The notes beneath the pieces are model-generated. The model was not told the DNA's origin and made no database searches. It worked only from the letters and a program-made list of their open reading frames with translations. From Natrialba hulunbeirensis JCM 10989 (lineage in GTDB: Archaea; Halobacteriota; Halobacteria; Halobacteriales; Natrialbaceae), in the NCBI RefSeq assembly GCF_000337575.1, contig NZ_AOIM01000013.1, positions 156,425 to 220,424 of the forward strand: a stretch of 64,000 nt of DNA. The letters are read 5' to 3'. The translations under genes were made by a program, and so were the position numbers. This document shows positions 1 to 64,000 of the stretch, piece after piece (the first letter of the stretch is position 1; the number at the start of each line of letters is the position of its first letter).

Positions 1-2
1 GG

Positions 3-239
3 CTATCTGACTGCCTCACTCGATTAGATTTTGGCGGTCAACTCAACCGACGCGAGCGAAACCACACCGCAAAGTGGTTTCAGACGCTGAAAATATGAAC
101 CGACCGCTTCCACACGAGTTGGTTGAGCAGTTCAGCCAGTTCCAAGCGATGGATCAGTCGATTCGTCCACCAGTATAACAGGAATCACCCGGATCAGGCG
201 CTTGACCACCGCACGTCAGCCGAGAAGGCACTCAACTAG
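3..239 (+). pseudogene. Decayed DDE-type transposase, C-terminal part
   Basis: One frame is open from the window edge to TAG at 237-239 except for a single TGA at 96-98. The translation has the tail of an integrase-core (DDE) transposase: AKWFQTLKI, the stop, then DRFHTSW, RWISRFVHQYN and the closing block HPDQALDHRTSAEKALN. Related transposases usually carry an arginine at the stop position, so a CGA to TGA change is plausible. The N-terminal part lies outside the window or is lost, and no inverted repeat is visible. I could not assign the IS family. Inference: a dead insertion-sequence remnant bordering the phenylacetate locus. Confidence 0.65.
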
Positions 240-435
240 ACGGTGCCATCCGGCGCAACGAACGGATCGGTTGATATCGCCGACAGCAGCGGCTTCGACC
301 CCGATTGTGGTTACGGGCTTAGTTTCAGTTATAACAGCGACTACGACTGCGGTCTCGGCTTCAATTCCGGCTGTAGTTCGATTGCGGTTGCAGCTTCAAC
401 GCCGACCGAAACGATCCGCCCAACGTGCGCAAATA

Positions 436-1725
436 CTACCGGTGGTCGTACACCCGCTGTACCTTCCCGACCTCCGTCCGTTCGATCTCACCGGGCCCAA
501 CGAGCGTCAACTCGTCCGGCGTGAACGACAGCACGTTCTCGAGTCGCGTCAGCAGTCGGTCACGCAACGTCTCGCGCTCGGCGGCGCTCAATCCGCCCTC
601 GTGCTCGACCGTCACCGCCATCCTGTCGAGGCCGTCCTCCCGCGTGAGGTCGATCCGATAGTACGGCTCGACGGCATCGAACTCGAGTACAACGTCCTCG
701 ATTTCGCTCGGGTAGCAGTTGACCCCGCGAACGATGATGAGGTCGTCGGCGCGGCCGGTGACGTTGTCCATGCGGACCATCGTTCGGCCACAGTCGCATT
801 CGTCGGTGGTCAGCGTCGTCAGATCGCCGGTCCGATAGCGCAGGACCGGGAGCGCCTCTTTCGAGAGCGTCGTGAGCACGAGCTCACCCTCCTCACCCTC
901 GGGCAGCACCTCGCCGGTTTTCGGGTCGATTACCTCGGGGTAGAAGTGGTCTTCCCAGATGTGCAGGCCGTCCTGGGCCTCGTGGCACTCGATCGAGACG
1001 CCGGGGCCGATGATCTCCGAGAGGCCGTAGAGATCGATGCCGGTGACACCGAGGCGATCCTCGATCTCTTCACGCATCGGATCGGTGCAGGGTTCGGCAC
1101 CGAAGATAACCGTCGAAACGGGGAGGTCTGCTACGTCGATGTCCATCTCGGCCGCCGTCTCCGCGAGGTACAGTGAGTACGACGGCGTACAGCAGAGCGA
1201 GTCGCTCTCGAGATCCTGGAGGAGTTCGATCTGTCGCTGGGTCTGACCGCCACCGATCGGGATCACCGTCGCGCCGAGTTCCTCGATGCCGTAGTGGAGG
1301 CCGAGACCGCCGGTGAACAGCCCGTAGCCGTAGGCGTTCTGGACAGTGTCGCCCGGTTCGACGCCCGCTGCGGCGAGCGAGCGGGCGACAACTTCGCTCC
1401 AGACGTCGATATCAGCGTCGGTGTAGGGGACAATTTTCGGCTTCCCGGTCGTCCCCGAGGAAGCGTGAATCCGTTGTACGTCCTCGTCGTCGACGGCGAA
1501 CAGGCCGTCCGGGTACTCGGCGCGGAAGTCTTCCTTCGTGGTAAACGGCAGGGCGTGGATATCCTCGACCGTCTGGATGTCCTCGGGCGCAACGCCGGCC
1601 GCGTCGAGTTCGTCGCGGTAGAAGTCGACGGTCTCGTAGGCGGTTCGAACCGTTTCGCGAAGTCGCTCGTTCTGTAACTCCCTGAGTTCCGTCCGCGGAG
1701 CCGTCTCGCGCTGCGTGTAACCCAT
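436..1725 (-). CDS. paaK: Phenylacetate-CoA ligase
   Basis: Cytosolic AMP-forming ligase that activates phenylacetate to phenylacetyl-CoA, the first step of the aerobic paa route. The 429 residues match the family's usual length of about 430. The adenylation P-loop SSGTTGKPK lies at about residues 89-97, followed by YGYGLFTGGLGLHYG, the acceptor-site region GLSEIIGPG, the LRYRTGDLT motif, and a C-terminal domain with GRADDLIIVRGVN. I chose the ATG at 1725; an in-frame TTG two codons upstream is less likely. A TATA-like box about 30 bp upstream fits a leaderless message. The gene is separated from paaABCD by a Bat-type regulator, so the locus forms one catabolic unit read from several promoters. 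Confidence 0.93.
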   Translation of the reverse strand: MGYTQRETAPRTELRELQNERLRETVRTAYETVDFYRDELDAAGVAPEDIQTVEDIHALPFTTKEDFRAEYPDGLFAVDDEDVQRIHASSGTTGKPKIVPYTDADIDVWSEVVARSLAAAGVEPGDTVQNAYGYGLFTGGLGLHYGIEELGATVIPIGGGQTQRQIELLQDLESDSLCCTPSYSLYLAETAAEMDIDVADLPVSTVIFGAEPCTDPMREEIEDRLGVTGIDLYGLSEIIGPGVSIECHEAQDGLHIWEDHFYPEVIDPKTGEVLPEGEEGELVLTTLSKEALPVLRYRTGDLTTLTTDECDCGRTMVRMDNVTGRADDLIIVRGVNCYPSEIEDVVLEFDAVEPYYRIDLTREDGLDRMAVTVEHEGGLSAAERETLRDRLLTRLENVLSFTPDELTLVGPGEIERTEVGKVQRVYDHR

Positions 1726-1750
1726 ATCCAATCAAACATCTACGGCGGCC

Positions 1751-1760
1751 GATAAAAGTA
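1751..1760 (-). promoter_or_regulatory. TATA-like box of paaK
   Basis: On the minus strand this reads TACTTTTATC, centred about 30 bp before the paaK ATG at 1725. That spacing predicts a transcript starting within a few bases of the start codon. Assigned by eye from position and composition only. Confidence 0.45.
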
Positions 1761-1843
1761 GTGGGGTGTGAGAACACACCACTGTTTTGGGAGGAAAACG
1801 ATCCGATGATGCCCGAAGTACAGCGACGAATCGACACCGGAGT

Positions 1844-2488
1844 TCAACTGAAAATCTGTCGAAACAGCGCCTCTTCTGCCCGCCGAAGCCGTTCTAGAAA
1901 TGCCGACTTACTGATCCCCAGTTCCGTCGCAACCGACTCCGAGGACGTTTCGCGAGGAATCGTGAAGTAGCCCATCTCGAGTGCCGTCCGGATACACTCC
2001 TCTTGAGCAGGGGTGAGGTCCCACCGCTGGGTCGGCGTCTCCCTGGCCTCGGCCTGCAGCGGGTAGACGCGTTCGAGTCGGACGCCGACCGTCTCGCCCG
2101 CGGCCTCCATAACGCCCTTGAGAACGTCCCGACCGACCACAGCGCCGAAGATCATGGCCGCGCCGTCGCGATACTGCAGGGTCTCGACGATGAGACCGGC
2201 GTCGACGAGCCGGTGGACCACGCAGGGCTGTTTCGAGAGACAGCGGTACCGGTATCGGCCGTTCGTTCGAGAGACGTGGAGGTAGCGAATGCGATCGTCG
2301 GACTCGAGTTGCTCGACGAGCGCGTCGGACTGGGTGGAACTGAACTGGAGGAGGTCGTAGCCGTCGTCTCGTCGCTGTGGCGGGCGGGCGTCGACGTCGA
2401 TCCCGTCGCCGACGGCGCGGGTCGCCTCGGCGAGCGGGCAGTCGTCGTGGTGGACGCGAAATTCGACGGCGAGACACTCCTCAATCAT
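1844..2488 (-). CDS. Bat-type HTH-10 transcriptional regulator, likely of the paa genes
   Basis: A 214-residue protein with an N-terminal sensor-like domain and a C-terminal HTH-10 (bacterio-opsin activator type) domain at about 158-213. The HTH block contains LTPAQEECIRTALEMGYF, then PRETSSESVATELGIS and the recognition helix region SKSAFLERLRRAEEA. This is the usual haloarchaeal architecture, in which the N-terminal half senses an unknown signal. The gene lies between paaK and paaA, divergent from paaA with only 92 bp between the starts, so control of the phenylacetate genes is a reasonable inference. The ligand is not identifiable. The start ATG at 2488 is well placed. Confidence 0.85.
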   Translation of the reverse strand: MIEECLAVEFRVHHDDCPLAEATRAVGDGIDVDARPPQRRDDGYDLLQFSSTQSDALVEQLESDDRIRYLHVSRTNGRYRYRCLSKQPCVVHRLVDAGLIVETLQYRDGAAMIFGAVVGRDVLKGVMEAAGETVGVRLERVYPLQAEARETPTQRWDLTPAQEECIRTALEMGYFTIPRETSSESVATELGISKSAFLERLRRAEEALFRQIFS

Positions 2489-2518
2489 GATCGCTGTGGT
2501 GTACCGGACACTGCTAGC

Positions 2519-2528
2519 ATATTTAAAA
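2519..2528 (+). promoter_or_regulatory. TATA-like box in the divergent regulator/paaA promoter
   Basis: ATATTTAAAA lies in the 92-bp gap between the divergent regulator (start 2488) and paaA (start 2581). It is the most AT-rich stretch there. A second TATA-like string, GTATATGG, lies about 15 bp further on. Either could drive paaA. The shared gap is the natural place for the regulator to bind. Confidence 0.4.
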
Positions 2529-2580
2529 CCCGTGTATATGGCAGTGAATCGCTAAGGGCGTTTCCGGCCACTAGTGTGGT

Positions 2581-3525
2581 ATGATGGATCTTGACACAGT
2601 AAAAGAGCGCGCGGGGCCGCGGGAGTTCAGCCCCGCGGACGACCTTCCCAGGGAGTATCGGGAGGCGGCAACCCGGATGATCGAGTTCCACGCCAACAGC
2701 GAAATTATGGGGGCGTACCTCGAGCGGCCGTTCATCCGCCAGTCGCCGAGCATCGACCGCAAGCTGGCGTTCTCTGCGAAGGTCCAGGACGAGATCGGCC
2801 ACGGGCAGTTGCTCTACCGCGCCGCGGAATCGCTCGGTGTGAAGACCCGCGAGGAGATGCTAGATGACCTCGCCAACGGCGACGGGAAATTCCTCAACTG
2901 CTTCCACTACCCGCTTAAAAGCTGGGTCGAAGTGCCGATGATCTCGTTCTTCGTCGACGGAGCCGCAATGCGCCGGCAGGCGACCCTGCGACGGACCAGC
3001 TGGGAGCCCTACGCCCACGCTATGGACAAGGTGTGCTTCGAGGAGGGATTCCACGTCAAACACGGCGAAGACATCCTGAAGGAACTGATGACCGGCTCGC
3101 GAAAGGAGCAGCAGCTGACTCAGGGGGCCTTCGAGGAGTGGTGGCCGCGTATCATCCAGTTCTTCGGCCCGACGGACGACAAGAGCACGCACCACGACTT
3201 CGCCGCCTCGGTCGGGCTGAAACAGCAGTCGAACGACGACCTCCGAAACGCCTTCCTCGATCAGTACATCCCGAAGGCGCGCAAGTACGGCCTCAAGATT
3301 CCCGACGAGCCGCGAATTCGCGAGCGCGACGACGGCACCTACGCCGTCGAGGAGGACGACCTCGACTGGGACGAGTTCTTCACCATCGCAAAGAACGAGT
3401 ACGAGCCAGGACTGGGGCAGATCAACGGCCGCAAGCAGGCTCAGGAGGCCGTCGACTGGGTCTGTGAGACGATCGAAGCAGACGCAGCCACCGCCCGTGG
3501 CCACGAGCCACAGGCGGCCGACTGA
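2581..3525 (+). CDS. paaA: Phenylacetyl-CoA 1,2-epoxidase catalytic subunit PaaA
   Basis: Catalytic di-iron oxygenase subunit of the PaaABC(D)E complex, which epoxidises the ring of phenylacetyl-CoA using O2. At 314 residues it matches bacterial PaaA. The ferritin-like four-helix fold is marked by the carboxylate and ExxH ligands seen in SEIMGAYLERPF, KVQDEIGHGQLLYRAAE and CFEEGFHVKHGEDILKEL. Two ATGs are adjacent (2581 and 2584); either may be used. It begins a compact operon: paaB follows after 2 bp, paaC overlaps paaB by one base, and paaD follows after 7 bp. Confidence 0.95.
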   Translation: MMDLDTVKERAGPREFSPADDLPREYREAATRMIEFHANSEIMGAYLERPFIRQSPSIDRKLAFSAKVQDEIGHGQLLYRAAESLGVKTREEMLDDLANGDGKFLNCFHYPLKSWVEVPMISFFVDGAAMRRQATLRRTSWEPYAHAMDKVCFEEGFHVKHGEDILKELMTGSRKEQQLTQGAFEEWWPRIIQFFGPTDDKSTHHDFAASVGLKQQSNDDLRNAFLDQYIPKARKYGLKIPDEPRIRERDDGTYAVEEDDLDWDEFFTIAKNEYEPGLGQINGRKQAQEAVDWVCETIEADAATARGHEPQAAD

Positions 3526-3527
3526 CC

Positions 3528-3845
3528 ATGATCTGGGAAGTCTTCCGCCAGGCAAAGACCGGCGAGTACCACACCCACTGTGGCAACGTCCACGCACCCG
3601 ACCGCGAGATGGCCAAACAGTTCGCCGCCATCCAACACGGCCGGCGCAAACCCACGAACAGCCTCTGGGTCGTCCCACGCGAAGAAATCGGCGAGATCGG
3701 CAGCGACGAAGTCGCCTTCGGCGGCACGACCGACAAGAGCTACCGCTGGGCGACCGCCTACAACACGACCGGCACCGACGCTCGCGAGGTCGTCGAGTCC
3801 GAAGACGAGCAAGCGACCGCCGAGAAACAGCGAGGTGACGACTGA
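3528..3845 (+). CDS. paaB: Phenylacetyl-CoA epoxidase subunit PaaB
   Basis: Small 105-residue subunit of the phenylacetyl-CoA monooxygenase; in bacteria PaaB bridges the PaaAC heterodimers. It carries the family's characteristic N-terminal region: WEVFRQAKTGEYHTHCGNVH followed by the block around residue 35 with QHGRRKPTNSLWVVPREEI. The C-terminal 20 residues are highly acidic, as is common in halophiles. Its stop codon overlaps the paaC start as ATGA-type coupling (TGA 3843-3845, ATG 3845), which suggests translational coupling for fixed stoichiometry. Confidence 0.93.
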   Translation: MIWEVFRQAKTGEYHTHCGNVHAPDREMAKQFAAIQHGRRKPTNSLWVVPREEIGEIGSDEVAFGGTTDKSYRWATAYNTTGTDAREVVESEDEQATAEKQRGDD

Positions 3846-4786
3846 TGGCGACACCAGATTTCAGTGAGCCCGAGGAACTAACCGCTCGCGAACGCCGGGC
3901 ACTCGAGTCCCTGATCAAACGCCTCGCCGACGACGAGTTCGTCCTCGCCGAACGCTACACCGAGTGGCAGGTCCGCGCGCCGACACTCGAGTCGGATCTC
4001 GCGCTGGCGAACAACGCACAGGACGAACTGGGACACGCTCGGCTCTGGTACGACGTGCTTGGTGACCTCGGATACACGGAGCGAGAACTCGTCTACGAGC
4101 GCGATCCGGCGGAGTTCCGCCACAGTACGCTCGTCGAGCTCCCCTTCGAAGATGGCGACTGGGCGGACGCGGTGCTCCGGTCGTATCTCTACGACGTGGC
4201 CGAGGAGCTTCGATTAGAGGCACTCGAAGACTCGTCGTCGCCGACAATCGCGAACCGGGTTGCAAAGATTCAGCAGGAAGAGGGGTATCACCGCGAGCAC
4301 GCCCAGAACTGGGTCGAGCGGCTCGCCGAGGGCGAGAGCAACGGTGGAGAAGGCCACAAACGCCTGCAGGCGGCGCTCGACCGGCTGTTCCCGCATGCGC
4401 TGACGCTCTTCGAGTCGTGCGCGCCGCCACGCGGCGCGAACGACGCGAACGACGCGAGCGGCGACAAGCCACGAGCAGCCGGCTCCGACGTCGAGGCCGA
4501 CATCGTCGACCTCGGCCTCCGAACCGCGACACTCGAGGAACTCGGCGAGGAGTGGCTCGCGATCGTCGTTCCATACCTCGAGTCGCTCGGCCTCGACGTT
4601 CCCGAGAGCGGGCAGACCGGCGACGGCGAGTTCGAATTCGAGGTCACCCAGGAGATGCTCCCCGACGAACGCGGCCGGGACGGCACCCACACCGACGCGT
4701 GGGCCGACCTCTACGACGACTTCACGCACACCTACCGCGAACTGGGGCGGAGCGAACCAACGAAGATCATGGAGATCCCGGAGTGA
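3845..4786 (+). CDS. paaC: Phenylacetyl-CoA epoxidase structural subunit PaaC
   Basis: Ferritin-like partner of PaaA; in bacteria it is structural rather than catalytic. The helices are recognisable in LADDEFVLAERYTEWQVRAP, NNAQDELGHARLWYDVLG and KIQQEEGYHREHAQNWVERL. The protein has 313 residues, longer than typical bacterial PaaC (about 250). The excess includes a hydrophilic stretch at about 196-221 containing GANDANDASGDKPRAAGSD, a low-complexity insert of haloarchaeal type. It overlaps paaB by one base and is followed 7 bp later by paaD. Confidence 0.93.
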   Translation: MATPDFSEPEELTARERRALESLIKRLADDEFVLAERYTEWQVRAPTLESDLALANNAQDELGHARLWYDVLGDLGYTERELVYERDPAEFRHSTLVELPFEDGDWADAVLRSYLYDVAEELRLEALEDSSSPTIANRVAKIQQEEGYHREHAQNWVERLAEGESNGGEGHKRLQAALDRLFPHALTLFESCAPPRGANDANDASGDKPRAAGSDVEADIVDLGLRTATLEELGEEWLAIVVPYLESLGLDVPESGQTGDGEFEFEVTQEMLPDERGRDGTHTDAWADLYDDFTHTYRELGRSEPTKIMEIPE

Positions 4787-4793
4787 GCCCACA

Positions 4794-5222
4794 ATGAGTA
4801 GCAATAGTCCAGAACCGACCGAGACCGACGCAACGCCCTGTGCCTACACCGAGTACCAATCGGCCGATGGCGACGTTGCCGCAGAGCTCCCAGCGACTGG
4901 TGCAAACGCGACCGGACTCGAGTCCGAGGTCTGGGACGCCCTCTACGAGATCGAAGATCCGGAGATGCCGATCAGCATCGTCGATCTCGGGCTGATCTAC
5001 GGCGTCAGTGTTGCTGCGGGCGTCGCGACCGTCGACATGACGCTCACCTACTCGGGCTGTCCGGCGCGAGAGATGCTGACCGAAGAGGTCGAAGAGACGG
5101 CAGCGGCGGTCGAAGGCGTCGACGACGCCGACCTTCGGCTCGTCTGGAATCCGCCGTGGACGGTCGATCTGGTAACCGAACAGGGGAAAGAAGATTTGCG
5201 GGAGTTCGGGCTGAGTATCTAA
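4794..5222 (+). CDS. paaD: PaaD, MIP18/DUF59 domain half
   Basis: PaaD supports maturation of the phenylacetyl-CoA epoxidase and belongs to the MIP18 (DUF59) Fe-S assembly family. The 142 residues contain a variable acidic N-terminus to about residue 40, then the DUF59 core: WDALYEIEDPEMPISIVDLG, LIYGVSV and the conserved TYSGCPAREML with its single cysteine. Bacterial PaaD continues into a cysteine-rich zinc-ribbon tail. Here the protein stops after LREFGLSI, and the tail is encoded by the next gene 2 bp downstream, so the bacterial protein is split in two. Confidence 0.88.
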   Translation: MSSNSPEPTETDATPCAYTEYQSADGDVAAELPATGANATGLESEVWDALYEIEDPEMPISIVDLGLIYGVSVAAGVATVDMTLTYSGCPAREMLTEEVEETAAAVEGVDDADLRLVWNPPWTVDLVTEQGKEDLREFGLSI

Positions 5223-5224
5223 CC

Positions 5225-5401
5225 ATGCGAGGACACAACCGGCCGGACCCGAGCACGACGACGAGCGGCGAGACGACGGGCGCGACGTGTCCGTACTGTG
5301 ACTCGACGAACACCGTTCGTGAACACCCGAAGGGGCCGTCGCTCTGTCGATCGATGCACTACTGTAACGAGTGCGAGCAGCCGTTCGAAGCGTTCGGATA
5401 G
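5225..5401 (+). CDS. Separate PaaD-type zinc-ribbon protein
   Basis: A 58-residue protein whose second half matches the C-terminal zinc ribbon of bacterial PaaD: CPYCDSTNTVREHPKGPSLC, then RSMHYCNECEQPFEAFG. The four zinc ligands would be the two CxxC pairs; a fifth cysteine lies in SLCRS. It starts with ATG 2 bp after the paaD stop, so the two halves are made from one message and probably act together on the PaaA iron centre. In bacterial PaaD the two domains are fused. The first 20 residues are low-complexity and hydrophilic. The fission is directly visible; the joint function is inferred. Confidence 0.85.
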   Translation: MRGHNRPDPSTTTSGETTGATCPYCDSTNTVREHPKGPSLCRSMHYCNECEQPFEAFG

Positions 5402-5515
5402 AGGCTGACTGCGCCGCCGCGCTCGGTTCCACTACGAATCCGCATCACTCGCCGGCCTCAAGAGCGGTGCTACGCGCCACGACCCGCCTGCAGAACCAGC
5501 CACTCGACTGCCACA

Positions 5516-5523
5516 TTTATTAT
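5516..5523 (+). promoter_or_regulatory. TATA-like box of the paaI thioesterase gene
   Basis: TTTATTAT lies about 27 bp before the ATG at 5546 in an otherwise GC-rich 144-bp gap. This suggests that paaI has its own leaderless transcript in addition to any read-through from the paa operon. Confidence 0.45.
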
Positions 5524-5545
5524 CGATCGTACGACACTGTGAGGC

Positions 5546-5932
5546 ATGGACACCGAAGCCTTCTTCGAGGGCATGCCCTTCGCATCACTGCTTGGGATCA
5601 CTATCACCGAGTGTGCCGACGGCCACGCCGAGGGGGAACTCGAGATGACCGAGGACCTCTCCTGGAACGAAGACCAGTTGATGGCCCACGGTGGGGTCAC
5701 GTTCACGCTGGCAGACACCGTCGGCGGGGCGGCGCTCGTCTCGCTGGTCGACCAGCCCGTGCCCACGATCGACATGCGGATCGACTACCTATCAGCCGGG
5801 ACGGGAGATCTCTACGCCGAGGCAGAGGTCGTCCGCTGTGGAAGCGACGTAGGCGTGGTCGACGTCGACGTCTACGCGGTCGACGACGAGACACACGTCG
5901 CGGATGCGCGCGGTGTGTACAAGACGGGGTAA
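5546..5932 (+). CDS. paaI: PaaI-type hotdog acyl-CoA thioesterase
   Basis: A 128-residue single hotdog-fold thioesterase of the PaaI/YdiI group. Family marks are the early FASLLGITITEC, the helix with LMAHGGVTFTLADTVGG that holds the catalytic acidic residue, and the strand PVPTIDMRIDYLSAGTGD. In the phenylacetate pathway PaaI hydrolyses stalled ring-hydroxylated or epoxide CoA thioesters, releasing CoA and avoiding toxic by-products. Its place directly after paaABCD supports that role, although the general fold also serves other acyl-CoAs. Cytosolic, with no signal or membrane segment. Confidence 0.88.
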   Translation: MDTEAFFEGMPFASLLGITITECADGHAEGELEMTEDLSWNEDQLMAHGGVTFTLADTVGGAALVSLVDQPVPTIDMRIDYLSAGTGDLYAEAEVVRCGSDVGVVDVDVYAVDDETHVADARGVYKTG

Positions 5933-5971
5933 CGCACGACAGCAACAACAGCCACAATCAGAATCGGCGAC

Positions 5972-6940
5972 TCAGACCGGATCGAGTCCGTGCTCCTCCC
6001 GAAGCACGTTGATATACTGGCGGAAGCCGGACTCGAGATCGTACTCGGGATCGTAGCCCAGATCGGACTGGGCCGCCGTCATGTCCAGATTCTGCGTCCA
6101 GGGAAGTTCGCCGTCGTCGGAGACGTCGATCTCGGCATCCGGGAGCACGGTTTCGACCGCCTCGGCGGCCTCGCGAACCGTCGCGAGGACGCCCCGGACG
6201 TTGTACACGCGCTGAGTGAGCTCGTGCTCGGGTGTGAACGCTGCCTTCCGGAACGCCTGCGCGATATCCGCGACGTGTTGCCAGTCGATTGCCTGGTCGC
6301 CGTAGTCGACGCTGTAGGGCTCGCCGAGCGCCGGCTTCTCGATGATATTCGCGAGGAACGCCGAGCCGCCGGTTTCGCGGTACGGACCGTAGGCGACGGT
6401 CGGGCGGAGCGCGACGTGGTCGAGGCCGTACTCCTCGTGGTAGACCCGCGCCTGGTGCTCGTTGTACTCCTTCGTCGCACCGTAGAGCGTGTCCGGGTAG
6501 ACAAGTTCGCCTTCGTCGACCCAGTCTGCGTCGTAGTGCTCGGGCGGGGCGTAGGCCGCTGCAGAGGACGCCCAGGCGACGCGCTCGACCTGGTCATCGA
6601 GCGTGCGTGCAGCCTCGAAGACGTTGTTCGTCCCCAGAATGTTCACGTCGGCCGCCGCGCGCGGGTTCTCGCGCGCCGTTGTCGTCAGGAGCGCGGCAAG
6701 ATGGATGATGTGCGTCGCGCCGGTCTCTTTGACCGCTCGGATGACCTCTGTCGGCTCCGAGATGTCTCCGCGGCGGACCTCGACATCGTCCGCGACGCCG
6801 AGGTTCTCGAGAATCTCCGTGTCCGTCGAGAGATCGTAGGCGACCACGTCGTGGCCGTACTCGAGTAGGTCACGAGCGACGTAGGACCCGATGAAACCAG
6901 TGCCGCCGGTCACCAGTACGGTGGCGTTCTCGCTCGTCAT
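5972..6940 (-). CDS. NAD-dependent epimerase/dehydratase (extended SDR)
   Basis: A 322-residue extended short-chain dehydrogenase. The NAD-binding glycine motif GGTGFIGSYVA is at about residues 11-21, an acidic residue for adenosine ribose follows in VVAYDLS, and HLAALLTTTAREN is the usual fourth strand. The catalytic triad is in WASSAAAYA and YGATKEYNEHQ (YxxxK). It resembles UDP-glucose 4-epimerase/dTDP-glucose dehydratase relatives. The substrate cannot be read from the sequence. It is convergent with paaI (39 bp between stops), so it is probably not part of the phenylacetate unit. Confidence 0.85.
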   Translation of the reverse strand: MTSENATVLVTGGTGFIGSYVARDLLEYGHDVVAYDLSTDTEILENLGVADDVEVRRGDISEPTEVIRAVKETGATHIIHLAALLTTTARENPRAAADVNILGTNNVFEAARTLDDQVERVAWASSAAAYAPPEHYDADWVDEGELVYPDTLYGATKEYNEHQARVYHEEYGLDHVALRPTVAYGPYRETGGSAFLANIIEKPALGEPYSVDYGDQAIDWQHVADIAQAFRKAAFTPEHELTQRVYNVRGVLATVREAAEAVETVLPDAEIDVSDDGELPWTQNLDMTAAQSDLGYDPEYDLESGFRQYINVLREEHGLDPV

Positions 6941-7184
6941 CGCTCGCTCACCACGCCGTCTCGACTGTGGTCAGTGTGGAGTGGCCCGCGAACGGAACAG
7001 CCGCTGTGCGCGAGGGGTTCTGTCATACGGTCTCACTGTCGCTGGCTAGTGACTTTGCTCTACCGGTGGGGTGCATCCAGCGAGGGCGCCACCGACGCTC
7101 GGTCAGGTATCAAATCCGACCGCGAGACGAAATTCGCCGGTGCGATTTATGACACTGTACGTGAAAAAGAAACGTGATCACGTG

Positions 7185-7901
7185 ATGTACAAGCACGTCG
7201 CACTCCTGGTCCGGCAGGATGACCTCTCTCACGAGGAGTTCGTCGACTACTGGCAGACCAACCATACACCCATCGCGAAGGAAATCGAGGGCGTCGTTCG
7301 CTACCAGCAGGTGCTCCCGACCGACCCAGAAAACGCCGAGTTCGACGGCATCGCCGAACTCTACTTCGAGACACTCGAGGAACTACACGCTGCACTTGGC
7401 AGTCCTGGCTCGCGCGACTACGATCCGACGAAAGACGTTGCGGCGGAGGCCCGGCGAGACGTGAACAACTTCCTCGCGATCGACGAGCGACCGCGGCTCA
7501 TCGGCGAGGAAATCGTCCAGAAAGACGAGGTTGACAGCAATACCAACGGCCTCTACAAGCACTCGGCGTTCCTCGTCCGCCAGGAGGGGATGACCCACGA
7601 GGAGTTCGTCGACTACTGGCAGGAGACCCACACCCCAATCGCCCGCGAGATCGAAGGCGTCGTGAAGTACAACACGGTGCTCCCGACCGACCCCGAGAAC
7701 GCCGAGTTCGACGGCGTGGCCGAACTCTACTTCGACGACCTCGAGAAGCTGTACGACGCGCTCGGCAGCGAGGGCTCGCGCGACTACGATCCGGACCGTG
7801 GCAAGGCAAAGGAGGCCCGCGAAGACGTGAACAACTTCCTCGCAATCGACGAGCGACCGCGGCTCATCGGCCGCGAACGACTCGTCACAGACGAGGGGTG
7901 A
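7185..7901 (+). CDS. Tandem EthD-domain protein
   Basis: 238 residues made of two nearly identical EthD-type dimeric alpha-beta barrel domains, at about 1-108 and 119-226. Each begins YKHxAxLVRQ, continues HEEFVDYWQ, HTPIA and EIEGVV, and ends NNFLAIDERPRLIG. EthD proteins are small ferredoxin-fold enzymes or accessory proteins often tied to degradation of ethers or aromatics; the substrate is unknown here. I chose the ATG at 7185, where the domain begins, because a TATA-like GATTTATGAC ends about 35 bp upstream. An ATG at 7149 is the alternative. It is followed 7 bp later by an HD hydrolase, suggesting an operon. Confidence 0.8.
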   Translation: MYKHVALLVRQDDLSHEEFVDYWQTNHTPIAKEIEGVVRYQQVLPTDPENAEFDGIAELYFETLEELHAALGSPGSRDYDPTKDVAAEARRDVNNFLAIDERPRLIGEEIVQKDEVDSNTNGLYKHSAFLVRQEGMTHEEFVDYWQETHTPIAREIEGVVKYNTVLPTDPENAEFDGVAELYFDDLEKLYDALGSEGSRDYDPDRGKAKEAREDVNNFLAIDERPRLIGRERLVTDEG

Positions 7902-7908
7902 CGAGACG

Positions 7909-8496
7909 GTGACCGACTTCGAAACACAGGTCCGTGACGTCTTCCCCGAACTCGAGTCCATCGAGGACGAGGACCTCCGCGAGCGGGTCGTCGAGGCGTG
8001 GGCGCTCGGACTCGAGCGCGGCGGCTGGCAGGATATCTCGGATATCCCCTACGCCTGGAATATCGACGAGGTGACCAACGTCGAGCACGTCCGCGGCGTG
8101 ACGCGGATCGCGATCGACTCGGCGGCCCAGCAACGCGAGTTCCACGGTGCCGACCCCGACCTCGACACCATCGTCGCGGCGTGTCTCCTCCACGACGTGG
8201 GCAAGTGCTACGAGTATCCGCCGTTCGTCGCGGACGACCTGCTCGACGAGCCCGATCCGCGCTACGTCAGCGAGGAGATTCCCCACTCGATTTCGGGCTA
8301 CGCGCTCGCCCACGAGGTCGGCTGTCCGCTCGCGGTGCAGCGTGCAATTCCGCACTTCCTTGGCGAAGTTCCGACCAGAACGCTCGAAGCCGAACTCGTC
8401 AAGAGCGCCAACTCGGCGTCCTCGAACGCGATCACGCAGTCCGCGATGGGGATTACGCTCCAGGAGTGGGTCGGGGAGTACTCGCAAACGTCCTGA
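7909..8496 (+). CDS. HD-domain phosphohydrolase-like protein
   Basis: 195 residues with a metal-dependent HD superfamily core: a histidine at about 60 in NVEHVRGVT, the HD pair at 95-96 in CLLHDVGK, a histidine in EIPHSISGYALAHEVG and an aspartate-free C-terminal helix region. HD proteins cleave phosphomonoesters or act on other small substrates, and the sequence does not say which. It starts with GTG 7 bp after the EthD gene and is followed 88 bp later by an IclR regulator on the same strand. The EthD-HD-IclR-amidohydrolase neighbourhood suggests catabolism of an aromatic or cyclic compound, which is inference. Confidence 0.78.
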   Translation: MTDFETQVRDVFPELESIEDEDLRERVVEAWALGLERGGWQDISDIPYAWNIDEVTNVEHVRGVTRIAIDSAAQQREFHGADPDLDTIVAACLLHDVGKCYEYPPFVADDLLDEPDPRYVSEEIPHSISGYALAHEVGCPLAVQRAIPHFLGEVPTRTLEAELVKSANSASSNAITQSAMGITLQEWVGEYSQTS

Positions 8497-8584
8497 TTGC
8501 CTACCGACGGCTCACGAGCGGACAGACCACTCGTGTTCGAATAGCGGGAACACACTTTTTGCAGTTCCACGTGAGCGTGCAGCT

Positions 8585-9358
8585 ATGACAGCACACTCGG
8601 ATCACCGGCCCGTCGAAACCGTCGAGACGGCGATTGACCTGCTCGGCGTGCTCAAACAGGCCGGGCGGACAGGCATGGGCGTTACCGAGATTGCAGCCGA
8701 ACTGGGACTCGCAAAGAGCACCGCACACCGCCACCTCCAGACGCTCGTCGACCGCGGCCTGATCGTCCGTGCAGGCGACAGCTACCGACTCAGTTCCTGG
8801 TTTCTCGACTACGGGATTCACGTCCGGAACCGACACCCGCTGTACGACCTCGCCAGGCCGAAGGTGGACGAACTCGCCGCCGAAACTGACGAGAAGGTCT
8901 GGTGTGTCATCGAGGAGGACGACATCGGTGTCCACCTCTACGGCGCAACGGGGAAACACTCGGTCACGACCCACGCTCGCGTCGGTAATCGCACGCCCTT
9001 ACACCAGTTCGCCGCCGGCAAAGCGATCCTCGCGAACCTCCCCGACGGACAGACCGACCGGATTATCGACGGCCACGGACTGAGCGAGCGGACGCCGCAA
9101 ACGATTACGGATCCAGGCGAATTGCGCGGCGAACTCGAGTCCATCCGCGAACAGGGCTACGCACTCAACCGCGAGGAGTCGGTCCCAGGCGTTCACGCGG
9201 TGGGTGCACCGGTTCGAGATGAGGATGGGCGCGCCATAGGGGCCATCAGCATCGCCGGTCCCGCAAACCGGCTTCGCGGCGAGTTGCTCACGCAGGAACT
9301 GCCGGATCTCTTGCTCGGTGCGGTCAACGAGGTCGAGGTCAATCTGGCTCACGCCTGA
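8585..9358 (+). CDS. IclR-family transcriptional regulator
   Basis: 257 residues with the standard IclR plan. A winged HTH at about 12-72 contains TAIDLLGVLK, GMGVTEIAAELGLAKSTAHR and HLQTLVDRGLIVR. A C-terminal ligand-binding GAF-like domain follows with HQFAAGKAILANLP, GYALNREESVPGVHAVGAPV and GAISIAGPANRL. IclR proteins commonly control aromatic and carboxylic acid catabolism. The ATG at 8585 gives the normal family length; the open frame extends upstream but over the HD gene. Likely targets are the EthD-HD genes upstream and the convergent amidohydrolase downstream. Confidence 0.9.
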   Translation: MTAHSDHRPVETVETAIDLLGVLKQAGRTGMGVTEIAAELGLAKSTAHRHLQTLVDRGLIVRAGDSYRLSSWFLDYGIHVRNRHPLYDLARPKVDELAAETDEKVWCVIEEDDIGVHLYGATGKHSVTTHARVGNRTPLHQFAAGKAILANLPDGQTDRIIDGHGLSERTPQTITDPGELRGELESIREQGYALNREESVPGVHAVGAPVRDEDGRAIGAISIAGPANRLRGELLTQELPDLLLGAVNEVEVNLAHA

Positions 9359-9676
9359 ACGGGCCTCGTCAGGGTGTCTGCTTCGTCACTACTCGTGGCA
9401 AGATCGAGTTAGATCCCCAGTGTCCCCTATTCTGGAGGTGTGTTCGAACAGATAGAACAGTAATCTGCGCGCGAGAACCGGCGTTTAATCGCCCACGTAT
9501 TACAGGTGTACATCCGTAATATACTGCCTTGCTCTGCGTACACAACTGGAACTGTATACCGACACTGGCGGCGACTCCTGATTTCGGCACAGATCTGTTC
9601 CCATTATTCGAACAACCCAGGGTGGTAGCAGGGTGAGTGAGCCGAAAGGACTCGAGTACCCGCTCCACAACCCCGT
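9359..9676. other. Intergenic stretch between iclR and the convergent amidohydrolase
   Basis: 318 bp without a supportable gene. It is more AT-rich than its surroundings and contains a 24-bp near-palindrome at 9498-9521 (listed separately). It also has a short direct repeat, GAACAGATAGAACAG, at about 9446-9460. Both flanking genes end here, so a promoter is not required by the layout. Confidence 0.6.
9498..9521. promoter_or_regulatory. 24-bp near-perfect palindrome
   Basis: The left half is TATTACAGGTGT and the right half is ACATCCGTAATA. The reverse complement of the right half matches the left half at 10 of 12 positions, with no spacer. This is the form of a dimeric regulator's operator. 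It lies 140 bp after the iclR stop and 156 bp from the amidohydrolase stop, an odd place for an operator of either gene. Confidence 0.5.
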
Positions 9677-10579
9677 TCACTCGTCCAGTCCGAGGAAGTC
9701 GACGGCGTTCTCCCAGAGGATCTTCCGCTGGGTTTCCTCGTCGAACTCCAGTTCGGCGAACTGCTCGAGCCACGGTTCGGGTTCGAGCATCGGATAGTCG
9801 GTACCGAACATGACTTTGTCCGAGAGCAGCGTTTTGGCGTAGTGGAGCACCTGATCGTCGATGTACCGCGGCATCCAGCCCGAGAGGTCCATGTAGACGT
9901 TGCCCTTCTGCTGGCAGACGGCGAGCTGTTCTTTCTCCCAGGGGTAGGCCGGGTGGGCGATGAGAATCTGTAGATCAGGGTACTCTGCCGCGACGTCGTC
10001 AATCAACATCGGATTCCCGTACTTGATCTTTAGCCCGCGGCCGCCCGGCGAGCACGCGCCGAGCGTCGAGTTGCCGCCGTGGAAAACGACGGGGACACCG
10101 AGGTCCTCGATCGTCGCCCAGAGTTCCTCGTGTTCGGGGTCGGAGGGGTCGAACCCTTGCGCGATCTGCTGGAACTTGAACCCCGACAGATCGAGGTCCT
10201 CGACGCAACGAATCGCCTCCTCGACGCAGTCATCCTTGAGGGGGTCGACGGAGCCGAAGCCGATGAAGAAGTCGTCGTACTCGTCGCGAACGTCGGCGAC
10301 GTAGTCGTTCGGAACGGGCGGGTTGCCAGTATTCGTCTCGGCGTCCCAGCCGAGCAGGATTGCCTTCCGGACGCCGGCCTCATGGTACTCCGCGCGCATG
10401 TTCTCGTAGGTGTCCGTCTCGAGATCCGCGCCGAAGCGGTCGGCGGCGTCGCGCATCAGCTGGCCGCCGGCGTCGTGGAGAAACTCGCTGGTCGGCTGGT
10501 GGGCGTGCATGTCGATTGCGCGCGGCTCGTCGGACTCGAGTACCGTCGGCACGGTCATGTACGGGTCGACGGCACGCAT
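9677..10579 (-). CDS. Amidohydrolase-2 family metal-dependent hydrolase
   Basis: 300 residues of the ACMSD-like amidohydrolase-2 group (TIM barrel, one catalytic metal). The N-terminal HxH metal motif is in AIDMHAHQPT. The barrel strands follow in GSVDPLKDD, VPVVFHGGN and LIAHPAYPWEKEQ, and the catalytic aspartate is in FGTDYPMLEPE. Such enzymes decarboxylate or hydrolyse ring-derived acids, so a role in aromatic breakdown beside the IclR/EthD genes is plausible. A start at the internal ATG 10558 (MTVPTV) is possible, shortening it by 7 residues. Cytosolic; substrate unknown. Confidence 0.85.
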   Translation of the reverse strand: MRAVDPYMTVPTVLESDEPRAIDMHAHQPTSEFLHDAGGQLMRDAADRFGADLETDTYENMRAEYHEAGVRKAILLGWDAETNTGNPPVPNDYVADVRDEYDDFFIGFGSVDPLKDDCVEEAIRCVEDLDLSGFKFQQIAQGFDPSDPEHEELWATIEDLGVPVVFHGGNSTLGACSPGGRGLKIKYGNPMLIDDVAAEYPDLQILIAHPAYPWEKEQLAVCQQKGNVYMDLSGWMPRYIDDQVLHYAKTLLSDKVMFGTDYPMLEPEPWLEQFAELEFDEETQRKILWENAVDFLGLDE

Positions 10580-10933
10580 CTACATGTAGTTTCGGCCGAA
10601 TGTATTGCTGCACCCAGATACGATAATTCAAGAGAGATGTTTTCATAGTACTCTAGAAGCAAATACTATTGACACAGAAAGCGTGAAAGGGGTACCAGAA
10701 GAGGAAGGAGCGCAAGAGATAGCTTAGTTCGGGCTGTAAGGGGAACTACCAGATTGTGATTGCCCTATCCACAAATCGATCTACGAGAGGTTTTCGAAAT
10801 AGATTGTCTGCGGAATTGGGCCCATACACACCAGTAGTACAGTGTTCTGAGACCGTTCAAAGAATCTCCATCGACTTGGTCCACAGCAGATTTCATAACT
10901 AACCAGACATGCAATAGTATCTGTCACATATGG
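10580..10933. other. AT-richer intergenic stretch, no gene seen
   Basis: 354 bp between the amidohydrolase start and the helicase stop. Base composition is clearly more AT-rich than the rest of the window, with AATACTATTG and similar strings near 10661. It includes the promoter of the minus-strand amidohydrolase. No open frame here has recognisable motifs or a credible start. The composition could reflect an old insertion, but I see no transposase motif. Confidence 0.5.
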
Positions 10934-13900
10934 CTACGAACCGGACGAAAGTTCCCGAACCGACTCGTCGCCAATCTCGTCCAGCACGTGCTCGTGGAAC
11001 GCCTGCAACGCCGCACTCTCGTCCTCCGCGAGCACCACGTCGCTCGCCGAAAGCGTCGCCAGCCCGAACGCCCGCGGCGTCGGCGAATCGAGCAGCGTGC
11101 GCTCGACGGTGATTTCGTCGGACTCGAGTGCAGCGACGAACGACTCGAGTTCGGCGACGTTGAGTTTGTCCTCGAGAATTTCGCGGTAGGTTTCCTCGAT
11201 GACGGCGAACTCCTCTAAGTCCTGTGCGAACCCGAGGAGCATCTCGCTTGAAACCTGTTGCTCGCTGGCGGATTTCTCGTAGCCCTTGTAGCGTTTGAGG
11301 ATCATCAGCGCCCGGGTTGCGTTGATTCGGAAGTAGCGCTGGAGGAGGTCGGTGCCGTCGATGGCAGCGCGCAGGTCTTCGCGGACCCGCTCGGGCTCTA
11401 AGTCGTCGAAGATGCCTTCCACGTCGACCTTCCGGTTGAGCGGCATCGAGAGCACAAAGCCGTTGTCCGCGACCGCGACGCGGACGTTGGCCGTCGCCTC
11501 CTGGGCGCAGTAGTAGGCGAGCAGCCGCGAGAGGCCGTCGTTGAATTTGCGGCCATACGCGGAGTGGACGTAATAGTGGCGCTCGTACTCCTCGCGGTCG
11601 CGTTCGACCTCGATCGCGAGCCGGTCGGGCGTGCTCACGCTCTCCGCGCCGGCGTACCGAAGCTGGTGGTCGAACAGCCGTGCAATCGCGCGGACGCTGT
11701 CGTCGTCCAGCGGAAACTCACGGAGCCAGGCACGAACCCGGGGCGGGCCGCCCGCCTCGTAGTGGGCGAGTAGCTCTGCCTGAAAGTCGAGGATCTCACA
11801 GCCGAGGTCGTACGAGAGTGGGAGTCGCTCGGAGTACCACGACGGAACCGTCGGCCGGGCACTCGTGCGGTCGACGTAGACCTTCGAGCCACGCCGATAG
11901 CGGAACTCGAAGTGGTCTCCGCCGAGGACGAAGACGTCGCCCTTCTCCAAGGTGTCGAGGTAGTTCTCGTCGAGCTGGCCGACCCACTCGTCGCCGGCGC
12001 GAGTGGAGACGTCGCAGGTGAACGAGTCCGGAATCGTCCCGATGTTGGTCATGTAGATCACCCGCGCGAGCCGGCCGCGCTTGCCGACTAGTGGCTTGCC
12101 GACGGGAAACTCCTCGTAGTGGTGTTCGCCGTCGGGCGCGTCGTTCGTATCACGCCAGACCTTCGCGTAGACGTTCTTCTCCTCCATGCCGGCGTACTCG
12201 GCGGTCAGGTAGCGCATGAGCGACTCGAACTCGGCTTCGGAGTAGTTGCGGTACGGGTAGGCACGCCGGAGAATTGCCGTAATCTCGGACTCCGGCCGAA
12301 TCTCCGCGATCGCCATCCCGTAGACGTGCTGGGCCGCCACGTCCTGGGCGTTCTCGGGGATCGAGACGGAGTCGACGAACCCGTCTTCGGCCTTCTTCAA
12401 CATGACCGCGCACTCGAGTAGCTCGTCCCGGTCGAGGGCGATCACTCGGCCCGTCACGGTCTGGCCGACGCGGTGGCCCGCGCGGCCGACGCGCTGGAGG
12501 AGCGCGGCGACTGATTTGGGCGAGCCGACCTGCACGACGAGGTCGACGTGGGGCATGTCGATCCCTAACTCGAGGCTTGTCGAGGAGGTGACGACATCGA
12601 GGCTGCCCTCCTTCAGCCGGGCCTCGATATCCTGTCGGACGTCCTTCGAGAGGCTGCCGTGGTGACAACCCGAGTTGTCCTCGTCGTAGGCGTCGAACCG
12701 CTCGCGGAGAGTGTGGAGCACCCGCTCCGCACCGGATCTGGTGTTCGTGAAGACGAGCGTGTTCGTGTGGTCCTGGATGTGTTCGTGGAGCATCCGGTAG
12801 AACCGATCCTGGACGACCTCGCGGGAGGTGTTGATCAGATCGTCGGTGGGGCACTCGAGTTCGATGTCGAATTCGCGGGCGAAGCGGGCATCGACGATGT
12901 CGTAGTCGCGTGGTTCGCTTTCCGGTTCTGCCTCGGTGGCTGTTGTGTCGGTGCCTGCTGCGTCGTCGACGGGTTCGTCGCTAGCTGCTGCGTCGGCGGT
13001 CGACGAGCCGTTGGCCGCTGTGTCGTCGCTCGGCATGCTCGGCTCCTCGCGGCCGACCAGAAACTCCGCGACCTCCGAGAGCGGTTCGATGGTCGCCGAG
13101 CAGCCGATTCTGGTGGGTTCGTGGTCGGTCATCGCCGCGAGTCGTTCGAGGCTGACCGATAGGTGGGTGCCCCGCTTGCCCGCTGCGAGTGAGTGAATTT
13201 CGTCGACGATGACGTACTCCACCGTCCGAAGCTTCTCGCGGAACTTCGGCGAGTTCAGCAGGATGGCCAACGTCTCGGGAGTTGTGTTCAGGATGTGGGG
13301 CGTCTCCTCGAGCATCTTCTGGCGGTCACTCGAGGACGTGTCACCGTGACGGATGGCGTGTCGTATTTCGCCCATCTGCGCTCTGTCGTCCCGGTCGTCG
13401 ACGATCGATTCGATCCCCTCGAGGGGCACCTCGAGATTGCGGTGAATGTCGTTTGCGAGGGATTTGAGCGGCGAGATGTAGAGGCAGTAGACGGAGTTTT
13501 CGAGGCCACTGGTGGTGTCGCTGTTGGTGGTGGCGTCACCGGTGGTTCCACTGTTGGTGGTGGCGTCGCCAGTGGTGTCGATACCAGCGGCGGTCGTGGT
13601 GTCAGCATCAGCGGCGGTAGTGGTCTCGGTGTCAGCGTCGGCGTTGTCGGCATCAGGGACCGCCTCGCGATCGCGTCGATAGAGTTCGTTGATAATCGCT
13701 GCAAAGGACGCTAGCGTCTTTCCCGCTCCCGTCGGCGCACAGATGAGCGTGTTCGTCCCGTCGTGGATGTTCGGAATCGCCCCCCGCTGCGGTGGCGTGA
13801 AGAAACCGTCGTTCTCGGGGACGAACTCGCCGAACTCCTGAAGCCACCACTCCTGGACGGCGGGTTCGAGCAGGTCGAAGACGTCCCGGTCGTCGATCGT

Positions 13901-13969
13901 CGCGGTCTCGAGATCGAAGGGGAGGGCGTCGTCGTCGATCGGCAACTCGCGGCGCGCGGTCCCATCCAT
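10934..13969 (-). CDS. Lhr-like large superfamily 2 helicase
   Basis: 1011-residue ATP-dependent helicase of the Lhr (large helicase-related) type. The motor has motif I CAPTGAGKT at about 77-85, motif Ia YISPLKSLANDI, motif II VDEIHSL, motif III GCSATIEPL, motif IV LVFTNTRSGAE, motif V TSSTSLELGID and motif VI QRVGRAGHRVGQ. The long C-terminal region corresponds to the winged-helix and Lhr-core beta domains. Two hydrophilic inserts interrupt the motor: about 104-157, rich in Thr/Asp/Ala with the repeat TTGDATTNS, and another after VGREEPS. I chose the ATG at 13969 because upstream sequence has no family features. Likely role: DNA repair or RNA/DNA unwinding. Confidence 0.9.
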   Translation of the reverse strand: MDGTARRELPIDDDALPFDLETATIDDRDVFDLLEPAVQEWWLQEFGEFVPENDGFFTPPQRGAIPNIHDGTNTLICAPTGAGKTLASFAAIINELYRRDREAVPDADNADADTETTTAADADTTTAAGIDTTGDATTNSGTTGDATTNSDTTSGLENSVYCLYISPLKSLANDIHRNLEVPLEGIESIVDDRDDRAQMGEIRHAIRHGDTSSSDRQKMLEETPHILNTTPETLAILLNSPKFREKLRTVEYVIVDEIHSLAAGKRGTHLSVSLERLAAMTDHEPTRIGCSATIEPLSEVAEFLVGREEPSMPSDDTAANGSSTADAAASDEPVDDAAGTDTTATEAEPESEPRDYDIVDARFAREFDIELECPTDDLINTSREVVQDRFYRMLHEHIQDHTNTLVFTNTRSGAERVLHTLRERFDAYDEDNSGCHHGSLSKDVRQDIEARLKEGSLDVVTSSTSLELGIDMPHVDLVVQVGSPKSVAALLQRVGRAGHRVGQTVTGRVIALDRDELLECAVMLKKAEDGFVDSVSIPENAQDVAAQHVYGMAIAEIRPESEITAILRRAYPYRNYSEAEFESLMRYLTAEYAGMEEKNVYAKVWRDTNDAPDGEHHYEEFPVGKPLVGKRGRLARVIYMTNIGTIPDSFTCDVSTRAGDEWVGQLDENYLDTLEKGDVFVLGGDHFEFRYRRGSKVYVDRTSARPTVPSWYSERLPLSYDLGCEILDFQAELLAHYEAGGPPRVRAWLREFPLDDDSVRAIARLFDHQLRYAGAESVSTPDRLAIEVERDREEYERHYYVHSAYGRKFNDGLSRLLAYYCAQEATANVRVAVADNGFVLSMPLNRKVDVEGIFDDLEPERVREDLRAAIDGTDLLQRYFRINATRALMILKRYKGYEKSASEQQVSSEMLLGFAQDLEEFAVIEETYREILEDKLNVAELESFVAALESDEITVERTLLDSPTPRAFGLATLSASDVVLAEDESAALQAFHEHVLDEIGDESVRELSSGS

Positions 13970-14128
13970 CACCACCGTCTGGGGGACCGGCGTGTAAGAG
14001 GGTTTGCCCACCGGAGCGAAAGTGAAGCGGTGGCTGGGTCCCGATGGACGACTGGGTGGCAGCGGCCAACGACTGCAGAACCTGCAACGATCGGCAGATT
14101 CATTGGAACCGCTGGATAGAGAATCCCT

Positions 14129-14287
14129 ATGTTCGAACTTCCACTCCACGCCGGCAGCGGGCACCCAAATCTCTTCTGGATTCTCGTTCCCAGTTTCCTC
14201 ACGTTCCTCGCCGGACTCGGTCTCGGTGCGCGCTCGGAGCGCGTACTCGAGGTACTGCGACCGGACGACGCATCCTCGAGCGAGTAA
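14129..14287 (+). CDS. Small single-span membrane protein
   Basis: A 52-codon frame with ATG at 14129 and TAA at 14285. It has a polar start, MFELPLHAGSGHPN, one strongly hydrophobic segment, LFWILVPSFLTFLAGLGLG, and a charged tail, ARSERVLEVLRPDD. The shape is that of a one-helix membrane microprotein with its positively charged side after the helix. It fits exactly between the divergent helicase and the convergent methyltransferase (12 bp from its stop). Function unknown. Similar short proteins are, as far as I recall, seen in other haloarchaea, but I cannot verify that here. Confidence 0.6.
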   Translation: MFELPLHAGSGHPNLFWILVPSFLTFLAGLGLGARSERVLEVLRPDDASSSE

Positions 14288-14299
14288 GTCGGTCGCGAA

Positions 14300-14947
14300 T
14301 TATCGGTGCCGACGACGCTGCAGCGTCCCACGAACGATCGGCGTCGCCGGAAAGACGCCGCGGTCGATCCGTTCGATCTGTTCGACGGCGAACTCGTCGT
14401 GACAGACGAACCGCTCGACGGTGTCTCGAGTAAGTTGACAGCCGCCAGCGACGCACTCCCAGAGCGGATTCAGGACGTGCTGTCCAGTCCCGCGCCAGCC
14501 GTCGGCACGAACGTGCTCGAGAAACCGCAACTCGCCGCCGGGTTTGAGCACGCGCGCGACCTCCTCGAGTGCAGCGTCAGGCTTCTGGATCGTACAGAAG
14601 ACGAGACTAGCGAGCACGACGTCGAACGCATCGTCCGGGTAGGGGAGTGATTCGGCCCGGGCGTCGCGAATGTCGACCGCACACCCGGAGTTCCTCGCCT
14701 TGGCAATCGCCTGACGGCGCATATGTCGATCCGGTTCGATTGCGTGGATCTCGACCGATGGAGCCGTCTCCGCGAGGTACGGAAAGTTCGCGCCCGTCCC
14801 GGCGCCGATGTCGAGTACGCGACCCGAGAGATCCCGTGTCAGGTATCGCCGGTGTGGCTCGAACAGGAGCCGATCCGGCACGAGGAGGTCGTAGGCTGTC
14901 GCGACCAGCGGATGCGAGATTTCGTTCGTGTCGACGGGTGCGCCCAT
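14300..14947 (-). CDS. Class I SAM-dependent methyltransferase
   Basis: 215 residues with the Rossmann-type methyltransferase core: motif I VLDIGAGTGANFPYL, the acidic end of strand 2 in IHAIEPDRHM, motif II region SLPYPDDAFDVVLASLVFC and the post-motif RVLKPGGELRFLEHVR. The C-terminal part contains several cysteines and DTVERFVCHDEF. It resembles UbiE/phosphatidylethanolamine methyltransferase-like proteins, and the substrate is not determined. The ATG at 14947 gives the natural start; the longer open frame runs into a low-complexity TCGGTCGG tract. Its stop faces the small membrane protein. Confidence 0.85.
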   Translation of the reverse strand: MGAPVDTNEISHPLVATAYDLLVPDRLLFEPHRRYLTRDLSGRVLDIGAGTGANFPYLAETAPSVEIHAIEPDRHMRRQAIAKARNSGCAVDIRDARAESLPYPDDAFDVVLASLVFCTIQKPDAALEEVARVLKPGGELRFLEHVRADGWRGTGQHVLNPLWECVAGGCQLTRDTVERFVCHDEFAVEQIERIDRGVFPATPIVRGTLQRRRHR

Positions 14948-15050
14948 ATCGTGATCTACGACGCGGCGTGTGTTATCGGTTCGGCCAACGCGGCCAACGC
15001 GTCGGTCGGTTTCGGCCAACGCATCGGTCGGTCGTCGCGACACATCGTAC

Positions 15051-15827
15051 TCAGCGGATCGTCTTCGGAATGCACTCGATCACGTCAGTGGCAATCACGC
15101 CCGGTCCGTACTCAGCCGTCGCGAGTTCGCCGCTCTTGCCGAGAATCCAGGCACCGAGCTCCGCCGCCTCCTGGCGCTCCATCTCCTGACCCAGCAACGA
15201 CGCCGTGATCCCGGCCAGCGTATCGCCCGTTCCCGCGACGGTCAGTGCCGACGTGCCGGTGTCGTTCTCGAGTCGCTCACCCGCCGTCACGATTTCGTCG
15301 ACGCCACCAGTCAGCGTGATCACTGCGCCCGTCTCCTCGGAGAACGCCTCGAGTGAGCCATAGGCCTCGTAGATCGGATCGTCCTCCGACCCACTCGGTG
15401 TGAGCACGGCCGTCGAGAGATCCGACTCGAGTGCGGGTTCGATCGCGAGGGCGTCGACGACGACGGGGATGTCGGTTCGCTCGAGAACGTCGCGGATCGC
15501 GTCCGCGTCGGCGTCGACGAGGCCGGGGCCGATGACGAGTGCGTCGGCCCACTCACAGCTGTCGACCGCGTCGTCGGCTGCGTCCTGATCGAACTGATCG
15601 CCGTCGTAGGGGCTCACGAGCAGATTCGGCGACGAGCCGGCGACGGGATCGTAGAGTGGGTCCGGAACGAGCACGCGGACGTGGTCTGTGCCGGTCCGAA
15701 GCGCTGCGCGTCCGACGAGTGCGGGCTGGTTCGGATAGTCGATGCTACCGCCGACGACGGCGACGCGGCCGTTGTCGGTGTCGCTCGTCTCTGAAATATT
15801 CGAGAGCGTTCGTTGTAGGCGACCCAT
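15051..15827 (-). CDS. nnrD: ADP-dependent NAD(P)H-hydrate dehydratase (NnrD-type)
   Basis: 258 residues of the ribokinase-like YjeF C-terminal domain family, which repairs damaged NAD(P)HX using ATP or ADP. Family marks are VAVVGGSIDYPNQPALVGRA near the N-terminus, LVIGPGL, VVVDALAIEP, LTPSGSE and the phosphate-binding GTGDTLAGITASLLGQ with the catalytic aspartate. It lacks the N-terminal epimerase domain that is often fused in archaea, so epimerase activity must come from elsewhere. A monocistronic gene between the methyltransferase and a rubrerythrin-like protein. Confidence 0.88.
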   Translation of the reverse strand: MGRLQRTLSNISETSDTDNGRVAVVGGSIDYPNQPALVGRAALRTGTDHVRVLVPDPLYDPVAGSSPNLLVSPYDGDQFDQDAADDAVDSCEWADALVIGPGLVDADADAIRDVLERTDIPVVVDALAIEPALESDLSTAVLTPSGSEDDPIYEAYGSLEAFSEETGAVITLTGGVDEIVTAGERLENDTGTSALTVAGTGDTLAGITASLLGQEMERQEAAELGAWILGKSGELATAEYGPGVIATDVIECIPKTIR

Positions 15828-15941
15828 ACGAGCGGTAGGGCAGCCTCGCGGGAGTGGATTCGGCAGGCGTGTTCCGGTTTGGAAGCGGCCGCTCTCGACG
15901 TGAATAGAAGTGATCGGTGCGAGACGCCAGCCAGGAACTCG

Positions 15942-16082
15942 TTACTCGATGGGGGTTCCGCGATTTCGCATGTCTGCGCCACAGTCGGGACAGGAGCCGG
16001 GCGCAATCGCTGTTACGACGGTTCCGCAGGCGAAACACTCGTATACCGATTCCTCGCTTGGGTCGAGTTTGACGTCTTTCAT
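15942..16082 (-). CDS. Small rubrerythrin-like zinc-ribbon protein
   Basis: A 46-residue protein with ATG at 16082 and stop at 15942. It has two metal-binding pairs, YECFACGTVV and GSCPDCGADMRN, that is CxxC...CxxC, the rubredoxin/zinc-ribbon knuckle found at the end of rubrerythrins. Haloarchaea carry such stand-alone rubrerythrin-like peptides with the closing motif RNRxTPIE, seen here as RNRGTPIE. It may bind zinc or iron. No partner is evident from the neighbours. Two ATATTAGG repeats lie 40-57 bp upstream. Confidence 0.78.
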   Translation of the reverse strand: MKDVKLDPSEESVYECFACGTVVTAIAPGSCPDCGADMRNRGTPIE

Positions 16083-16122
16083 CGTGGTGGACACCGTGAC
16101 GCACCGGCCGTCACATTCAGGA

Positions 16123-16139
16123 ATATTAGGGATATTAGG
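16123..16139. repeat. Tandem ATATTAGG repeat upstream of the rubrerythrin-like gene
   Basis: ATATTAGG occurs at 16123-16130 and again at 16132-16139, a 9-bp period, about 40-57 bp before the start codon of the minus-strand gene at 16082. It overlaps the only TATA-like stretch in this gap, so it could be part of the promoter or a regulator site. Confidence 0.4.
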
Positions 16140-16187
16140 TTGAATCTGTCCGTTGAGTATCTAGCGTCACCAAAATAGCAGGGTTCA

Positions 16188-19100
16188 CTATTCAACCATG
16201 GTGTGAGACGGTACGCCAAGCTCGTCGAAAATCACCGAGAAGAGCTTTCGCTGAACCGTCCGGTGGTGTCGATAGAACGCCGCCGGTGAAATCGAGAGCA
16301 TCGACGCGATATCTTCACCAGAACGCTCGCGCGGCGATTCGAAGTAGCCGCTGTAGTACGCGAGTTGGACGACCTCGAGTTGCCTGTCGGTCAGCCGGTC
16401 GAGCAGTTCGGCGCGGAGATCCCGTGGCGTCGTCCGGTCGACTCGCCGCTTCGACCGCAGTTCGATGTCTGGGAAGGCTGTCGTCACGATATCGGTGCTG
16501 GCACCGGTGTCGGCACCCCCGCCGATGGTAGTGCCAGCAGTGGTATCAGAACCACCTTCGTCACCAGTACCAGCAGTACCACCTGCGCCACCAGCGCCAG
16601 CACCACCGCCCACATCGGCCGGCACGTCGACGACGACGCGAGTCGAATCGGGCGTCGCCCGAACACTGCGAAGGATGGCACCGTGGTCCGCGAGCGTGAG
16701 CGCTGGGAACGGCCGCGCGAGTTCGAGTTTGATCGTCCCGCCGCCCTCGCCGGTCGCGTTCGCGTTCGTGTTCGTGTTCGTATTCGTATTTGCACTTGCA
16801 CCACCACTCGTGCTCCCACGTCCCCCACGCTGGTGGTCGCTGACGACCTGCGCGTCGGTGACCGCGACGAGTTCAGTCGCCGCTGAGACGACATCGGCTG
16901 CCGGCGCCCCTTCGACCGAGGCGAACACCGTCGCGCCGTCTTCGTGCTGGCGAACGCCGCCGTCGAACGAGAGCGTACAATCCGCTCGCGTCGCGAGGCG
17001 GGTGAAAACGAAGCTCTCGTCGGCGACATCGAACTCGAGTCGCGTGTTCGCGTTCGAGAGGAGTGCGCGCTTGCGGTCGACCGCAGCGATAGCCGAGGCG
17101 ATCGTTTCGCCGAGTTCGGTGAGGACGGCTCGAGTGACGTCGTCGAAGGCGTCGGGGCGGTCCGCGTAGACGGTCAGCACGCCGTAGGAGAACTCGTCGT
17201 AGGAGAGCGGGACGCTGATAACCGACTGATACTCGCGAGCGAGCGCCTCGCTCCGCCAGGGCTGTTCACGCAGGTCGTCGACGACGTTGGAGACGACCGT
17301 TCCCTCGCGCGTGAGGGCGGTTCTGACGGCGGGTTCGCAGTCGTTGATGGACGCTTCGGTCGTAGCTGCAGTCTCCGCTGCTGACCCGTCTCCCGTGGCT
17401 CCGCCACCCGGCTGTGCGGGGAGCGAGAACGACACGCTATCGAGGTAGTCCCGCCCGCGATCCGTCCCACCGTGGGCGCGGGACTCGAGTCGCTCGCCGG
17501 ACGGATCGTCGGTACCGATCCAGGCGAACGAAAAGCGATCGGTGGCCGTCAGTCGGTCGCAGACGCCGTGTTCGATCTCGTCGCGCGTTTCGGCCTGGAC
17601 GAGTTCCTGGTCGATCTCGCGGATGATCTCGTTGATCTGGTTGAGACTGGTGAGCTGACGGTTCTGGTGTTTGAGTTCGCGATCGCGCTCCCGAAGCGTG
17701 CGCTCGCGTTCGACGCGGTCGAGCGCCGCCTCCGCCGTTGCCGCCAGCAGGTCCGTCACCTCGCTGGAGACCTCGTCGAAGACATCCGCCTCGGCCGAGC
17801 CGGCGACGAAGACACCGTGGTCACCGAGCGGGACGAACGCAGCGCTTCTGATCTCCGTCGTCGGATCGGCGAGTAACGGCGAGTCGTGGACGTCCGCCAG
17901 AAACCGGCTCTCGCCGTCGATAAAGACATCGCCGACGATGCTCTCGCCGACCTGTTTGGCTGAGAGCGGGCCGTGAAGCGCCGCCATCGAGTCCGAGCGT
18001 GCGGCCGGGCGAAGCACGTTCTCGTCGGTATCGAACAGGTAGATCGCACTCGCCTCGAGGTCGAGCACGTCCGTCGCGTCCTCGACGGTAACGGCCGCGA
18101 TTTCGCGATCCGTCTCGGCGTAGAGCAACTCGCGGGCGGTTCGGTGCAGCGCTGTCAGCGCCTCCTCGCGGCGCTTTCGGGTCGTAATATCACGACAGCT
18201 GTAGAGAAGCGTCCCGTCCTGAATCGAGACCTCACGGACGTTGACCAACAGGGTGTGCTCGCGACCCACCTTGTCCGTTGCCGTACACTCGATATTCGTG
18301 AGGACACCGTCCTCAGCGAGCTCCGCGCGGTCGAACAGGTCCGCGCCGAGGAGTTCGTCAATCGAGCCCATCTCGTGGATCTCGGCGTCCGTGTAGCCGA
18401 AGATGAAGTGCACGTTCGGGCAGACGTAGGTAAACTCGCCCTCGTCGTTCGTGATGAGGACCGTATCGGTCATATGATTGAGCGTCACCCGGTGGAGCTC
18501 CTCGGACTCGCGCAGGTCGGACTCGAGTGCCGCGCGCTCGGTGACGTCCGTCGCCCGGACGAGGATCGTCGTGACGCGGTCGCCGTCGGTGACCGGACGG
18601 ACGGTCAGGTCAAGCGTCTGGCGGCTACTTTCCGCTGTCTCAGCAGTGTCCGCTGGTCTGTCATCCCCGTCGTTCGGCCGCTCACGTGTAACCTCCCGCC
18701 GTACTACCTGGCCGCTCGCAGCTTCTTCGACGGCCTGGTGGATCGTCTCCCGACAGTCCTCGAGTTGGTCCCACGAGGCGAGCGACCAGAGGTCGCGCCC
18801 GCGAACGTCGGACGGCGTCGCGTCGAGGTCGGCGAGCGCAGCCTCGTTCGCCTGTCGGACCGCGCCGTCGGGGTCCAGGACCCAGCCGTACGCCGACGGA
18901 TCGTCGAAGATGGCCTCGAACTGGCGGGCCTGCTCTCGGCGTCGGTTTCGTTTCCCAGTTCGCGACAGGACTCCTTCGACGACGGCCAAGAGCGCGGTAT
19001 TCGAGTCGTAGGAGGGATCCAGATCTGGGTCTAGGTCTGGGTCTGGGTCTGAATCTGAATCTGGATCAGGTCCTGATGTTGAACCCGCATCAGCATCCAC

Positions 19101-19577
19101 ATCCGCACCCACATCCACATTCACGTCCGGTTCGCCAACACGCGGAACGTACTCAGTACACCCGGCCGCGGCTACTGCTCGCGCGAGTACACCATCCCCT
19201 TCGCCTGCCCCCGGCGAGAGAACGACCGGGATCTCGTCCCCGCCGTCACTCGGCGCGTCGCGCTCTCCAACCCCCGGTTCACAACCTCCATGTTCTATGT
19301 CGCGCTCTCGGATCGACTCGAGTACCCCCAGTCCTGATCCGTCGGGAAGGTCGGCCGCCGTCACCACGCAATCGACGCCGCCGACACCGTCGACACCGCC
19401 GGCCGCGTGCCGGTCGAGCCACTCGAGTGCAGCGGTCGCCGTCGGGACCGACTCGATGGTCGCTTCAGCGAGTGGTCCGCTCCACGCGGAGACGAGGGAG
19501 TCGAACTCGGTCGCGAGCGCAGAGCCGACGACGAGCAGCCGTGGCGGGGGCGCGTCGACAGTCCGTGTGGTATGCAT
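16188..19577 (-). CDS. Multi-sensor Bat-type (bacterio-opsin activator-like) regulator
   Basis: 1129 residues from the ATG at 19577. Order of parts: a receiver-like N-terminus (RLLVVGSALATEF...DCVVTAADLPDGSGLGVLE), an Asp-rich linker, a PAS domain starting at FEAIFDDPSAYGWVLDPDGA, a second PAS with FGYTDAEIHEMGS, two GAF-type domains, a bacterio-opsin activator sensor domain, and a C-terminal HTH-10 with LTDRQLEVVQLAYYSGYFES and IASMLSISPAAFYRHHRTVQ. No kinase core is present, so signals probably reach DNA directly. Linkers include hexamer-encoded tracts such as NTNTNTNTNANA and DPDPDLDPDLDP. An upstream Pro/Ser-rich extension of the frame lacks family character and is excluded. Ligand and regulon unknown. 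Confidence 0.87.
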   Translation of the reverse strand: MHTTRTVDAPPPRLLVVGSALATEFDSLVSAWSGPLAEATIESVPTATAALEWLDRHAAGGVDGVGGVDCVVTAADLPDGSGLGVLESIRERDIEHGGCEPGVGERDAPSDGGDEIPVVLSPGAGEGDGVLARAVAAAGCTEYVPRVGEPDVNVDVGADVDADAGSTSGPDPDSDSDPDPDLDPDLDPSYDSNTALLAVVEGVLSRTGKRNRRREQARQFEAIFDDPSAYGWVLDPDGAVRQANEAALADLDATPSDVRGRDLWSLASWDQLEDCRETIHQAVEEAASGQVVRREVTRERPNDGDDRPADTAETAESSRQTLDLTVRPVTDGDRVTTILVRATDVTERAALESDLRESEELHRVTLNHMTDTVLITNDEGEFTYVCPNVHFIFGYTDAEIHEMGSIDELLGADLFDRAELAEDGVLTNIECTATDKVGREHTLLVNVREVSIQDGTLLYSCRDITTRKRREEALTALHRTARELLYAETDREIAAVTVEDATDVLDLEASAIYLFDTDENVLRPAARSDSMAALHGPLSAKQVGESIVGDVFIDGESRFLADVHDSPLLADPTTEIRSAAFVPLGDHGVFVAGSAEADVFDEVSSEVTDLLAATAEAALDRVERERTLRERDRELKHQNRQLTSLNQINEIIREIDQELVQAETRDEIEHGVCDRLTATDRFSFAWIGTDDPSGERLESRAHGGTDRGRDYLDSVSFSLPAQPGGGATGDGSAAETAATTEASINDCEPAVRTALTREGTVVSNVVDDLREQPWRSEALAREYQSVISVPLSYDEFSYGVLTVYADRPDAFDDVTRAVLTELGETIASAIAAVDRKRALLSNANTRLEFDVADESFVFTRLATRADCTLSFDGGVRQHEDGATVFASVEGAPAADVVSAATELVAVTDAQVVSDHQRGGRGSTSGGASANTNTNTNTNANATGEGGGTIKLELARPFPALTLADHGAILRSVRATPDSTRVVVDVPADVGGGAGAGGAGGTAGTGDEGGSDTTAGTTIGGGADTGASTDIVTTAFPDIELRSKRRVDRTTPRDLRAELLDRLTDRQLEVVQLAYYSGYFESPRERSGEDIASMLSISPAAFYRHHRTVQRKLFSVIFDELGVPSHTMVE

Positions 19578-19685
19578 TCGATGGGAATACGTGACACGGG
19601 TGAGTGAAAGCATCGGTTCGCAGGTTTGCAGCAGCGATCGTGGCGAGGGGTACATCAACCGGAACCGATCTATCAGGAAGACTGA

Positions 19686-19790
19686 CTCGGACGGCGAGGA
19701 CGGCGAAGGCGGGGAGGACAGCGAAGGTAGCGAAGGTGGCGAAGGCGGCGAAAACGGCGAACAGCGGCGGCGAGCGCGAGCGGTACTGGG
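19686..19790. repeat. GGCGAAGGC-type low-complexity tract
   Basis: Imperfect hexamer/nonamer repeats of the type GGCGAAGGC, GGTAGCGAAGGT and GGCGAAAACGGC run for about 100 bp between the YihY-type gene stop side and the multi-sensor regulator start. A strong purine bias on the plus strand is visible. No gene is supported here. Confidence 0.6.
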
Positions 19791-19824
19791 AGACAGTAGC
19801 CCAGAATGGAAAGGATGAGCACCA

Positions 19825-20730
19825 CTACACGTCGGTCGGCACTGCATCCTGGACGGGTTCCCACTCCTCGTCAGGATCCACCCGACCTGCCCGAACGGCG
19901 TTGAGAATAGCCCCGAGCAGCAGGCAGAAGCCGCCGAAGTAGACCCACGTCAGGATCAAGAGCACGGCACCAGCGATTCCGAACAGTGCAACGCTCTCGG
20001 ATGTCGCGACGTAGAGCCGGAACCCAAGCGCCAGCACCGTCCAGGAGAGCGCCGCGAAGGCCGTCCCCGGAAGCACCTCGCGGGCCGAAACGTCTGCCTG
20101 CGGAAACAGGTAGTACATCGGGAAGAAGAGCACGGTGAGAAGTCCCAGAAGGACGATACTGCTGATGAGCGTCGCCGCCACGCCGCCGACGAAGACAGAA
20201 ACGCTGACGCCGACGACGCTGACCAGCGCGACGCCAAGTGCGACCGTCACGGTCAGCAACGCGGTGTTGAGCGCCGTCACGATCGTCACCGTCATCGCAC
20301 TGCCAACGTAGGACTGGTCCTTTCGAGAGCCGTAGATTCCCGTAAACGCGCTGTTGACCGCCTGAAAGAGCCGTGCGGCACTCCACAGCAAGATTGCCAG
20401 CGCGAGCACACCAGCCCGGGCCAGGTCGACGCCTGCATCGCCGGCCACCTCGCTTGCATCGGATGTGAGCATCCCCTCCAGGCCGGCCGCCTCCTCGATC
20501 ATCTCGAGGAGGGGCTCAAGTGCGTCGACGAGCGTCATGCCGACGAGTAGGAGGATCACCAGCGGAACGAGCGTGTTGAACGCGTGGTAGGCGAGTCCCG
20601 CGGCGGTGACGCTGATCTGGCGTTTGCGTGCGACTGCAGCGACAGCGCGGGCGAGTGCGAGGGGAGAGGTGGATCCGGGATCGGCTGGTGAGTCGGATGC
20701 GGGTGCACTCGAGTCGCTGCCAGAGGACAT
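19825..20730 (-). CDS. YihY/virulence factor BrkB family membrane protein
   Basis: 301 residues with about six membrane segments, including LVPLVILLLVGMTLVDALEP, VTIVTALNTALLTVTVALGV and LISSIVLLGLLTVLFFPMYY. Family hallmarks of YihY/BrkB (once wrongly called ribonuclease BN) are AAGLAYHAFNTLVPL near the N-terminus, WSAARLFQAVNSAFTGIYG in the middle and TWVYFGGFCLLLGAILNAV near the end. The N-terminal 25 residues are Ser/Pro/Asp-rich and cytoplasmic. Function is not established for the family. Probably monocistronic. Confidence 0.88.
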   Translation of the reverse strand: MSSGSDSSAPASDSPADPGSTSPLALARAVAAVARKRQISVTAAGLAYHAFNTLVPLVILLLVGMTLVDALEPLLEMIEEAAGLEGMLTSDASEVAGDAGVDLARAGVLALAILLWSAARLFQAVNSAFTGIYGSRKDQSYVGSAMTVTIVTALNTALLTVTVALGVALVSVVGVSVSVFVGGVAATLISSIVLLGLLTVLFFPMYYLFPQADVSAREVLPGTAFAALSWTVLALGFRLYVATSESVALFGIAGAVLLILTWVYFGGFCLLLGAILNAVRAGRVDPDEEWEPVQDAVPTDV

Positions 20731-20875
20731 GGCTGTCAGAAGCAGACAACGGTGGGGCAGAAGTGGTTGGTGGTGGTGACAGTGGGTGTTGATGCTGGCG
20801 CTGGCGTCAGTGCTAGTGCTGATATTGGTGCTGGCGCTGCGACTCGGGCTGTCTGTCCGTAGCCGGAGATGACGC

Positions 20876-21082
20876 TCACTCGTTGTGGACGACCGACTGG
20901 ACGTGACCGACGACGCCGCTTTTCAGTTCGACCTTCGGGCCGGCCGGATCGTCCTCGTAGATCGTCCCGATTTCACCGATGATCGGTTCCTGGTCCTCGG
21001 ATTCAACGTCTTGGTCGCCCTGGACGATTTCGACGGTGATTCCCTGGCGGAGTTCCTCCGCGGTTGGCCGATCGCTGGACAT
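20876..21082 (-). CDS. YwbE-type small protein (DUF2196)
   Basis: A 68-residue protein starting MSSDRPTAEELRQGITVEIV and ending with the conserved YwbE block: GEIGTIYEDD, KVELKSGVVGHV and QSVV. The family is a small KOW/SH3-like beta fold of unknown role, often with a preference for nucleic-acid contexts. The ATG at 21082 is the only sensible start; the same frame stays open upstream but lies antisense to msrB and is not coding. It is followed downstream by a low-complexity GCTGGCGCT spacer. Confidence 0.8.
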   Translation of the reverse strand: MSSDRPTAEELRQGITVEIVQGDQDVESEDQEPIIGEIGTIYEDDPAGPKVELKSGVVGHVQSVVHNE

Positions 21083-21172
21083 GGACGAAGGTGGGATAGG
21101 TCGCTCGAAAAGGGTGGTGCCTGCGCTTGCGTTCGCGTTGTCAGGGTGGAGTGAAACGGCTTCGCCTTCAGT

Positions 21173-21222
21173 TCTCGGTCTGGGTCTCGGTCTCGGTCTT
21201 GGTCTCAGATCTCGGTCTCGGC
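21173..21222. repeat. GGTCTC hexanucleotide repeat tract
   Basis: About 50 bp of near-perfect TCGGTC/GGTCTC hexamers (TCTCGGTCTGGGTCTCGGTC, then more copies with two changes) lie between ywbE and msrB. The tract is intergenic here, unlike similar hexamer tracts that lie inside genes elsewhere in the window. Confidence 0.7.
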
Positions 21223-21245
21223 TTTCGACTCCCGGCCGACAGCCC

Positions 21246-21689
21246 CTAGTCCTTGGTCTCCTCGTCCTCGAAATCCAGCGCGACCGAGTTGATACAGTAG
21301 CGCTTGCCGGTCGGCTCTGGCCCGTCCTCGAAGACGTGGCCGAGGTGGCCGTCGCAGTTGGCACAGAGCACTTCCGTGCGCTGCATCCCATGGCTAGTGT
21401 CGCGTCGCGTCTCGATCCGGTCGTCGTCGACGTCGTAGAAGCTCGGCCACCCACAGCCGGAGTCGTACTTCGTGTCGCCGTCGAACAGCTCAGCCCCGCA
21501 GCCGGCACACTCGTAACTACCGTCGGCCTTGTGGTCGACGTACTCGCCGCTGAAGGGGGCCTCGGTGCCCGCTTCACGGAGGACTCGGTACTCCTCCTCG
21601 TCGAGTTCCGCGCGCCACTCCGCGTCGCTCTTGTCGTCCGTCGGTCGCTGTTCCGACGCTGCTGCACGCTCGTGGTCGTCGTTTCCCAT
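21246..21689 (-). CDS. msrB: Peptide-methionine (R)-S-oxide reductase
   Basis: 147 residues of the SelR/MsrB fold, which reduces R-methionine sulfoxide in proteins. Two zinc CxxC pairs are seen in [11 protein letters not shown] and [14 protein letters not shown]. The active-site region is [13 protein letters not shown] with the catalytic cysteine. GWPSFYD and HGMQRTEV are the usual substrate-side motifs. The start at ATG 21689 yields an acidic 40-residue lead before [15 protein letters not shown] cytosolic repair enzyme. Its neighbours YwbE and a small zinc finger are not obviously linked. Confidence 0.93.
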
Positions 21690-21809
21690 ACGCCTAGCAA
21701 GAACTGAGACGGCCAAGAGTCTGTTGTAACACGACGTCGGTACGCCGGTACGATGCTCGCGAGTGGGACAGTTCTGCGTCGACTGTTGTGCGACCCAACG
21801 TGTCTACGA

Positions 21810-21971
21810 CTACCTGCTCGTGATGACGTCCGTGCTCTCGCAGTCTGGACACTGCGTCATACGGCCGAGTTTCGGGACGGTGATTCGGTGCCACTGGTCG
21901 TCCCCGCCGGGGGCTTCGAAGCCACATCGACGGCATCGCGACTGGCCGTGGGATGTTGGTGTGCTGGCCAT
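21810..21971 (-). CDS. Small four-cysteine zinc-finger protein
   Basis: 53 residues from the ATG at 21971. CRRCGFEAPGGDDQWHRI and QCPDCESTDVITSR supply two CxxC pairs about 27 residues apart, a zinc-ribbon layout common among haloarchaeal microproteins. The middle segment has VPKLGRM. There is no signal peptide. It might bind nucleic acid or a protein partner, but function is unknown. The frame stays open further upstream without a better start. Confidence 0.65.
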   Translation of the reverse strand: MASTPTSHGQSRCRRCGFEAPGGDDQWHRITVPKLGRMTQCPDCESTDVITSR

Positions 21972-22135
21972 GTGTGACAGTATGACAAAAGCAGCCATAT
22001 AGGTTGGTACTATCACGCACACTGATAGGCAAGCAGAGGCTGGACGACAGTGTGTTGCACCATGTACTCAAACGTGGCTCGCAACGCTAGCCGAAGACAC
22101 ACACCTTCACAGTGGTCGACCGCCAACTCGTCCCA

Positions 22136-23431
22136 ATGACTGTTTCCCAGACCGTCGAACTCGAGGGCCACATCATCGACTCCGGGTCGATGGGCCACTG
22201 TTTCGGGGCCGTCATGGAGATGGGCGGCGAGTTCGAAGTCGAAGAGTTCGAAGTCGGCCGTCACAAGCACGACGAGACGTACTGCCGGATGACCGTCACC
22301 GCGGACACGCCGGCGGACCTCCGGGCGATCCTGCACGAACTCAACCAGCAGGGGGCGACCGTCGCCGACCCACGGGACGCAACGATCGAGCCTGCGCCGG
22401 ACGATCAGGTCGTTCCGGTCGACTTCTACTCGACGACGAACCACCCTACCTACGTCCGCGTCGACGGCGACTGGGTGGAGGTCGAGGATATCGAGATGGA
22501 TTGTGCGCTCGTGGTCGAGCGAAACGAGGGCGACGGGGAGAGCAGTGGCGACGATGGCAGCGACGGCGGCGACGGCGGCGACGGCAACGAACCACGCGTC
22601 CACACCAAAGTCCTCAACGCCGTCGAGGAGGGCGACCTCGTCGTCACCGGCGAGAGCGGCATCCGCGTCGAACCACCCGAACGCCCGCGCAACGGCGGCG
22701 GTTCCTTCGGCTTCATGCAAGGCGGCGTCTCCAGCGAACGGCCGTCTAAATCACTGATCGAGGAAATCGCCGACGAGATGCGCGACGTGCGCGAGAACGA
22801 CGGCACCGTGCTCGCCGTCTGTGGTCCCGCCATCGTCCACTCCGGTGGCCGCGACGCACTCGCTGAACTCGTACACGAGGGCTACGTCGACGCGATCAGC
22901 GCGGGCAACGGCTTCGCCGTCCACGACCTGGAGCGAGACCTCTACGGCACCTCCCTCGGCGTCGACACCGAGAGTCTCGAACACCCGCGCAAGGGACACA
23001 AACACCACATCTACACGATCAGCGAAATCGTCCGCCACGGCGGCATCCCGGAGGCCGTCGACGCCGGCGTCGTCGACGAGGGCGTGATGTACGAGTGTGT
23101 CCAAAACGACGTTCCCTACGTGCTTGCGGGCTCGATCCGCGACGACGGCCCACTGCCGGACACCATCACCGACGCGATCGAGGCACAGGACGCGATCCGA
23201 AAGCAGGCCCAAGACGCCGACCTCGTGCTCATGCTCTCGACACTCTTGCACTCCGTCGCCGTCGGCAACTGCCTCCCCTCGACGACCAAAACCGTCTGCG
23301 TCGACATCAATCCCGCAACCGTCACCCAGCTGCTCGACCGCGGCAGCGCCCAGGCCATCGGCCTCGTCACCGATATCGGCGCGTTCCTCCCGATGCTCAC
23401 TGACGAACTACTCGAGTCCGACTCGAAGTGA
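22136..23431 (+). CDS. LOR/SDH-type enzyme of the TIGR00300 family, putative ornithine cyclodeaminase
   Basis: 431 residues. The N-terminal part (VELEGHIIDSGSMGHCFGAV, VGRHKHDETYCRMTV) matches the conserved LOR/SDH region. The C-terminal part has a Rossmann-like NAD site with VLAVCGPAIVHSGGRDAL, ISAGNGFAVHDLE and HKHHIYTISEIVRHGG, ending TKTVCVDINPATVTQLLDRG. Relatives include the C-terminal half of cyanobacterial ArgZ/AgrE, which carries ornithine cyclodeaminase activity, so ornithine to proline is the likely reaction. A DG-rich insert (about 125-150) with DGSDGGDGGDGNEP separates the two parts. The start is ATG 22136. Confidence 0.82.
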   Translation: MTVSQTVELEGHIIDSGSMGHCFGAVMEMGGEFEVEEFEVGRHKHDETYCRMTVTADTPADLRAILHELNQQGATVADPRDATIEPAPDDQVVPVDFYSTTNHPTYVRVDGDWVEVEDIEMDCALVVERNEGDGESSGDDGSDGGDGGDGNEPRVHTKVLNAVEEGDLVVTGESGIRVEPPERPRNGGGSFGFMQGGVSSERPSKSLIEEIADEMRDVRENDGTVLAVCGPAIVHSGGRDALAELVHEGYVDAISAGNGFAVHDLERDLYGTSLGVDTESLEHPRKGHKHHIYTISEIVRHGGIPEAVDAGVVDEGVMYECVQNDVPYVLAGSIRDDGPLPDTITDAIEAQDAIRKQAQDADLVLMLSTLLHSVAVGNCLPSTTKTVCVDINPATVTQLLDRGSAQAIGLVTDIGAFLPMLTDELLESDSK

Positions 23432-23506
23432 ATACCCCAGAGTGCCAGCCGACGAGTCTCTGATCCTCGGTCTGACTGTTCATCGAACTGCAGTCAGGGC
23501 AAGGTA

Positions 23507-23514
23507 TTTTATAT
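23507..23514 (+). promoter_or_regulatory. TATA-like box of crtB
   Basis: TTTTATAT inside AAGGTATTTTATATCG lies 83-90 bp before the crtB ATG, predicting a leader of about 55-60 nt. The start codon is preceded directly by GGAGG (23592-23596) and a second CGGAGG at 23587-23592. A conventional Shine-Dalgarno element on a leadered message is therefore possible, although the first one is unusually close. Confidence 0.45.
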
Positions 23515-23596
23515 CGTACTGTGGTATCTCGTATCCATCACCTGTCAGCGGCCAGTGGGTCGGGACCGACGCCTGTGATCGTGAGACGGAGGGAGG

Positions 23597-24553
23597 ATGC
23601 AACAGGAACATATCGACGCCAGCAAGCAGATTCAGCAACGGACCGGAAAGACGTTTTACCTCGCAACCAAATTCCTGCCCCAGCGTGTTCGCCACGCGAC
23701 GCACGTCCTGTACGCCTTCTTCCGCATCGCCGACGAAATCGTCGACGACGCTGCGGGCGTGCCCCCTGAAACCCAGCGCGCCGAACTCGAGTCCCTCCGC
23801 GCACAGGCGCTCGGCGAGACTGACCCCGAGGACCCGGTCCTCGAAGCGTTCCAGACGCTCCGTGAGCGCTACGAGATTCCGGACGAAGAGATCAACGTCT
23901 TCATCGACGCGATGGCGACCGACATCACGACGAGTCGCTACGAAACCGCCGCCGAACTCGACGACTATATGCGCGGCTCCGCGGCCGCCGTCGGCGTCAT
24001 GATGACCGCGATCATGGAACCCGAGTTCCCCGAAACGGCCCGTCCACACGCCATCAAACTCGGCGAAGCCTTCCAGCTGACCAACTTTCTGCGCGACGTG
24101 CGCGAAGACATCCTCGACCGCGACCGAATCTACCTCCCGCAAGAAACCCTCCGCAAACACGGTGTGTCCGACGCACAGATCGAGGCACTCGAGTTCGACG
24201 AGTCGTTCGCGACGGCGATGGCGGAGGAGTTACAGCGGACGGAGGCACGATACCGTGAGGGTGTGGCGGGAATTCGCTATTTGCCGGACGATTGCCAGTT
24301 CCCGGTGCTCGTCGCGGCGGTGCTCTACGCGGAGCATCACGCGCTGATTCGTGCGCAGGGGTACGACGTGCTCACCTCGGAGCCGTCGCTGTCGACGGCG
24401 CGAAAGCTTCGGTGTGTTCTTCAGACGCGCTGGCACTGGCAGTGGAACCGGGATCCGGAGGCGGTATTTCAGCGCGTTTCGGCCGTTCCCGCTGCTGACG
24501 CGAGCAGGGAGACGAGACACAGCGAACACGGTGAGCGGACGCCGATTCAGTGA
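23597..24553 (+). CDS. crtB: Phytoene synthase
   Basis: 318-residue squalene/phytoene synthase family enzyme that condenses two geranylgeranyl diphosphates to phytoene, the first committed step to bacterioruberin. The two Asp-rich substrate-Mg motifs are YAFFRIADEIVDD at about 40-52 and FLRDVREDILDRDRIYLP at about 164-181. Other family residues are TFYLATKFLP and EAFQLTNFLRDV. The C-terminal 25 residues are variable. It is convergent with the membrane-protein gene and close to the crtD-lyeJ-cruF genes, forming a carotenoid locus. Confidence 0.93.
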   Translation: MQQEHIDASKQIQQRTGKTFYLATKFLPQRVRHATHVLYAFFRIADEIVDDAAGVPPETQRAELESLRAQALGETDPEDPVLEAFQTLRERYEIPDEEINVFIDAMATDITTSRYETAAELDDYMRGSAAAVGVMMTAIMEPEFPETARPHAIKLGEAFQLTNFLRDVREDILDRDRIYLPQETLRKHGVSDAQIEALEFDESFATAMAEELQRTEARYREGVAGIRYLPDDCQFPVLVAAVLYAEHHALIRAQGYDVLTSEPSLSTARKLRCVLQTRWHWQWNRDPEAVFQRVSAVPAADASRETRHSEHGERTPIQ

Positions 24554-24627
24554 CAGCGACAGGGACAACGAGACCCGACCGACTCGAGTGGGACGAGAAC
24601 AGTCGAGCGGGGCGAACCGCAGTCGAG

Positions 24628-25392
24628 TCAGTCGGATGAGTCTGACTGCACAGACGACGGTGTGATTCTGCGCCAGTGTGTGTAGCTGCCGACGCAAATG
24701 GCAAGCCACGACGCACCGATCAACAGCGAGGCGAGGTACCCGAGCTGCGGGACGAGTTCGAACATCGCGAGATAGGGGAAGGCGAATCCGAATCCCCCGA
24801 TCACGACGCCGCCGGCGGTATACACGACCTGTTCAGCAGGTCGCACGTTCGGATCGAAGAACGTGAGAGCACCGAGGAACAGGAGGTACGGACTGAACAG
24901 CGCCACCAGGATCAGGCGGAACAGGCCACTGAAACTCAGAAACTTGCCACCCTCAGCGTGCGTGAGATAGACCTCGTCGCCGTTGGCCACCAATCCGTAC
25001 GTCTCGTACGCATCGACGTTCGTCGGGAACGCCGGCGATTCCGCGTACTCGTCACAGAGGAGCAGAGAGTCGTGACACAGACGGACGCTGCCGAGTCGCT
25101 GCCAACCGTACCCGCGATGCTCGCTGTACTCCGGCGGTTGCACGATGGCTTCCTGGAACGCTTGCTGTGTCGCCGGTGAAAGATCGTCTACCGCTTTCGG
25201 TGTGGAGATGTTGACGTCGTCGCGTTCGACGGTCTCGTTGAAGGCCTCCGTCGATTCGTGCGCGACGGCGTACGTCGTCGCACTCGAGTGGTATGGGTTC
25301 GCGAACGACGCCGGATACACGAAACTACCAACCAGGAGGAGCAACACGAGGAGTGAAAACACTGTCCGAGGCGATACCTTCACTGTTGACAC
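24628..25392 (-). CDS. Haloarchaeal membrane protein of unknown function in the carotenoid locus
   Basis: 254 residues. The N-terminus has a signal-anchor-like helix, VFSLLVLLLLVGSFVYPASF, followed by an external-looking domain of about 110 residues with cysteines in RLCHDSLLLCDEYAE. It ends with about three membrane helices: LFRLILVALFSPYLLFLGAL, VVYTAGGVVIGGFGFAFPYL and LGYLASLLIGASWLAICVGS. I do not recognise a family. It lies between convergent crtB and same-strand cruF (96 bp), so it may be co-expressed with, or simply neighbour, the carotenoid genes. Confidence 0.75.
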   Translation of the reverse strand: MSTVKVSPRTVFSLLVLLLLVGSFVYPASFANPYHSSATTYAVAHESTEAFNETVERDDVNISTPKAVDDLSPATQQAFQEAIVQPPEYSEHRGYGWQRLGSVRLCHDSLLLCDEYAESPAFPTNVDAYETYGLVANGDEVYLTHAEGGKFLSFSGLFRLILVALFSPYLLFLGALTFFDPNVRPAEQVVYTAGGVVIGGFGFAFPYLAMFELVPQLGYLASLLIGASWLAICVGSYTHWRRITPSSVQSDSSD

Positions 25393-25488
25393 GTTATATC
25401 TGTATAATAAGTGTTTTCTGATTAGCAGTAGCCGGAGAAAGGAGTGTCCAGAACTGCACTAGCAAAAGCAGGCGGGACAGGTCCCCGG

Positions 25489-26418
25489 TCAGGCAGGAAC
25501 TGCTGTTCGAAGCAGGTCACGGTCGTACCGACCCGTGCTGAACAGCCCGAGACAGAACAGGCCGGCGATGGCAGCGGGGATCCAGTTGCCGTAGAGCAGG
25601 TTGATCGATCCCCAGAGCAGGACGAAACTCACCAGATCGTCGAGGATGAACTCACAGGATCGGACGCGCTCGAGTAGTGCCTCGCGATCGAACGCCAGGT
25701 CGACGAGCACGACCGCGATGGTCCCAGAGAGCAGCCAGCCGAGGTAGTTCGACACCGGAACGCCGTAGTAGACCCCTGCAGGTACAAACTCCCAGAAGCC
25801 GATCGCGACGGCGGCGGGGTCGAGGACGAGGTCGACCGCAATTACTGCAGTGACAGCACTTGCCAACCTGAGGACGGGATTCCGGTGACGGTCACCGAGG
25901 ACCAGCAGCGTCAACAGGTAGGCATTGAGCACCAGTGGGATGAAAAACAGCGGCAGCGCCAGTGGCACCTCGCCGAGGAGCATCGGTCCGAGCTGGATCG
26001 TATACTCGAACGCACCGTAGGGCCAGTTGGTTCGCACGCCGACGATTTCGATCGCGTACGTGTAGACGGTCAACAGGCCGAGACAGCCGAGCGCCCACCA
26101 GCCGATCCGAGGCAAGAGTCCAACGAGCAGCGGCGAGCGCATCACGGCGGTCCCGAAGAGCAACAACAGCGGATTGTACGCGACCGGCTCCGGCAACAGC
26201 CCTATATCGCTTGCGACGAGCGTCACCGCGCCGATGACCGGGAACACCACCGCGATGGTGAACCGGTTCTCACGGATGATGGACTCGAGTCGGTGCTGGA
26301 TCACAGCGCGCGAGTTATCACCACTGACCTCTCCCTCACTCGTTCGAGTTGGGGACGCCGAAGTAGCGGCAGTGTCCGGTGACGTGCTCGATTCGGAGCC
26401 CGAGTCCGAACTATCCAT
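25489..26418 (-). CDS. cruF: Bisanhydrobacterioruberin hydratase CruF
   Basis: 309-residue multi-span membrane enzyme that hydrates the terminal groups of bisanhydrobacterioruberin to give bacterioruberin. The order crtD-lyeJ-cruF is that characterised in Haloarcula japonica. About eight hydrophobic helices are visible, with family motifs AIEIVGVRTNWPYGAFEYT, LGEVPLALPLFFIPLVLNA and DLVLDPAAVAIGFWEF. The first 40 residues are a Ser/Thr/Asp-rich soluble lead. Its start overlaps the end of lyeJ by 8 bp, so translation is coupled. Confidence 0.9.
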   Translation of the reverse strand: MDSSDSGSESSTSPDTAATSASPTRTSEGEVSGDNSRAVIQHRLESIIRENRFTIAVVFPVIGAVTLVASDIGLLPEPVAYNPLLLLFGTAVMRSPLLVGLLPRIGWWALGCLGLLTVYTYAIEIVGVRTNWPYGAFEYTIQLGPMLLGEVPLALPLFFIPLVLNAYLLTLLVLGDRHRNPVLRLASAVTAVIAVDLVLDPAAVAIGFWEFVPAGVYYGVPVSNYLGWLLSGTIAVVLVDLAFDREALLERVRSCEFILDDLVSFVLLWGSINLLYGNWIPAAIAGLFCLGLFSTGRYDRDLLRTAVPA

Positions 26419-27430
26419 AGAGCATCACCCAGAGGCCACCCATGGTCATCGCCGCGCCGACGACGGTGTTGATCGCCGGGAACCACCAGTAGGCGCGGTC
26501 GACATCGATTCGGGTCGCGACGATCGTGGCGACGAGTGCCGGATAAACCAGCAACAGCGCACCGAGTCGCACGTCGAGCGCGGCGAACGCGAACGCGCTG
26601 CCCAGCCAGCAAGCAGCACAGTAGCCGTACGTCCGCGTCTCACCGAGGACGGTCGCAGTCGTTCGAATCCCGGTCTCTCGGTCAGGTTCAATGTCCGGGA
26701 TTGCGGAGAACGTGTGCATCCCCATCGCCCAGAGCCAGGCACCCACGACGGCGAGCACTGGGGGCTGCGTGCCGGCGACCGCAGCGTAGGCCGCCGCACC
26801 CGGCGCGATGTAGAGGCCGTTCGAAACCGAGTCGAGGAACGGCGTCGTCTTGAATCGAACCGGCGGCGCGCTGTAGGCCGCGCCGAGAACGAGGAAGACG
26901 GCGATCCAGGGCCACGCCGCGCTCGGCACGAGCGGAACGAGCACGACTGGAAGCGACGCACAGAGCGCGACGGCGACCGGCACGTACCCCTGTCCGCGGT
27001 AGCGCGCCTCCCGTTCGTCGGCCGCTTTCTTCGGGTTCTTCGCATCTATCTCGCGGTCGTAGATGTCGTTGATTCCGTAGAGAAACACGTTCGCCGGCAA
27101 GAGAAAGTACGCGAACAGCGCAACCGTCGCGAGCGTGACCAGGTCGCCGGTGCCCTCGGCCGCGTAGGCGATGCCCACCAGCACGGGTCCGGCGAGGTAG
27201 AACCAGAACCGCGGGCGTGAGAGCGTGAACAGGTACGAGAGCGACTCGAAGCCGCCTCGGCCAGCAGTCTCGCTGGCTCCGCTGGTGTTGCCGCTGTCAG
27301 CACTGGCTGAAGGGGCGCTGTCGTCCGATACGTCGTCCCCACGAAGGGAGCGAAAAGGGGCGGTACTCGAGTCCCTCTCCACACGCAACCCCGTCCTCGC
27401 GAATCCGAGTACGCGCTCAGGCACCGCCAT
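26411..27430 (-). CDS. lyeJ: Lycopene elongase/hydratase LyeJ (UbiA prenyltransferase)
   Basis: 339-residue UbiA-type membrane prenyltransferase that adds C5 units and water to lycopene ends on the way to C50 bacterioruberin. The two Asp-rich prenyl-diphosphate motifs are GINDIYDREIDAKNPKK and FSAIPDIEPDRETGIRTTA. About nine membrane helices follow the Ser-rich first 60 residues. It overlaps crtD by 14 bp and cruF by 8 bp, giving a three-gene overlapping operon. Ubiquinone/menaquinone-type UbiA homologues are the alternative, but the neighbours settle it. Confidence 0.92.
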   Translation of the reverse strand: MAVPERVLGFARTGLRVERDSSTAPFRSLRGDDVSDDSAPSASADSGNTSGASETAGRGGFESLSYLFTLSRPRFWFYLAGPVLVGIAYAAEGTGDLVTLATVALFAYFLLPANVFLYGINDIYDREIDAKNPKKAADEREARYRGQGYVPVAVALCASLPVVLVPLVPSAAWPWIAVFLVLGAAYSAPPVRFKTTPFLDSVSNGLYIAPGAAAYAAVAGTQPPVLAVVGAWLWAMGMHTFSAIPDIEPDRETGIRTTATVLGETRTYGYCAACWLGSAFAFAALDVRLGALLLVYPALVATIVATRIDVDRAYWWFPAINTVVGAAMTMGGLWVMLYG

Positions 27431-29000
27431 GATCCTCCAGGACGGCCTCAGCCGTCAACTCACCGCTGATCAGACACATCGGGACGCCGATTCCCGGCGT
27501 GGTGTCGGCCCCCGTGAAGTAGAGCCCGTCCACCTGCTTCGAGCGGTGTGGCGGCCGGAACAGGGCCGTCTGTCTGAGCGTGTGGGCGAGCCCGAGTGCG
27601 GTCCCGTCGTAGCTGTTGTACCGACTGGCGAAGTCCGAGACGCAGAAGTCCTCCTCGAAGACGATCCGATCGCGGAGGCTGGTTCCCGTATACGTCTCGA
27701 TATCATCGAGGATGAGATTCCGGTACTGGTCGCGCATTTCGGGGGTGTCCTCGAGTCCCGGTGCGATCGGGACGAGGACGAACAGCGCGCTGTGGCCGTC
27801 GGGTGCGACGGTGTCGTCGGTTTCGGAGGGGACACAGAGGTAGTACGCCGGGTCCTCGGGCCACTGCGGGTCCTCGAAGATCTGGTCGAAGTGCTCCTCC
27901 CAGTCGGTCGGGAGGACGAGCGTGTGGTGGGCGAGCTCGTCGACGTCGCCTTCGACGCCGAGGTAGAGCAAGAACGCGGAGGGAGCGTAGGTTCGTGACT
28001 CCCAGTAGTCGGCGTCGTAGCCGCGCCGTTCGGGCGTGAGCAGTTCCTGTTCGGCATGCGCGTAGTCGGTGTTGCTCACCACCAGATCCGTCCGGAGCGG
28101 CCCGTCGGTCGTCTCGACGAGGAACGCGCCCGTCCGGCCCTTGATCTTCGTCACCGGTCGCCCGGTGTCGTACTCGACGCCGAGTTCGCGGCCGAGGTCG
28201 ACGAACGCATCGATGACGGCCCCAATTCCGCCCTCGGGGTACCAGACGCCGAGATTGAAATCGACGTGACTCATCAGGTTGTACAGCGCCGGCGTGTTCG
28301 ACGGCGACCCGCCGAGGAAGACCAGCGTGTACTGCATGATCTGTTGTAACTGCGGATGATCGAAGTAGTCCTCGACGTGGCCCTGCATCGATCCGAGCAA
28401 CGAGAGTCCCCGCGCCTGCCGCGCAACGGCGGGGTCGATGTAATCTCGCAGCCGCGGCCGATCCTCGTAGACGAAGTGCTCCATGCCGACCTCGTAGTTC
28501 TCCCGTGATTTCTCGAGGTAGCGCTCGAGTGCCTCACCAGCGCCCTCCTCGTACGTCTCGAACAGCTCCTTCGTTCGCTCCAGCTCCGGTGTGATGTCGA
28601 TTCGGTCGCCCGGAATCTGAGACGAGGCGGCCATCGTCGTTGTCGCTGGGGTGTCGCCATCTGTGCGTACTCGAGTGCCATCGGGTCCGGTATCGGCCTC
28701 CATGCCCTCTTTGAAGAAAATTCGGTAGTGGGGATCGAGGTGTGTCAGCTCGTAGTAGTCCGTTGGCGCTCGATCGAAGGTGGCGAAGAATCGCTCGAAG
28801 ACATCGGGCATCAGATACCAGGATGGCCCCATGTCGAACCGGAAGCCGTCGCGTTCGAGGCGGCTCGCACGGCCGCCGAGCTGGTCGTTTTTTTCGACGA
28901 CGCGAACGTCAGCGCCGGCGTCGGCGAGGTAGCAAGCGGTAGAGAGGCCGCCGACACCGGCCCCGACGATGACGGCGGAGCTCCCGGAGAGTGGTTGCAT
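27417..29000 (-). CDS. crtD: Carotenoid 3,4-desaturase (phytoene desaturase family)
   Basis: 527-residue FAD-dependent desaturase of the CrtI/CrtD family. The dinucleotide motif AVIVGAGVGGLSTACYLADAG is near residues 9-29, then LGGRASRLERDGFRFDMGPS. The C-terminal FAD signature is GLYFTGADTTPGIGVPMCLI. The operon with lyeJ and cruF identifies it as the 3,4-desaturase step of bacterioruberin synthesis rather than the lycopene-forming CrtI. An insert of about 45 residues, containing TGPDGTRVRTDGDTPATTT, follows HYRIFFKEGM. The start is ATG 29000. Confidence 0.9.
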   Translation of the reverse strand: MQPLSGSSAVIVGAGVGGLSTACYLADAGADVRVVEKNDQLGGRASRLERDGFRFDMGPSWYLMPDVFERFFATFDRAPTDYYELTHLDPHYRIFFKEGMEADTGPDGTRVRTDGDTPATTTMAASSQIPGDRIDITPELERTKELFETYEEGAGEALERYLEKSRENYEVGMEHFVYEDRPRLRDYIDPAVARQARGLSLLGSMQGHVEDYFDHPQLQQIMQYTLVFLGGSPSNTPALYNLMSHVDFNLGVWYPEGGIGAVIDAFVDLGRELGVEYDTGRPVTKIKGRTGAFLVETTDGPLRTDLVVSNTDYAHAEQELLTPERRGYDADYWESRTYAPSAFLLYLGVEGDVDELAHHTLVLPTDWEEHFDQIFEDPQWPEDPAYYLCVPSETDDTVAPDGHSALFVLVPIAPGLEDTPEMRDQYRNLILDDIETYTGTSLRDRIVFEEDFCVSDFASRYNSYDGTALGLAHTLRQTALFRPPHRSKQVDGLYFTGADTTPGIGVPMCLISGELTAEAVLEDHGGA

Positions 29001-29322
29001 AGTCGACCTGACTCTCGGTGGAGTGAAAAACCTAGGTCCTGACAATGTGGGGCGAGAGGCGACAATGGCGCTCCTTTCTGAGGAATATCCGCTGTTATAG
29101 CCGGTCCGGCTGGCAGAGCCGAGCGACGGAGTGCTACGATCGTAGTGTCATCGATCCCGGTTGTAAGACGCGAGCGTGAGTGCATGAGCGGCGGCTCTGT
29201 GGATACAGCGGTGAATGTGTACGCGGCTGGAACTACTGGGTGTGAACGTCGCTGGAGCTACGGGTCCAACGCGTAGATAGTGGTATCGAGATCAGCGCAG
29301 CGCTACTGCCACCGAAGTATAA
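29001..29322. other. Intergenic stretch upstream of crtD
   Basis: 322 bp between the crtD start and the eIF1A stop, both on the minus strand. It must contain the carotenoid operon promoter. A weak TATA-like GTTTTTCAC lies about 20 bp upstream of crtD on the minus strand. A small GC-rich inverted segment, GCCGGTCCGGC, lies at 29100-29110. No gene is supported. Confidence 0.5.
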
Positions 29323-29607
29323 TTAGTCGATGTGGCCTTCGCGACGGAGCTGGTCGGCGTCCTGGCTGGTGTAGCGCCACTCGATCGTGGCCTTCTCGTC
29401 CTGCCAGTCCCAAGGCTCGGCGACGACGATGTCGTCTTGCTCGATCCAGGTTCGGTATTTCATTCGGCCTGGAATACGGCCGAGACGTTCCTCGCCGTCC
29501 TCGCAACGCAGTTGCACGTGGTTGCCACCGAGGTGTTCGGTCACGACGGCGAATACTTCATCGCTGTTGGGCATACGGAGGTTCCGTCGCCCGGATTCTT
29601 CTGTCAC
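29323..29607 (-). CDS. eif1A: Translation initiation factor aIF1A
   Basis: 94-residue S1/OB-fold initiation factor. Family motifs are [52 protein letters not shown] and the C-terminal [12 protein letters not shown]. It binds the 30S A site and stimulates initiation with aIF2 and aIF1. The start is GTG 29607, about 25 bp below a TTTAAAT box, so the message is probably leaderless. Haloarchaea often keep more than one eIF1A copy; nothing here shows whether this is the main one. Confidence 0.93.
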
Positions 29608-29630
29608 ACCCGACCTACGTTCGGCAGACG

Positions 29631-29637
29631 TTTAAAT
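29631..29637 (-). promoter_or_regulatory. TATA-like box of eIF1A
   Basis: TTTAAAT (ATTTAAA on the minus strand) centred 27 bp before the GTG start at 29607, the spacing expected of a leaderless haloarchaeal promoter. Confidence 0.5.
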
Positions 29638-29716
29638 CATCGGAAAGTCGTGGTACCACGCACCACGACCCTGGTATGGGGAAATCAGTTGTTTCAGCGA
29701 ACCTATATCAGTTGTA

Positions 29717-30229
29717 TTAGAGTTCGCGCTCTGAGTCGGGGTTCTCGAGGTCCCACAACAGTTCCGGCAGGAAGGCTTCGAGATTGTCAATCACGCGCCG
29801 CTCGCTGACGTTCAGGCCATCACAGTGCTCGTGGGCAGACTCGCGGATGTCGACGTGGAGGTCGCCGTCCTCGAGCCAGACACCGAGTGGGAAGACCGAA
29901 CATCGCGCCGGCTTCCAGTCCTCTTCCAGGTGCAACGAGCAGAGGCCGTCCTCCCGAAGAAACGCACAGGCGGAACCGTCGTCTGCGACGTGGTCTGCCC
30001 GGTCTTTCTCCTCGCGCGTGACGAACTTCTCGCCGCGGAAGTCGGTCGTCGTCTCGGCGAGATTCGCCCGCTGGGCGAGCTCGAGAAGGTCCCGATCGTA
30101 GAGGAGGACGCCGTGATGACAGCACCAGGTGCAGTCGTCGACGCACTCGAAGGTGAGATCGGGATCGAACTCGACGACGGCCTCGCGGTCGGGATAGACC
30201 TCGACACGTCGCGTCGCGTCAGCGCTCAC
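29717..30229 (-). CDS. YkgJ-type cysteine-cluster protein
   Basis: 170 residues with the cysteine pattern of the YkgJ (zinc/iron-chelating) family: CVDDCTWCCHHGVLL near the N-terminus, SACAFLREDGLCSLH in the middle, and ARCSVFPLGVW, then HEHCDGL. These would hold a metal or Fe-S cluster. The function of the family is not settled. I start it at GTG 30229, because the open frame continues upstream into sequence with no family similarity; no ATG is available before the conserved region. It is divergent from the downstream membrane-protein gene. Confidence 0.8.
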   Translation of the reverse strand: MSADATRRVEVYPDREAVVEFDPDLTFECVDDCTWCCHHGVLLYDRDLLELAQRANLAETTTDFRGEKFVTREEKDRADHVADDGSACAFLREDGLCSLHLEEDWKPARCSVFPLGVWLEDGDLHVDIRESAHEHCDGLNVSERRVIDNLEAFLPELLWDLENPDSEREL

Positions 30230-30329
30230 GTGTTTCTGGAAACGGTTCGCGCTGAAGTGCCTTTCTACCTCCCTCCCGGATCCCGGTGTGCATCGGAGTC
30301 GGTAACGGGCGACTGTTCGGGACGCACAG

Positions 30330-30336
30330 TTATATT
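30330..30336 (+). promoter_or_regulatory. TATA-like box of the 30368 membrane-protein gene
   Basis: TTATATT in AGTTATATTCGG lies 32-38 bp before the ATG at 30368, giving a predicted leader of under 15 nt. The first copy of the 30-bp repeat lies just after it. Confidence 0.45.
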
Positions 30337-30347
30337 CGGCGACAGAA

Positions 30348-30399
30348 AACCGCACAGCAAGCAACAGATGCCCAACCAACCGCACAACAAGCAACAGAT
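30348..30399. repeat. 30-bp-period direct repeat across a start codon
   Basis: AACCGCACAGCAAGCAACAG with the following AT (30348-30369) recurs at 30378-30399 with a single difference (AGC to AAC). The copies are 30 bp apart, so the reading frame is kept and the peptide PHSKQQMP is echoed as PHNKQQIP. The first copy ends in the ATG used as the start of the membrane protein; the second reads ATA at the matching place. Confidence 0.75.
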
Positions 30400-30784
30400 A
30401 CCTGGCCGACTCACCGAAATTCTCGGCGGTGCTGTCTTCGTCTTCCTCGTTTCGTACGTCCTCACGGTGCCGGGACGTGCCGCCTGGTCGACGGTCGATG
30501 CCTGGGTCGGCGAACTGGGAGTAATCCTCTCGCTGGTGCTCGTCTGCGCCGTCTCCGGGGCGCTGTTCTCGCGGCTCACCGGTGTGCGCACCGACTCTCT
30601 CCTCACCGGGGGATTCCTTGTCTACCTCGCCTGGTGGGGCTACCTCGAGGTAGACGCGGGACCGTTCGACAGCCCGGTGCACATCCTCCTCGGCGTCTTC
30701 TTCCTGATCGGATTCGGTCTCGGCGCAACGGGCGGCGAACGCCTTGGTAGTGGGAGCGGCCGGCAGTCGAGTTCCTCCGGATGA
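30368..30784 (+). CDS. Small multi-span membrane protein
   Basis: 138 residues with four hydrophobic helices: LGGAVFVFLVSYVLTV, LGVILSLVLVCAVSGALFS, LLTGGFLVYLAWWGYL and VHILLGVFFLIGFGLGATGG. A short, polar N-terminus and a Ser/Gly tail flank them. I do not recognise a family. The N-terminal 15 residues lie within a 30-bp duplicated segment. It ends 6 bp before the stop of the convergent FAH-family gene. Confidence 0.65.
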   Translation: MPNQPHNKQQIPGRLTEILGGAVFVFLVSYVLTVPGRAAWSTVDAWVGELGVILSLVLVCAVSGALFSRLTGVRTDSLLTGGFLVYLAWWGYLEVDAGPFDSPVHILLGVFFLIGFGLGATGGERLGSGSGRQSSSSG

Positions 30785-30790
30785 GTGCGG

Positions 30791-31531
30791 TTACCGGCTC
30801 GTCTCGGCGACCGTGTTCCGCAGCGTTCCCACACCCTCGTAGGTGATATCCACCGTGTCACCCGGTTCGACGAGGCCGGGGTTTGCGGGGCTACCGAAGG
30901 CGACGACGTCACCTGGCTGGAACGTAAACCGCTTCGAGAGGTACGAGACGATCTCGGCGACGCCAAATAGCATCAGATCCGTTGTCGCCTCCTGGCGGCG
31001 CTCGCCCGCTACGTCAGTGTGCATCTCGATCGTTGTGTCCGTCGCGTCGAGTTCGGTTTCGATCCATGGACCGAGCGGGCCGGAGCCGTCGAAGGCCTTT
31101 CGTGCGGTGCGGCCCTGCTGGTCGAGCGCGTCGACGTCGTTCATGATCGTGTAGCCGCGGACGACGTCAGAGATCTCGTCCTCGGCCACGTCGTGGCACT
31201 CCTCGTCGATGACGGCGGCGAGTTCACCTGCGTAGGTGAGTTCGTCGGTAAAGTCGGGGTAGGGAATCGGCTGCTCGTGGGCCAGTAGCGATGCCGGCGG
31301 TTTGATGAAGAAATCCGGCTCCTCGGGGCGCTCGTACTCCATCTGTTCGAGCGTCTCGGCGTAGTTGCGGCCAACACAGTACAGCGCGGTCGGCTCACAG
31401 GGCGGGAGCAGATCGCCGTCGACGCCGACCTCGTACGTGTTGTCGTCGGTGTCGTCTGTCGGGTGAACAACGCCGTCCTCGTACCGCCCAGCCACCGGTC
31501 CGTGCTCGGTCTCGATCCGTGCGAGTCGCAT
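30791..31531 (-). CDS. Fumarylacetoacetate hydrolase (FAH) family protein
   Basis: 246 residues with the FAH fold: the short N-terminal lead, ALYCVGRNYAETLEQM, DFFIKPPASLLAHEQPIPYP, the metal-site region LTYAGELAAVIDEECHDV, GYTIMNDVDALDQQ and the C-terminal FQPGDVVAFGSPANPG. The metal-binding Glu/Asp residues are present. FAH proteins act as acylpyruvate hydrolases, oxaloacetate decarboxylases or homoprotocatechuate isomerase-decarboxylases, and the sequence does not decide among these. No catabolic genes are adjacent, so a housekeeping acylpyruvase/oxaloacetate decarboxylase role is at least as likely. Confidence 0.88.
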   Translation of the reverse strand: MRLARIETEHGPVAGRYEDGVVHPTDDTDDNTYEVGVDGDLLPPCEPTALYCVGRNYAETLEQMEYERPEEPDFFIKPPASLLAHEQPIPYPDFTDELTYAGELAAVIDEECHDVAEDEISDVVRGYTIMNDVDALDQQGRTARKAFDGSGPLGPWIETELDATDTTIEMHTDVAGERRQEATTDLMLFGVAEIVSYLSKRFTFQPGDVVAFGSPANPGLVEPGDTVDITYEGVGTLRNTVAETSR

Positions 31532-31636
31532 ACAGGGGGTCGTGAACCGATCGAAGTAGGCCTACCGGTTCGATTTCGGACGTGTCCGACAGCCGCGTGT
31601 TACGCTTTTGACGGTGCTCGTCGGAGTGGTCTCCGC

Positions 31637-32527
31637 ATGTCCGACCACGACAGCGACGTACTGGTTTCAGCGGATTGGGTCGAAGACCACCTAGATGAGT
31701 TTCAGGCAGACGAACCGGATTACCGGCTCGTAGAGGTCAACAGCCCCGAATCCCCCGACGAAGGCGATTTCCCCTCGCGGTACGACGAAGGCCACATCCC
31801 CGGCGCAGTCGGGATGCAGTGGGACGAAGACCTCTCCGATCAGGACCAGCGAGACATCCTGAAAAAGGAGGATTTCGAGGAGACAGTCGGCGAACACGGT
31901 ATCAGCGAGGACTCCACGGTCGTCTTCTACGGCAACGGCTGGATTCCGAACTGGTTCGCGCTCTTCGCCTACTGGGAGTTCAAATACTACGGCCACGACG
32001 ACGCACGCGTCCTCGACGGCGGCAAGGACTACTGGGTGAACGAGGACTACCCGCTGACCGACGACGAACCTGACTTCGACGCCGTCGAATACACCGCGAA
32101 GGGACCGTTCGAGAGCATCCGCGCTTACAAGGACGACGTGGACAAGGCCCGCGAGGCCGGCATCCCGATGGTCGACGTTCGCTCACCCGAAGAGTTCTCC
32201 GGCGAACTCATCGCCCCCGAGGGGCTCCAGGAGACCGCCCAGCGGGGTGGGCATATCCCCGGCGCGTCGAACGTCCCCGTGAAGACCAACCTGCGCGACG
32301 ACGGCCGATTCAAGGGGCCGGACGAACTCGAGGAGCTGTACGCAGCCGAAGGCATCGACGGCGACGAATCCGTCGTCACCTACTGTCGCGTCGGCGAACG
32401 CTCCGCAATCGCGTGGTTCGCGCTCCACGAGTTACTCGAGTACGACGACGTGCACAACTACGACGGCTCCTGGACAGAGTGGGGGAATCTCGTCCGCGCG
32501 CCGATCGAGCGCGGTGAGGCGGAGTGA
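31637..32527 (+). CDS. tssA: Two-domain sulfurtransferase (rhodanese, TssA-like)
   Basis: 296 residues with two rhodanese domains. The first (about 5-130) lacks a catalytic cysteine: the position reads FYGNGWIPNW. The second (about 150-285) has the active-site loop VVTYCRVGERSAIAW with Cys in CRVGERS. The hinge contains DVDKAREAGIPMVDVRSPEE. Family members transfer sulfane sulfur from thiosulfate or 3-mercaptopyruvate to cyanide or a protein acceptor. The start at ATG 31637 follows a CTTTTGAC-type AT element. It has no operon partner. Confidence 0.9.
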   Translation: MSDHDSDVLVSADWVEDHLDEFQADEPDYRLVEVNSPESPDEGDFPSRYDEGHIPGAVGMQWDEDLSDQDQRDILKKEDFEETVGEHGISEDSTVVFYGNGWIPNWFALFAYWEFKYYGHDDARVLDGGKDYWVNEDYPLTDDEPDFDAVEYTAKGPFESIRAYKDDVDKAREAGIPMVDVRSPEEFSGELIAPEGLQETAQRGGHIPGASNVPVKTNLRDDGRFKGPDELEELYAAEGIDGDESVVTYCRVGERSAIAWFALHELLEYDDVHNYDGSWTEWGNLVRAPIERGEAE

Positions 32528-32663
32528 AGTGTGATTGGTGTGGTCGGTGTCGTTTGTGGGTGGGGAAGTAGACTGGCGGTGTGACGTGACTGCGTGTGGC
32601 CTCGATCAGAGCCGTCTCTGCTGTGGTCGACGGTCGACGGTCGACAGCCGAAAACTCGCCGAC

Positions 32664-32882
32664 TCACTCCTCGAGCACGAGGTACGTCCGCGCACCCCGG
32701 TGCTCGAGTGAGACCTGGTCGGTGTCGACGTCAGTCCGGTCGTGGATGAACTCCTCGACGCCAGCCGCGTGCAGTTCGGTGACTTCGATTCGTTCGCGCT
32801 GCGTGGCTGCGCTGTGGCCGGCTTCGTCCTCGGTGAGGTCGCCTCGGGAGCGGTCATCACTTCGGTCGACGATCAGTGTCAT
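32664..32882 (-). CDS. Small conserved-looking acidic protein
   Basis: 72 residues from ATG 32882: MTLIVDRSDDRSRGDLTEDE, then IEVTELHAAGVEEFIHD and the ending VSLEHRGARTYLVLEE. The regular alternation of hydrophobic residues and the strand-like end suggest a small alpha/beta domain. ATGs one and four codons upstream would add only MMR or a GTG. No family recognised. It lies 142 bp downstream of the cobalamin operon's last gene on the same strand, so it may belong to it. Confidence 0.5.
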   Translation of the reverse strand: MTLIVDRSDDRSRGDLTEDEAGHSAATQRERIEVTELHAAGVEEFIHDRTDVDTDQVSLEHRGARTYLVLEE

Positions 32883-33024
32883 ACGCATCACTTGGACTGA
32901 CAGTATGTCAATCCGATCCGTCCGTGGTGAAAGTGAAAGTAGTCAGTACTGGCCCGCTCCCGTACGTATTTCTGTGGCCGAAAATCACGGTGACTGCGCT
33001 ACGCTCGTCAGCAACAGCCCTCGA

Positions 33025-33510
33025 TCAGCCAAGCGGCTTGACTGCGACCGTTCGCTGGCCACTCTCGGTCTCGATCTGCACCGCCTCGAGAAGCGCCTCA
33101 CGTGCCCGTGCCTGCCACTCCTCGACCGCCTCGGCGTGGCGCTTGCGGCGATCGGCGGAGACAGCAGCAGTTTCGTCCTCATTTTCACTGTCCCCACCAG
33201 CCTCGCCCACTCCCGCATCACCCAACTCTTCTCCCGACTCGTCACCGTCCGCCATCTCGTCGAACGCCGGGTAGGCCTCGATCACGTCGGACTCGAGTAC
33301 GTCCGCCGGGCGAACGTGAACCGCCCCGGTCAGTTCGGCGTCGTCGCGCCGGTAGACGTGGATGCGGGCGCGCATCCGGCCATGGAACGGCGGCGTGATC
33401 CGGAGGACGGCCTCGCCGGGGTTCTCCTGCGTGTAGGCGTAGGCGTCGACGACATCCGCTGGCGAGACGGCAATTGAGCGAATCGCTGCCGGATCAGAGT
33501 CGGCACTCAT
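33025..33510 (-). CDS. Haloarchaeal protein of unknown function ending the cobalamin operon
   Basis: 161 residues. The N-terminal half is compact (IRSIAVSPADVVDAYAYTQE, AVLRITPPFHGRMRARIHVY, VHVRPADVLESD). A central stretch (about 88-120) is an acidic low-complexity linker, GDESGEELGDAGVGEAGGDS. The C-terminus is helical and amphipathic (HAEAVEEWQARAREALLEAV). I recognise no family. It follows cbiZ after 26 bp on the same strand, so a connected function, perhaps in corrinoid handling, is an inference from position only. Confidence 0.7.
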   Translation of the reverse strand: MSADSDPAAIRSIAVSPADVVDAYAYTQENPGEAVLRITPPFHGRMRARIHVYRRDDAELTGAVHVRPADVLESDVIEAYPAFDEMADGDESGEELGDAGVGEAGGDSENEDETAAVSADRRKRHAEAVEEWQARAREALLEAVQIETESGQRTVAVKPLG

Positions 33511-33536
33511 CGACGGTGGCTTCGGTTCGGAGGGAG

Positions 33537-34403
33537 TTAATCCTGGCCGTCGTGGCCAATCTCTGCGTTCTGACTGGGAACGGGATCAGCGTCCTGAGCG
33601 CCAGCCCCCGGCGGTTCGAATACCGTCGCCTCGACGTCGGTTGAAACACCGTAGGTCGCGTCCGCGACGGAGTCAGGAAGTGCGTACTCGTCTCCCTCGT
33701 AGTGGACGCGGAGCGACGATCGAACCGCCTCACGGACACAGGCCCGCGTCGCCGCGCCAACGCGAGTCGCGCTGCCGGTGAACTCGACGGAATCGCCTGC
33801 CGGATCGTGGCCGACGATCACCGCGTCGGTCGTAGTTCCCGGAAAACCGGTTTCGGCGAGTAGCGTCGCGGTCTTGGCCTCGACGGCGACCGCGAGGAGG
33901 TTCGCGAGCGCGCCGGACTCGAGTGCGCGTGTGGTTCCGACGATGACGTTGACGGTGCCGAGTTCGGACTCTGTGTCATCCGACTCGCCAGTCTGAGCGT
34001 CTGTGGGTGGCAGCGAACCATCCGCAGGGTCCATCGGAAGCGCGGCGGGGTTCGAGATACCGGCGGTCGCGTAGGCCGTGACGGGGCCGCAGTGTGCGCC
34101 GCGGGCGTCGACGATGTCGACGCCGGTGAGGAGGGCTGGTCCCGGCTGCCGCGCGTGAGAGTCCAACTTCCCATCACGGTTGATACTCGCTCCGTCTTGG
34201 TAGCCCGCTCGCTCGAGTCGCGACGAAACGTACGCGCCGAGTTCCTGACGTCCCCACTCCTCCGGCACCGAGATGTTGTACGCGGCCTCGGACTGCCAGC
34301 GGCCGCCGTTCCAGCCACTCGAGAGCCACTCGGTTCCGGACCGGGACACCCGCAGCACACCGTCGCGGCGAACAGCCTGATAGGCGGGGTCCTCGGCAGT
34401 CAT
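33537..34403 (-). CDS. cbiZ: Adenosylcobinamide amidohydrolase CbiZ
   Basis: 288 residues of the CbiZ family, which cleaves the aminopropanol side chain of adenosylcobinamide to adenosylcobyric acid, letting archaea salvage foreign corrinoids. Family features include SGWNGGRWQSEAAYNISV near the start, LLTGVDIVDARGA, TAYATAGISNPA, GTVNVIVGTTRALESGAL and TATLLAETGFPGTTTDAVIV. It contains a hydrophilic insert of about 25 residues with DGSLPPTDAQTGESDD. It overlaps the upstream cobD by one base. Confidence 0.92.
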   Translation of the reverse strand: MTAEDPAYQAVRRDGVLRVSRSGTEWLSSGWNGGRWQSEAAYNISVPEEWGRQELGAYVSSRLERAGYQDGASINRDGKLDSHARQPGPALLTGVDIVDARGAHCGPVTAYATAGISNPAALPMDPADGSLPPTDAQTGESDDTESELGTVNVIVGTTRALESGALANLLAVAVEAKTATLLAETGFPGTTTDAVIVGHDPAGDSVEFTGSATRVGAATRACVREAVRSSLRVHYEGDEYALPDSVADATYGVSTDVEATVFEPPGAGAQDADPVPSQNAEIGHDGQD

Positions 34404-35494
34404 CAGTCACCGCCACCTTCCGAGCCGTCCGGCCCGCCAGCACCGAGTGCCGCGAGCACTCGATCGTTCGTCTCCCGATCTTTGATCGCGATTCGGATGT
34501 GCGAGTCGAGCGCCCGGAACGTGCGGGCGTCGCGGATGGCCACGCCGCGTTCGCGTGCCGTCTCTATCACGTCGTCGACGCTGCGCTCGCCCACGTCACA
34601 CAGCAGATACGGCGCGTCCGATGGCACGACGTCGAACCCGAGTTCGGGTTCGGTCTCCACCCGCTCGCGAACTCGTGCGCGCTCCTCAGCGACCCGCTCG
34701 CGCGTCTCGCGGACGAACCCGTCCTGCCGGAGGCAGTGCGCACCGACGCGAGCGGCCGGCGTTCCGAGCGACCACGCGCGACGGGCCGACTCGAGTGCCC
34801 CCCGATTCTCGCCGAATCCGACGGCGAAGCCGGCGCGTAGACCTGGCAGGCCGAACAGTTTGGTGAGCGAGCGGGCGACGATAACGTGCTCGCGGCCGTG
34901 TGCGTAGTTGGACTCAAGTGCAGCGGCTGCCGCGGAGGGAAGATCGGTAAAGCCGAGAAACGCCTCGTCGACGAGCAGCGTCGTCCCCGCCTCAGCACAG
35001 CGGTCCGCGAAGGAGACGAGGTCGGCTGGCTCGACCGCATCACCCGTCGGATTGTTCGGCGTGCAGACGATTGCGAGCGAGGCGGACTCGAGTGCGGCCG
35101 TGCGCAGCGACAGCAGGTCGTCGTAGCGGACGAACTGCGGCGTCGCTCCCTGCAGGCGGACTTCGCGGGCGTACTCGCCGAAGCTTGGATAGGGGACGAG
35201 CGCCTCGTCATCGGGCTCGAGCGCGAGTTCCATCGCCAGTCGAATCGCGGCCAGCCCGCCGGGTGTCGGAATTACCTGCTCGGGTTCACAGCCCACGAAG
35301 TCGGCTGCCGCGGCCCGGAAGTCGGCGTACTCGTCGTCGGGATAGCGGCGGGACTTCTCGAGTGCACTGTGGTAGATCTCGTCGACGCCGTCGGGTGTGT
35401 TCGGGTTGGTGTTCGCCGAGGCGTCGGTGATGTCTGGGTTGGGCTCACCGCCGTGGGGGACGCGGCCGGTGGTGCGGATCGAGTCAGGGTCCAT
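34403..35494 (-). CDS. cobD: L-threonine-O-3-phosphate decarboxylase (aminotransferase fold)
   Basis: 363-residue PLP enzyme of aminotransferase class I/II fold that makes (R)-1-amino-2-propanol phosphate for the nucleotide loop of cobalamin. PLP-binding features are PTPGGLAAIRLAMELAL, VCTPNNPTGDAV, LLVDEAFLGFTDLP with the conserved Asp and ARSLTKLFGLPGLRAGFAVG with the lysine in SLTKLF. The start ATG at 35494 lies inside the end of cobT (11-bp overlap). The N-terminal linker has TDASANTNPNTPD. Histidinol-phosphate aminotransferase is a close relative, and context favours CobD. Confidence 0.88.
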   Translation of the reverse strand: MDPDSIRTTGRVPHGGEPNPDITDASANTNPNTPDGVDEIYHSALEKSRRYPDDEYADFRAAAADFVGCEPEQVIPTPGGLAAIRLAMELALEPDDEALVPYPSFGEYAREVRLQGATPQFVRYDDLLSLRTAALESASLAIVCTPNNPTGDAVEPADLVSFADRCAEAGTTLLVDEAFLGFTDLPSAAAAALESNYAHGREHVIVARSLTKLFGLPGLRAGFAVGFGENRGALESARRAWSLGTPAARVGAHCLRQDGFVRETRERVAEERARVRERVETEPELGFDVVPSDAPYLLCDVGERSVDDVIETARERGVAIRDARTFRALDSHIRIAIKDRETNDRVLAALGAGGPDGSEGGGD

Positions 35495-36596
35495 GGTCGG
35501 CTTCGGGTGCTGGTTCCGGTTCGGCGTTGGAAGGTGTGTCGGTGTCGGTGTCGGTGTTCGGGCCAGAACGTCCTGCAAGCCCGTCAGGCTCGATTCCGAG
35601 CCGCCGACAAACCGTCTCGAACTGATCTCTGACCGCGGCCATCTCGCCCTCGGGAACGAGCGAGAGCGCACCACCCATGCCGACACCCTCCTTCGCCTCA
35701 CCCGCACAGTAGCGATCCATCGCGACGTGTTGACGCTCGTGGTCGGCAAAGCCCGGATCGGTCACCGTCAGCTCGCAGTCGAGCCCAGCGCAGGCCGACT
35801 CGAGTTGCTCGCCCTGCTCGGCCGCGACGAACGAGGTCGTCGCAATCTCGAGCGGCGCGTCGACACCCGCGTGACGGAGGATCGCGGCCACAGCGATCAT
35901 CTGCGTCCCACCCGCGAGGGTAACGCTGGTAGCAGGGTTGGACTCGAGTACCCCCGCCGCGATGCCGGCGACGGTCGGCTGGACTGGGTCACCGACGGCC
36001 CGAATTGCGTCGAACGGCGCGGATTCGCAGTCGCCGGCGGCGAGCTCGCTCTCGTCGAGAGCCTCGTCGACGATGCGGCGCTTTCGCTCGACGGGGTTCT
36101 CCGGGAGCGACGAGGAGACGCTGGTCGGCTCGCCGAGCGCGGTGAGCACGCCGAGTGCGGTGGTCGTGCCGCCGGGAACCGTCTCGCCGATGACGATGTC
36201 ATCCTCGTCGTCGGGAAGGCTCGCCCCGTAGCCATGCGCGCGGTCGAAAATCGCCGCTGCGTCCGGAACGGCCGCGGGCTCGCGGATGTCGTTCCCCGGT
36301 TCGATACCAAGGTCGACCGTTGGAACGCTCGTCGGCTTGGCCAGCCCGGCGTCGACCACCGTCACGTCGAACCCGCACACTTCGCGGACGGCTCGCGTGA
36401 CCGCTGCCGGCGTCGGACAGCCGTTCGGACTGACCGGCGTCACCGGCGAGCGCGCTGGCGCGCCGAACTCGAGTATTTCGACGTCGGCGGAGGGAGTGTG
36501 GGCCATCAGTTCGGGAGCCGCGCCGGCGGCGCTGATGCCGTCGATGAGCGCGGTTTCGGTGGTTCCGGCGGGGAGGATGAGACGCGGACGAGTCAT
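35484..36596 (-). CDS. cobT: Archaeal CobT-like nicotinate-nucleotide phosphoribosyltransferase
   Basis: 370 residues of the archaeal CobT (UPF0284) group. It activates dimethylbenzimidazole or another base with nicotinate mononucleotide to the alpha-riboside for the lower ligand. Family motifs: LILPAGTTETALIDGISAAG, NGCPTPAAVTRAVRE, GNDIREPAAVPDAA, VIGETVPGGTTTALGVLTAL and SVTLAGGTQMIAVAAILRHA. The last 27 residues are a halophile-type low-complexity tail with NTDTDTDTPSNAEPEPAPEA, encoded by a GGTGTC hexamer run that overlaps cobD. It overlaps cobY by 4 bp. Confidence 0.9.
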   Translation of the reverse strand: MTRPRLILPAGTTETALIDGISAAGAAPELMAHTPSADVEILEFGAPARSPVTPVSPNGCPTPAAVTRAVREVCGFDVTVVDAGLAKPTSVPTVDLGIEPGNDIREPAAVPDAAAIFDRAHGYGASLPDDEDDIVIGETVPGGTTTALGVLTALGEPTSVSSSLPENPVERKRRIVDEALDESELAAGDCESAPFDAIRAVGDPVQPTVAGIAAGVLESNPATSVTLAGGTQMIAVAAILRHAGVDAPLEIATTSFVAAEQGEQLESACAGLDCELTVTDPGFADHERQHVAMDRYCAGEAKEGVGMGGALSLVPEGEMAAVRDQFETVCRRLGIEPDGLAGRSGPNTDTDTDTPSNAEPEPAPEADHGP

Positions 36597-37321
36597 CGTT
36601 TGTCACCGTGTCTGTCGTCCGTTTCTTGCGTTTCTTGCGTTTCTCGCATTGCTCGCGTTTCCGGATCCCGGATGTACGCGGCAGCGATGCGAGCGTCTTC
36701 GCGTCGGTTCACGTTGACCGCGAGTCGTGGGTCGTCGGTTACGTAGGTCATGGATGGTTGGGTGTCGTCTGTGGTGTCTTGGTCGGGAGTGTCATCGACG
36801 GTCGTCTCGCCGACGACGTTGATGCCGGTCGGGACAAGAGCGGTACCGTCGGGAGCAGTGGCAGCGTCATCACCCGTCTGCCCGAGCCGTGAATCGACGC
36901 TGACGCCACAGTCGCGCTTTCGAGACTCGGGGACGCAAACAGTCATCGATCCGGCGCCACCGCGCTCGTCGTACGCCGCGAGCACCCGGTCGACGACGGC
37001 CGCGGAGAGCAACGGGAGATCCGCTGCGACTGTGAGTAGTGGCTGGGAAATCTCCGGCCGGTCGAGCGCGGCCAGCAGGTCCGCGACGTACCCCTCGCCC
37101 GCCGTCTCGACGAGACGAACGTCTCGGTCGGCTTCGGAAAGGTGTGCGTGCGTCTCCGGCGCATTGGGGGAGACTGCGGCGTAGATCGTCTCGACCTGAC
37201 TGGACTCGAGTGCATCCACGACGCGGTCGACCATCGGAACTCCCGCGATGGGATGAAGCGGCTTTTCGTGGTCGCTCTCGAGTCGGGTGCCCGTCCCGCC
37301 GCACATCACAAGAGCGTCCAC
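36593..37321 (-). CDS. cobY: GTP:adenosylcobinamide-phosphate guanylyltransferase CobY
   Basis: 242-residue nucleotidyltransferase of the archaeal CobY type, which replaces the bacterial CobU for GDP activation of cobinamide phosphate. The nucleotide-binding motif MDALVMCGGTGTRLES opens the protein, followed by KPLHPIAGVPMVDRVVDAL and the catalytic LLTVAADLPLLSAAVVDRVL. A middle insert has TTVDDTPDQDTTDDTQ and the tail has a short ETQETQET repeat. It overlaps cobT by 4 bp and cobS by 16 bp. Confidence 0.88.
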   Translation of the reverse strand: MDALVMCGGTGTRLESDHEKPLHPIAGVPMVDRVVDALESSQVETIYAAVSPNAPETHAHLSEADRDVRLVETAGEGYVADLLAALDRPEISQPLLTVAADLPLLSAAVVDRVLAAYDERGGAGSMTVCVPESRKRDCGVSVDSRLGQTGDDAATAPDGTALVPTGINVVGETTVDDTPDQDTTDDTQPSMTYVTDDPRLAVNVNRREDARIAAAYIRDPETRAMRETQETQETDDRHGDKR

Positions 37322-38067
37322 GCGATCACCCCCGCGTGCAGCCCCGCGACGCGGCCGAGTTCGTTCGCCGCGCCGAAGATATCGCCGTTGATGCCGCCGA
37401 GGTGGCGAGTCGCCCAGTACCAGGGAAGACAGACGCCGGCGACGCCGCCAGCGATGGCGAGTGCAGCTGGGCGCGGCCAGGCGAGCGCTGCCGCCGAGAG
37501 GACGAGCGCTGCCGGGACGAGCCAGCCACCAGGCGTCGACGCCTCGGTGAACTGCCGACCCATGCCCTCATACGGTGCACGACCGAAGCAAGCCATCGTC
37601 GCCATGCCGAGTTTCGAACCGACTTCAGCTCCGATGGCGACCGTAACGGCCGTTAGCGCTGGAAGTGCGGCGAGGCCAAGCCCGCCGAGTGCGAGGCCCG
37701 AGATTGTAATTGCGACCGCGAGGATCGCGCCGACTCCGGTCGTCGTGTCTTTCAGGACTTCGCGCCGGCGGTCGGCGTCGCCGTGGACCACGAGCGCGTC
37801 GCCGAGGTCGGCGACGCCGTCGAGGTGGTGAATCCCGGTCACCGCGTAGACGGCGAGCAGGTAGCCGAAGGCGACGACCGGCGGCGTGAGAGTATCAGCC
37901 GCGAGCAGCGGCACTGCGGCGAGTGTGCCTGCGACGAGCCCGACGAGCGGGAACGCGGCCGGCGTGGATCGGAACGCGTCCCAGTCGCCGTCGTAGTGGT
38001 TAACGGGCAGTCGCGTCAGGAACCCGAGCGCGCCGCGGGTCGCGCGAAGCCAGCGTCTTACGGCCAC
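37306..38067 (-). CDS. cobS: Adenosylcobinamide-GDP ribazoletransferase CobS
   Basis: 253-residue integral membrane cobalamin synthase joining adenosylcobinamide-GDP and alpha-ribazole. The conserved N-terminal FLTRLPVNHYDGDWDAFR and acidic metal motif IHHLDGVADLGDAL are clear, along with RREVLKDTTTGVGAILAVA. About six membrane helices include LAALPALTAVTVAIGAE and LVPAALVLSAAALAW. It overlaps cbiB by 10 bp and cobY by 16 bp, so the operon is tightly coupled. Confidence 0.93.
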   Translation of the reverse strand: MAVRRWLRATRGALGFLTRLPVNHYDGDWDAFRSTPAAFPLVGLVAGTLAAVPLLAADTLTPPVVAFGYLLAVYAVTGIHHLDGVADLGDALVVHGDADRRREVLKDTTTGVGAILAVAITISGLALGGLGLAALPALTAVTVAIGAEVGSKLGMATMACFGRAPYEGMGRQFTEASTPGGWLVPAALVLSAAALAWPRPAALAIAGGVAGVCLPWYWATRHLGGINGDIFGAANELGRVAGLHAGVIAWTLL

Positions 38068-39083
38068 TGGGCCACCTCCGCGAGAGCCGGCTGTGGCTGC
38101 AGTAGGGGGCTTTCAGCGATCGGCGGTCCGTCCACAATGCCGAACTGGGCTGCGAGAACGGCCACCCCCGTCGCGAGCGCCAGCGCAAGCACAGCCGAGA
38201 CGACGGCAGCCACGCGGATCACACTCGTCGCGCGCTCGCTGTCCTCGAGTGCCGGCAATTCTGCATCGGGATTGAGATCGTACACGTCCCGTTTGCGGAG
38301 GCGAACCGAGAGCGCGCACGCGAGCGTCGCCATCGGCCACCCCGAGTTCGGCGACGGCGGCGTCCGAGCCCACGCGGCCGCGTGCCGGAGCGCGAGCGGC
38401 GCGCCCGCCCCAAGTGCGATCGACACCGCCGAGAGACGGGCGGGAACCCACATTACGAAATCGTCGAGCCGCGCGCTCGCGGTTCCGTGTGGCTTTGACG
38501 GGTAGCCGAGCATCGAATCGAGCGTGTTGACGCCCTTGACCCACGCCGCAGCCGCGGCGGCAGCGGGCAGCGAAAACGGGGCGAGCAGCGCGAACGGCAA
38601 GAGCGTCGCGACGAGACCGTCCGCGAGGTTCTCCGCTGCGCTCTCGAGTGCCCCACTGCGGAGTTCGGCCGGCGAAAGCGAGGCTGTGTCCCGGCCAATG
38701 AGACCGCGTACGCGGTCGCGAGCCGTCTCGAGCTCCGCCGCGGAACCGGCTGTCGCGCGCACAACTTCGTCGGTCAACTCGAGTAGCGACCGCAGGCTGA
38801 TCGTCAACCAGAGAACGAGGGCGGCAGCCCCGATGCCGGCGAGCGCCGAGAGGGCGGTGGCAGCGAGGACGAACCCGGCGGCCGCGGCGGCGGGGACGAG
38901 CGGGACGGCGAGCGCGATTGGGACGCCCGCGAGGCGCTGAAAGTGCTCGTGCTCGCTCCACTCGCGGTCGAGCGGCGCGATGAGTCGGCCGAGCCAGGCG
39001 ACAGGATGGAACGCATTTCGCGGCTCGCCAGCGACGTGATCGAGGCCGAGGGCGACGGCGAGGAGGATAGCCGTGGTCACCAC
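38058..39083 (-). CDS. cbiB: Adenosylcobinamide-phosphate synthase CbiB
   Basis: 341-residue membrane enzyme linking adenosylcobyric acid to aminopropanol phosphate. Family motifs are LDHVAGEPRNAFHPVAWLG near the N-terminus, ESAAENLADGLVATLLPFA, WVKGVNTLDSMLGYP and LDDFVMWVPARLSAVSIAL. I start it at GTG 39083 (VVTTAILLAVALGLD), which fits the family's N-terminus. An ATG at 39167 would overlap the upstream HAD gene by 41 bp and add a charged lead lacking family similarity. It overlaps cobS by 10 bp. Confidence 0.9.
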   Translation of the reverse strand: MVTTAILLAVALGLDHVAGEPRNAFHPVAWLGRLIAPLDREWSEHEHFQRLAGVPIALAVPLVPAAAAAGFVLAATALSALAGIGAAALVLWLTISLRSLLELTDEVVRATAGSAAELETARDRVRGLIGRDTASLSPAELRSGALESAAENLADGLVATLLPFALLAPFSLPAAAAAAAWVKGVNTLDSMLGYPSKPHGTASARLDDFVMWVPARLSAVSIALGAGAPLALRHAAAWARTPPSPNSGWPMATLACALSVRLRKRDVYDLNPDAELPALEDSERATSVIRVAAVVSAVLALALATGVAVLAAQFGIVDGPPIAESPLLQPQPALAEVAQWP

Positions 39084-39126
39084 GAGTCTGCCCTCGCGCG
39101 TTCGAAGTCGGATAGAACAGTTCTCA

Positions 39127-39852
39127 TCACGGTCGGTCACCTCCGGGCTCGATCTCACCGAGTTCATCGAGTGCGTCGGGGAGTTTGGCGAGGGACTCGA
39201 GTACGCGTGTCTCTCCCGACACACTACTGGTACCCTCGGCTGTCGCACCGGGTTCGGCTGTCATACATCCGTTGGTGAGCAAGAGCGCGGTTCCCCCGAC
39301 GGACGTGATGCCGCCGTCAGTTCGCGGGTCGTCGCCGACGTGGACGAGGTCTGTGGAGGAAACGCCGAGTTGGGCCGCGGTTTGCTCGAAGATTTCGGAT
39401 GCGGGTTTCCGCCAGCCGCAGCCGACGCTCGTGACGATTGCACCGAAATCATCGCGTGAGAGGGCAGATCGGACGAGCGTCCGTCCGACGAGTTCGGGAA
39501 CACTGCAGTTCGAGCAGAGCGCAACTGCGTGGCCGCGGTCGCGAGCAGCGTCGATCGCCGCCCGTGCGCCCGATCTGGTTTCGACGGCGGGATCGAACGC
39601 GGCGACGACTGCTCGCCTGGCTGTGTTCCCCTGAACTGTAACACCGCGACTCGCGAGCGCGCGCGAGACATGTGCGGGGAGGGGAACTTCTGCGCCGTTG
39701 GGAGCGTCGACGTGGATCTCCGTGTACGCGTCCGCCCAGTCGTCGGGAACCGAGACACCGCGTTCAGCGAGTTCGGTTCCGACGGCTGCGGCGGGGTCGG
39801 CCGGGTAGTCGGCGGTAACGAGCGTATCGAAGAGGTCGAACGAGACTCCCAC
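39127..39852 (-). CDS. HAD-family hydrolase heading the cobalamin operon
   Basis: 241-residue HAD phosphatase-like protein. Motif I is SFDLFDTLVTADYP, motif II is VALCSNCSVPELV, motif III with lysine is GCGWRKPASEIFEQ, and motif IV is LVHVGDDPRTDGG. A cap segment lies between motifs I and II. It is the first gene of the operon, 43 bp before cbiB. Operon position suggests a cobalamin-related phosphatase, for example removal of the phosphate of adenosylcobalamin 5'-phosphate, for which no CobC or CobZ homologue is visible here. That assignment is inference. Confidence 0.85.
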   Translation of the reverse strand: MGVSFDLFDTLVTADYPADPAAAVGTELAERGVSVPDDWADAYTEIHVDAPNGAEVPLPAHVSRALASRGVTVQGNTARRAVVAAFDPAVETRSGARAAIDAARDRGHAVALCSNCSVPELVGRTLVRSALSRDDFGAIVTSVGCGWRKPASEIFEQTAAQLGVSSTDLVHVGDDPRTDGGITSVGGTALLLTNGCMTAEPGATAEGTSSVSGETRVLESLAKLPDALDELGEIEPGGDRP

Positions 39853-39869
39853 GTTCGTGTGATTACCCC

Positions 39870-39879
39870 AAGTTAACTT
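39870..39879 (-). promoter_or_regulatory. AAGTTAACTT palindrome upstream of the cobalamin operon
   Basis: A perfect 10-bp palindrome 18-27 bp before the ATG at 39852, in the expected position of the TATA/initiation region. It may be the TATA box, an operator overlapping it, or both. Confidence 0.45.
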
Positions 39880-40080
39880 TACCTTCGCGGTTCCCGCGAA
39901 TCGTCCGAGGGGCGGTATCAGTGTGCTAGAGAGAGGCGGGAGAGAGCAATAAGGTGCAAATCAAAACTCAGTAGATGGCTCTGAGACAGTGTCGGAAGCG
40001 AAGAGAGATAGAGGACAGCAGAAAATCAGTCGGAGATGGAGGGAGAGAAACCGCTCTATCCGTTCTGGTGAGCCAGCGAT

Positions 40081-40692
40081 TCAGTCGAGTCGCGCGAACG
40101 CGAGGTTGCCCGAAATGTTCTTGATGTAGATATCGACGACGTCACCCTCCTGTGCGCCGGGGACGAAAATCGTATACTCGCCCTTCTCGGCGACACCGTC
40201 GCCCTTGCGGCCGGTGCCAGTGATTTCGACCGTGTAGGTCTTGCCCTCCTCGACGGCGTCCTGCTGTTGCTGCTGTGTGGCGCTCGTCGAGCGCTTGGTA
40301 ACCGGTCGGAACGCACCACAGGCGTCACAGCGCAACATTGGCGTGCGGTCCTCGCGAACGAGACGGGTGTCCGGCAGGCCACACTCCGTACAGAGGACGT
40401 ACTCGTCGACGTAGGCGTCGACAGCCGCATTGAAGTCCTGCTCGGAGAAGGTCCCGTTGTACCGGCCACGGCCATCCTCGAACTTACCGCTGGTCCCCAT
40501 CTCTCGCTGGACGAAGCGGTGGAGGTGTTCGTCCTCGCGCGAGAGGACATCAGCGATCTCGCCCAGGTTCGTAAACCGGGTGAACGCACCGTCTTTCTGC
40601 GTCTGTGCGTCGGGGATCTGTAACCGTTCTTCGTCGCCCCCAATGTCGGGAACGTCCGCCATCGCTCGGTCGAGACTCGACTCGTAATCCAT
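40081..40692 (-). CDS. eif2b: Translation initiation factor aIF2 beta subunit with C-terminal TRAM domain
   Basis: 203 residues. The N-terminal aIF2-beta part has the helix-rich lead and TRFTNLGEIADVLSREDEHL, HRFVQREMGTSGK and a zinc ribbon, YVLCTECGLPDTRL...LRCDACGAFRPV. The C-terminal TRAM domain (about 148-203) has YTVEITGTGRKGDGVAEKG and GDVVDIYIKNISGNLAFARL. The fusion of eIF2-beta with TRAM is a known haloarchaeal arrangement. A QQQQQ tract lies between the zinc ribbon and TRAM. It acts in initiator tRNA delivery with aIF2 alpha/gamma. Confidence 0.94.
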   Translation of the reverse strand: MDYESSLDRAMADVPDIGGDEERLQIPDAQTQKDGAFTRFTNLGEIADVLSREDEHLHRFVQREMGTSGKFEDGRGRYNGTFSEQDFNAAVDAYVDEYVLCTECGLPDTRLVREDRTPMLRCDACGAFRPVTKRSTSATQQQQQDAVEEGKTYTVEITGTGRKGDGVAEKGEYTIFVPGAQEGDVVDIYIKNISGNLAFARLD

Positions 40693-40773
40693 GTGCGAGG
40701 AAAGACGACGCTGACGTAAATCCGTTCTGCTATCACGATCCGGCGACGGAACCGGGACAGAACCCCGGTATCC

Positions 40774-41205
40774 TCAGAGTGACTCGCTTCCCGCGTCACC
40801 GACCGAGCCCTGTGTCTCGTCATCCAGGCTGTCCAGATCCCGCTCCGGATTTGCCTCAGTCCGTCCACCCGCTTCTCCGGTGATCTCGCCGTAAATCCTC
40901 TCCCGTGCCGCCTCCTCGCTCTCGAACTCCTCGTTTGCAAGCCGGTCGAACACACTGCCAAGGGACTCCGTCTCGTTCGGCATGTCGATCGGGTCGCTCC
41001 CATACTCGGTCGCGATCTCCTCACCAGTGACCGGGTACTCGAGTTCCCCGAGATGTCGCTCGACATCCTCGAGGATGGATTCGGTGGTCTCGGCGCGCTG
41101 GGACTGTCGTTGTTCGGCCTGATCCTGGACGCGATCGACATCAGGGTCCAGGCCGCTTCCGTTCTCACTGCCGCCGTTGCTCCCGCCGGGGCCGTTTTCA
41201 CTCAT
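40774..41205 (-). CDS. DUF5789-type haloarchaeal protein
   Basis: 143 residues from ATG 41205. A Gly/Ser/Asn-rich start is followed by a conserved core, HLGELEYPVTGEEIATEYG, SLGSVFDRLANEEFESEEAA and RERIYGEITGEAGGRTEANP, then a polar tail. The core matches haloarchaeal DUF5789 proteins as I remember them. Function unknown; soluble. It sits 82 bp from eIF2-beta on the same strand, so it may share its control. Confidence 0.7.
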   Translation of the reverse strand: MSENGPGGSNGGSENGSGLDPDVDRVQDQAEQRQSQRAETTESILEDVERHLGELEYPVTGEEIATEYGSDPIDMPNETESLGSVFDRLANEEFESEEAARERIYGEITGEAGGRTEANPERDLDSLDDETQGSVGDAGSESL

Positions 41206-41724
41206 GCGCGGCGCTATCACCACGCCGACCAAAAGCCGTCGGCCAGCGCGTGCGTGCACGAACACGTCGATGACCGATCGGAGACGAGGAGTCCAGCCGG
41301 AAACGAGGTGTGACAATCGAAGCTACTCGAGTCGACCACGAACAACGGAAAAACGCTCCGTTACAGCGTTGACCTTCGACTTCGAAGCCGTGCAAACGTT
41401 GTTTGCCACGTTCACAGGTCCTTACACTTACCATCACGATGAAACTCATGCCCGCGGTAGTGTCAGTTACCACCGTCACCACCTACCACTACCGCAGGGC
41501 GCACTGCGGTGTCGTGTCATTGCTGTGTCTACTGATCGAGTACCCGTGATACAGAATCGACAGCGCAACCGATAGGCAACGATGAAGCGGCTGGAAAACG
41601 AGTCCGCCCTCCCCGATTGAACAGGTGCCAGACGATCGCGCTCACTCCGTTCGCGCACTGCGACTGGCGTGTTCAAATCCTGTCGGGATGGACTTTCGGC
41701 TGCTCACGTTGTTCGCAACAAAAG
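41206..41724. other. Intergenic stretch with a truncated tRNA-Tyr 3' end
   Basis: 519 bp between the DUF5789-type gene and tRNA-Tyr. No credible protein gene is seen. The main feature is an 18-bp exact copy of the tRNA-Tyr 3' end at 41601-41618, in the same orientation as the tRNA. A short segment at about 41671-41690 looks like a T-arm, but its stem does not pair. The region also has CACCTACCACTACC-type low complexity near 41478-41496. Confidence 0.6.
41601..41622 (-). repeat. Partial duplicate of the tRNA-Tyr 3' end (possible att remnant)
   Basis: AGTCCGCCCTCCCCGATT at 41601-41618 is identical to 41723-41740, the 3' acceptor and T-stem of tRNA-Tyr with two flanking bases. GAAC follows in both but with one T missing from the T-loop here. 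The copies are 122 bp apart in direct orientation. A 3'-end duplicate of a tRNA gene is the usual trace of site-specific integration. No integrase is seen in the window. Confidence 0.6.
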
Positions 41725-41798
41725 TCCGCCCTCCCCGATTTGAACGGGGGGCAAGTCGATCTACAGTCGACTGCTCTACCAGTCTGAGCTAAGGGCGG
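41725..41798 (-). tRNA. tRNA-Tyr (GTA)
   Basis: A 74-nt cloverleaf on the minus strand. The acceptor stem is CCGCCCT/AGGGCGG, the D arm GCTC...GAGC, the anticodon stem GTCGA/TCGAC enclosing loop CTGTAGA with anticodon GTA, and the T arm CCCCG TTCAAAT CGGGG, with discriminator A. CCA is not encoded, and a T-rich run follows the 3' end. No intron is present in the anticodon loop. The 3' end is partly duplicated 122 bp away. Confidence 0.95.
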
Positions 41799-41881
41799 TC
41801 GCACTCAAACGTAGTCGCCGAGGTAGACATAAGGGTTATTATTTCTGCTCCGACCCAACTATGGTACCACGTAACAGCATG

Positions 41882-41904
41882 ATTGATATAGGATGCGTAT
41901 CAAT
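41882..41904. promoter_or_regulatory. ATTGATA inverted repeat before cdrL
   Basis: ATTGATA (41882-41888), a 9-bp spacer and TATCAAT (41898-41904) form a perfect 7-bp inverted repeat ending 18 bp before the cdrL ATG. It overlaps the AT-rich core promoter, so a repressor bound here would block initiation. CdrL, CdrS or another factor could be the binder. Confidence 0.5.
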
Positions 41905-41921
41905 ATGTCTGTATATCGGCC

Positions 41922-42731
41922 ATGAGCAAGATCACGTTCCGCGCTGACGACGACCTCGTCGAGGAACTCGAGTCCCTCGAACTCTCCAAGAGCGAGGCGA
42001 TGCGTCAGGCCCTTCGGTCCTATCTCAGCCACGACGATGCCGGGCGACAGACCGCCGACGAGGCGCGTGCGGAACGAGCAGCACCATCGACACCCACCGA
42101 AGACCCATCCCTCGGCACGCAACTCGAGTGCATGCTCGAGGAATTCGTCTGCGAGCGTGTCGACAAACGGCTCGATGAGCGACTCGACTCCCAGGCGGAC
42201 GAGAGTCGCGACCGCCGAGTCGGACCAGTGGAAACGACGTCAGACACTGGGCGTCGAGGTGAGAGCCGGATGCGGAGGCAGCCGCCAGCGCGTCACCCAC
42301 AGGATGTAAACGTCAGTATTTCGCTGGCTGGAGTTGCTGAGAGTGTCGCTGGGCAGTCCTCGGCTGAGCAGGAGCAAGCATCGAGCGTGCAGACGCGCGA
42401 GACAACACAGACGAACAGCCCACAACCAAATACCCAGTCAGACAGTGGTCAGGCTGGACCAACCGATCACGCTGCTGTCGGACAGGATCGATCACCCACT
42501 CGGACCACCGAGCAGCCACAGACGAACACACAGCCAGCGTCGACAGAGAGCCACACCTGTGATCAGTGTGGTGAAGCCGTCGACGCAGATCACGTACACT
42601 GTCCAAACTGTGGCGAGAAGTCCTCGCGACGGCTGTTCTGTGAGTGTGGGGATGAGTACCGGTCAGACTGGTCGTTCTGTCCCGGCTGCGGGAGGCGGAC
42701 ACCGGCAGCAGACGTCCTCGAGCCCCGATAA
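41922..42731 (+). CDS. cdrL: CdrL-like ribbon-helix-helix protein with double zinc ribbon
   Basis: 269 residues in three parts. An N-terminal ribbon-helix-helix DNA-binding domain is at about 1-40 (SKITFRADDDLVEELESLE, LSKSEAMRQALRSYLS). A long Gln/Thr/Ser-rich linker spans about 45-205. A C-terminal double zinc ribbon has CDQCGEAVDADHVHCPNCG and CECGDEYRSDWSFCPGCG. The short RHH gene cdrS and ftsZ2 follow on the same strand, as in Haloferax and Halobacterium, where the long RHH gene upstream of cdrS is called cdrL. The zinc ribbons suggest protein or nucleic-acid contacts beyond the RHH. A perfect ATTGATA inverted repeat precedes it. Confidence 0.82.
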   Translation: MSKITFRADDDLVEELESLELSKSEAMRQALRSYLSHDDAGRQTADEARAERAAPSTPTEDPSLGTQLECMLEEFVCERVDKRLDERLDSQADESRDRRVGPVETTSDTGRRGESRMRRQPPARHPQDVNVSISLAGVAESVAGQSSAEQEQASSVQTRETTQTNSPQPNTQSDSGQAGPTDHAAVGQDRSPTRTTEQPQTNTQPASTESHTCDQCGEAVDADHVHCPNCGEKSSRRLFCECGDEYRSDWSFCPGCGRRTPAADVLEPR

Positions 42732-42761
42732 CGGTCCAACAGTCTCGGCTGACGAACAGTT

Positions 42762-42770
42762 GTAAGACAC
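42762..42770. promoter_or_regulatory. GTGTAAGACAC-type site 1, downstream of cdrL
   Basis: GTAAGACAC within TGTAAGACAC lies 30 bp after the cdrL stop. It is the first of five copies of the motif in the 220-bp cdrL-cdrS gap. Confidence 0.55.
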
Positions 42771-42826
42771 TGAAAATCCGTCTCGCCGATAGTTTTATTA
42801 TGAAGGACGGTATTCTGTTTATTCGC

Positions 42827-42846
42827 GTAAGACGACTGTCTTACAC
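42827..42846. promoter_or_regulatory. Inverted repeat of the GTAAGAC motif at the cdrS promoter
   Basis: GTAAGAC (42827-42833), GACT and GTCTTAC (42838-42844), continuing as ACAC, form a perfect 7-bp inverted repeat. It begins about 30 bp after the TATA-like TTTTATTA at 42793-42800, so it would lie at or just after the transcription start of cdrS-ftsZ2. This is the best operator candidate in the region. RHH proteins typically bind such short repeats as dimers of dimers. Confidence 0.65.
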
Positions 42847-42864
42847 CAGGCAGGAACTGCCCAA

Positions 42865-42886
42865 AATCGCCCGACTGTGGGCGATT
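42865..42886. promoter_or_regulatory. Strong hairpin in the cdrS leader
   Basis: AATCGCCC, loop GACTGT and GGGCGATT form a perfect 8-bp stem with a 6-base loop. A second inverted repeat, GGCGCG/CGCGCC, lies at 42901-42923. Both are in the predicted leader between the cdrS promoter and ATG 42952, so they could be RNA structures or further protein sites. Confidence 0.5.
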
Positions 42887-42889
42887 GTA

Positions 42890-42933
42890 GTGTAAGACAC
42901 GGCGCGTCTGACAGGGGCGCGCCATCGTCTTAC
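42890..42933. promoter_or_regulatory. GTGTAAGACAC-type sites 4 and 5 before cdrS
   Basis: The full consensus GTGTAAGACAC is at 42890-42900 and its core in the other orientation, GTCTTAC, is at 42927-42933, 19-62 bp before the cdrS start. They flank the GGCGCG inverted repeat. Confidence 0.55.
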
Positions 42934-42951
42934 CCAACGGGGAATACAACA

Positions 42952-43131
42952 ATGGAGCGTGTGACACTGCGAATTCCGAAACAGCAGATCGATGAGGTAG
43001 AGCAGCTGGTTGACTCGGGCGAGTTCCCGAACCGGAGTGAAGCGATCCGGTCGGCCGTCCGCGAGATGATCAACGAGCAGTACGACGGCCACAGCGAACA
43101 GGCCGGAAAACACAACTGGGCAAAGGTCTAA
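42952..43131 (+). CDS. cdrS: Ribbon-helix-helix cell-division regulator CdrS
   Basis: A 59-residue CopG/RHH protein made of little more than the DNA-binding fold: [40 protein letters not shown], then a short basic-polar tail. CdrS of Halobacterium and Haloferax is a known regulator of cell-division genes co-transcribed with ftsZ2, and the same order occurs here (ftsZ2 begins 2 bp after the stop). The promoter region carries several GTGTAAGACAC-like sites that may be its operators (autoregulation). Start ATG 42952. Confidence 0.9.
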
Positions 43132-43133
43132 CA

Positions 43134-44321
43134 ATGCAGGATATTGTTCAGGACGCCCTCGAGAACGCAGAACAGGAAGCCCGAGAGATGGATGCCACGA
43201 TGGACGACGACGAGTTCGGTGACCCCCGAATCGTCATCGTCGGCTGTGGCGGTGCCGGCAACAACACCATCAACCGGCTGTATAACATCGGCGTCGACGG
43301 CGCTGACACCGTGGCGATCAACACGGACAAACAGCACCTGAAGATGATCGAAGCCGACACGAAGATCCTCGTCGGCAAGTCGCTCACGAACGGGCTCGGC
43401 GCTGGCGGAGATCCCTCGATGGGCGAACGCGCGACCGAGATGGCCCAGAGCACGGTCAAAGAGGTCCTCGGCGACGCAGACCTCGTCTTCGTGACGGCAG
43501 GTATGGGCGGTGGCACCGGCACGGGTGCCGCCCCCGTCGTCTCGAAGATCGCCAAAGAGCAGGGTGCGATCGTCGTCGGCATGGTCTCGACGCCGTTCAA
43601 CGTCGAGCGTGCCCGTACGGTCAAGGCAGAGGAAGGACTCGAGAAGCTCCGCGATCAGGCGGACTCGATCATCGTCCTCGACAACAACCGACTGCTCGAT
43701 TACGTCCCGAACCTCCCGATCGGCAAGGCGTTCTCGGTCATGGACCAGATCATCGCCGAAACCGTCAAGGGAATCTCGGAGACGATCACCCAGCCGTCGC
43801 TGATCAACCTGGACTACGCGGACATGTCCACGATCATGAATCAGGGCGGCGTCGCGGTGATGCTCGTCGGCGAGACACAGGATAAGAACAAGACTGACGA
43901 GGTCGTCAAGGACGCGATGAACCATCCGCTGCTGGACGTCGACTACCGTGGTGCATCCGGTGGACTCGTCCACATTACGGGTGGCCCGGACCTCACGCTC
44001 AAAGAGGCCGAGGGCATCGCGGACAACATCACGGAACGCCTCGAGGCGTCTGCAAACGTCATCTGGGGCGCCCGGATTCAGGAGAACTACAAGGGCAAGG
44101 TCCGCGTCATGGCGATCATGACCGGCGTCCAGAGCGCGCAGGTGCTGGGCCCGACGACGCAGAAGCAGGCCGACAAGTCCCGTGCGAGCATCGAGGGACT
44201 CAACGACGGCGACTTCGACGCGAGCAACAACGTCGAACAGTCCGGCCAGAGCTTCGGTGCCCAGAGCGACGGCGGCCGAAGCGAACTCGATAAGCAAAAC
44301 GGCGTCGACGTTATCCGCTAA
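43134..44321 (+). CDS. ftsZ2: Cell-division GTPase FtsZ2
   Basis: 395-residue tubulin-superfamily GTPase that assembles at midcell. Motifs: [39 protein letters not shown], the GTP-binding T4 loop [40 protein letters not shown] and the T7 loop region [20 protein letters not shown]. The N-terminal 30 residues and the C-terminal tail after [14 protein letters not shown] are variable and acidic. The cdrS upstream position and close match to haloarchaeal FtsZ2 sequences indicate FtsZ2 rather than FtsZ1 or a CetZ. In Haloferax FtsZ2 acts in ring constriction. Confidence 0.95.
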
Positions 44322-44415
44322 CTGACGCCAGACTGCGGCGCAGTCACTGCAGTACGGTTGCGGTGCGGTTTCGGTTTTGTGTGGCTCGCCTCGTCTCGTT
44401 TCGTCTTGTTTCCGA

Positions 44416-44525
44416 GTGTCTTACTTGAACCAGAGGCTGTGTGCAGACAGCGGTATTCGGATGCTACTGATTCGTGTGGTATCTGACCGGAATGTACAAC
44501 AGGCCCCACGCAGACAGTGTAAGAC
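44416..44525. promoter_or_regulatory. Two GTGTAAGACAC-type sites before the nucleotidyltransferase gene
   Basis: GTGTCTTAC at 44416-44424 and GTGTAAGAC at 44517-44525, in opposite orientation, lie in the 212-bp gap between ftsZ2 and the next gene. The second ends 8 bp before the start codon ATG 44534. A further copy, GTGTCTTAC, lies inside the coding region at 44756-44764. The sites tie this gene to whatever binds the cdrS promoter. Confidence 0.55.
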
Positions 44526-44533
44526 GACCAGCG

Positions 44534-45373
44534 ATGCACGCACTCGTCTTTGCTGCCGGTCGCGGCACGCGGCTCCAGCCGTACACCGACGACACACCGA
44601 AGCCGCTGCTCGAGATCAGTGGCGAGCCGTTGCTCCGCCGAACCCTGCAGACGGTCACTGACTCCGTTTCCGGGATCGAGCAGTTCACCGTCCTCGTTGG
44701 CTACCGGGGCGACGACATCGTCGACTGCATCGGGAAGACGGTCGACGGTGTCCCAGTGTCTTACGCGTGGCAACGCGACCGGAAGGGACTCGCACACGCT
44801 GTCTGCCGGGCGGCCGAGGACGGCTACGGTGTCACACTCGCATCTGACGACGACGAGAACGAGGATGGGGATGGGGATGAGGACGGGGAAGACAAAGGCA
44901 CAAACGTCTCAGACACCGCGTTCCCGGACGACGTACTGACGATCAACGGCGACAACGCCCTCGACTGTGACCTCTCGCCGCTCGTCGACCACCATCGCGA
45001 ACCCGGCGTCGACGGAACACTGTTACTCGACCGTGTCTCCCGAAACGAAGCCGAAGCTACAGCACTGTGTTCGCTCGCAGACGACGGCCGTATTCGATCC
45101 GTCGAGTCGACACTCGAACGCGAGCAGACGACGGGCTACATGGCCGCCGGCGTCCAGACCCACGATGGACCCGCCCTCCTCGAGGCGTGTCGTACAGTCG
45201 AGCGCGCCGACAGCGGCGAGTTCGAACTCACGGCTGCACTCGAGTCCCTGCTCACAGACGGCGCCCAGTACGTCGGGGTCGAACTCGAGGGCTGGCATCG
45301 GAACGTGAATACGCCTGCTGACCTCGAGCGGGCGCGAGAACGGTTCGAAGGGAGAGCAAGTGCTGGGAACTAA
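44534..45373 (+). CDS. Sugar-phosphate nucleotidyltransferase-like protein
   Basis: 279 residues of the NTP-transferase fold. The nucleotide-binding signature opens the protein: LVFAAGRGTRLQPYTDDTPK, then PLLEISGEPLLRRTL. Metal and substrate residues follow in DDVLTINGDNALDCDLSPLV and GWHRNVNTPADLERARERF. A highly acidic insert of about 20 residues (EDGDGDEDGEDKG) lies before the metal aspartate region. Relatives include glucose-1-phosphate thymidylyltransferases and phosphocholine or archaeal sugar nucleotide transferases; the substrate is uncertain. I chose ATG 44534; an ATG at 44492 is possible but would lie upstream of the motif site. Confidence 0.82.
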   Translation: MHALVFAAGRGTRLQPYTDDTPKPLLEISGEPLLRRTLQTVTDSVSGIEQFTVLVGYRGDDIVDCIGKTVDGVPVSYAWQRDRKGLAHAVCRAAEDGYGVTLASDDDENEDGDGDEDGEDKGTNVSDTAFPDDVLTINGDNALDCDLSPLVDHHREPGVDGTLLLDRVSRNEAEATALCSLADDGRIRSVESTLEREQTTGYMAAGVQTHDGPALLEACRTVERADSGEFELTAALESLLTDGAQYVGVELEGWHRNVNTPADLERARERFEGRASAGN

Positions 45374-45469
45374 GCGAAAACGGCGGCAGGTGGTGAGATC
45401 CTTCTGATGACTACACGCGACCGTGGTCGACCCTGAAACTTACGTGGCGGGAATTCGAACCCGGACGAG

Positions 45470-45985
45470 ATGACGGTCTCGCTTGCGCTTCGGATCCTTG
45501 GCATTCTCGCCGCCGGCTATCTGCTGTTCGTCACCTTGCTGGCGATGGGCCCGATCGGGATGGTGGTGTTCGTGCCGTTGCTCGTGATCGGTGCCGTACA
45601 GGTGTATCGAACTCGAACCCGCCCCGAAAACGGTGGGACAGATGGCGAACTGCCGGACTACTGTCCGAACTGCGGCACGGCGATCGAGGGAGGTGTATTC
45701 GACGCGACGGCCACGACTACGGACACTGGTGATGGCGAGAAGAGCGATCAAGGTGTCGAGCGCAATCGCCACGCGGACAGCGCGGATTCCGATGAACAGC
45801 CGTGGCGTGTACACTACTGTGGCAGATGTGGTGCACCGCTTCGCGCAGGCGGCGACATCAAGTGTACCTCGGGATGCGAGACGGGTGCAACCGGTCGCAC
45901 TGGCTCGACGAACTGTCCTCACTGTGGCTCACCGAACGATTCGGGACGGGAAACGTGTGCGTACTGCGAGGCGGCACTCGAGTAG
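45470..45985 (+). CDS. Membrane-anchored zinc-ribbon protein
   Basis: 171 residues. One long N-terminal hydrophobic stretch (about 5-45: LGILAAGYLLFVTLLAMGPI, then MVVFVPLLVIGAVQVY) gives two short or one long hairpin helix. It is followed by a soluble tail with three CxxC knuckles: YCPNCGTAIEGG, YCGRCGAPLRAG and NCPHCGSPNDSGRE, plus CAYCEAALE. The tail probably folds as two zinc ribbons on the cytoplasmic side. No family is recognised. It is convergent with ncsA, whose stop is adjacent. Confidence 0.75.
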   Translation: MTVSLALRILGILAAGYLLFVTLLAMGPIGMVVFVPLLVIGAVQVYRTRTRPENGGTDGELPDYCPNCGTAIEGGVFDATATTTDTGDGEKSDQGVERNRHADSADSDEQPWRVHYCGRCGAPLRAGGDIKCTSGCETGATGRTGSTNCPHCGSPNDSGRETCAYCEAALE

Positions 45986-46945
45986 CTAGACGAGCGCCTC
46001 GAGCAGGGAACACTTCCGACAGACCTCACGGGTCGTCGTGGAGCCGCACTCGGAACAGTCCTGCAGGTCTGCGCCGTCCTCACCGCTGAACTCGTCTGAT
46101 GTAATACTCGCGAGTTCTTCGTATCCAGAGAGAATCGAGTGACGGGTGCCGGGGTGGTTCTCCTCCAGGTCGTACAACAGCTGCTGGATCTCACCACGGT
46201 AGGCCTCGCTCGCGTGTGGACACTCCGTGATGTGTGCCGGGAGGTCGTTGAGGTGGGCGTAGAGTGCGACTTCCTTTTCGGGAACGTCACGAAGCGGCTT
46301 GGCGCGCGGGACGAACTCGTCCTGTTGCTCGCGCTCGGAGAGCGGCCCGAGGCTCGCATCAAAGTGCTTGGCGATCTGTTCGACGTCGCCCTCGAGGAAG
46401 TTCATTAGAGCCGTCTGGGCTTCGTCATCCAGGTTGTGGCCCGTCAAGAGGAGGTCCGCGCCGAGGTCGTCCGCGTAGCGCGAGAGGATATCACGTCGGA
46501 AGACGCCGCAATAGGCACAGGCTGCCATGTTTTCGGGGTCGTCCTCAACCACGTCGTCCATCTGGATGCCGAACTCCTCCTCGTAACTGACGACCTCGTG
46601 GCGGATGTCGAGGTCGTCGGACAGTTCGACGCAGGCGTCGAGGCTCTTGTCGCGGTAGCCCTCGATCCCCTCATGGATCGTCAGGCCGACGAGTTCGATG
46701 CGCGGGTCCTTGGCGAACGTTTCGTGGAGAATCTGGGTGAGGACGACGCTGTCCTTGCCGCCGGAGAGGCCGATAACCCACGTTTGCGGGTTCTCCGGCG
46801 TCGCGTCCTTCGGGACCAGGTCGTCCCGGCGCACGCGCCGGCGTACCCGCTTCTCGACCGATTCACGGAAGTGATCCGCACAGAGGTGTGCCCCGGAGTA
46901 GGCGGCGTGCATGACCGCCTCCTCGTCACACCGATTGCAGTCCAT
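45986..46945 (-). CDS. ncsA: tRNA 2-thiolation protein NcsA
   Basis: 319-residue PP-loop ATPase of the Ncs6/TtuA group that adenylates U34 of tRNA and inserts sulfur from SAMP ubiquitin-like carriers. The N-terminal zinc site is in MDCNRCDEEA with HLCADHF. The PP-loop VIGLSGGKDSVVLTQ is at about 57-71, the Fe-S/catalytic CAYCGVFRRDIL is near the middle, with LLTGHNLDDEAQTALMN, and the C-terminal zinc ribbon has LQDCSECGSTTTREVCRKCS. It is next to ftsZ2 in Haloferax as well, so the order is conserved. Confidence 0.92.
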   Translation of the reverse strand: MDCNRCDEEAVMHAAYSGAHLCADHFRESVEKRVRRRVRRDDLVPKDATPENPQTWVIGLSGGKDSVVLTQILHETFAKDPRIELVGLTIHEGIEGYRDKSLDACVELSDDLDIRHEVVSYEEEFGIQMDDVVEDDPENMAACAYCGVFRRDILSRYADDLGADLLLTGHNLDDEAQTALMNFLEGDVEQIAKHFDASLGPLSEREQQDEFVPRAKPLRDVPEKEVALYAHLNDLPAHITECPHASEAYRGEIQQLLYDLEENHPGTRHSILSGYEELASITSDEFSGEDGADLQDCSECGSTTTREVCRKCSLLEALV

Positions 46946-47073
46946 CGCGGTGAGATTGCCGTCGAACGCGTATGTCGGTTTCGTCTCCTGCGTGCGTTGT
47001 GGTCTCTGGGATCGTTGTTGGGGTTGTTGTTGAGGCGTTGTCGGGGTCGTTACCAGGATCGTTGCTGGAATCG

Positions 47074-47823
47074 CTACTCGGCCGATTCGGGCGCTGCCGG
47101 TGTCCGTGGCGGGACGACAGAACGGTCCTCGATGGCCTCAGCACCGTCCTGCAGTGAGTCGAGGAGCAGATCGACGTAGCGCTCGCGCGTCGACGAGGAG
47201 AACAGTTCGTGGCCGCCGTCGTAGAGCACGACGTGCTCTGCGGGGACGCGCTCACCGATCGGCTCGAGGTCCACGACGGAGTCACGCAGCGTACAGAAGA
47301 CCACTGCATCGTGGTCGATCGTCAGGAGGTTCTGCTGGGAGTGGTGGACCTCCCGGACGAACGCCGGCGAGACCCAGCGCGGCGTCGTCGAAATCTGGTG
47401 GTCCGTTGCCTTCTCGCCGAGTGCGTCGCGTCCCATCTCGCCGACCGGAATACACGGGAGCGTCGTCGGCACACGGGAGACGAGATCGAGCGCCTGTTCG
47501 GGCAGGTCGATGTTGTACCCCCACCACGGACTCAGGTAGACGTGGTTGTCAGCGCCGTCGAGCGCCTGCGCGACGAGTGCGCCCGCGCTGTGGGCGAGTA
47601 GCTGATACTCCTCCAGGTCGAGGACGTACTCTGCAACCGGCTCGAGCCAGTCGGCTTTGAAGTCCTCGATATTCGTCGGGAGCTCGAAGGCGTGAACCCG
47701 ATAGCCGGCGTCGGTGAGCTTCCCGATGAGCCAGCTGACGTTCTCGTGGGTCCAGCGGTTGCCCCAGCCCATGACGAAGACGAGTTCGGTCTCGCCGTCC
47801 TCGTTGAAGACGCGGTGTCGCAT
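47074..47823 (-). CDS. Alpha/beta hydrolase-fold protein
   Basis: 249 residues from ATG 47823. The hydrolase core shows an oxyanion-side glycine strand, LVFVMGWGNRW, the nucleophile elbow LLAHSAGALVAQAL (SAGA with the serine) and the C-terminal histidine in VVLYDGGHELFSSSTRERYV. An acidic residue is likely in CTLRDSVVDLEPIG. The last 20 residues are low complexity. The substrate is unknown; esterase, lipase or thioesterase are all possible. Transcribed alone; the neighbouring ncsA ends 128 bp away. Confidence 0.8.
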   Translation of the reverse strand: MRHRVFNEDGETELVFVMGWGNRWTHENVSWLIGKLTDAGYRVHAFELPTNIEDFKADWLEPVAEYVLDLEEYQLLAHSAGALVAQALDGADNHVYLSPWWGYNIDLPEQALDLVSRVPTTLPCIPVGEMGRDALGEKATDHQISTTPRWVSPAFVREVHHSQQNLLTIDHDAVVFCTLRDSVVDLEPIGERVPAEHVVLYDGGHELFSSSTRERYVDLLLDSLQDGAEAIEDRSVVPPRTPAAPESAE

Positions 47824-47985
47824 ACGGTTCACTTCGGGCGGATCAGATAAAAACCTGCTCTCTTGACAGGACAGTGTGGTGACGTTGCCGGCGAGAGAAC
47901 AGTTCGACTGCCCATCGGACAACAACGCACAGCCACGAACACAGCGTTTGGCAACTGCTTTGAAAGCGCCCGTGTGAGTCGACCC

Positions 47986-48459
47986 ATGTTCGACTCCCTC
48001 CGCGCCCGACTCTATCGGCTCGGGTTCAACCTCTTTCCCGCCTATCGACGCACCGGCGGCCGAGTCACCTACATCGCGCCCGACTGGCAGGAGATTCGCA
48101 TCAAACTCCCCCACACCTGGCGGACGCGCAACTACGTCGGGACAACCTTCGGCGGCAGCATGTACGCCGCAACGGACCCGTTCCACATGATGATGCTCCT
48201 GAAGACGCTCGGCGACGAGTACACCGTCTGGGACAAGGAAGCCGAGATCCGCTTTAAGAAACCCGGCACCGAAACGCTGTACGCGCGGTTCACGATGACC
48301 AACGAGGAACTCGACGCGATCCGCGCCGAACTCGACCGCGAGGGAACGGACTCGATCGACCGCCACTACACCGTCGACCTCGTCGACGCCGATGGAGCCG
48401 TGCACGCGACGATCCGCAAGACCGTGTACGTGACGACGGATCAGTCGAAACGCGCCTGA
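47986..48459 (+). CDS. DUF4442 hotdog-type protein (putative acyl thioesterase)
   Basis: 157 residues of the DUF4442 family, a divergent hotdog fold. The conserved stretch is NLFPAYRRTGGRVTYIAPDW, then IRIKLPHTWRTRNYVGTTFG and MYAATDPFHMMMLLKTLGDE. A C-terminal strand pair follows with VYVTTDQSKRA. The family may act on acyl-CoA or related esters, but no catalytic proof is available. The ATG at 47986 gives the natural start; the upstream open frame is GC-rich and unrelated. It is followed 51 bp later by an unrelated gene. Confidence 0.82.
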   Translation: MFDSLRARLYRLGFNLFPAYRRTGGRVTYIAPDWQEIRIKLPHTWRTRNYVGTTFGGSMYAATDPFHMMMLLKTLGDEYTVWDKEAEIRFKKPGTETLYARFTMTNEELDAIRAELDREGTDSIDRHYTVDLVDADGAVHATIRKTVYVTTDQSKRA

Positions 48460-48510
48460 GCAGGCGTCGGCTGAGAAACCGTTTTGCAACTCGAGTACCC
48501 ACCGTCGATA

Positions 48511-49320
48511 ATGAGCGACACTGATGGCGAGAGCGAGCGTGAGACGGGGAGCAAGAGCGAGAGCGGAAACAATGGCGAGGGCGAGGAGGGAGGCAGGAAC
48601 GGCAGCGCCAGCGACAGCGGGTTCGACCGCGCCAACGCAGTCGACCGACTCGAGGCCCTCGTCGACACCGTCGAGCGCGACCGGATGCCCGTCCCGGTCC
48701 GCGAGGTTTGGGCCTTCGGCGACGTTGCGCTCGGGTTGGATCCGGTCGAACGGCTCGATATCTATCTGACCAAGGATATTCTGCTGCGTGACGAGAGCAC
48801 GTCCGCTGCAGGCGGCAGTGGAGGGAGCGACGAGCAGGATCCCGACGCGCGCTTTCAGGAATCCCACGGGATCGAAGGCGTCGGGAAATCCGTCCGCGCG
48901 GACTGGGCCGAGGAATACCCCGAGTTCCTGCGCGCGAACGCGAACGGACACGCCGCCCCGGAACAGTGTCTCGCAGCGCACCTCCTCGGAAACGAACACG
49001 GGGCCGGTGACGAACCGATCCACCTCGAGGTCTGCAACGCCTCCTTCGAGGACAACGTCACGCAGCGGCTCCGGGGTGCAAAACTGCGCGAAGACTATAC
49101 CCAACTACTCGATCCCCGCGGCGTCTGCCTCTGGGCCGACGGCACCCGGAGCGACGAGGCGTTCCGAAAGCTCCGCGAGAGCGAACTCGCGCTGCCGACG
49201 CTGTCGGCGGCCCTGGAGATGCTCGGGATGGAGGACGAGGAGGCGACGACCGCGGCCAAGGAGCTACACGCCTGGCGCGAGCAGCAGGATGGCGTAACGG
49301 TACGCGGCGACGTAGTTTGA
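48511..49320 (+). CDS. Conserved-looking haloarchaeal protein of unknown function
   Basis: 269 residues. After a 35-residue Ser/Gly/Glu-rich start, the protein reads AVDRLEALVDTVERDRMPVP, VREVWAFGDVALGLDPVERL and DIYLTKDILLRD. These resemble the start of a nucleotidyltransferase-like or regulatory alpha/beta domain, which I cannot confirm. A second half has VCNASFEDNVTQRLRGAKLR, then LLDPRGVCLWADGTRSDEAF and a C-terminal helix pair. It contains a low-complexity insert (STSAAGGSGGSDEQD). No recognised motifs define an activity. Confidence 0.7.
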   Translation: MSDTDGESERETGSKSESGNNGEGEEGGRNGSASDSGFDRANAVDRLEALVDTVERDRMPVPVREVWAFGDVALGLDPVERLDIYLTKDILLRDESTSAAGGSGGSDEQDPDARFQESHGIEGVGKSVRADWAEEYPEFLRANANGHAAPEQCLAAHLLGNEHGAGDEPIHLEVCNASFEDNVTQRLRGAKLREDYTQLLDPRGVCLWADGTRSDEAFRKLRESELALPTLSAALEMLGMEDEEATTAAKELHAWREQQDGVTVRGDVV

Positions 49321-49350
49321 GAGTCATCGCGTTTCCAGACCTAACCGACT

Positions 49351-50070
49351 TCAGCCGTCTTCGGCCACCGGAATCGCACGCGCAGCCGTCGCCTTGAACG
49401 AAGCCCGAACTTCCGACCCGTACTCGAGTGCCAGTCGCTCCAGACTGGTTTGTGTGATGACCGTCTGCAGGGTGTGGCTCGCGCCGAGGTCGAGCGTCAC
49501 GCTGGCGATGGCGTCGGCGGCGTCGATGTCGGTGACGGTGCCCGCAAACTGGTTTCTGAGGCTCGTTTGCGCGGTCGTCGCTGTATCGTCAGCATCGCTG
49601 GTAGACCCAGACGACGCAGAGAGAACGACCGCATCCGAGCGCACGCTGACTTGCACTGACGACCCATCCGCAGGAACTAGCGCGACAATCTGTCCGACGG
49701 GCGTCTCGACCGTTCCGAGCTCGCCTGTCCGGTCGACGACGGTGCCCGGGAAGACGGACGCGGTGGCGCGGGCGACGCCGTCCAGTTCCGTCTGGTGGCG
49801 TTCGAACCGCCGGATCAGGTCGCGGGCGACGGGCGTGAGTTCGGTTCCGCCGCCGTCCGCGCCGCCGCGGCGGCGCTCGGTGACCGCGCCGATGGCGTCC
49901 TCGAGTGCAACCACGCGACGCTGGAGGCGGGCGTAGGAGCGCCCGAGCGCGTCAGCAGCGGCGTGCATCGAGCCGTGGTCGTCGATCGCGGCGAGCATCT
50001 CGACGTCCTGGCGGTCGATCGTCACGTCGCCGATCGTGAGTTCGGTCTGGTAGTCTTTTTCGACGGTCAT
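49351..50070 (-). CDS. HTH-TOBE regulator of the tungstate/molybdate uptake operon
   Basis: 239 residues. The N-terminal winged HTH (LysR/ModE-like, about 18-90) has MLAAIDDHGSMHAAADALGR, SYARLQRRVVALEDAIG and RRGGADGGGTELTPVARDLI. The C-terminal half has two TOBE-type modules (about 105-235), seen in PVGQIVALVPADGSSVQVSV and SLERLALEYGSEVRASFKAT. ModE-type proteins bind molybdate or tungstate through TOBE domains and repress uptake genes. It is on the same strand as and adjacent to the ABC operon (37 bp after tupC), so co-expression and autoregulation are likely. Confidence 0.85.
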   Translation of the reverse strand: MTVEKDYQTELTIGDVTIDRQDVEMLAAIDDHGSMHAAADALGRSYARLQRRVVALEDAIGAVTERRRGGADGGGTELTPVARDLIRRFERHQTELDGVARATASVFPGTVVDRTGELGTVETPVGQIVALVPADGSSVQVSVRSDAVVLSASSGSTSDADDTATTAQTSLRNQFAGTVTDIDAADAIASVTLDLGASHTLQTVITQTSLERLALEYGSEVRASFKATAARAIPVAEDG

Positions 50071-50107
50071 GTGAGGGCGAGGTGGTCGTGGTATCGACTG
50101 CGATCCA

Positions 50108-50881
50108 TCAGTAAATCAATTCTCCGTCGATAAACTTGCGCGTCCGCGGGTCGGCTGGATCCTCGAAGATCGTCTCAGTATCGTCGACCTCGATGATACC
50201 GTCGCCGAGCAACACCGCGACGCGGTCGGCGACCCGCCGGGCCTGATTCATGTCGTGCGTTGCGATCGCGACGCCGATCCCGCGTAAACTGGCCTCGCGG
50301 ACTGCGTCCTCTATCACGGCCGTATTTCGCGGGTCGAGGTCCGACGTGGGTTCGTCCAGCAAGAGTACGTCCGGATCGTACGCCAGCGCTCGCGCAAACG
50401 CAACGCGCTGGGCTTCGCCACCCGAGAGGGAACTGGCGTGGCGGTCGAGTTCCTCCGCGAGTCCGACCACGTCGAGCGCCTCTACTGCGTCGCTGGTCCC
50501 GTTTCGCAGCCCAACGAGATCCGCGACTTCGCGGCGTAACCGGTCAGACCACGACCGGCGAACGTGCAGGCCGTACTCCGCGTTCCGGCGCACGCTCGCA
50601 TCGAAGAGACTGGCATCCTGAAACACCATGCCGATGCACCGGCGAAACGCGAGGCGCTCCTGCTGGGAGGCCGCCCAGACGTCAGTGCCGTCGTACTCGA
50701 GTACACCCTCGCGCGGTCGGTCGAAGAGCGCGAGGAGGCGCAGGAGTGTGGTCTTGCCGACGCCGGAGGGGCCGATGATAGCGACGACCTCGCCGGGGTC
50801 GACGCTGAGCGAGACGTTTTCGAGGACGGTGGTGTCGGCGTAGCCGTGGTGGATGCTGTTCGCACGGAGGGAGTGTGTCAT
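50108..50881 (-). CDS. tupC: Tungstate/molybdate ABC transporter ATP-binding protein
   Basis: 257-residue ABC ATPase. Walker [22 protein letters not shown]-loop [17 protein letters not shown], signature [20 protein letters not shown], Walker [17 protein letters not shown] and the H-loop [20 protein letters not shown] are all present. It energises import by TupB. The order TupA-TupB-TupC fits the tungstate-specific Tup type; a molybdate or phosphate transporter is less likely given the binding protein. It overlaps tupB by 4 bp. Confidence 0.9.
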
Positions 50882-51699
50882 CGGGGACCACCGCCGTTGT
50901 CTCCGCTGCCGCCGGTACCGGTGTTGCCACCGCTCCCACCCCCACCCCCACCGCCGCCTCCGCTGTTCCCGAGCCAGATCACGAGCGCGTTGACGAACAG
51001 GACGAGGCCGACCAAGATTACGCCGAGGATTAGCGCCGGTTCGAAGCGGCCCTGGCGGGCCTCGAGCTGGATCGCGGTCGTGATCGTTCGCGTGTAGGAT
51101 TCGCCTTCGGGGCCGACGATGTTGCCGCCGACGATGAGGACGCCGCCGACCTCGCTGATCGCGCGGCCGAAGCCGGCGAGAACGGCTGTCGCGATGCCGT
51201 AGCGGGCTTCCTTGATCGTCACGAGTGCGACGTCAAGACGAGTGCCGCCCATCGCGAACGCCGCGTCCCGTACCTGCTGTTCGACGCTCGTGACGGCTGC
51301 GAGGCTCACACCGGTGATTACCGGTGCCGCGAGCACGATCTGGGAGAGGATCATCGCCTCGGGAGTGAACACGAGGTCGAACGAGCCGAGCGGCCCCTGG
51401 TTCGAGACGGCGAGCAAGACGACGAGTCCGACGACGACGCTCGGAAAGCCCATGCCCGTCGTGATGACCGAGGCGAACACGCTCTTTCCGGGGAACTCTT
51501 TGAAACCGACGAACAGGGCGAGTGGGATGCTGATGAGCGTGCTCAGGACGACCGCGGTGAGGCTCACGTAGAGCGAGACCTCGACGATGCTCCTGATGTA
51601 GGTCCACTCGAACGGGAAGTCAGCCGCGAGCGCGACGGTGTCAGGTGCCGACTGGGCCACCCAACCCCACAGCCGAGGGCCGAACGCAATCATCGACAC
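50878..51699 (-). CDS. tupB: Tungstate/molybdate ABC transporter permease with glycine-rich tail
   Basis: 273-residue inner membrane permease with about six helices: [40 protein letters not shown] and [20 protein letters not shown]. The coupling loop (EAA-type) is in [20 protein letters not shown]. The C-terminal about 28 residues form a glycine-rich tail ending [10 protein letters not shown] that is not part of the usual fold. It overlaps tupA by 1 bp and tupC by 4 bp. Substrate: tungstate or molybdate, inferred from the binding protein. Confidence 0.88.
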
Positions 51700-52643
51700 T
51701 ACGACCCATCACCGCCGTTGTCACCGGAGCCTCGCCACCCCGCCGGGACGTACTGCTCGAAGTTCGGCTCCTCGCTGAGCGCCTCGGGATAGAACAGCTG
51801 CTCGTCGTCGACGGTGTACCCCTCGATGATCGACTGCCCCTCGAGACTCGTGATGAAGCCGATGTAGGCCATCGCCAGATCGTAGTTGACGTTGTCGTGC
51901 ACCGCGGGATTCACGGCGACGATTCCATACGGGTTGGCGAGATGGTCCGTGCCGCCCTCGACCGGCCCCTGAACGTGAATCTCGAGGTCCAGATCGGCGC
52001 GCATCGAGAGGTACGTCCCCCGGTCCGTGAGCGTGTAGTCGCCCTGCTGGTTCGTCATCGAGAGCACGCTGCTCATTCCCTGGCCGGCGTCGAGGTACCA
52101 CTCGCCACTCGGCTCGCCGACATCCGTCTCCTCCCAGAGCTCGAGCTCCTTCGTGTGTGTCCCCGAGTTGTCCCCGCGGGAGACGAACGTCGAGTCCGTT
52201 TCCGCGATGGACTCGAGTGCCCCAATCACGCCGTCGGCGTCCGCGGTGCCGGCCGGATCGTCAGCGGGACCGACGATCACGAAGTCGTTGAACATCAGAT
52301 CGCGGCGATTGACGCCGTGACCGTCTTCCATGAACTCGTCCTCGAGCGACCGGGCGTGGACCATGACGACGTCGGCGTCGCCGCGGCGGCCGATCTGGAG
52401 CGCCGCGCCGGTTCCCTCGGGAATCGTATCGATCGTCACGCCGTAGCGGTCCTGAAACGGGATGTGGAGGTCGTCGAGCAGTCCCGTGTCGTACGTGCTA
52501 GTCGTCGTCGTCAGCGTCAGCGTCTCACCTGCGATATCCGGTGCGTCCCCAGCTGTCTCCTCGTCGCTGCCGAGACAGCCCGCAGCACCGACAGCGAGGC
52601 CGCTTCCGATCGTCGCGATGAACGACCGCCGTTGTATCGCCAT
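51699..52643 (-). CDS. tupA: Tungstate/molybdate-binding lipoprotein
   Basis: 314-residue substrate-binding protein. A Tat-type lipoprotein signal starts [20 protein letters not shown] with the lipobox cysteine at residue 23 in AAGCLGS, so it is exported folded and anchored outside. The TupA/WtpA group motifs are [18 protein letters not shown] near the start and [40 protein letters not shown] and [20 protein letters not shown]. The TTTSTYDTG signature fits TupA. The C-terminal end [10 protein letters not shown] echoes the tail of TupB. Confidence 0.9.
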
Positions 52644-52857
52644 GGATATAACGATGTGAGAGGGAGAGCAAATAGCTATGGGACCGGGTGTAATCGGAAT
52701 CGGTTCCCCTTCTTACAGTAGACAACCAGAATCGGCCACGACAGGTGAGAGCCCCACGTTTGATAGCTCCCGTAACCAGTTTTGGTTCGCCGGCGGGGAA
52801 CGAGGGATGGTGCGTGGCGAGCCGCGGAAACGACCTCACGGACGTCGACAGCGGCCG

Positions 52858-53646
52858 TCAGGAGATATCGCGCCGCCTGAACCAGAACTGGCTGGCCAGC
52901 AGGAGGACGAGCACCATTCCGACCAGCACCGCAGCGTCGCCGATATCGTAGGTACTCTCGATGAGAATCTCGTTCGGGTCGAAGTACCGCATCGGAGCGA
53001 TCGCTCCGAGTGCCTCGTAGTCCGTTCCCTCGAGGAGGGACTCGACCAGAAACAGTGCAAAGGTGACGCCGAGGGCGACGCGCTGGGCGATGCTCGCACG
53101 GTCGAAGACCACGGACGCGAGCAAGCCGATGGCGGCACAGGCAAAGAGGTAGGGGATCGAGAACAGGTGGACGGCGAGCAGGTCGGCCCCCGAAATCGAC
53201 TCGTCGATCAGCGGCGCACCGACGTAGACGACGATGGGGGTGAGAACGTTGACGAGGATGATGGGAACGGCCATCGCGGCGAACTTCTCACCGACGACGC
53301 GGGCGCGGGAGATGGGCAGCGAGAGCAGGACGTCCATCCGGCCGCGGTCGACGTCGTCCGCGATGACGCCCGCCGTGCTGTACGCCAGGTAGAGCCCGAG
53401 GAGGATAATCCAGCCGAAGACGTAGAGTTCGACGGCGAGAAAGCCCTCGAGCGTCGCCATCGTCCGAATTCCCATTACCTGTAAGACGGGCTCGGGATAG
53501 GCCGCGAGCAGTTCATCCATATCCATCGCGTCGCGAAACGACGGAAAAATCCAGACGACGAGCGCGGCGAGCAGTGCGATTCCGATCGAGAGGTAGACGC
53601 TCCCCTTGAACCGGCGACGGCCGTCGTAGCGCGCGAGCTCAAGCAT
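52858..53646 (-). CDS. ABC-2 type transporter permease
   Basis: 262 residues with about six membrane helices: VYLSIGIALLAALVVWIFPS, LYVFGWIILLGLYLAYSTAG and LFACAAIGLLASVVFDRAS. The ABC-2 signature cytoplasmic loop VIADDVDRGRMDVLLSLPIS and RARVVGEKFAAMAVPIILVN are present. ATG 53646 starts the conserved part; the start overlaps the ATPase gene by 8 bp. Together with the ATPase it forms a two-gene export pump whose cargo is not evident. Confidence 0.85.
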   Translation of the reverse strand: MLELARYDGRRRFKGSVYLSIGIALLAALVVWIFPSFRDAMDMDELLAAYPEPVLQVMGIRTMATLEGFLAVELYVFGWIILLGLYLAYSTAGVIADDVDRGRMDVLLSLPISRARVVGEKFAAMAVPIILVNVLTPIVVYVGAPLIDESISGADLLAVHLFSIPYLFACAAIGLLASVVFDRASIAQRVALGVTFALFLVESLLEGTDYEALGAIAPMRYFDPNEILIESTYDIGDAAVLVGMVLVLLLASQFWFRRRDIS

Positions 53647-54673
53647 CGTCGCCACCTCCGCTGGACCGCGCCGTTCCATGCGCCTGCTCGTCTCCCACCT
53701 CGTCTCTGCCGACACTGTCCGCCGGTCGCTCGGCACCCGTCTCGTCCTCTGTGCCGTAAAATCGCATGAAGATGTCCTCGAGTGGCGCCTCCTCGACCGA
53801 GAGGTCGAGCAGTCCGATCCCGTCGAGTCGCTCGACCAGCGCGTTCACGTCACCGGTGAAGGTGAACGTACACTCCGTAAACGCCGCTTTCGAGTCATCC
53901 GCCGCTCCGTCCTCTCGATCGAGACTCGTCTCGAGATCGTGGACACCCGCGAGCGACGACGGATCGAACCGTTCGAACGGGACCGGCTCTGCCGTCCGAA
54001 GCCGAACCACCTTGCCGCTCCTGTCGAGCAACGATTCGACCGGTTCGACGGTCACGAGTTGTCCCTCCCGAATGATGCCGACTCGATCGCAGAGTCGACG
54101 CACCTCACCCAGTACGTGCGACGAGAAAAACACCGTCACACCGCGTTTGCTCTCAGCCCGCAGGAACTCGGCGAACCGCTGTTGGATCAACGGATCCAGC
54201 CCGCTCGTCGGTTCGTCCAGAATCACCAGCTCCGGATCGTGCATGAACGTCAGCACTAACCCCAGTTTGCGGACGTTGCCGTGTGAGTACTCGCGTACCT
54301 CCCTGTCGAGGGGTGGATCGAACAGTTCGAGAAGCTCCTCACTTCGCTCGTCTCCCTTGATTCGGGCGTGTAACTCGAGTACGTCCCGCCCAGTCGCGGC
54401 CTCGTCGAACGACGGGGCATCGGGGAGGTAGCCGATATCCCGCTTCCCCTCGAGCAGGTCCGATTCGTCGGTGATGTCGTGGCCGAGGACGCGTGCGGTG
54501 CCGTCGGTCGGTGAGATGAGTCCGAGAAGTGCGCGGATCGTCGTCGTTTTGCCAGCGCCGTTCGGGCCGAGATAGCCGAAGATTTCGCCGCGCTCGACGG
54601 AGAACGTGACGTCGTCGTTGGCGAGCACCTCGCCGTAGTCCTTCGTGAGTCCCGCGAGTTCGATTGCGGCCAT
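53639..54673 (-). CDS. ABC exporter ATP-binding protein
   Basis: 344 residues. The N-terminal ATPase (about 1-220) has YLGPNGAGKTTTIRALLGLI (Walker A), a Q-loop in IGYLPDAPSFDEAA, a signature region written SHGNVRKLGLVLTFMH in place of LSGGQ, VILDEPTSGLDPLIQQR (Walker B) and FFSSHVLGEVRRLCDRVGII (H-loop). A C-terminal about 120 residues form the DUF4162-like domain typical of ABC-2 exporters, with an acidic low-complexity end. It overlaps the permease gene by 8 bp. The start is ATG 54673. Confidence 0.88.
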   Translation of the reverse strand: MAAIELAGLTKDYGEVLANDDVTFSVERGEIFGYLGPNGAGKTTTIRALLGLISPTDGTARVLGHDITDESDLLEGKRDIGYLPDAPSFDEAATGRDVLELHARIKGDERSEELLELFDPPLDREVREYSHGNVRKLGLVLTFMHDPELVILDEPTSGLDPLIQQRFAEFLRAESKRGVTVFFSSHVLGEVRRLCDRVGIIREGQLVTVEPVESLLDRSGKVVRLRTAEPVPFERFDPSSLAGVHDLETSLDREDGAADDSKAAFTECTFTFTGDVNALVERLDGIGLLDLSVEEAPLEDIFMRFYGTEDETGAERPADSVGRDEVGDEQAHGTARSSGGGDDA

Positions 54674-54820
54674 GGTGAACAGTTCACAGAGAGAGCATAT
54701 GTAAGTCCGGATCACTCGCCCCGCTTGGCAGGTGGTGGACACAGAGACCGTCAGCATCGACCACTCGCTGTTGCGAGTGTAATACGAAGAATTTTGTCGC
54801 TGCTGTCGGTGGTCACCGAT

Positions 54821-55030
54821 ATGAGTTCGCTGTCGCCGTCTGCGCTTCTCGATCTGATTCAGTCGCCGCGTGTCGCGCTGCTCGCGAACGTCGCGCTCGT
54901 CCTTACCGGATCAGTGCTCGCACTGCTTTCGCTGATTGACCTGCTCACCGGCGTTCTCATCGTTGTAATCGGGTTCGTCGGTATTTACGCGTCGTTGCTT
55001 GGACAGCGCACTGAGGACGACGAGGAGTAA
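54821..55030 (+). CDS. Small two-helix membrane protein
   Basis: 69 residues: a short polar start MSSLSPSALLDLIQSPRV, then two hydrophobic helices, ALLANVALVLTGSVLALLSL and LTGVLIVVIGFVGIYASLLG, with an acidic tail. No family recognised. The ATG at 54821 begins the first conserved-looking residues; the open frame upstream has no membrane character. It lies between the ABC exporter and the methyltransferase genes, which are on the other strand. Confidence 0.6.
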   Translation: MSSLSPSALLDLIQSPRVALLANVALVLTGSVLALLSLIDLLTGVLIVVIGFVGIYASLLGQRTEDDEE

Positions 55031-55068
55031 CCAGCAAAACAACACTGCTCACCAGTCGAAACAGCGCG

Positions 55069-56001
55069 TCACACTCGACCGACAGTAACGAAAAACGGAA
55101 CCGCCTCCCGCCGGCGATACGCTCGCGCTTCCATCTGCTCGATCACGTCACGCCCCATCGCACGCCACTCGCTTCGCAGGTCGTCGTACTCCGCTGCCGT
55201 CAGTGCCCCCTTGAGCATCGTCTCCCGGTCGTCGGCCAGCCCCGCACCCGTCGCCTTTCGCCGCGCCGCAGCGACTGCTCCCTCGCTGTAGGGCGGTTCG
55301 ACGGTTCGAACGTGGTCGTACCGGCGCGTCTCGAGTACCTCAAAATCAGCATCCGCAGCGTCGAACGCCTCGCGGGCGTCAGCCCCGAGCGAAACGTCGG
55401 TCGGGATGCCGTCAAGATAGGCGTCGCGAGCCCGTTGCTCGAGGGCGTCCTCAGCACCGACACTCGAGTCCACCTCGACGGCGCCGTTGTCCGGTTCGAC
55501 GGCTGCGACGAGGTCGCGCGAGACGCGAGCGAACTCGGAGAGCGCGGCCGCCGGGTCGGGCAGGTTGATCAACAGTGCCTGGCAGACGACGAGGTCGAAG
55601 GCGTCATCGGGAAACGGCAGGCGGTGGGCGTCGCCGGCGACGGTTGGGACGGCCGGCGCGTGGGCCGCTGCGGCCCGAAGCAAGTCGGGGTCTGCGTCGC
55701 AGCCGACGACCTCTCCCGGCGACTCTGCCGCGAGCACGCGGCTCAGTTCGCCGGTCCCGCAGCCGACATCAAGGATCCGCTCGCGAGACTCGAGTGCGAG
55801 TGGCTCGAGTGCCGCCCGGGAGTCGTCCCACATGCCCTCGCGGGTCCGGTGGAGGTAGTCTTCGGAGAACTCGCGCACGGGCCTCTGTAGAAGGGTGTGG
55901 GGTAAAAACGGGTCGATTTTCGGGGTGGCGTCGGGGATGGTGTCGAGGTAGCGTTCGACTGGAGTCGGGGCAAAGTCAACTGTGCCTTCCGAGCGCCACA
56001 C
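55069..56001 (-). CDS. Class I SAM-dependent methyltransferase
   Basis: 310 residues with the methyltransferase Rossmann core: motif I RILDVGCGTGELSRVLAAES, the strand-2 end VVGCDADPDLLRAAAA, motif II VAGDAHRLPFPDDAFDLVVC and motif III ARVSRDLVAAVEPDNGA. The N-terminal about 70 residues and the C-terminal helical domain (ending REAVPFFVTVGRV) are not standard and may bind the substrate. The start is GTG 56001, 16 bp from the nfo stop. Substrate unknown. Confidence 0.83.
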   Translation of the reverse strand: MWRSEGTVDFAPTPVERYLDTIPDATPKIDPFLPHTLLQRPVREFSEDYLHRTREGMWDDSRAALEPLALESRERILDVGCGTGELSRVLAAESPGEVVGCDADPDLLRAAAAHAPAVPTVAGDAHRLPFPDDAFDLVVCQALLINLPDPAAALSEFARVSRDLVAAVEPDNGAVEVDSSVGAEDALEQRARDAYLDGIPTDVSLGADAREAFDAADADFEVLETRRYDHVRTVEPPYSEGAVAAARRKATGAGLADDRETMLKGALTAAEYDDLRSEWRAMGRDVIEQMEARAYRRREAVPFFVTVGRV

Positions 56002-56016
56002 ACTCAGATCCTGCGT

Positions 56017-56904
56017 TCAGGCCTCTACTTCTGCCTCTCGCAACTCCTTGACCTTCTCGATGTTCCAGGCGAAGCCGCGGCCGTCCTCGGTCGGCGTCTC
56101 GAGTGCAAACGGTAGCTCGCGCAGGTCGGGGTGGTTGACGATCGCCTGCATGCCGTCCTCGCCGATGTAGCCCTCGCCGATGTGGGCGTGTTCGTCTTTG
56201 TGCGTGCCCACATCGTGCTTCGAGTCGTTCAGGTGGATGTACTTCAGGTACTCGAGTCCGACCTCGTCGTCGAACCGGCCGATAGTCTCGTCGACGGCCT
56301 CGGCCGTCGTGAGGTCGTTGCCCGCGACGAGCGTGTGGGCGGTGTCGATACAGATGCCGATCTCCGTCTCGGTGCGGTCGATGATACCCGCGAGGTGGGC
56401 GAACTCGCCGCCGAGTTTCGTGCCGCTGCCCGCGTCGGACTCGATCAGGATCTCGACGTCCTCGGGAACGTCGAGTTCGTCGATCAGGCTCGCCGCGTTG
56501 TCGAGGCCGCCTTCGACGCCGGCTCCGGTATGTGCACCGAGGTGGACGTTGACGTACGGAACACCGAGTTTGTCGGCGGCGTCGAGCTCTGCCTGCATGC
56601 TCTCTTTGGACTTCCGGCGGAGGTCGTCCTTCGGAGTACAGAGGTTGACGAGGTACGAGGAGTGGATCACCCACGGCCCCTCGAGTTCCGCGTCAGTCTC
56701 TTCGCGGAAGCCTGCGGCGGCCTCGTCGCTGATCTCGGGCTGGGCCCAGACCTGCGGCGAGGTGGTGAAGATCTGTCCGCAGTTGCCGCCGAAGGCGAGC
56801 TGGCGGGAGATTGCGTTGCGAACGTCGTCGTACGGCGGCGTCTCGGTGTCGGAGGAGACGCGCGAGCCGGAGATCGAAACGTGTGCGCCGACCTTCATGG
56901 TCAT
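56017..56904 (-). CDS. nfo: Endonuclease IV (AP endonuclease)
   Basis: 295-residue TIM-barrel DNA-repair nuclease that cuts 5' of abasic sites. Zinc-binding His/Glu/Asp residues are visible in [68 protein letters not shown] and [14 protein letters not shown] start at ATG 56904 or 56898 ([11 protein letters not shown]) is equally plausible. Transcribed with or just after the M48 protease gene, separated by a repeat-rich gap. Confidence 0.93.
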
Positions 56905-56950
56905 GAATCCTCGTCAGTACCGGTTCGTGATAGGTACTTCGGACCAATCC

Positions 56951-57024
56951 GACGTCGCTCGCTACGGTCAGACCGTTCGCTCACTACGAGCCGACCGTCC
57001 GCTCGCTACGTTCCGACCGTCTCT
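56951..57024. repeat. About 22-bp imperfect repeats between nfo and the M48 gene
   Basis: Four imperfect copies of a unit near CCGACCGTCCGCTCGCTACG: CCGACGTCGCTCGCTACG, then AGACCGTTCGCTCACTACG, CCGACCGTCCGCTCGCTACG and CCGACCGTCTCTCGCTACG, at roughly 22-bp spacing. They fill the gap between the nfo start and the stop of the protease gene on the minus strand. Confidence 0.6.
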
Positions 57025-57026
57025 CG

Positions 57027-57995
57027 CTACGCGGCGGCCACCGACCGCAGCGCCCTGAGTCGCACCTCGAGCGGTGGATGCGTCGATCGCAGACCACCCG
57101 AGCCGCCACCTTCGCCCAGCGTCGGCATGACGTTGATCGCGTTCGTCGACTGTGCGTGACGGAGGTCCGTCGATGGTCGGCGACGGCGACGACGGCGATT
57201 TTCGAGCCGCTCGAGTGCCGACGCGAGCGCACCAGGATCGCCGGTCGCTTCGACAGCCGCACGGTCCGCCGCAAGTTCGCGCCCACGGGAGAACACGCCG
57301 AAGCCGACGAGCGACAGCGACGTGAGCGCCCAGCCGAGCGGGTCGACTCGCCAGTGGTCGTTTTCGTCGCCTTCGTCGGTTTCGTCGGTTTCATACAGGA
57401 ATTCAGCGGCGAACAGTGGGACGAGCAGCCACGAGGTGAGCTGGAGGTCGTCGTTCGCCAGATGGGCACACTCGTGAGCCAGCACGGCCTCGAGTTCGTC
57501 GCTCGAGAGCGTCTGCACGAGTCCTGTCGAAACGACGATGACAGGTGAGCCACGGCGGCGGACAGCGAGTACCGGGTCGGTCGGTCGAGCGGTCGTGTAC
57601 GCCAGCGGCATCACGTCCGGCCGCACCCGAACCTCGGGTCTTGCAATGTCGAACTGCGTCGCCAGTCGCGTCACCGAGGCCTCGAGCGTTCGCCCTCCAT
57701 CCGCGTCGATCTCCGAGGCAAGAACGGTCCCCTCGAGCAGTTCGACGCGCTCCAGTCGAATAGCGTGTGAGATGACGATCGCAAAACAGGGCAGGACTGG
57801 AATCGCGCCGATGGCGAGCGCCCACAGGAATCCCGTCTCGGTGAACTCGAGTGGGCCAAGTTGCATCGCGACGAAGATGAGAACAGCCGCGGCGAAGACG
57901 GTGACGACGTACGCGCTCGCGAGCAACGTAACCGCGGTGATGCCGGCACCGAGCAGGGCTCGAATACCGATCCCGATCGGTCCGGTCAGTCGCAT
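57027..57995 (-). CDS. M48-family zinc metalloprotease, HtpX-like
   Basis: 322 residues. Two N-terminal helices (ALLGAGITAVTLLASAYVVT and TGFLWALAIGAIPVLPCFAI) anchor the protein, and the zinc motif HECAH is in ELEAVLAHECAHLANDDLQL, followed by a second pair of hydrophobic segments. The downstream ligand region is FSRGRELAADRAAVEATGDP. A TDETDEGDEND loop interrupts the middle. It acts on membrane or misfolded proteins. I chose ATG 57995; the open frame upstream is antisense to the lipoate ligase region. Confidence 0.88.
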   Translation of the reverse strand: MRLTGPIGIGIRALLGAGITAVTLLASAYVVTVFAAAVLIFVAMQLGPLEFTETGFLWALAIGAIPVLPCFAIVISHAIRLERVELLEGTVLASEIDADGGRTLEASVTRLATQFDIARPEVRVRPDVMPLAYTTARPTDPVLAVRRRGSPVIVVSTGLVQTLSSDELEAVLAHECAHLANDDLQLTSWLLVPLFAAEFLYETDETDEGDENDHWRVDPLGWALTSLSLVGFGVFSRGRELAADRAAVEATGDPGALASALERLENRRRRRRRPSTDLRHAQSTNAINVMPTLGEGGGSGGLRSTHPPLEVRLRALRSVAAA

Positions 57996-58068
57996 ACTGA
58001 GCGGTACGCCCGTCGGATCAAAAGCAGTCCGTTTTCGGTACCCGCCGAGCGAGTGGTGACGACAGACG

Positions 58069-58905
58069 CTACTGCTCTCCCGCCTCGAGAACCTCTCGCT
58101 CTCGGATCCACGCGTCCGATCCGTACTTTCGGTCGGCGAGCTCGCGGGCGGTCGCCAGTTCCTCGTCTCGCCACTCGCCCGGCGTCGCGTCACACCAGTC
58201 ACCGAGCGCCCCCGCGAGGGTGTCGACCGCTTCCTCACGGTCGATGCCGGACTCCTCGCGGATGCTCGTCACCCGGTCGGTGAAGGTGTCCGTCTCGAGT
58301 GCCTCGGCAAACACGCCGACGTGCTGGTCGGGTTCGCGGGCGTAGCTCAGCGAGCCGTGTTGGATGACGACATCGCGCTGGCGGTACTGGGCGTTGCCGC
58401 TGATTTTCCGGGCCTGTTCTGGCGAACTCGCCGGCGCGACCACGTCGTGGGCGGGATGGATATCCCGCAGATAGCACGACGGTTTGTAGATTGCCGACTG
58501 TTCGGCGGCGGCGAAGTCCGCGTCGACGCCCATCTCTTCGAAGGCTGTGAGGATGGGCTCACAAAAGAGCGCGTAGCACTCCATTAGATCGCCCGGGACC
58601 TCCTCGGCCGGCGCAACAACTGTGTAGGAGATGTCGGCGTATCGGTCGTGGTAGATCCCGCCGCCACCCGTCTGGCGACGCGTCACGTCGATTCCCTCGC
58701 GGTCGCAAAAGTCCCAGTCGACCGAGTCTGCCTCCTGTCGGTAGCCAAGCGACAGGGTGCTCGGCTCCCAGGAGTAGACGCGAACCGTTCGAACGTCGTC
58801 CTCGAGTGCCGTCCGAGCGGCGGCCTCCTCGAGTGCCATCTGTGTCGCACCGTCGCGGGCCTCGTCGGTGATGAGCCGCCACTCGCGGTCGGCAAGCGCA
58901 GTCAT
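58069..58905 (-). CDS. lplA: Lipoate-protein ligase family protein
   Basis: 278 residues of the biotin/lipoate ligase fold: TQMALEEAAARTALEDDV, VRVYSWEPSTLSLGYRQEAD, the Gly-rich loop RRQTGGGGIYHDRYADISYT and the lysine site RKISGNAQYRQRDVVIQHGS. It would attach lipoate (or octanoate) to the E2 or GcvH lysine. Halophilic archaea often need lipoate for 2-oxoacid complexes. The C-terminal accessory region contains AREPDQHVGVFAEALETDTF. No other lipoylation gene is adjacent. Confidence 0.88.
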   Translation of the reverse strand: MTALADREWRLITDEARDGATQMALEEAAARTALEDDVRTVRVYSWEPSTLSLGYRQEADSVDWDFCDREGIDVTRRQTGGGGIYHDRYADISYTVVAPAEEVPGDLMECYALFCEPILTAFEEMGVDADFAAAEQSAIYKPSCYLRDIHPAHDVVAPASSPEQARKISGNAQYRQRDVVIQHGSLSYAREPDQHVGVFAEALETDTFTDRVTSIREESGIDREEAVDTLAGALGDWCDATPGEWRDEELATARELADRKYGSDAWIREREVLEAGEQ

Positions 58906-59076
58906 ACCTGTTCCTTGCCGCGGGTCGAGTTAGTGGTATGGGTTCGGTTCGTGTCCGGGCGGTAGGAGTTTGGCTCCCAGGCAGATTCGCCCATATTCGA
59001 TATAGCCCTATCTGGTTTACTACGACGGTGTGCCGTGTCACGACGTTTTTACGTACACGGCGGCTACGCCGACTAT

Positions 59077-59982
59077 ATGGTGCGGAACGTCGCCGAAATG
59101 TTGCCCGAACTCGAGGAGCAGGATTTCTATCTCCTCTCGGGGGTCGAACAGGGGATGCGCTTCTCGGAGTGGGTCCAGCGCGAGAAGCTCCCGAAGTTCT
59201 CGAGTCTCACCGAAGAGGAGGTGGACTACCGTCTCGAGCGCTGTCTCAAACGGGGGCTCGTCGAGAAGAAAACCATCCAGTACGAGGGGTACACCCTGCA
59301 GTTCGAGGGCTACGACATCCTCGCGCTTCGGGCGCTCGTCGAACGCGAGACGATCTCGGAGTTTGGCTCGCCACTGGGCGTCGGCAAGGAGAGCGACGTC
59401 TACGAGGTTCGATCGTACAAACCGCTCGCGCTGAAGTACCACCGCGAGGGGTATACGAACTTCCGCGAAGTCCAGAAGGAACGCGACTACACGTCCGACA
59501 AGGAGCACGTCTCCTGGATGTACACCGCCCGGAAGGCTGCCGAGCGCGAATACGACATTCTCGAAGAGCTGTACCCGGATGTCGCGGTTCCCCAACCGAT
59601 CGACCAGAACCGCCACGCCATCGTCATGGAGAAGATGGACGGCGTCGAGCTCTCGCGAACGAAACTCGAGGACGACCAGGTACTCGGTGTACTCGACCTG
59701 CTCGTCTCCGAAATCGCACGCGCGTACGAACACGGCTACGTCCACGCAGACATGAGTGAGTACAACGTCTTCTTAGACGAGGGAGGTGTCACGATCTTCG
59801 ATTGGCCCCAGGCCGTGCCGACGGATCACGAAAACGCCGAGGAGTTCCTCCGGCGCGACCTTCGAAACGCGGTGGGGTACTTCCGCCGAAAGTATCCACA
59901 GCACATTTCAGATGAACTCGAGGGCGACGAGGTTGCGACCGAAATCATCGACGGCTCGTTCGAGACGGTTCGTCGAGCGTAA
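59077..59982 (+). CDS. rio2: RIO2-family serine/threonine protein kinase
   Basis: 301 residues. An N-terminal winged helix (about 1-80: MVRNVAEMLPELEEQDFYLL) precedes the kinase. The nucleotide loop is PLGVGKESDVYEVRSY, the catalytic lysine region is KPLALKYHREGYTNFR, the catalytic loop is GYVHADMSEYNVFL (DMSEYN) and the metal Asp region is GVTIFDWPQAVPTDHENAEE. RIO2 acts in late small-subunit ribosome maturation. I chose ATG 59077 because the family N-terminus is MVxNVAExL; a GTG at 59035 would add 14 residues of unrelated sequence. Ends near an AT-rich gap. Confidence 0.92.
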   Translation: MVRNVAEMLPELEEQDFYLLSGVEQGMRFSEWVQREKLPKFSSLTEEEVDYRLERCLKRGLVEKKTIQYEGYTLQFEGYDILALRALVERETISEFGSPLGVGKESDVYEVRSYKPLALKYHREGYTNFREVQKERDYTSDKEHVSWMYTARKAAEREYDILEELYPDVAVPQPIDQNRHAIVMEKMDGVELSRTKLEDDQVLGVLDLLVSEIARAYEHGYVHADMSEYNVFLDEGGVTIFDWPQAVPTDHENAEEFLRRDLRNAVGYFRRKYPQHISDELEGDEVATEIIDGSFETVRRA

Positions 59983-60427
59983 GCGGACGGCGACGACTGT
60001 CGACCGCCACGACCCCGCTTTTCACGTTTGCCGGCGATTGGGCGTGAGATATTCGTCTGGACCTGCTACTGAATCACCACAGGACAGTAGGAGTTGTAAC
60101 TCATAAATCGTACTATGGTATATAGAATAGTTTGACTGTCGTAAAAGTATAAAATTCACCGTCGCTACTCGAAGCCCGTGAAGAGCGCACTGCTGATGGC
60201 TCGAATAGAACAGTTCTGTACGCAGAACCGCGACTCACATCGAACGCCGAACCGTTTCAACGAGCGGGACCCCGAGAAGCCTGCAGGCGATTTCTGGGCA
60301 GGGCTACTGCGAACTGTAATCACGAGTGAGCAATCTACGATTGTGTCGATTAGCAGCCTGTTAGTCGTATAGAAACAGTCTAGTGCTGTGCATAGCTATC
60401 ACCCGCTGTGTCATTCGTTCACTCGGG
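59983..60427. other. Intergenic stretch with AT-rich core
   Basis: 445 bp between rio2 and a small acidic gene. An AT-rich block at about 60100-60160 (TACTATGGTATATAGAATAG and similar) is the only promoter-like part. A 64-codon open frame starts with GTG at 60178 but shows no recognisable motif and no clear start signal, so it is not called. Otherwise no gene is seen. Confidence 0.55.
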
Positions 60428-60640
60428 ATGTCAGAGACAGTACTCGAGTACCAGAAGGATGTGCTCGCAACGGTAATCGATGAGGCAGTATACGTCGGGT
60501 CGGCCTCGGAGGCAGAGGCCGCACAGTTGCACGACCGGCTTGCGGATGCGGAGTCAATGCAGTCAGTGGATCGGTTGTGGGACGATCTTTCACAGGAGTA
60601 CGAGGTGCTTGAGGCCGAACTCGAGGCCAAAGAGGCCTGA
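60428..60640 (+). CDS. Small acidic helical protein upstream of L15e
   Basis: 70 residues, nearly all helical and acidic: MSETVLEYQKDVLATVIDEA, VYVGSASEAEAAQLHDRLAD and RLWDDLSQEYEVLEAELEAK. A leucine/glutamate pattern suggests a coiled-coil or helix hairpin. No family is recognised. The ATG at 60428 is preceded by TCGGG only; an ATG at 60383 would add a hydrophobic 15-residue lead. It precedes the L15e gene by 202 bp on the same strand. Confidence 0.55.
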   Translation: MSETVLEYQKDVLATVIDEAVYVGSASEAEAAQLHDRLADAESMQSVDRLWDDLSQEYEVLEAELEAKEA

Positions 60641-60699
60641 GCTGCGAGCGGATTGCGGTGGGTCGTCACTACACGACACGGTCCGCACGCTTCGAAGCC

Positions 60700-60842
60700 C
60701 TTATACTCGGGAGTTGAATAGGTGAAACCGACTCGCTGGATCGCGGGCACCAGCGGGCACCTGTTCGGCACACGACGCCGCCACAGGACGGGATGTGATC
60801 CGACGCTCGGATTGAACCAGGAAACGCCCGCGGTGACAATCA
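60700..60842 (+). promoter_or_regulatory. TATA box and about 110-nt leader of L15e
   Basis: CCTTATA at about 60699-60705 is TATA-like and predicts a start near 60730, leaving a leader of about 110 nt before ATG 60843, with a GGTGACA element at 60832-60838 as a Shine-Dalgarno candidate. Most genes here look leaderless, so the long leader stands out. Inverted segments such as GCGGGCACC/AGCGGGCACC are repeat-like rather than paired. It may hold a ribosomal-protein control element. Confidence 0.4.
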
Positions 60843-61433
60843 ATGGCAAAAAGCTTCTACTCCCACATCAAGGAGGCATGGAAGGACCCCGACGACGGCA
60901 AGCTCGGGGAACTGCAGTGGCAGCGAAAGCAGGAATGGCGAAAGCAGGGCGCAATCGAGCGCATCGACCGTCCGACCCGCCTCGACAAGGCGCGCGAACT
61001 CGGCTACAAGGCAAAGCAGGGCATCATCGTGACCCGCGTGTCGGTCCGCAAGGGGACTGCACGCAAGCAGCGCTTCAAGGCCGGTCGCCGAACCAAGCGC
61101 CAGGGTGTCAACCGCATCGGGCGGCGCAAGAACATCCAGCGCATCGGTGAAGAGCGCGTCTCCCGAAAGTACCCCAACCTGCGCGTCCTCAACAGCTACT
61201 GGGTCGGCGAGGACGGCAGCCAGAAGTGGTTCGAAGTGATCCTCGTGGATCCCGAACACCCTGCGATCCAGAACGACGACGACCTGAACTGGATCTGCGA
61301 CGACGCCCACACGAACCGCGCGTTCCGTGGGCTTACCAACGCCGGCAAGGCAAACCGCGGTCTCAACAACCGTGGCAAGGGCGCAGAGAAGGTCCGACCG
61401 TCCAACACGGGCGGTCAGGGTCGCGCGAAGTAA
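60843..61433 (+). CDS. rpl15e: 50S ribosomal protein L15e
   Basis: 196-residue archaeal/eukaryal L15e. The sequence is basic for a halophile: MAKSFYSHIKEAWKDPDDGK, ELQWQRKQEWRKQGAIERID, then the rRNA-binding core TRVSVRKGTARKQRFKAGRR and the C-terminal GLTNAGKANRGLNNRGKGAE. It binds 23S rRNA near the exit-tunnel side. A TATA-like box lies about 140 bp upstream with a long leader. A monocistronic or two-gene transcript with the small acidic gene is possible. Confidence 0.96.
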   Translation: MAKSFYSHIKEAWKDPDDGKLGELQWQRKQEWRKQGAIERIDRPTRLDKARELGYKAKQGIIVTRVSVRKGTARKQRFKAGRRTKRQGVNRIGRRKNIQRIGEERVSRKYPNLRVLNSYWVGEDGSQKWFEVILVDPEHPAIQNDDDLNWICDDAHTNRAFRGLTNAGKANRGLNNRGKGAEKVRPSNTGGQGRAK

Positions 61434-61616
61434 GTTCTCGAATTCGAGTTCCACTTCTCTATTTCTACGACCACATAGCGACAGCGTCGTCGACGGGAGC
61501 CGTCGCGACAACAGTCTGTGAGCAATCAGCCCCCCACTCACGGTGAGGCACTTGCACAGCGACCCGCAGGAGCAGGACGAATCGGGCATCCCAGCGCCCG
61601 AGAGAACGGCCCGGAG

Positions 61617-61623
61617 TTTAAAT
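61617..61623 (+). promoter_or_regulatory. TATA-like box of the universal stress protein gene
   Basis: TTTAAAT centred 27 bp before the ATG at 61647. A GGAG at about 61638-61641 lies between them, so the message could be leaderless or have a very short leader with a Shine-Dalgarno element. Confidence 0.5.
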
Positions 61624-61646
61624 CACAGTCAGCCGTAGGAGCGACT

Positions 61647-62081
61647 ATGCCACAACACGTCCTCGTCCCAGTCGACGACTCGGACCGCTCGACCGACGCA
61701 CTCGAGTTCGCCTGCCAGGAGTACCCCGATGCGACGATCACGGCGCTGCACGTCATCGACCCGGGTGACTTCTACGCCGCAACGGGGATCGAAGGCGGCG
61801 CGATGGCGAACTACGAAGAGATTCAGAAACATCACGAGAGCCGTGCCGACGAGCTACTCGAGTCGGCCCGCGAACAGGCCGACACGCACGGGGTCGAGAT
61901 CCAGACTGACCGCGTCGTCGGCGGTATCTCGCGCTCGATCGTGAACTACGCCGAAGAGAACGACGTCGACCACATTACACTCGGTAGTCACGGCCGGACT
62001 GGTGCGAGTCGGATTCTGCTGGGCAGCGTCGCGGAGAACGTTGCGCGGCGGTCGCCGGTGCCGGTAACGATCGTCCGGTAA
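61647..62081 (+). CDS. Universal stress protein (UspA family)
   Basis: 144-residue UspA/Rossmann-like fold: MPQHVLVPVDDSDRSTDALE, then ATITALHVIDPGDFYAATG and the ATP-binding signature DHITLGSHGRTGASRILLGS, ending VAENVARRSPVPVTIVR. The G-2x-G-9x-G(S/T) pattern of ATP-binding Usps is present. A cytosolic stress-linked nucleotide-binding protein, often duplicated in haloarchaea. ATG 61647 is chosen by TATA spacing and homology. Confidence 0.92.
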   Translation: MPQHVLVPVDDSDRSTDALEFACQEYPDATITALHVIDPGDFYAATGIEGGAMANYEEIQKHHESRADELLESAREQADTHGVEIQTDRVVGGISRSIVNYAEENDVDHITLGSHGRTGASRILLGSVAENVARRSPVPVTIVR

Positions 62082-62215
62082 GCTGTCCTAACAATTCTCT
62101 GGAGAAGGTACTCGACAGCGACGTGAAACAGTGACGCGAGAACGCGTAGTCGGGTAGACGGAGGCGGAGGGGAGGCAAAAGCGGAAGCGTGCTAGTGGGG
62201 ACAGTCAAATAGACA

Positions 62216-62926
62216 CTAGACGGTTGTCAGCGCGCCAACCGGTGCGTCGGTTCGCTCGCGGGCGCGTTCGATCCCGTCGTCACCGGCCGCGATGAGCGCG
62301 AAGACGCCGGCGACCTCGGCTTCGGAGGTTTCGACGATATCAAGCAGGAGTTCCTGGGTCTCACCGGAACGAATGAGGTCGTCCACGACGAGAACGGAGT
62401 CACCGGCGTCGACGGCAGAGGCGGGTAGGTAGTAGGTGAGTTCGATGCCGGATTGGAGGCGTTGGCGAGCCTCGATGAACTCCTCGACGGCGGTCTCCTT
62501 GCTCTTCTTCGCGTAGGCACAGCGAGTGCCGTAGTAGCTCGCGAGCGAGGCGGCGAGCGTGATGCCGTCCGTCGCGGCGGTGAGGACGACGTCGGGACGG
62601 TCGAACTCGAAACCGTTGGCGACGACGGGTGCAACGAGGTCGAGGAAGGACTGATCGAAGACGGTGCCGGAGTTGTCGACGTAGCCCTCGTCATCGACGC
62701 GAATACGGGCATTGAGTTCGGCTGCAAGCGCCTCACGGCCGATGTCTTCGACGACCTCGCGGGCGCGTTCGGTGCCGGGGAGGACGTGGCCGTTGACGTA
62801 GCGGTTGAGGTCACCCGCCGGGAGGTCCGTCGTCTCGGCGAGTTCGTCGTAGGTTCGCGTCTCCTTTAACATCCGCAAGACGTCGACCGCCCGCAACTGG
62901 AGGGCGGCCTTCTCGGCTCGGTTCAT
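62216..62926 (-). CDS. HTH-phosphoribosyltransferase fusion protein
   Basis: 236 residues. The N-terminal part (about 1-75) has an HTH-like segment: AVDVLRMLKETRTYDELAET, then DLPAGDLNRYVNGHVLPGTE. The remainder is a type I phosphoribosyltransferase with FDRPDVVLTAATDGITLAAS, YYGTRCAYAKKSKETAVEEF and the PRPP motif SVLVVDDLIRSGETQELLLD. Such fusions in archaea can act as nucleobase phosphoribosyltransferases or as PRPP-sensing regulators. The sequence does not separate these. Start ATG 62926. Confidence 0.83.
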   Translation of the reverse strand: MNRAEKAALQLRAVDVLRMLKETRTYDELAETTDLPAGDLNRYVNGHVLPGTERAREVVEDIGREALAAELNARIRVDDEGYVDNSGTVFDQSFLDLVAPVVANGFEFDRPDVVLTAATDGITLAASLASYYGTRCAYAKKSKETAVEEFIEARQRLQSGIELTYYLPASAVDAGDSVLVVDDLIRSGETQELLLDIVETSEAEVAGVFALIAAGDDGIERARERTDAPVGALTTV

Positions 62927-63056
62927 ATAGGTATGCACGATTCCGCAACTATGGGGATTTCGATCTCCTCGTGAGTGAGAGACCATCACGAACATGGACT
63001 TTCGAGAGAGATGAAACCGACCGTTAGAGAGAACAGCCGGGCGAACCATGGGTCGA

Positions 63057-63731
63057 CTATTTTCGACTGTACCGCCCCACCAGGCGCTGCATCACACGTG
63101 CCTGCGCCTTCTGGAGTAGTCGCGACGCCGTACTCGAGGCACAACCCAATTCATCTGCGACCTCATCGACGCCGGCCTCACGCGGGACTTCGAAGTATCC
63201 GATCTCGACGGCGGCCTCGAGCGCTTCGAACTGGCGATCCGTCAGGTCACCGCTGAGCGGGACGTAACGGCGGTCGTACTCACCGATCGCACGAACGTCG
63301 ACACTGATCTCGTCGGGTAATCCCTCGAGTAGCGCCTGGAGATCGTCGCCAGCGCCGACGATCGTCATGTAGAAATCAGCCGCGGAATCGTAGACGATTG
63401 GTGGCACGACCACGAGATCGAGCGCGGCGAACGCCTCACGCCAGCGGATATCCTCCGGACGCGTTTCCTGGCAGATGTAGACGTAAAACGTCTCGTCGTC
63501 GATCGGCGTGAGATCGTACCAGCGAACCGAATCGACGGTCTCGATCCTCGCCTCGTAGGGACCGCGATCGGCCTCAGCGTAGAACAGTTCGTACTCGAGT
63601 CCGTCCTCGCGACCGACGACGTTCCACGTCAGTAGTTCCTCGTAACGAACCACATCCGTCTCGCGGATGAATCGCTGCATCGGATGGAGCATCCAGTCGG
63701 GCTGTGAGAGGCGGACGTCGAGGTGCTTCAT
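63057..63731 (-). CDS. Bat-type HTH-10 transcriptional regulator
   Basis: 224 residues. An N-terminal about 150-residue sensor domain (RFIRETDVVRYEELLTWNVV, IETVDSVRWYDLTPIDDETF, TIVGAGDDLQALLEGLPDEI) precedes the HTH-10 domain (about 168-223) with LTDRQFEALEAAVEIGYFEV, PREAGVDEVADELGCASSTA and SRLLQKAQARVMQRLVGRYS. The ATG at 63731 lies about 37 bp from a TTATATATT box that also faces a plus-strand gene. It may control the divergent membrane-protein gene at the window's end. Confidence 0.85.
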   Translation of the reverse strand: MKHLDVRLSQPDWMLHPMQRFIRETDVVRYEELLTWNVVGREDGLEYELFYAEADRGPYEARIETVDSVRWYDLTPIDDETFYVYICQETRPEDIRWREAFAALDLVVVPPIVYDSAADFYMTIVGAGDDLQALLEGLPDEISVDVRAIGEYDRRYVPLSGDLTDRQFEALEAAVEIGYFEVPREAGVDEVADELGCASSTASRLLQKAQARVMQRLVGRYSRK

Positions 63732-63759
63732 CGGTCGTCGTTCAGTTCTGCGAGGACAG

Positions 63760-63777
63760 TTCACTTATATATTCACT
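63760..63777. promoter_or_regulatory. TTATATATT promoter core flanked by TTCACT direct repeats
   Basis: TTCACT at 63760-63765 and 63772-63777 are 12 bp apart and enclose the TATA core TTATATATT (63765-63773). Position fits the Bat-type regulator on the minus strand (start 63731) and the plus-strand genes (first start 63825), so this is probably a shared divergent promoter with an operator. Confidence 0.5.
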
Positions 63778-63824
63778 AGTAGAACCGGGAGAACGCGAAG
63801 GGCGGTCGCGCCGCGATAATCGAT

Positions 63825-63899
63825 ATGGAACGACAGCAGCCGTCGAGACTCGAGCAGCGAACGTCGACCGACGAGCAAGTGATGGAGGTGTCATCGTGA
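63825..63899 (+). CDS. Possible 24-residue peptide coupled to the next gene
   Basis: ATG at 63825 and TGA at 63897-63899 encode MERQQPSRLEQRTSTDEQVM plus EVSS. The stop overlaps the next start as GTGA, the classic layout for translational coupling. It follows the divergent promoter core by about 50 bp. A hydrophilic peptide without recognisable motif. It could be a leader peptide or a spurious frame; comparison of relatives would decide. Confidence 0.3.
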   Translation: MERQQPSRLEQRTSTDEQVMEVSS

Positions 63900-64000
63900 T
63901 CGAACTTAGTTCGCTGCCGGTACCGACTGCGGTGTTCGCCGCGAGTTTCGCACTCGTGATTGCGAACCTCACCGGCATCGTCGCCAGCGCACTCGGTGTC
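63896..64000 (+). CDS. Start of a membrane protein, cut by the window end
   Basis: A GTG start at 63896 opens a frame that runs to the window end without a stop: a short polar lead (VIELSSLPVPT) followed by a hydrophobic helix (AVFAASFALVIANLTGIVAS). It is divergent from the Bat-type regulator. Too short to assign; probably an integral membrane protein under that regulator. The GTG overlaps the TGA of the small upstream frame. Confidence 0.45.
   Translation, partial: MIELSSLPVPTAVFAASFALVIANLTGIVASALGV

Follow-up and report, generated by a model that had tools for sequence, protein, structure and literature searches.

Our results support a model in which the HAD-family hydrolase encoded at the head of a cobamide (cob) operon in Natrialba hulunbeirensis JCM 10989 would be the phosphatase for adenosylcobalamin-5'-phosphate (AdoCbl-5'-P). 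This is the best single reading of the evidence, and we put its probability at roughly 55%. The HAD protein would remove the 5'-phosphate from AdoCbl-5'-P, the product of CobS, or from alpha-ribazole-5'-phosphate, with substrate and direction as we infer them, and would take the place of CobC or CobZ at the final dephosphorylation in haloarchaeal nucleotide-loop assembly. Cobalamin is made by haloarchaea, but their enzyme for this last step has so far been listed only as a prediction awaiting proof. The original prediction for this DNA, that the HAD protein is the missing phosphatase, is favored by the absence of CobC and CobZ, tight linkage to cob genes, co-loss with CobS and retention in trans, whereas a phenylalanine in motif I (Phe8), CobS genomes without a live copy and cob-less genomes with one count against it.

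The HAD gene and its operon

The HAD ORF lies at 39127-39852 on the minus strand of the window (the whole 64,000-nucleotide stretch of DNA that was analyzed), has a GTG start and encodes 241 aa; its nearest named relative is from N. chahannaoensis (83%). The minus-strand order is DUF5789, eIF2-beta, HAD, CbiB, CobS, CobY, CobT, CobD and CbiZ, with a gap of 228 bases between eIF2-beta and HAD. The cob cluster thus begins with the HAD gene, which stands directly before CbiB, in agreement with its earlier description as the operon head. The features are as follows.

39127..39852, minus strand: HAD-family hydrolase, candidate AdoCbl-5'-phosphate phosphatase (PF00702 match and place before cbiB)
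38058..39083 (start set to in-frame GTG), minus strand: CbiB, adenosylcobinamide-phosphate synthase (PF03186, 1.3e-68)
37306..38067, minus strand: CobS, adenosylcobinamide-GDP ribazoletransferase (TIGR00317, 1.8e-39)
36593..37321, minus strand: CobY, adenosylcobinamide-phosphate guanylyltransferase (TIGR00454 and NF045495, both below cut-off)
35484..36596, minus strand: CobT-like nicotinate mononucleotide-dependent phosphoribosyltransferase (TIGR00303, 2.7e-74, over cut-off)
34403..35749, minus strand: CobD, threonine-phosphate decarboxylase (TIGR01140, 1.5e-81; 274.1 bits against a cut-off of 290.55, just under)
33537..34403, minus strand: CbiZ, adenosylcobinamide amidohydrolase (PF01955, 1e-38)

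Pfam and NCBIfam matches bear out the claim that the operon supplies CbiB, CobS, CobY, CobT, CobD and CbiZ, with the CobY and CobD models scoring below cut-off. The true start of CobD is probably further in than in the ORF listed. The longest CbiB ORF (38058-39248) overlaps HAD by 122 bases; because Pfam matches it only from residue 63 onward and in-frame GTG codons occur at 39083 and 39080, CbiB probably starts at one of these codons and the two genes probably do not overlap. The domain matches of the window's CbiZ include no fused phosphatase domain, and we saw no threonine kinase (EC 2.7.1.177) in the stretch of cob genes at 33537-39852.

The original prediction also held that a recognizable CobC or CobZ is missing, and a genome-wide profile search confirms this. 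CobC, which we take to have the histidine phosphatase fold (PF00300), and CobZ of Methanosarcina, presumably of the PgpA fold (PF04608), each gave no match in the window's own genome (98.8% complete; 0 of 1 for both families), so that no homologue of either was found elsewhere in it. The HAD protein itself matches neither PF00300 nor PF04608.

A phosphatase role for this HAD protein is already in print as a known but unproven prediction. In PMC8305020 (2021), HVO_0586 of Haloferax volcanii is entered as a predicted EC 3.1.3.73 enzyme with reference to Rodionov et al. 2003 and with the remark "prediction for HSL01294 (VNG_1577C)"; HSL01294 is VNG_1577C of Halobacterium. The same paper reports that haloarchaea lack a CobC homologue, names the threonine kinase EC 2.7.1.177 as the remaining pathway gap for the haloarchaeal branch, and orders the H. 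volcanii genes as HVO_0586, HVO_0587 (cbiB), HVO_0588 (cobS), HVO_0589 (cobY), HVO_0590 (cobT), HVO_0591 (cobD1) and HVO_0592 (cbiZ). The place of HVO_0586 as given there, directly before cbiB-cobS-cobY-cobT-cobD-cbiZ, is that of the window's HAD gene, and three g27 loci (L077-L079) match the order as well. The window thus has the feature that marks the HVO_0586/VNG_1577C group, a HAD gene directly before cbiB, and its HAD protein is likely an orthologue of that group, by position and family rather than by sequence alignment. We found no experiment on any member of the group in the literature covered, which excludes most subscription papers and in which the locus tags appear only in PMC8305020.

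A HAD active site without the second aspartate

The HAD protein had been judged to be of the right class for the final dephosphorylation, and the class assignment stands: it matches PF00702 over the cut-off (E 1.7e-9; 38.8 bits against 26.4), and the residues of motifs I-IV (D6, S114, K149 and D174) are all present in the window copy and in 93/93 live copies. What does not fit is motif I, which reads D-L-F and not D-x-D. The copies were read from 96 of the 174 genomes with HAD, a few being partial and some picked for being unlinked; seven rows (L012, L115, L125, L131, L132, L133 and L134), which are partial copies or remote homologues, were left out of the live/dead residue counts. The full catalytic set is found in 73/73 CbiB-linked copies covered (74 including one cut short). 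The codons of the motif residues are as follows.

39835..39837, minus strand: Asp6 codon, motif I nucleophile (D-L-F-D-T-L)
39829..39831, minus strand: Phe8 codon, where HAD phosphatases have the general acid/base Asp
39511..39513, minus strand: Ser114 codon, motif II
39406..39408, minus strand: Lys149 codon, motif III
39331..39333, minus strand: Asp174 codon, motif IV

In the proposed chemistry, Asp6 would act as the nucleophile, Ser114 and Lys149 would hold the phosphate and Asp174 would sit on the metal. Across copies motif I is D-[L/C]-F-[G/D/E]-T-L, and the i+2 position, Phe8 in the window, is Phe in every copy covered (90/90, and 93/93 live copies in a second count), so that the second Asp of the D-x-D motif of HAD phosphatases is absent. 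One remote homologue outside the family studied (L133, from G039) has D-L-D. HAD enzymes that dephosphorylate without the second Asp exist (YihX), and dehalogenases have D-x-F/Y in motif I. PMC12715507 assigns the role of general acid-base in HAD phosphatases to the second Asp. With a primary alkyl phosphate as the substrate, D-x-F must be taken as a genuine objection. The leaving group would have to be protonated by a group other than the usual i+2 Asp, perhaps the invariant cap residue His61, which is kept in 93/93 live and 8/8 dead copies and is among the conserved residues of the cap region, which include D38, W39, Y43, L58 and H61. An AlphaFold2 model built from 13 close sequences is of low confidence (mean pLDDT 46.4).

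By sequence profile, the closest solved relatives are PH0459, HDHD3 and haloacid dehalogenases, none of which is listed as a cobamide phosphatase. The nearest, PH0459 (PDB 1x42; E 5.2e-8, with a significant match over residues 132-192 only), has no annotation beyond hypothetical protein, and its motif I (F-D-F-V-G-T-L) lacks the second Asp as the HAD protein does. The (S)-2-haloacid dehalogenase IVA (2no4) matches the HAD protein at a profile E of 0.001, and no dehalogenase model is among the HAD protein's family-model matches.

Distribution, linkage and exceptions

Among 194 haloarchaeal genomes, HAD is found in 174, CbiB in 175, CobS in 174 and PF00300 in 80; PF04608 is found in 2, of which 1 is over the cut-off. 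HAD and CobS occur together in 164 genomes, with 10 having HAD only, 10 CobS only and 10 neither (raw Fisher p 1.2e-6, relatedness ignored). Nine genera account for the ten genomes that have neither, and other members of three of these genera (g3, g29 and g46) keep both; HAD and CobS have been lost together in several genera. The family was found in haloarchaea only, with 0/124 genomes from elsewhere in the phylum having it. Of the 124 genomes with both places among the matches listed, 108 have the starts of HAD and CbiB no more than 2 kb apart, a count that leaves lower-scoring genomes outside it; the 16 with HAD away from CbiB, among the same matches, comprise twelve of g22, three of g43 and G026. 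HAD also adjoins CbiB in 10/12 tblastn loci. Given both counts, this gene order is not due to chance. A Fisher test on linkage gave p 2.6e-6, relatedness ignored.

The sole PF04608 match over the cut-off in the 194 haloarchaea lies at G092:C32:12183-12641, in a genome that also has a linked HAD.

Ten CobS genomes have no HAD (G001, G002, G007, G044, G050, G073, G089, G140, G145 and G157). A profile search of these genomes for a hidden distant HAD gave a best match with an E of 1.6e-7 and none of this family. All ten have CbiZ, and four have a PF00300 protein elsewhere. In nine of the ten cob operons (all but that of G002), read with neighbors partly typed, no other phosphatase gene was recognized; nor was a replacement phosphatase found in HAD's slot, which in six is filled before cbiB by Peripla_BP_2 (one typed by Pfam, the rest by clustering). 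Other clusters near these operons, typed from representatives by Pfam, are FecCD, ABC_tran, CbiA/GATase_3, BtuR and DUF7530. Together with G026, G173 and G124, in which the only copy is dead, at least 13 of the 174 CobS genomes manage without a live HAD. These genomes would also suit a protein whose substrate is some different phosphate or ester of cobamide metabolism, such as a salvage or damage product, with an unspecific phosphatase performing the last step, and a D-x-F motif I, atypical for alkyl phosphate hydrolysis, points the same way. We nonetheless regard this as unlikely: no other gap beside CobS suits a hydrolase, and the remaining gap listed in PMC8305020 is the EC 2.7.1.177 threonine kinase.

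Conversely, six genomes of four genera (G074, G090, G121, G142, G156 and G159) have a live HAD without CbiB, CobS, CbiZ or CobT. Two further genomes were left out of this count because the missing CobS may be an assembly gap: G183 (93% complete), which has CbiZ and CobT, the latter near a contig start, and G186 (95% complete), in which HAD is split over contig ends and CbiZ is a fragment. Within the six, G121 keeps CobD beside a HAD with R148C and D175T changes, and the HAD of the Halomarina pair G156/G159 is under constraint (dN/dS 0.19). Such live copies and this constraint would be accounted for if the HAD protein were a general metabolite hydrolase of haloarchaea that lies in the cob operon only incidentally, but this reading sits poorly with the tight HAD-CbiB linkage (108/124 listed), the co-losses with CobS, the finding that no linked copy covered has lost a catalytic residue and the retention in trans in g22, and we consider it quite improbable. 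Given the CobS genomes without a live copy and the cob-less genomes with one, HAD is not a strict requirement for making cobamides, nor is it found strictly in organisms that make them. Taken with the D-x-F motif, these counter-cases weaken the published prediction.

Two cob-less neighborhoods have features of their own. In G142, which has no PF02654 or PF03186 match in its genome, a CobS-like membrane ORF (L054:4838-5629, minus strand; 33% to the window's CobS) lies beside the live HAD and lacks the H-L-D-G-V-A-D-L-G-D-A stretch; judging from its sequence, it is possibly a retained dead CobS. In cob-less g37, the live HAD adjoins a CaiB-type CoA transferase-like protein, identified by eye (L127:1435-2130, minus strand; L128:1324-2115, plus strand), and a change of function of this HAD is possible.

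Apparent operon replacements, dead copies and known phosphatases

Support for the AdoCbl-5'-P phosphatase reading also comes from two groups in which the cob operon appears to have been replaced. An M24 peptidase lies beside HAD in twelve linked loci among L068-L107, and this peptidase is also found next to the orphan HADs of g43, G026, G173, G124, G142 and G183, which places these orphans at a former cob-operon site. In g22, one locus (L071) has the order c19-HAD-cob genes-MBL, and five other members have c19-HAD-MBL only. The relocated g22 operon that was read (G065, L104) has no HAD, and D6, S114, K149 and D174 are intact in 5/5 old-site copies read. It thus appears that a HAD-less cob operon replaced the native one in g22 and that the old-site HAD was kept alive in trans, as expected if the new operon still needs HAD. 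The picture differs in g43: a live HAD is part of the relocated operon that was read (G088, L103), and D6, S114 and D174 are gone from the copies left at the old site in G088, G139, G146, G063 and G109. One relocated operon was read per group, with generality within each group being inferred. The contrast between g22 and g43 strengthens the published prediction; G026, G173 and G124, which have CobS and in which only a dead HAD copy was found, are at odds with the replacement pattern.

Eight dead orphan copies (L052, L063-L067, L097 and L112), all at former cob sites, have lost D6, S114 and D174. Of 32 catalytic alignment cells they keep 6. At the remaining positions that are conserved among live copies, 399 of 432 cells are kept, and the cap region (15-80) retains 137 of 144. 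With two live orphans, the eight form one clade (SH-aLRT 91), and the tree requires at least two live-to-dead changes and at least six linkage changes, which are few events for an independent-pairs test of orphan versus dead status. Eight pairs drawn from the five g43 dead copies have a pairwise dN/dS (NG86) of 0.18-0.36, and ten live linked pairs one of 0.09-0.43; the former values speak against decaying pseudogenes, and the dead copies look like retained pseudoenzymes. In G042, a genome without cob genes, the HAD ORF (L131, L134) is 141 aa long with an internal alignment gap, and this HAD, unlike the eight dead copies, is probably decaying.

In bacteria, CobS recruits CobC, and CobC relieves CobS toxicity, as described in PMC8749415. 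The HAD protein might likewise be mainly a non-catalytic binding or scaffold partner of a CobS/CbiB membrane complex, with catalysis secondary, and the association of bacterial CobC with CobS, the dN/dS of the dead-copy pairs tested and the preservation of the cap and other conserved positions after loss of the catalytic ones would all fit. The full catalytic set in 73/73 linked copies covered and the dead copy kept in G109 without CobS argue against such a role, which we hold to be very improbable. For the dead copies, a binding role is speculation. A broader view, doubtful as it stands, is that the family comprises cobamide phosphatases without a canonical general acid/base that have given rise, at former cob sites, to pseudophosphatases held by selection, which have kept the substrate-binding cap and dropped the catalytic residues and are perhaps corrinoid-phosphate binders. 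The two apparent replacements, with HAD alive in g22 and dead in g43, and the conserved dead copies are ready-made test material.

In summary, the reading of the HAD protein as an AdoCbl-5'-P phosphatase can be set against three known phosphatases. A haloarchaeal member of the HAD family is the RuBP 5-phosphatase (NF053830), a proven phosphatase according to PMC9700705; the HAD protein scores 32.5 bits against its cut-off of 330 and is not a member. Bacterial CobC performs the last step by the reaction proposed here for the HAD protein, but belongs to a different protein family. CobZ of Methanosarcina, given in a review as the archaeal stand-in for CobC at EC 3.1.3.73, is likewise of an unrelated family. 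If the reading is true, the HAD protein would be a third unrelated solution to the last step beside CobC and CobZ, with a non-standard HAD active site.
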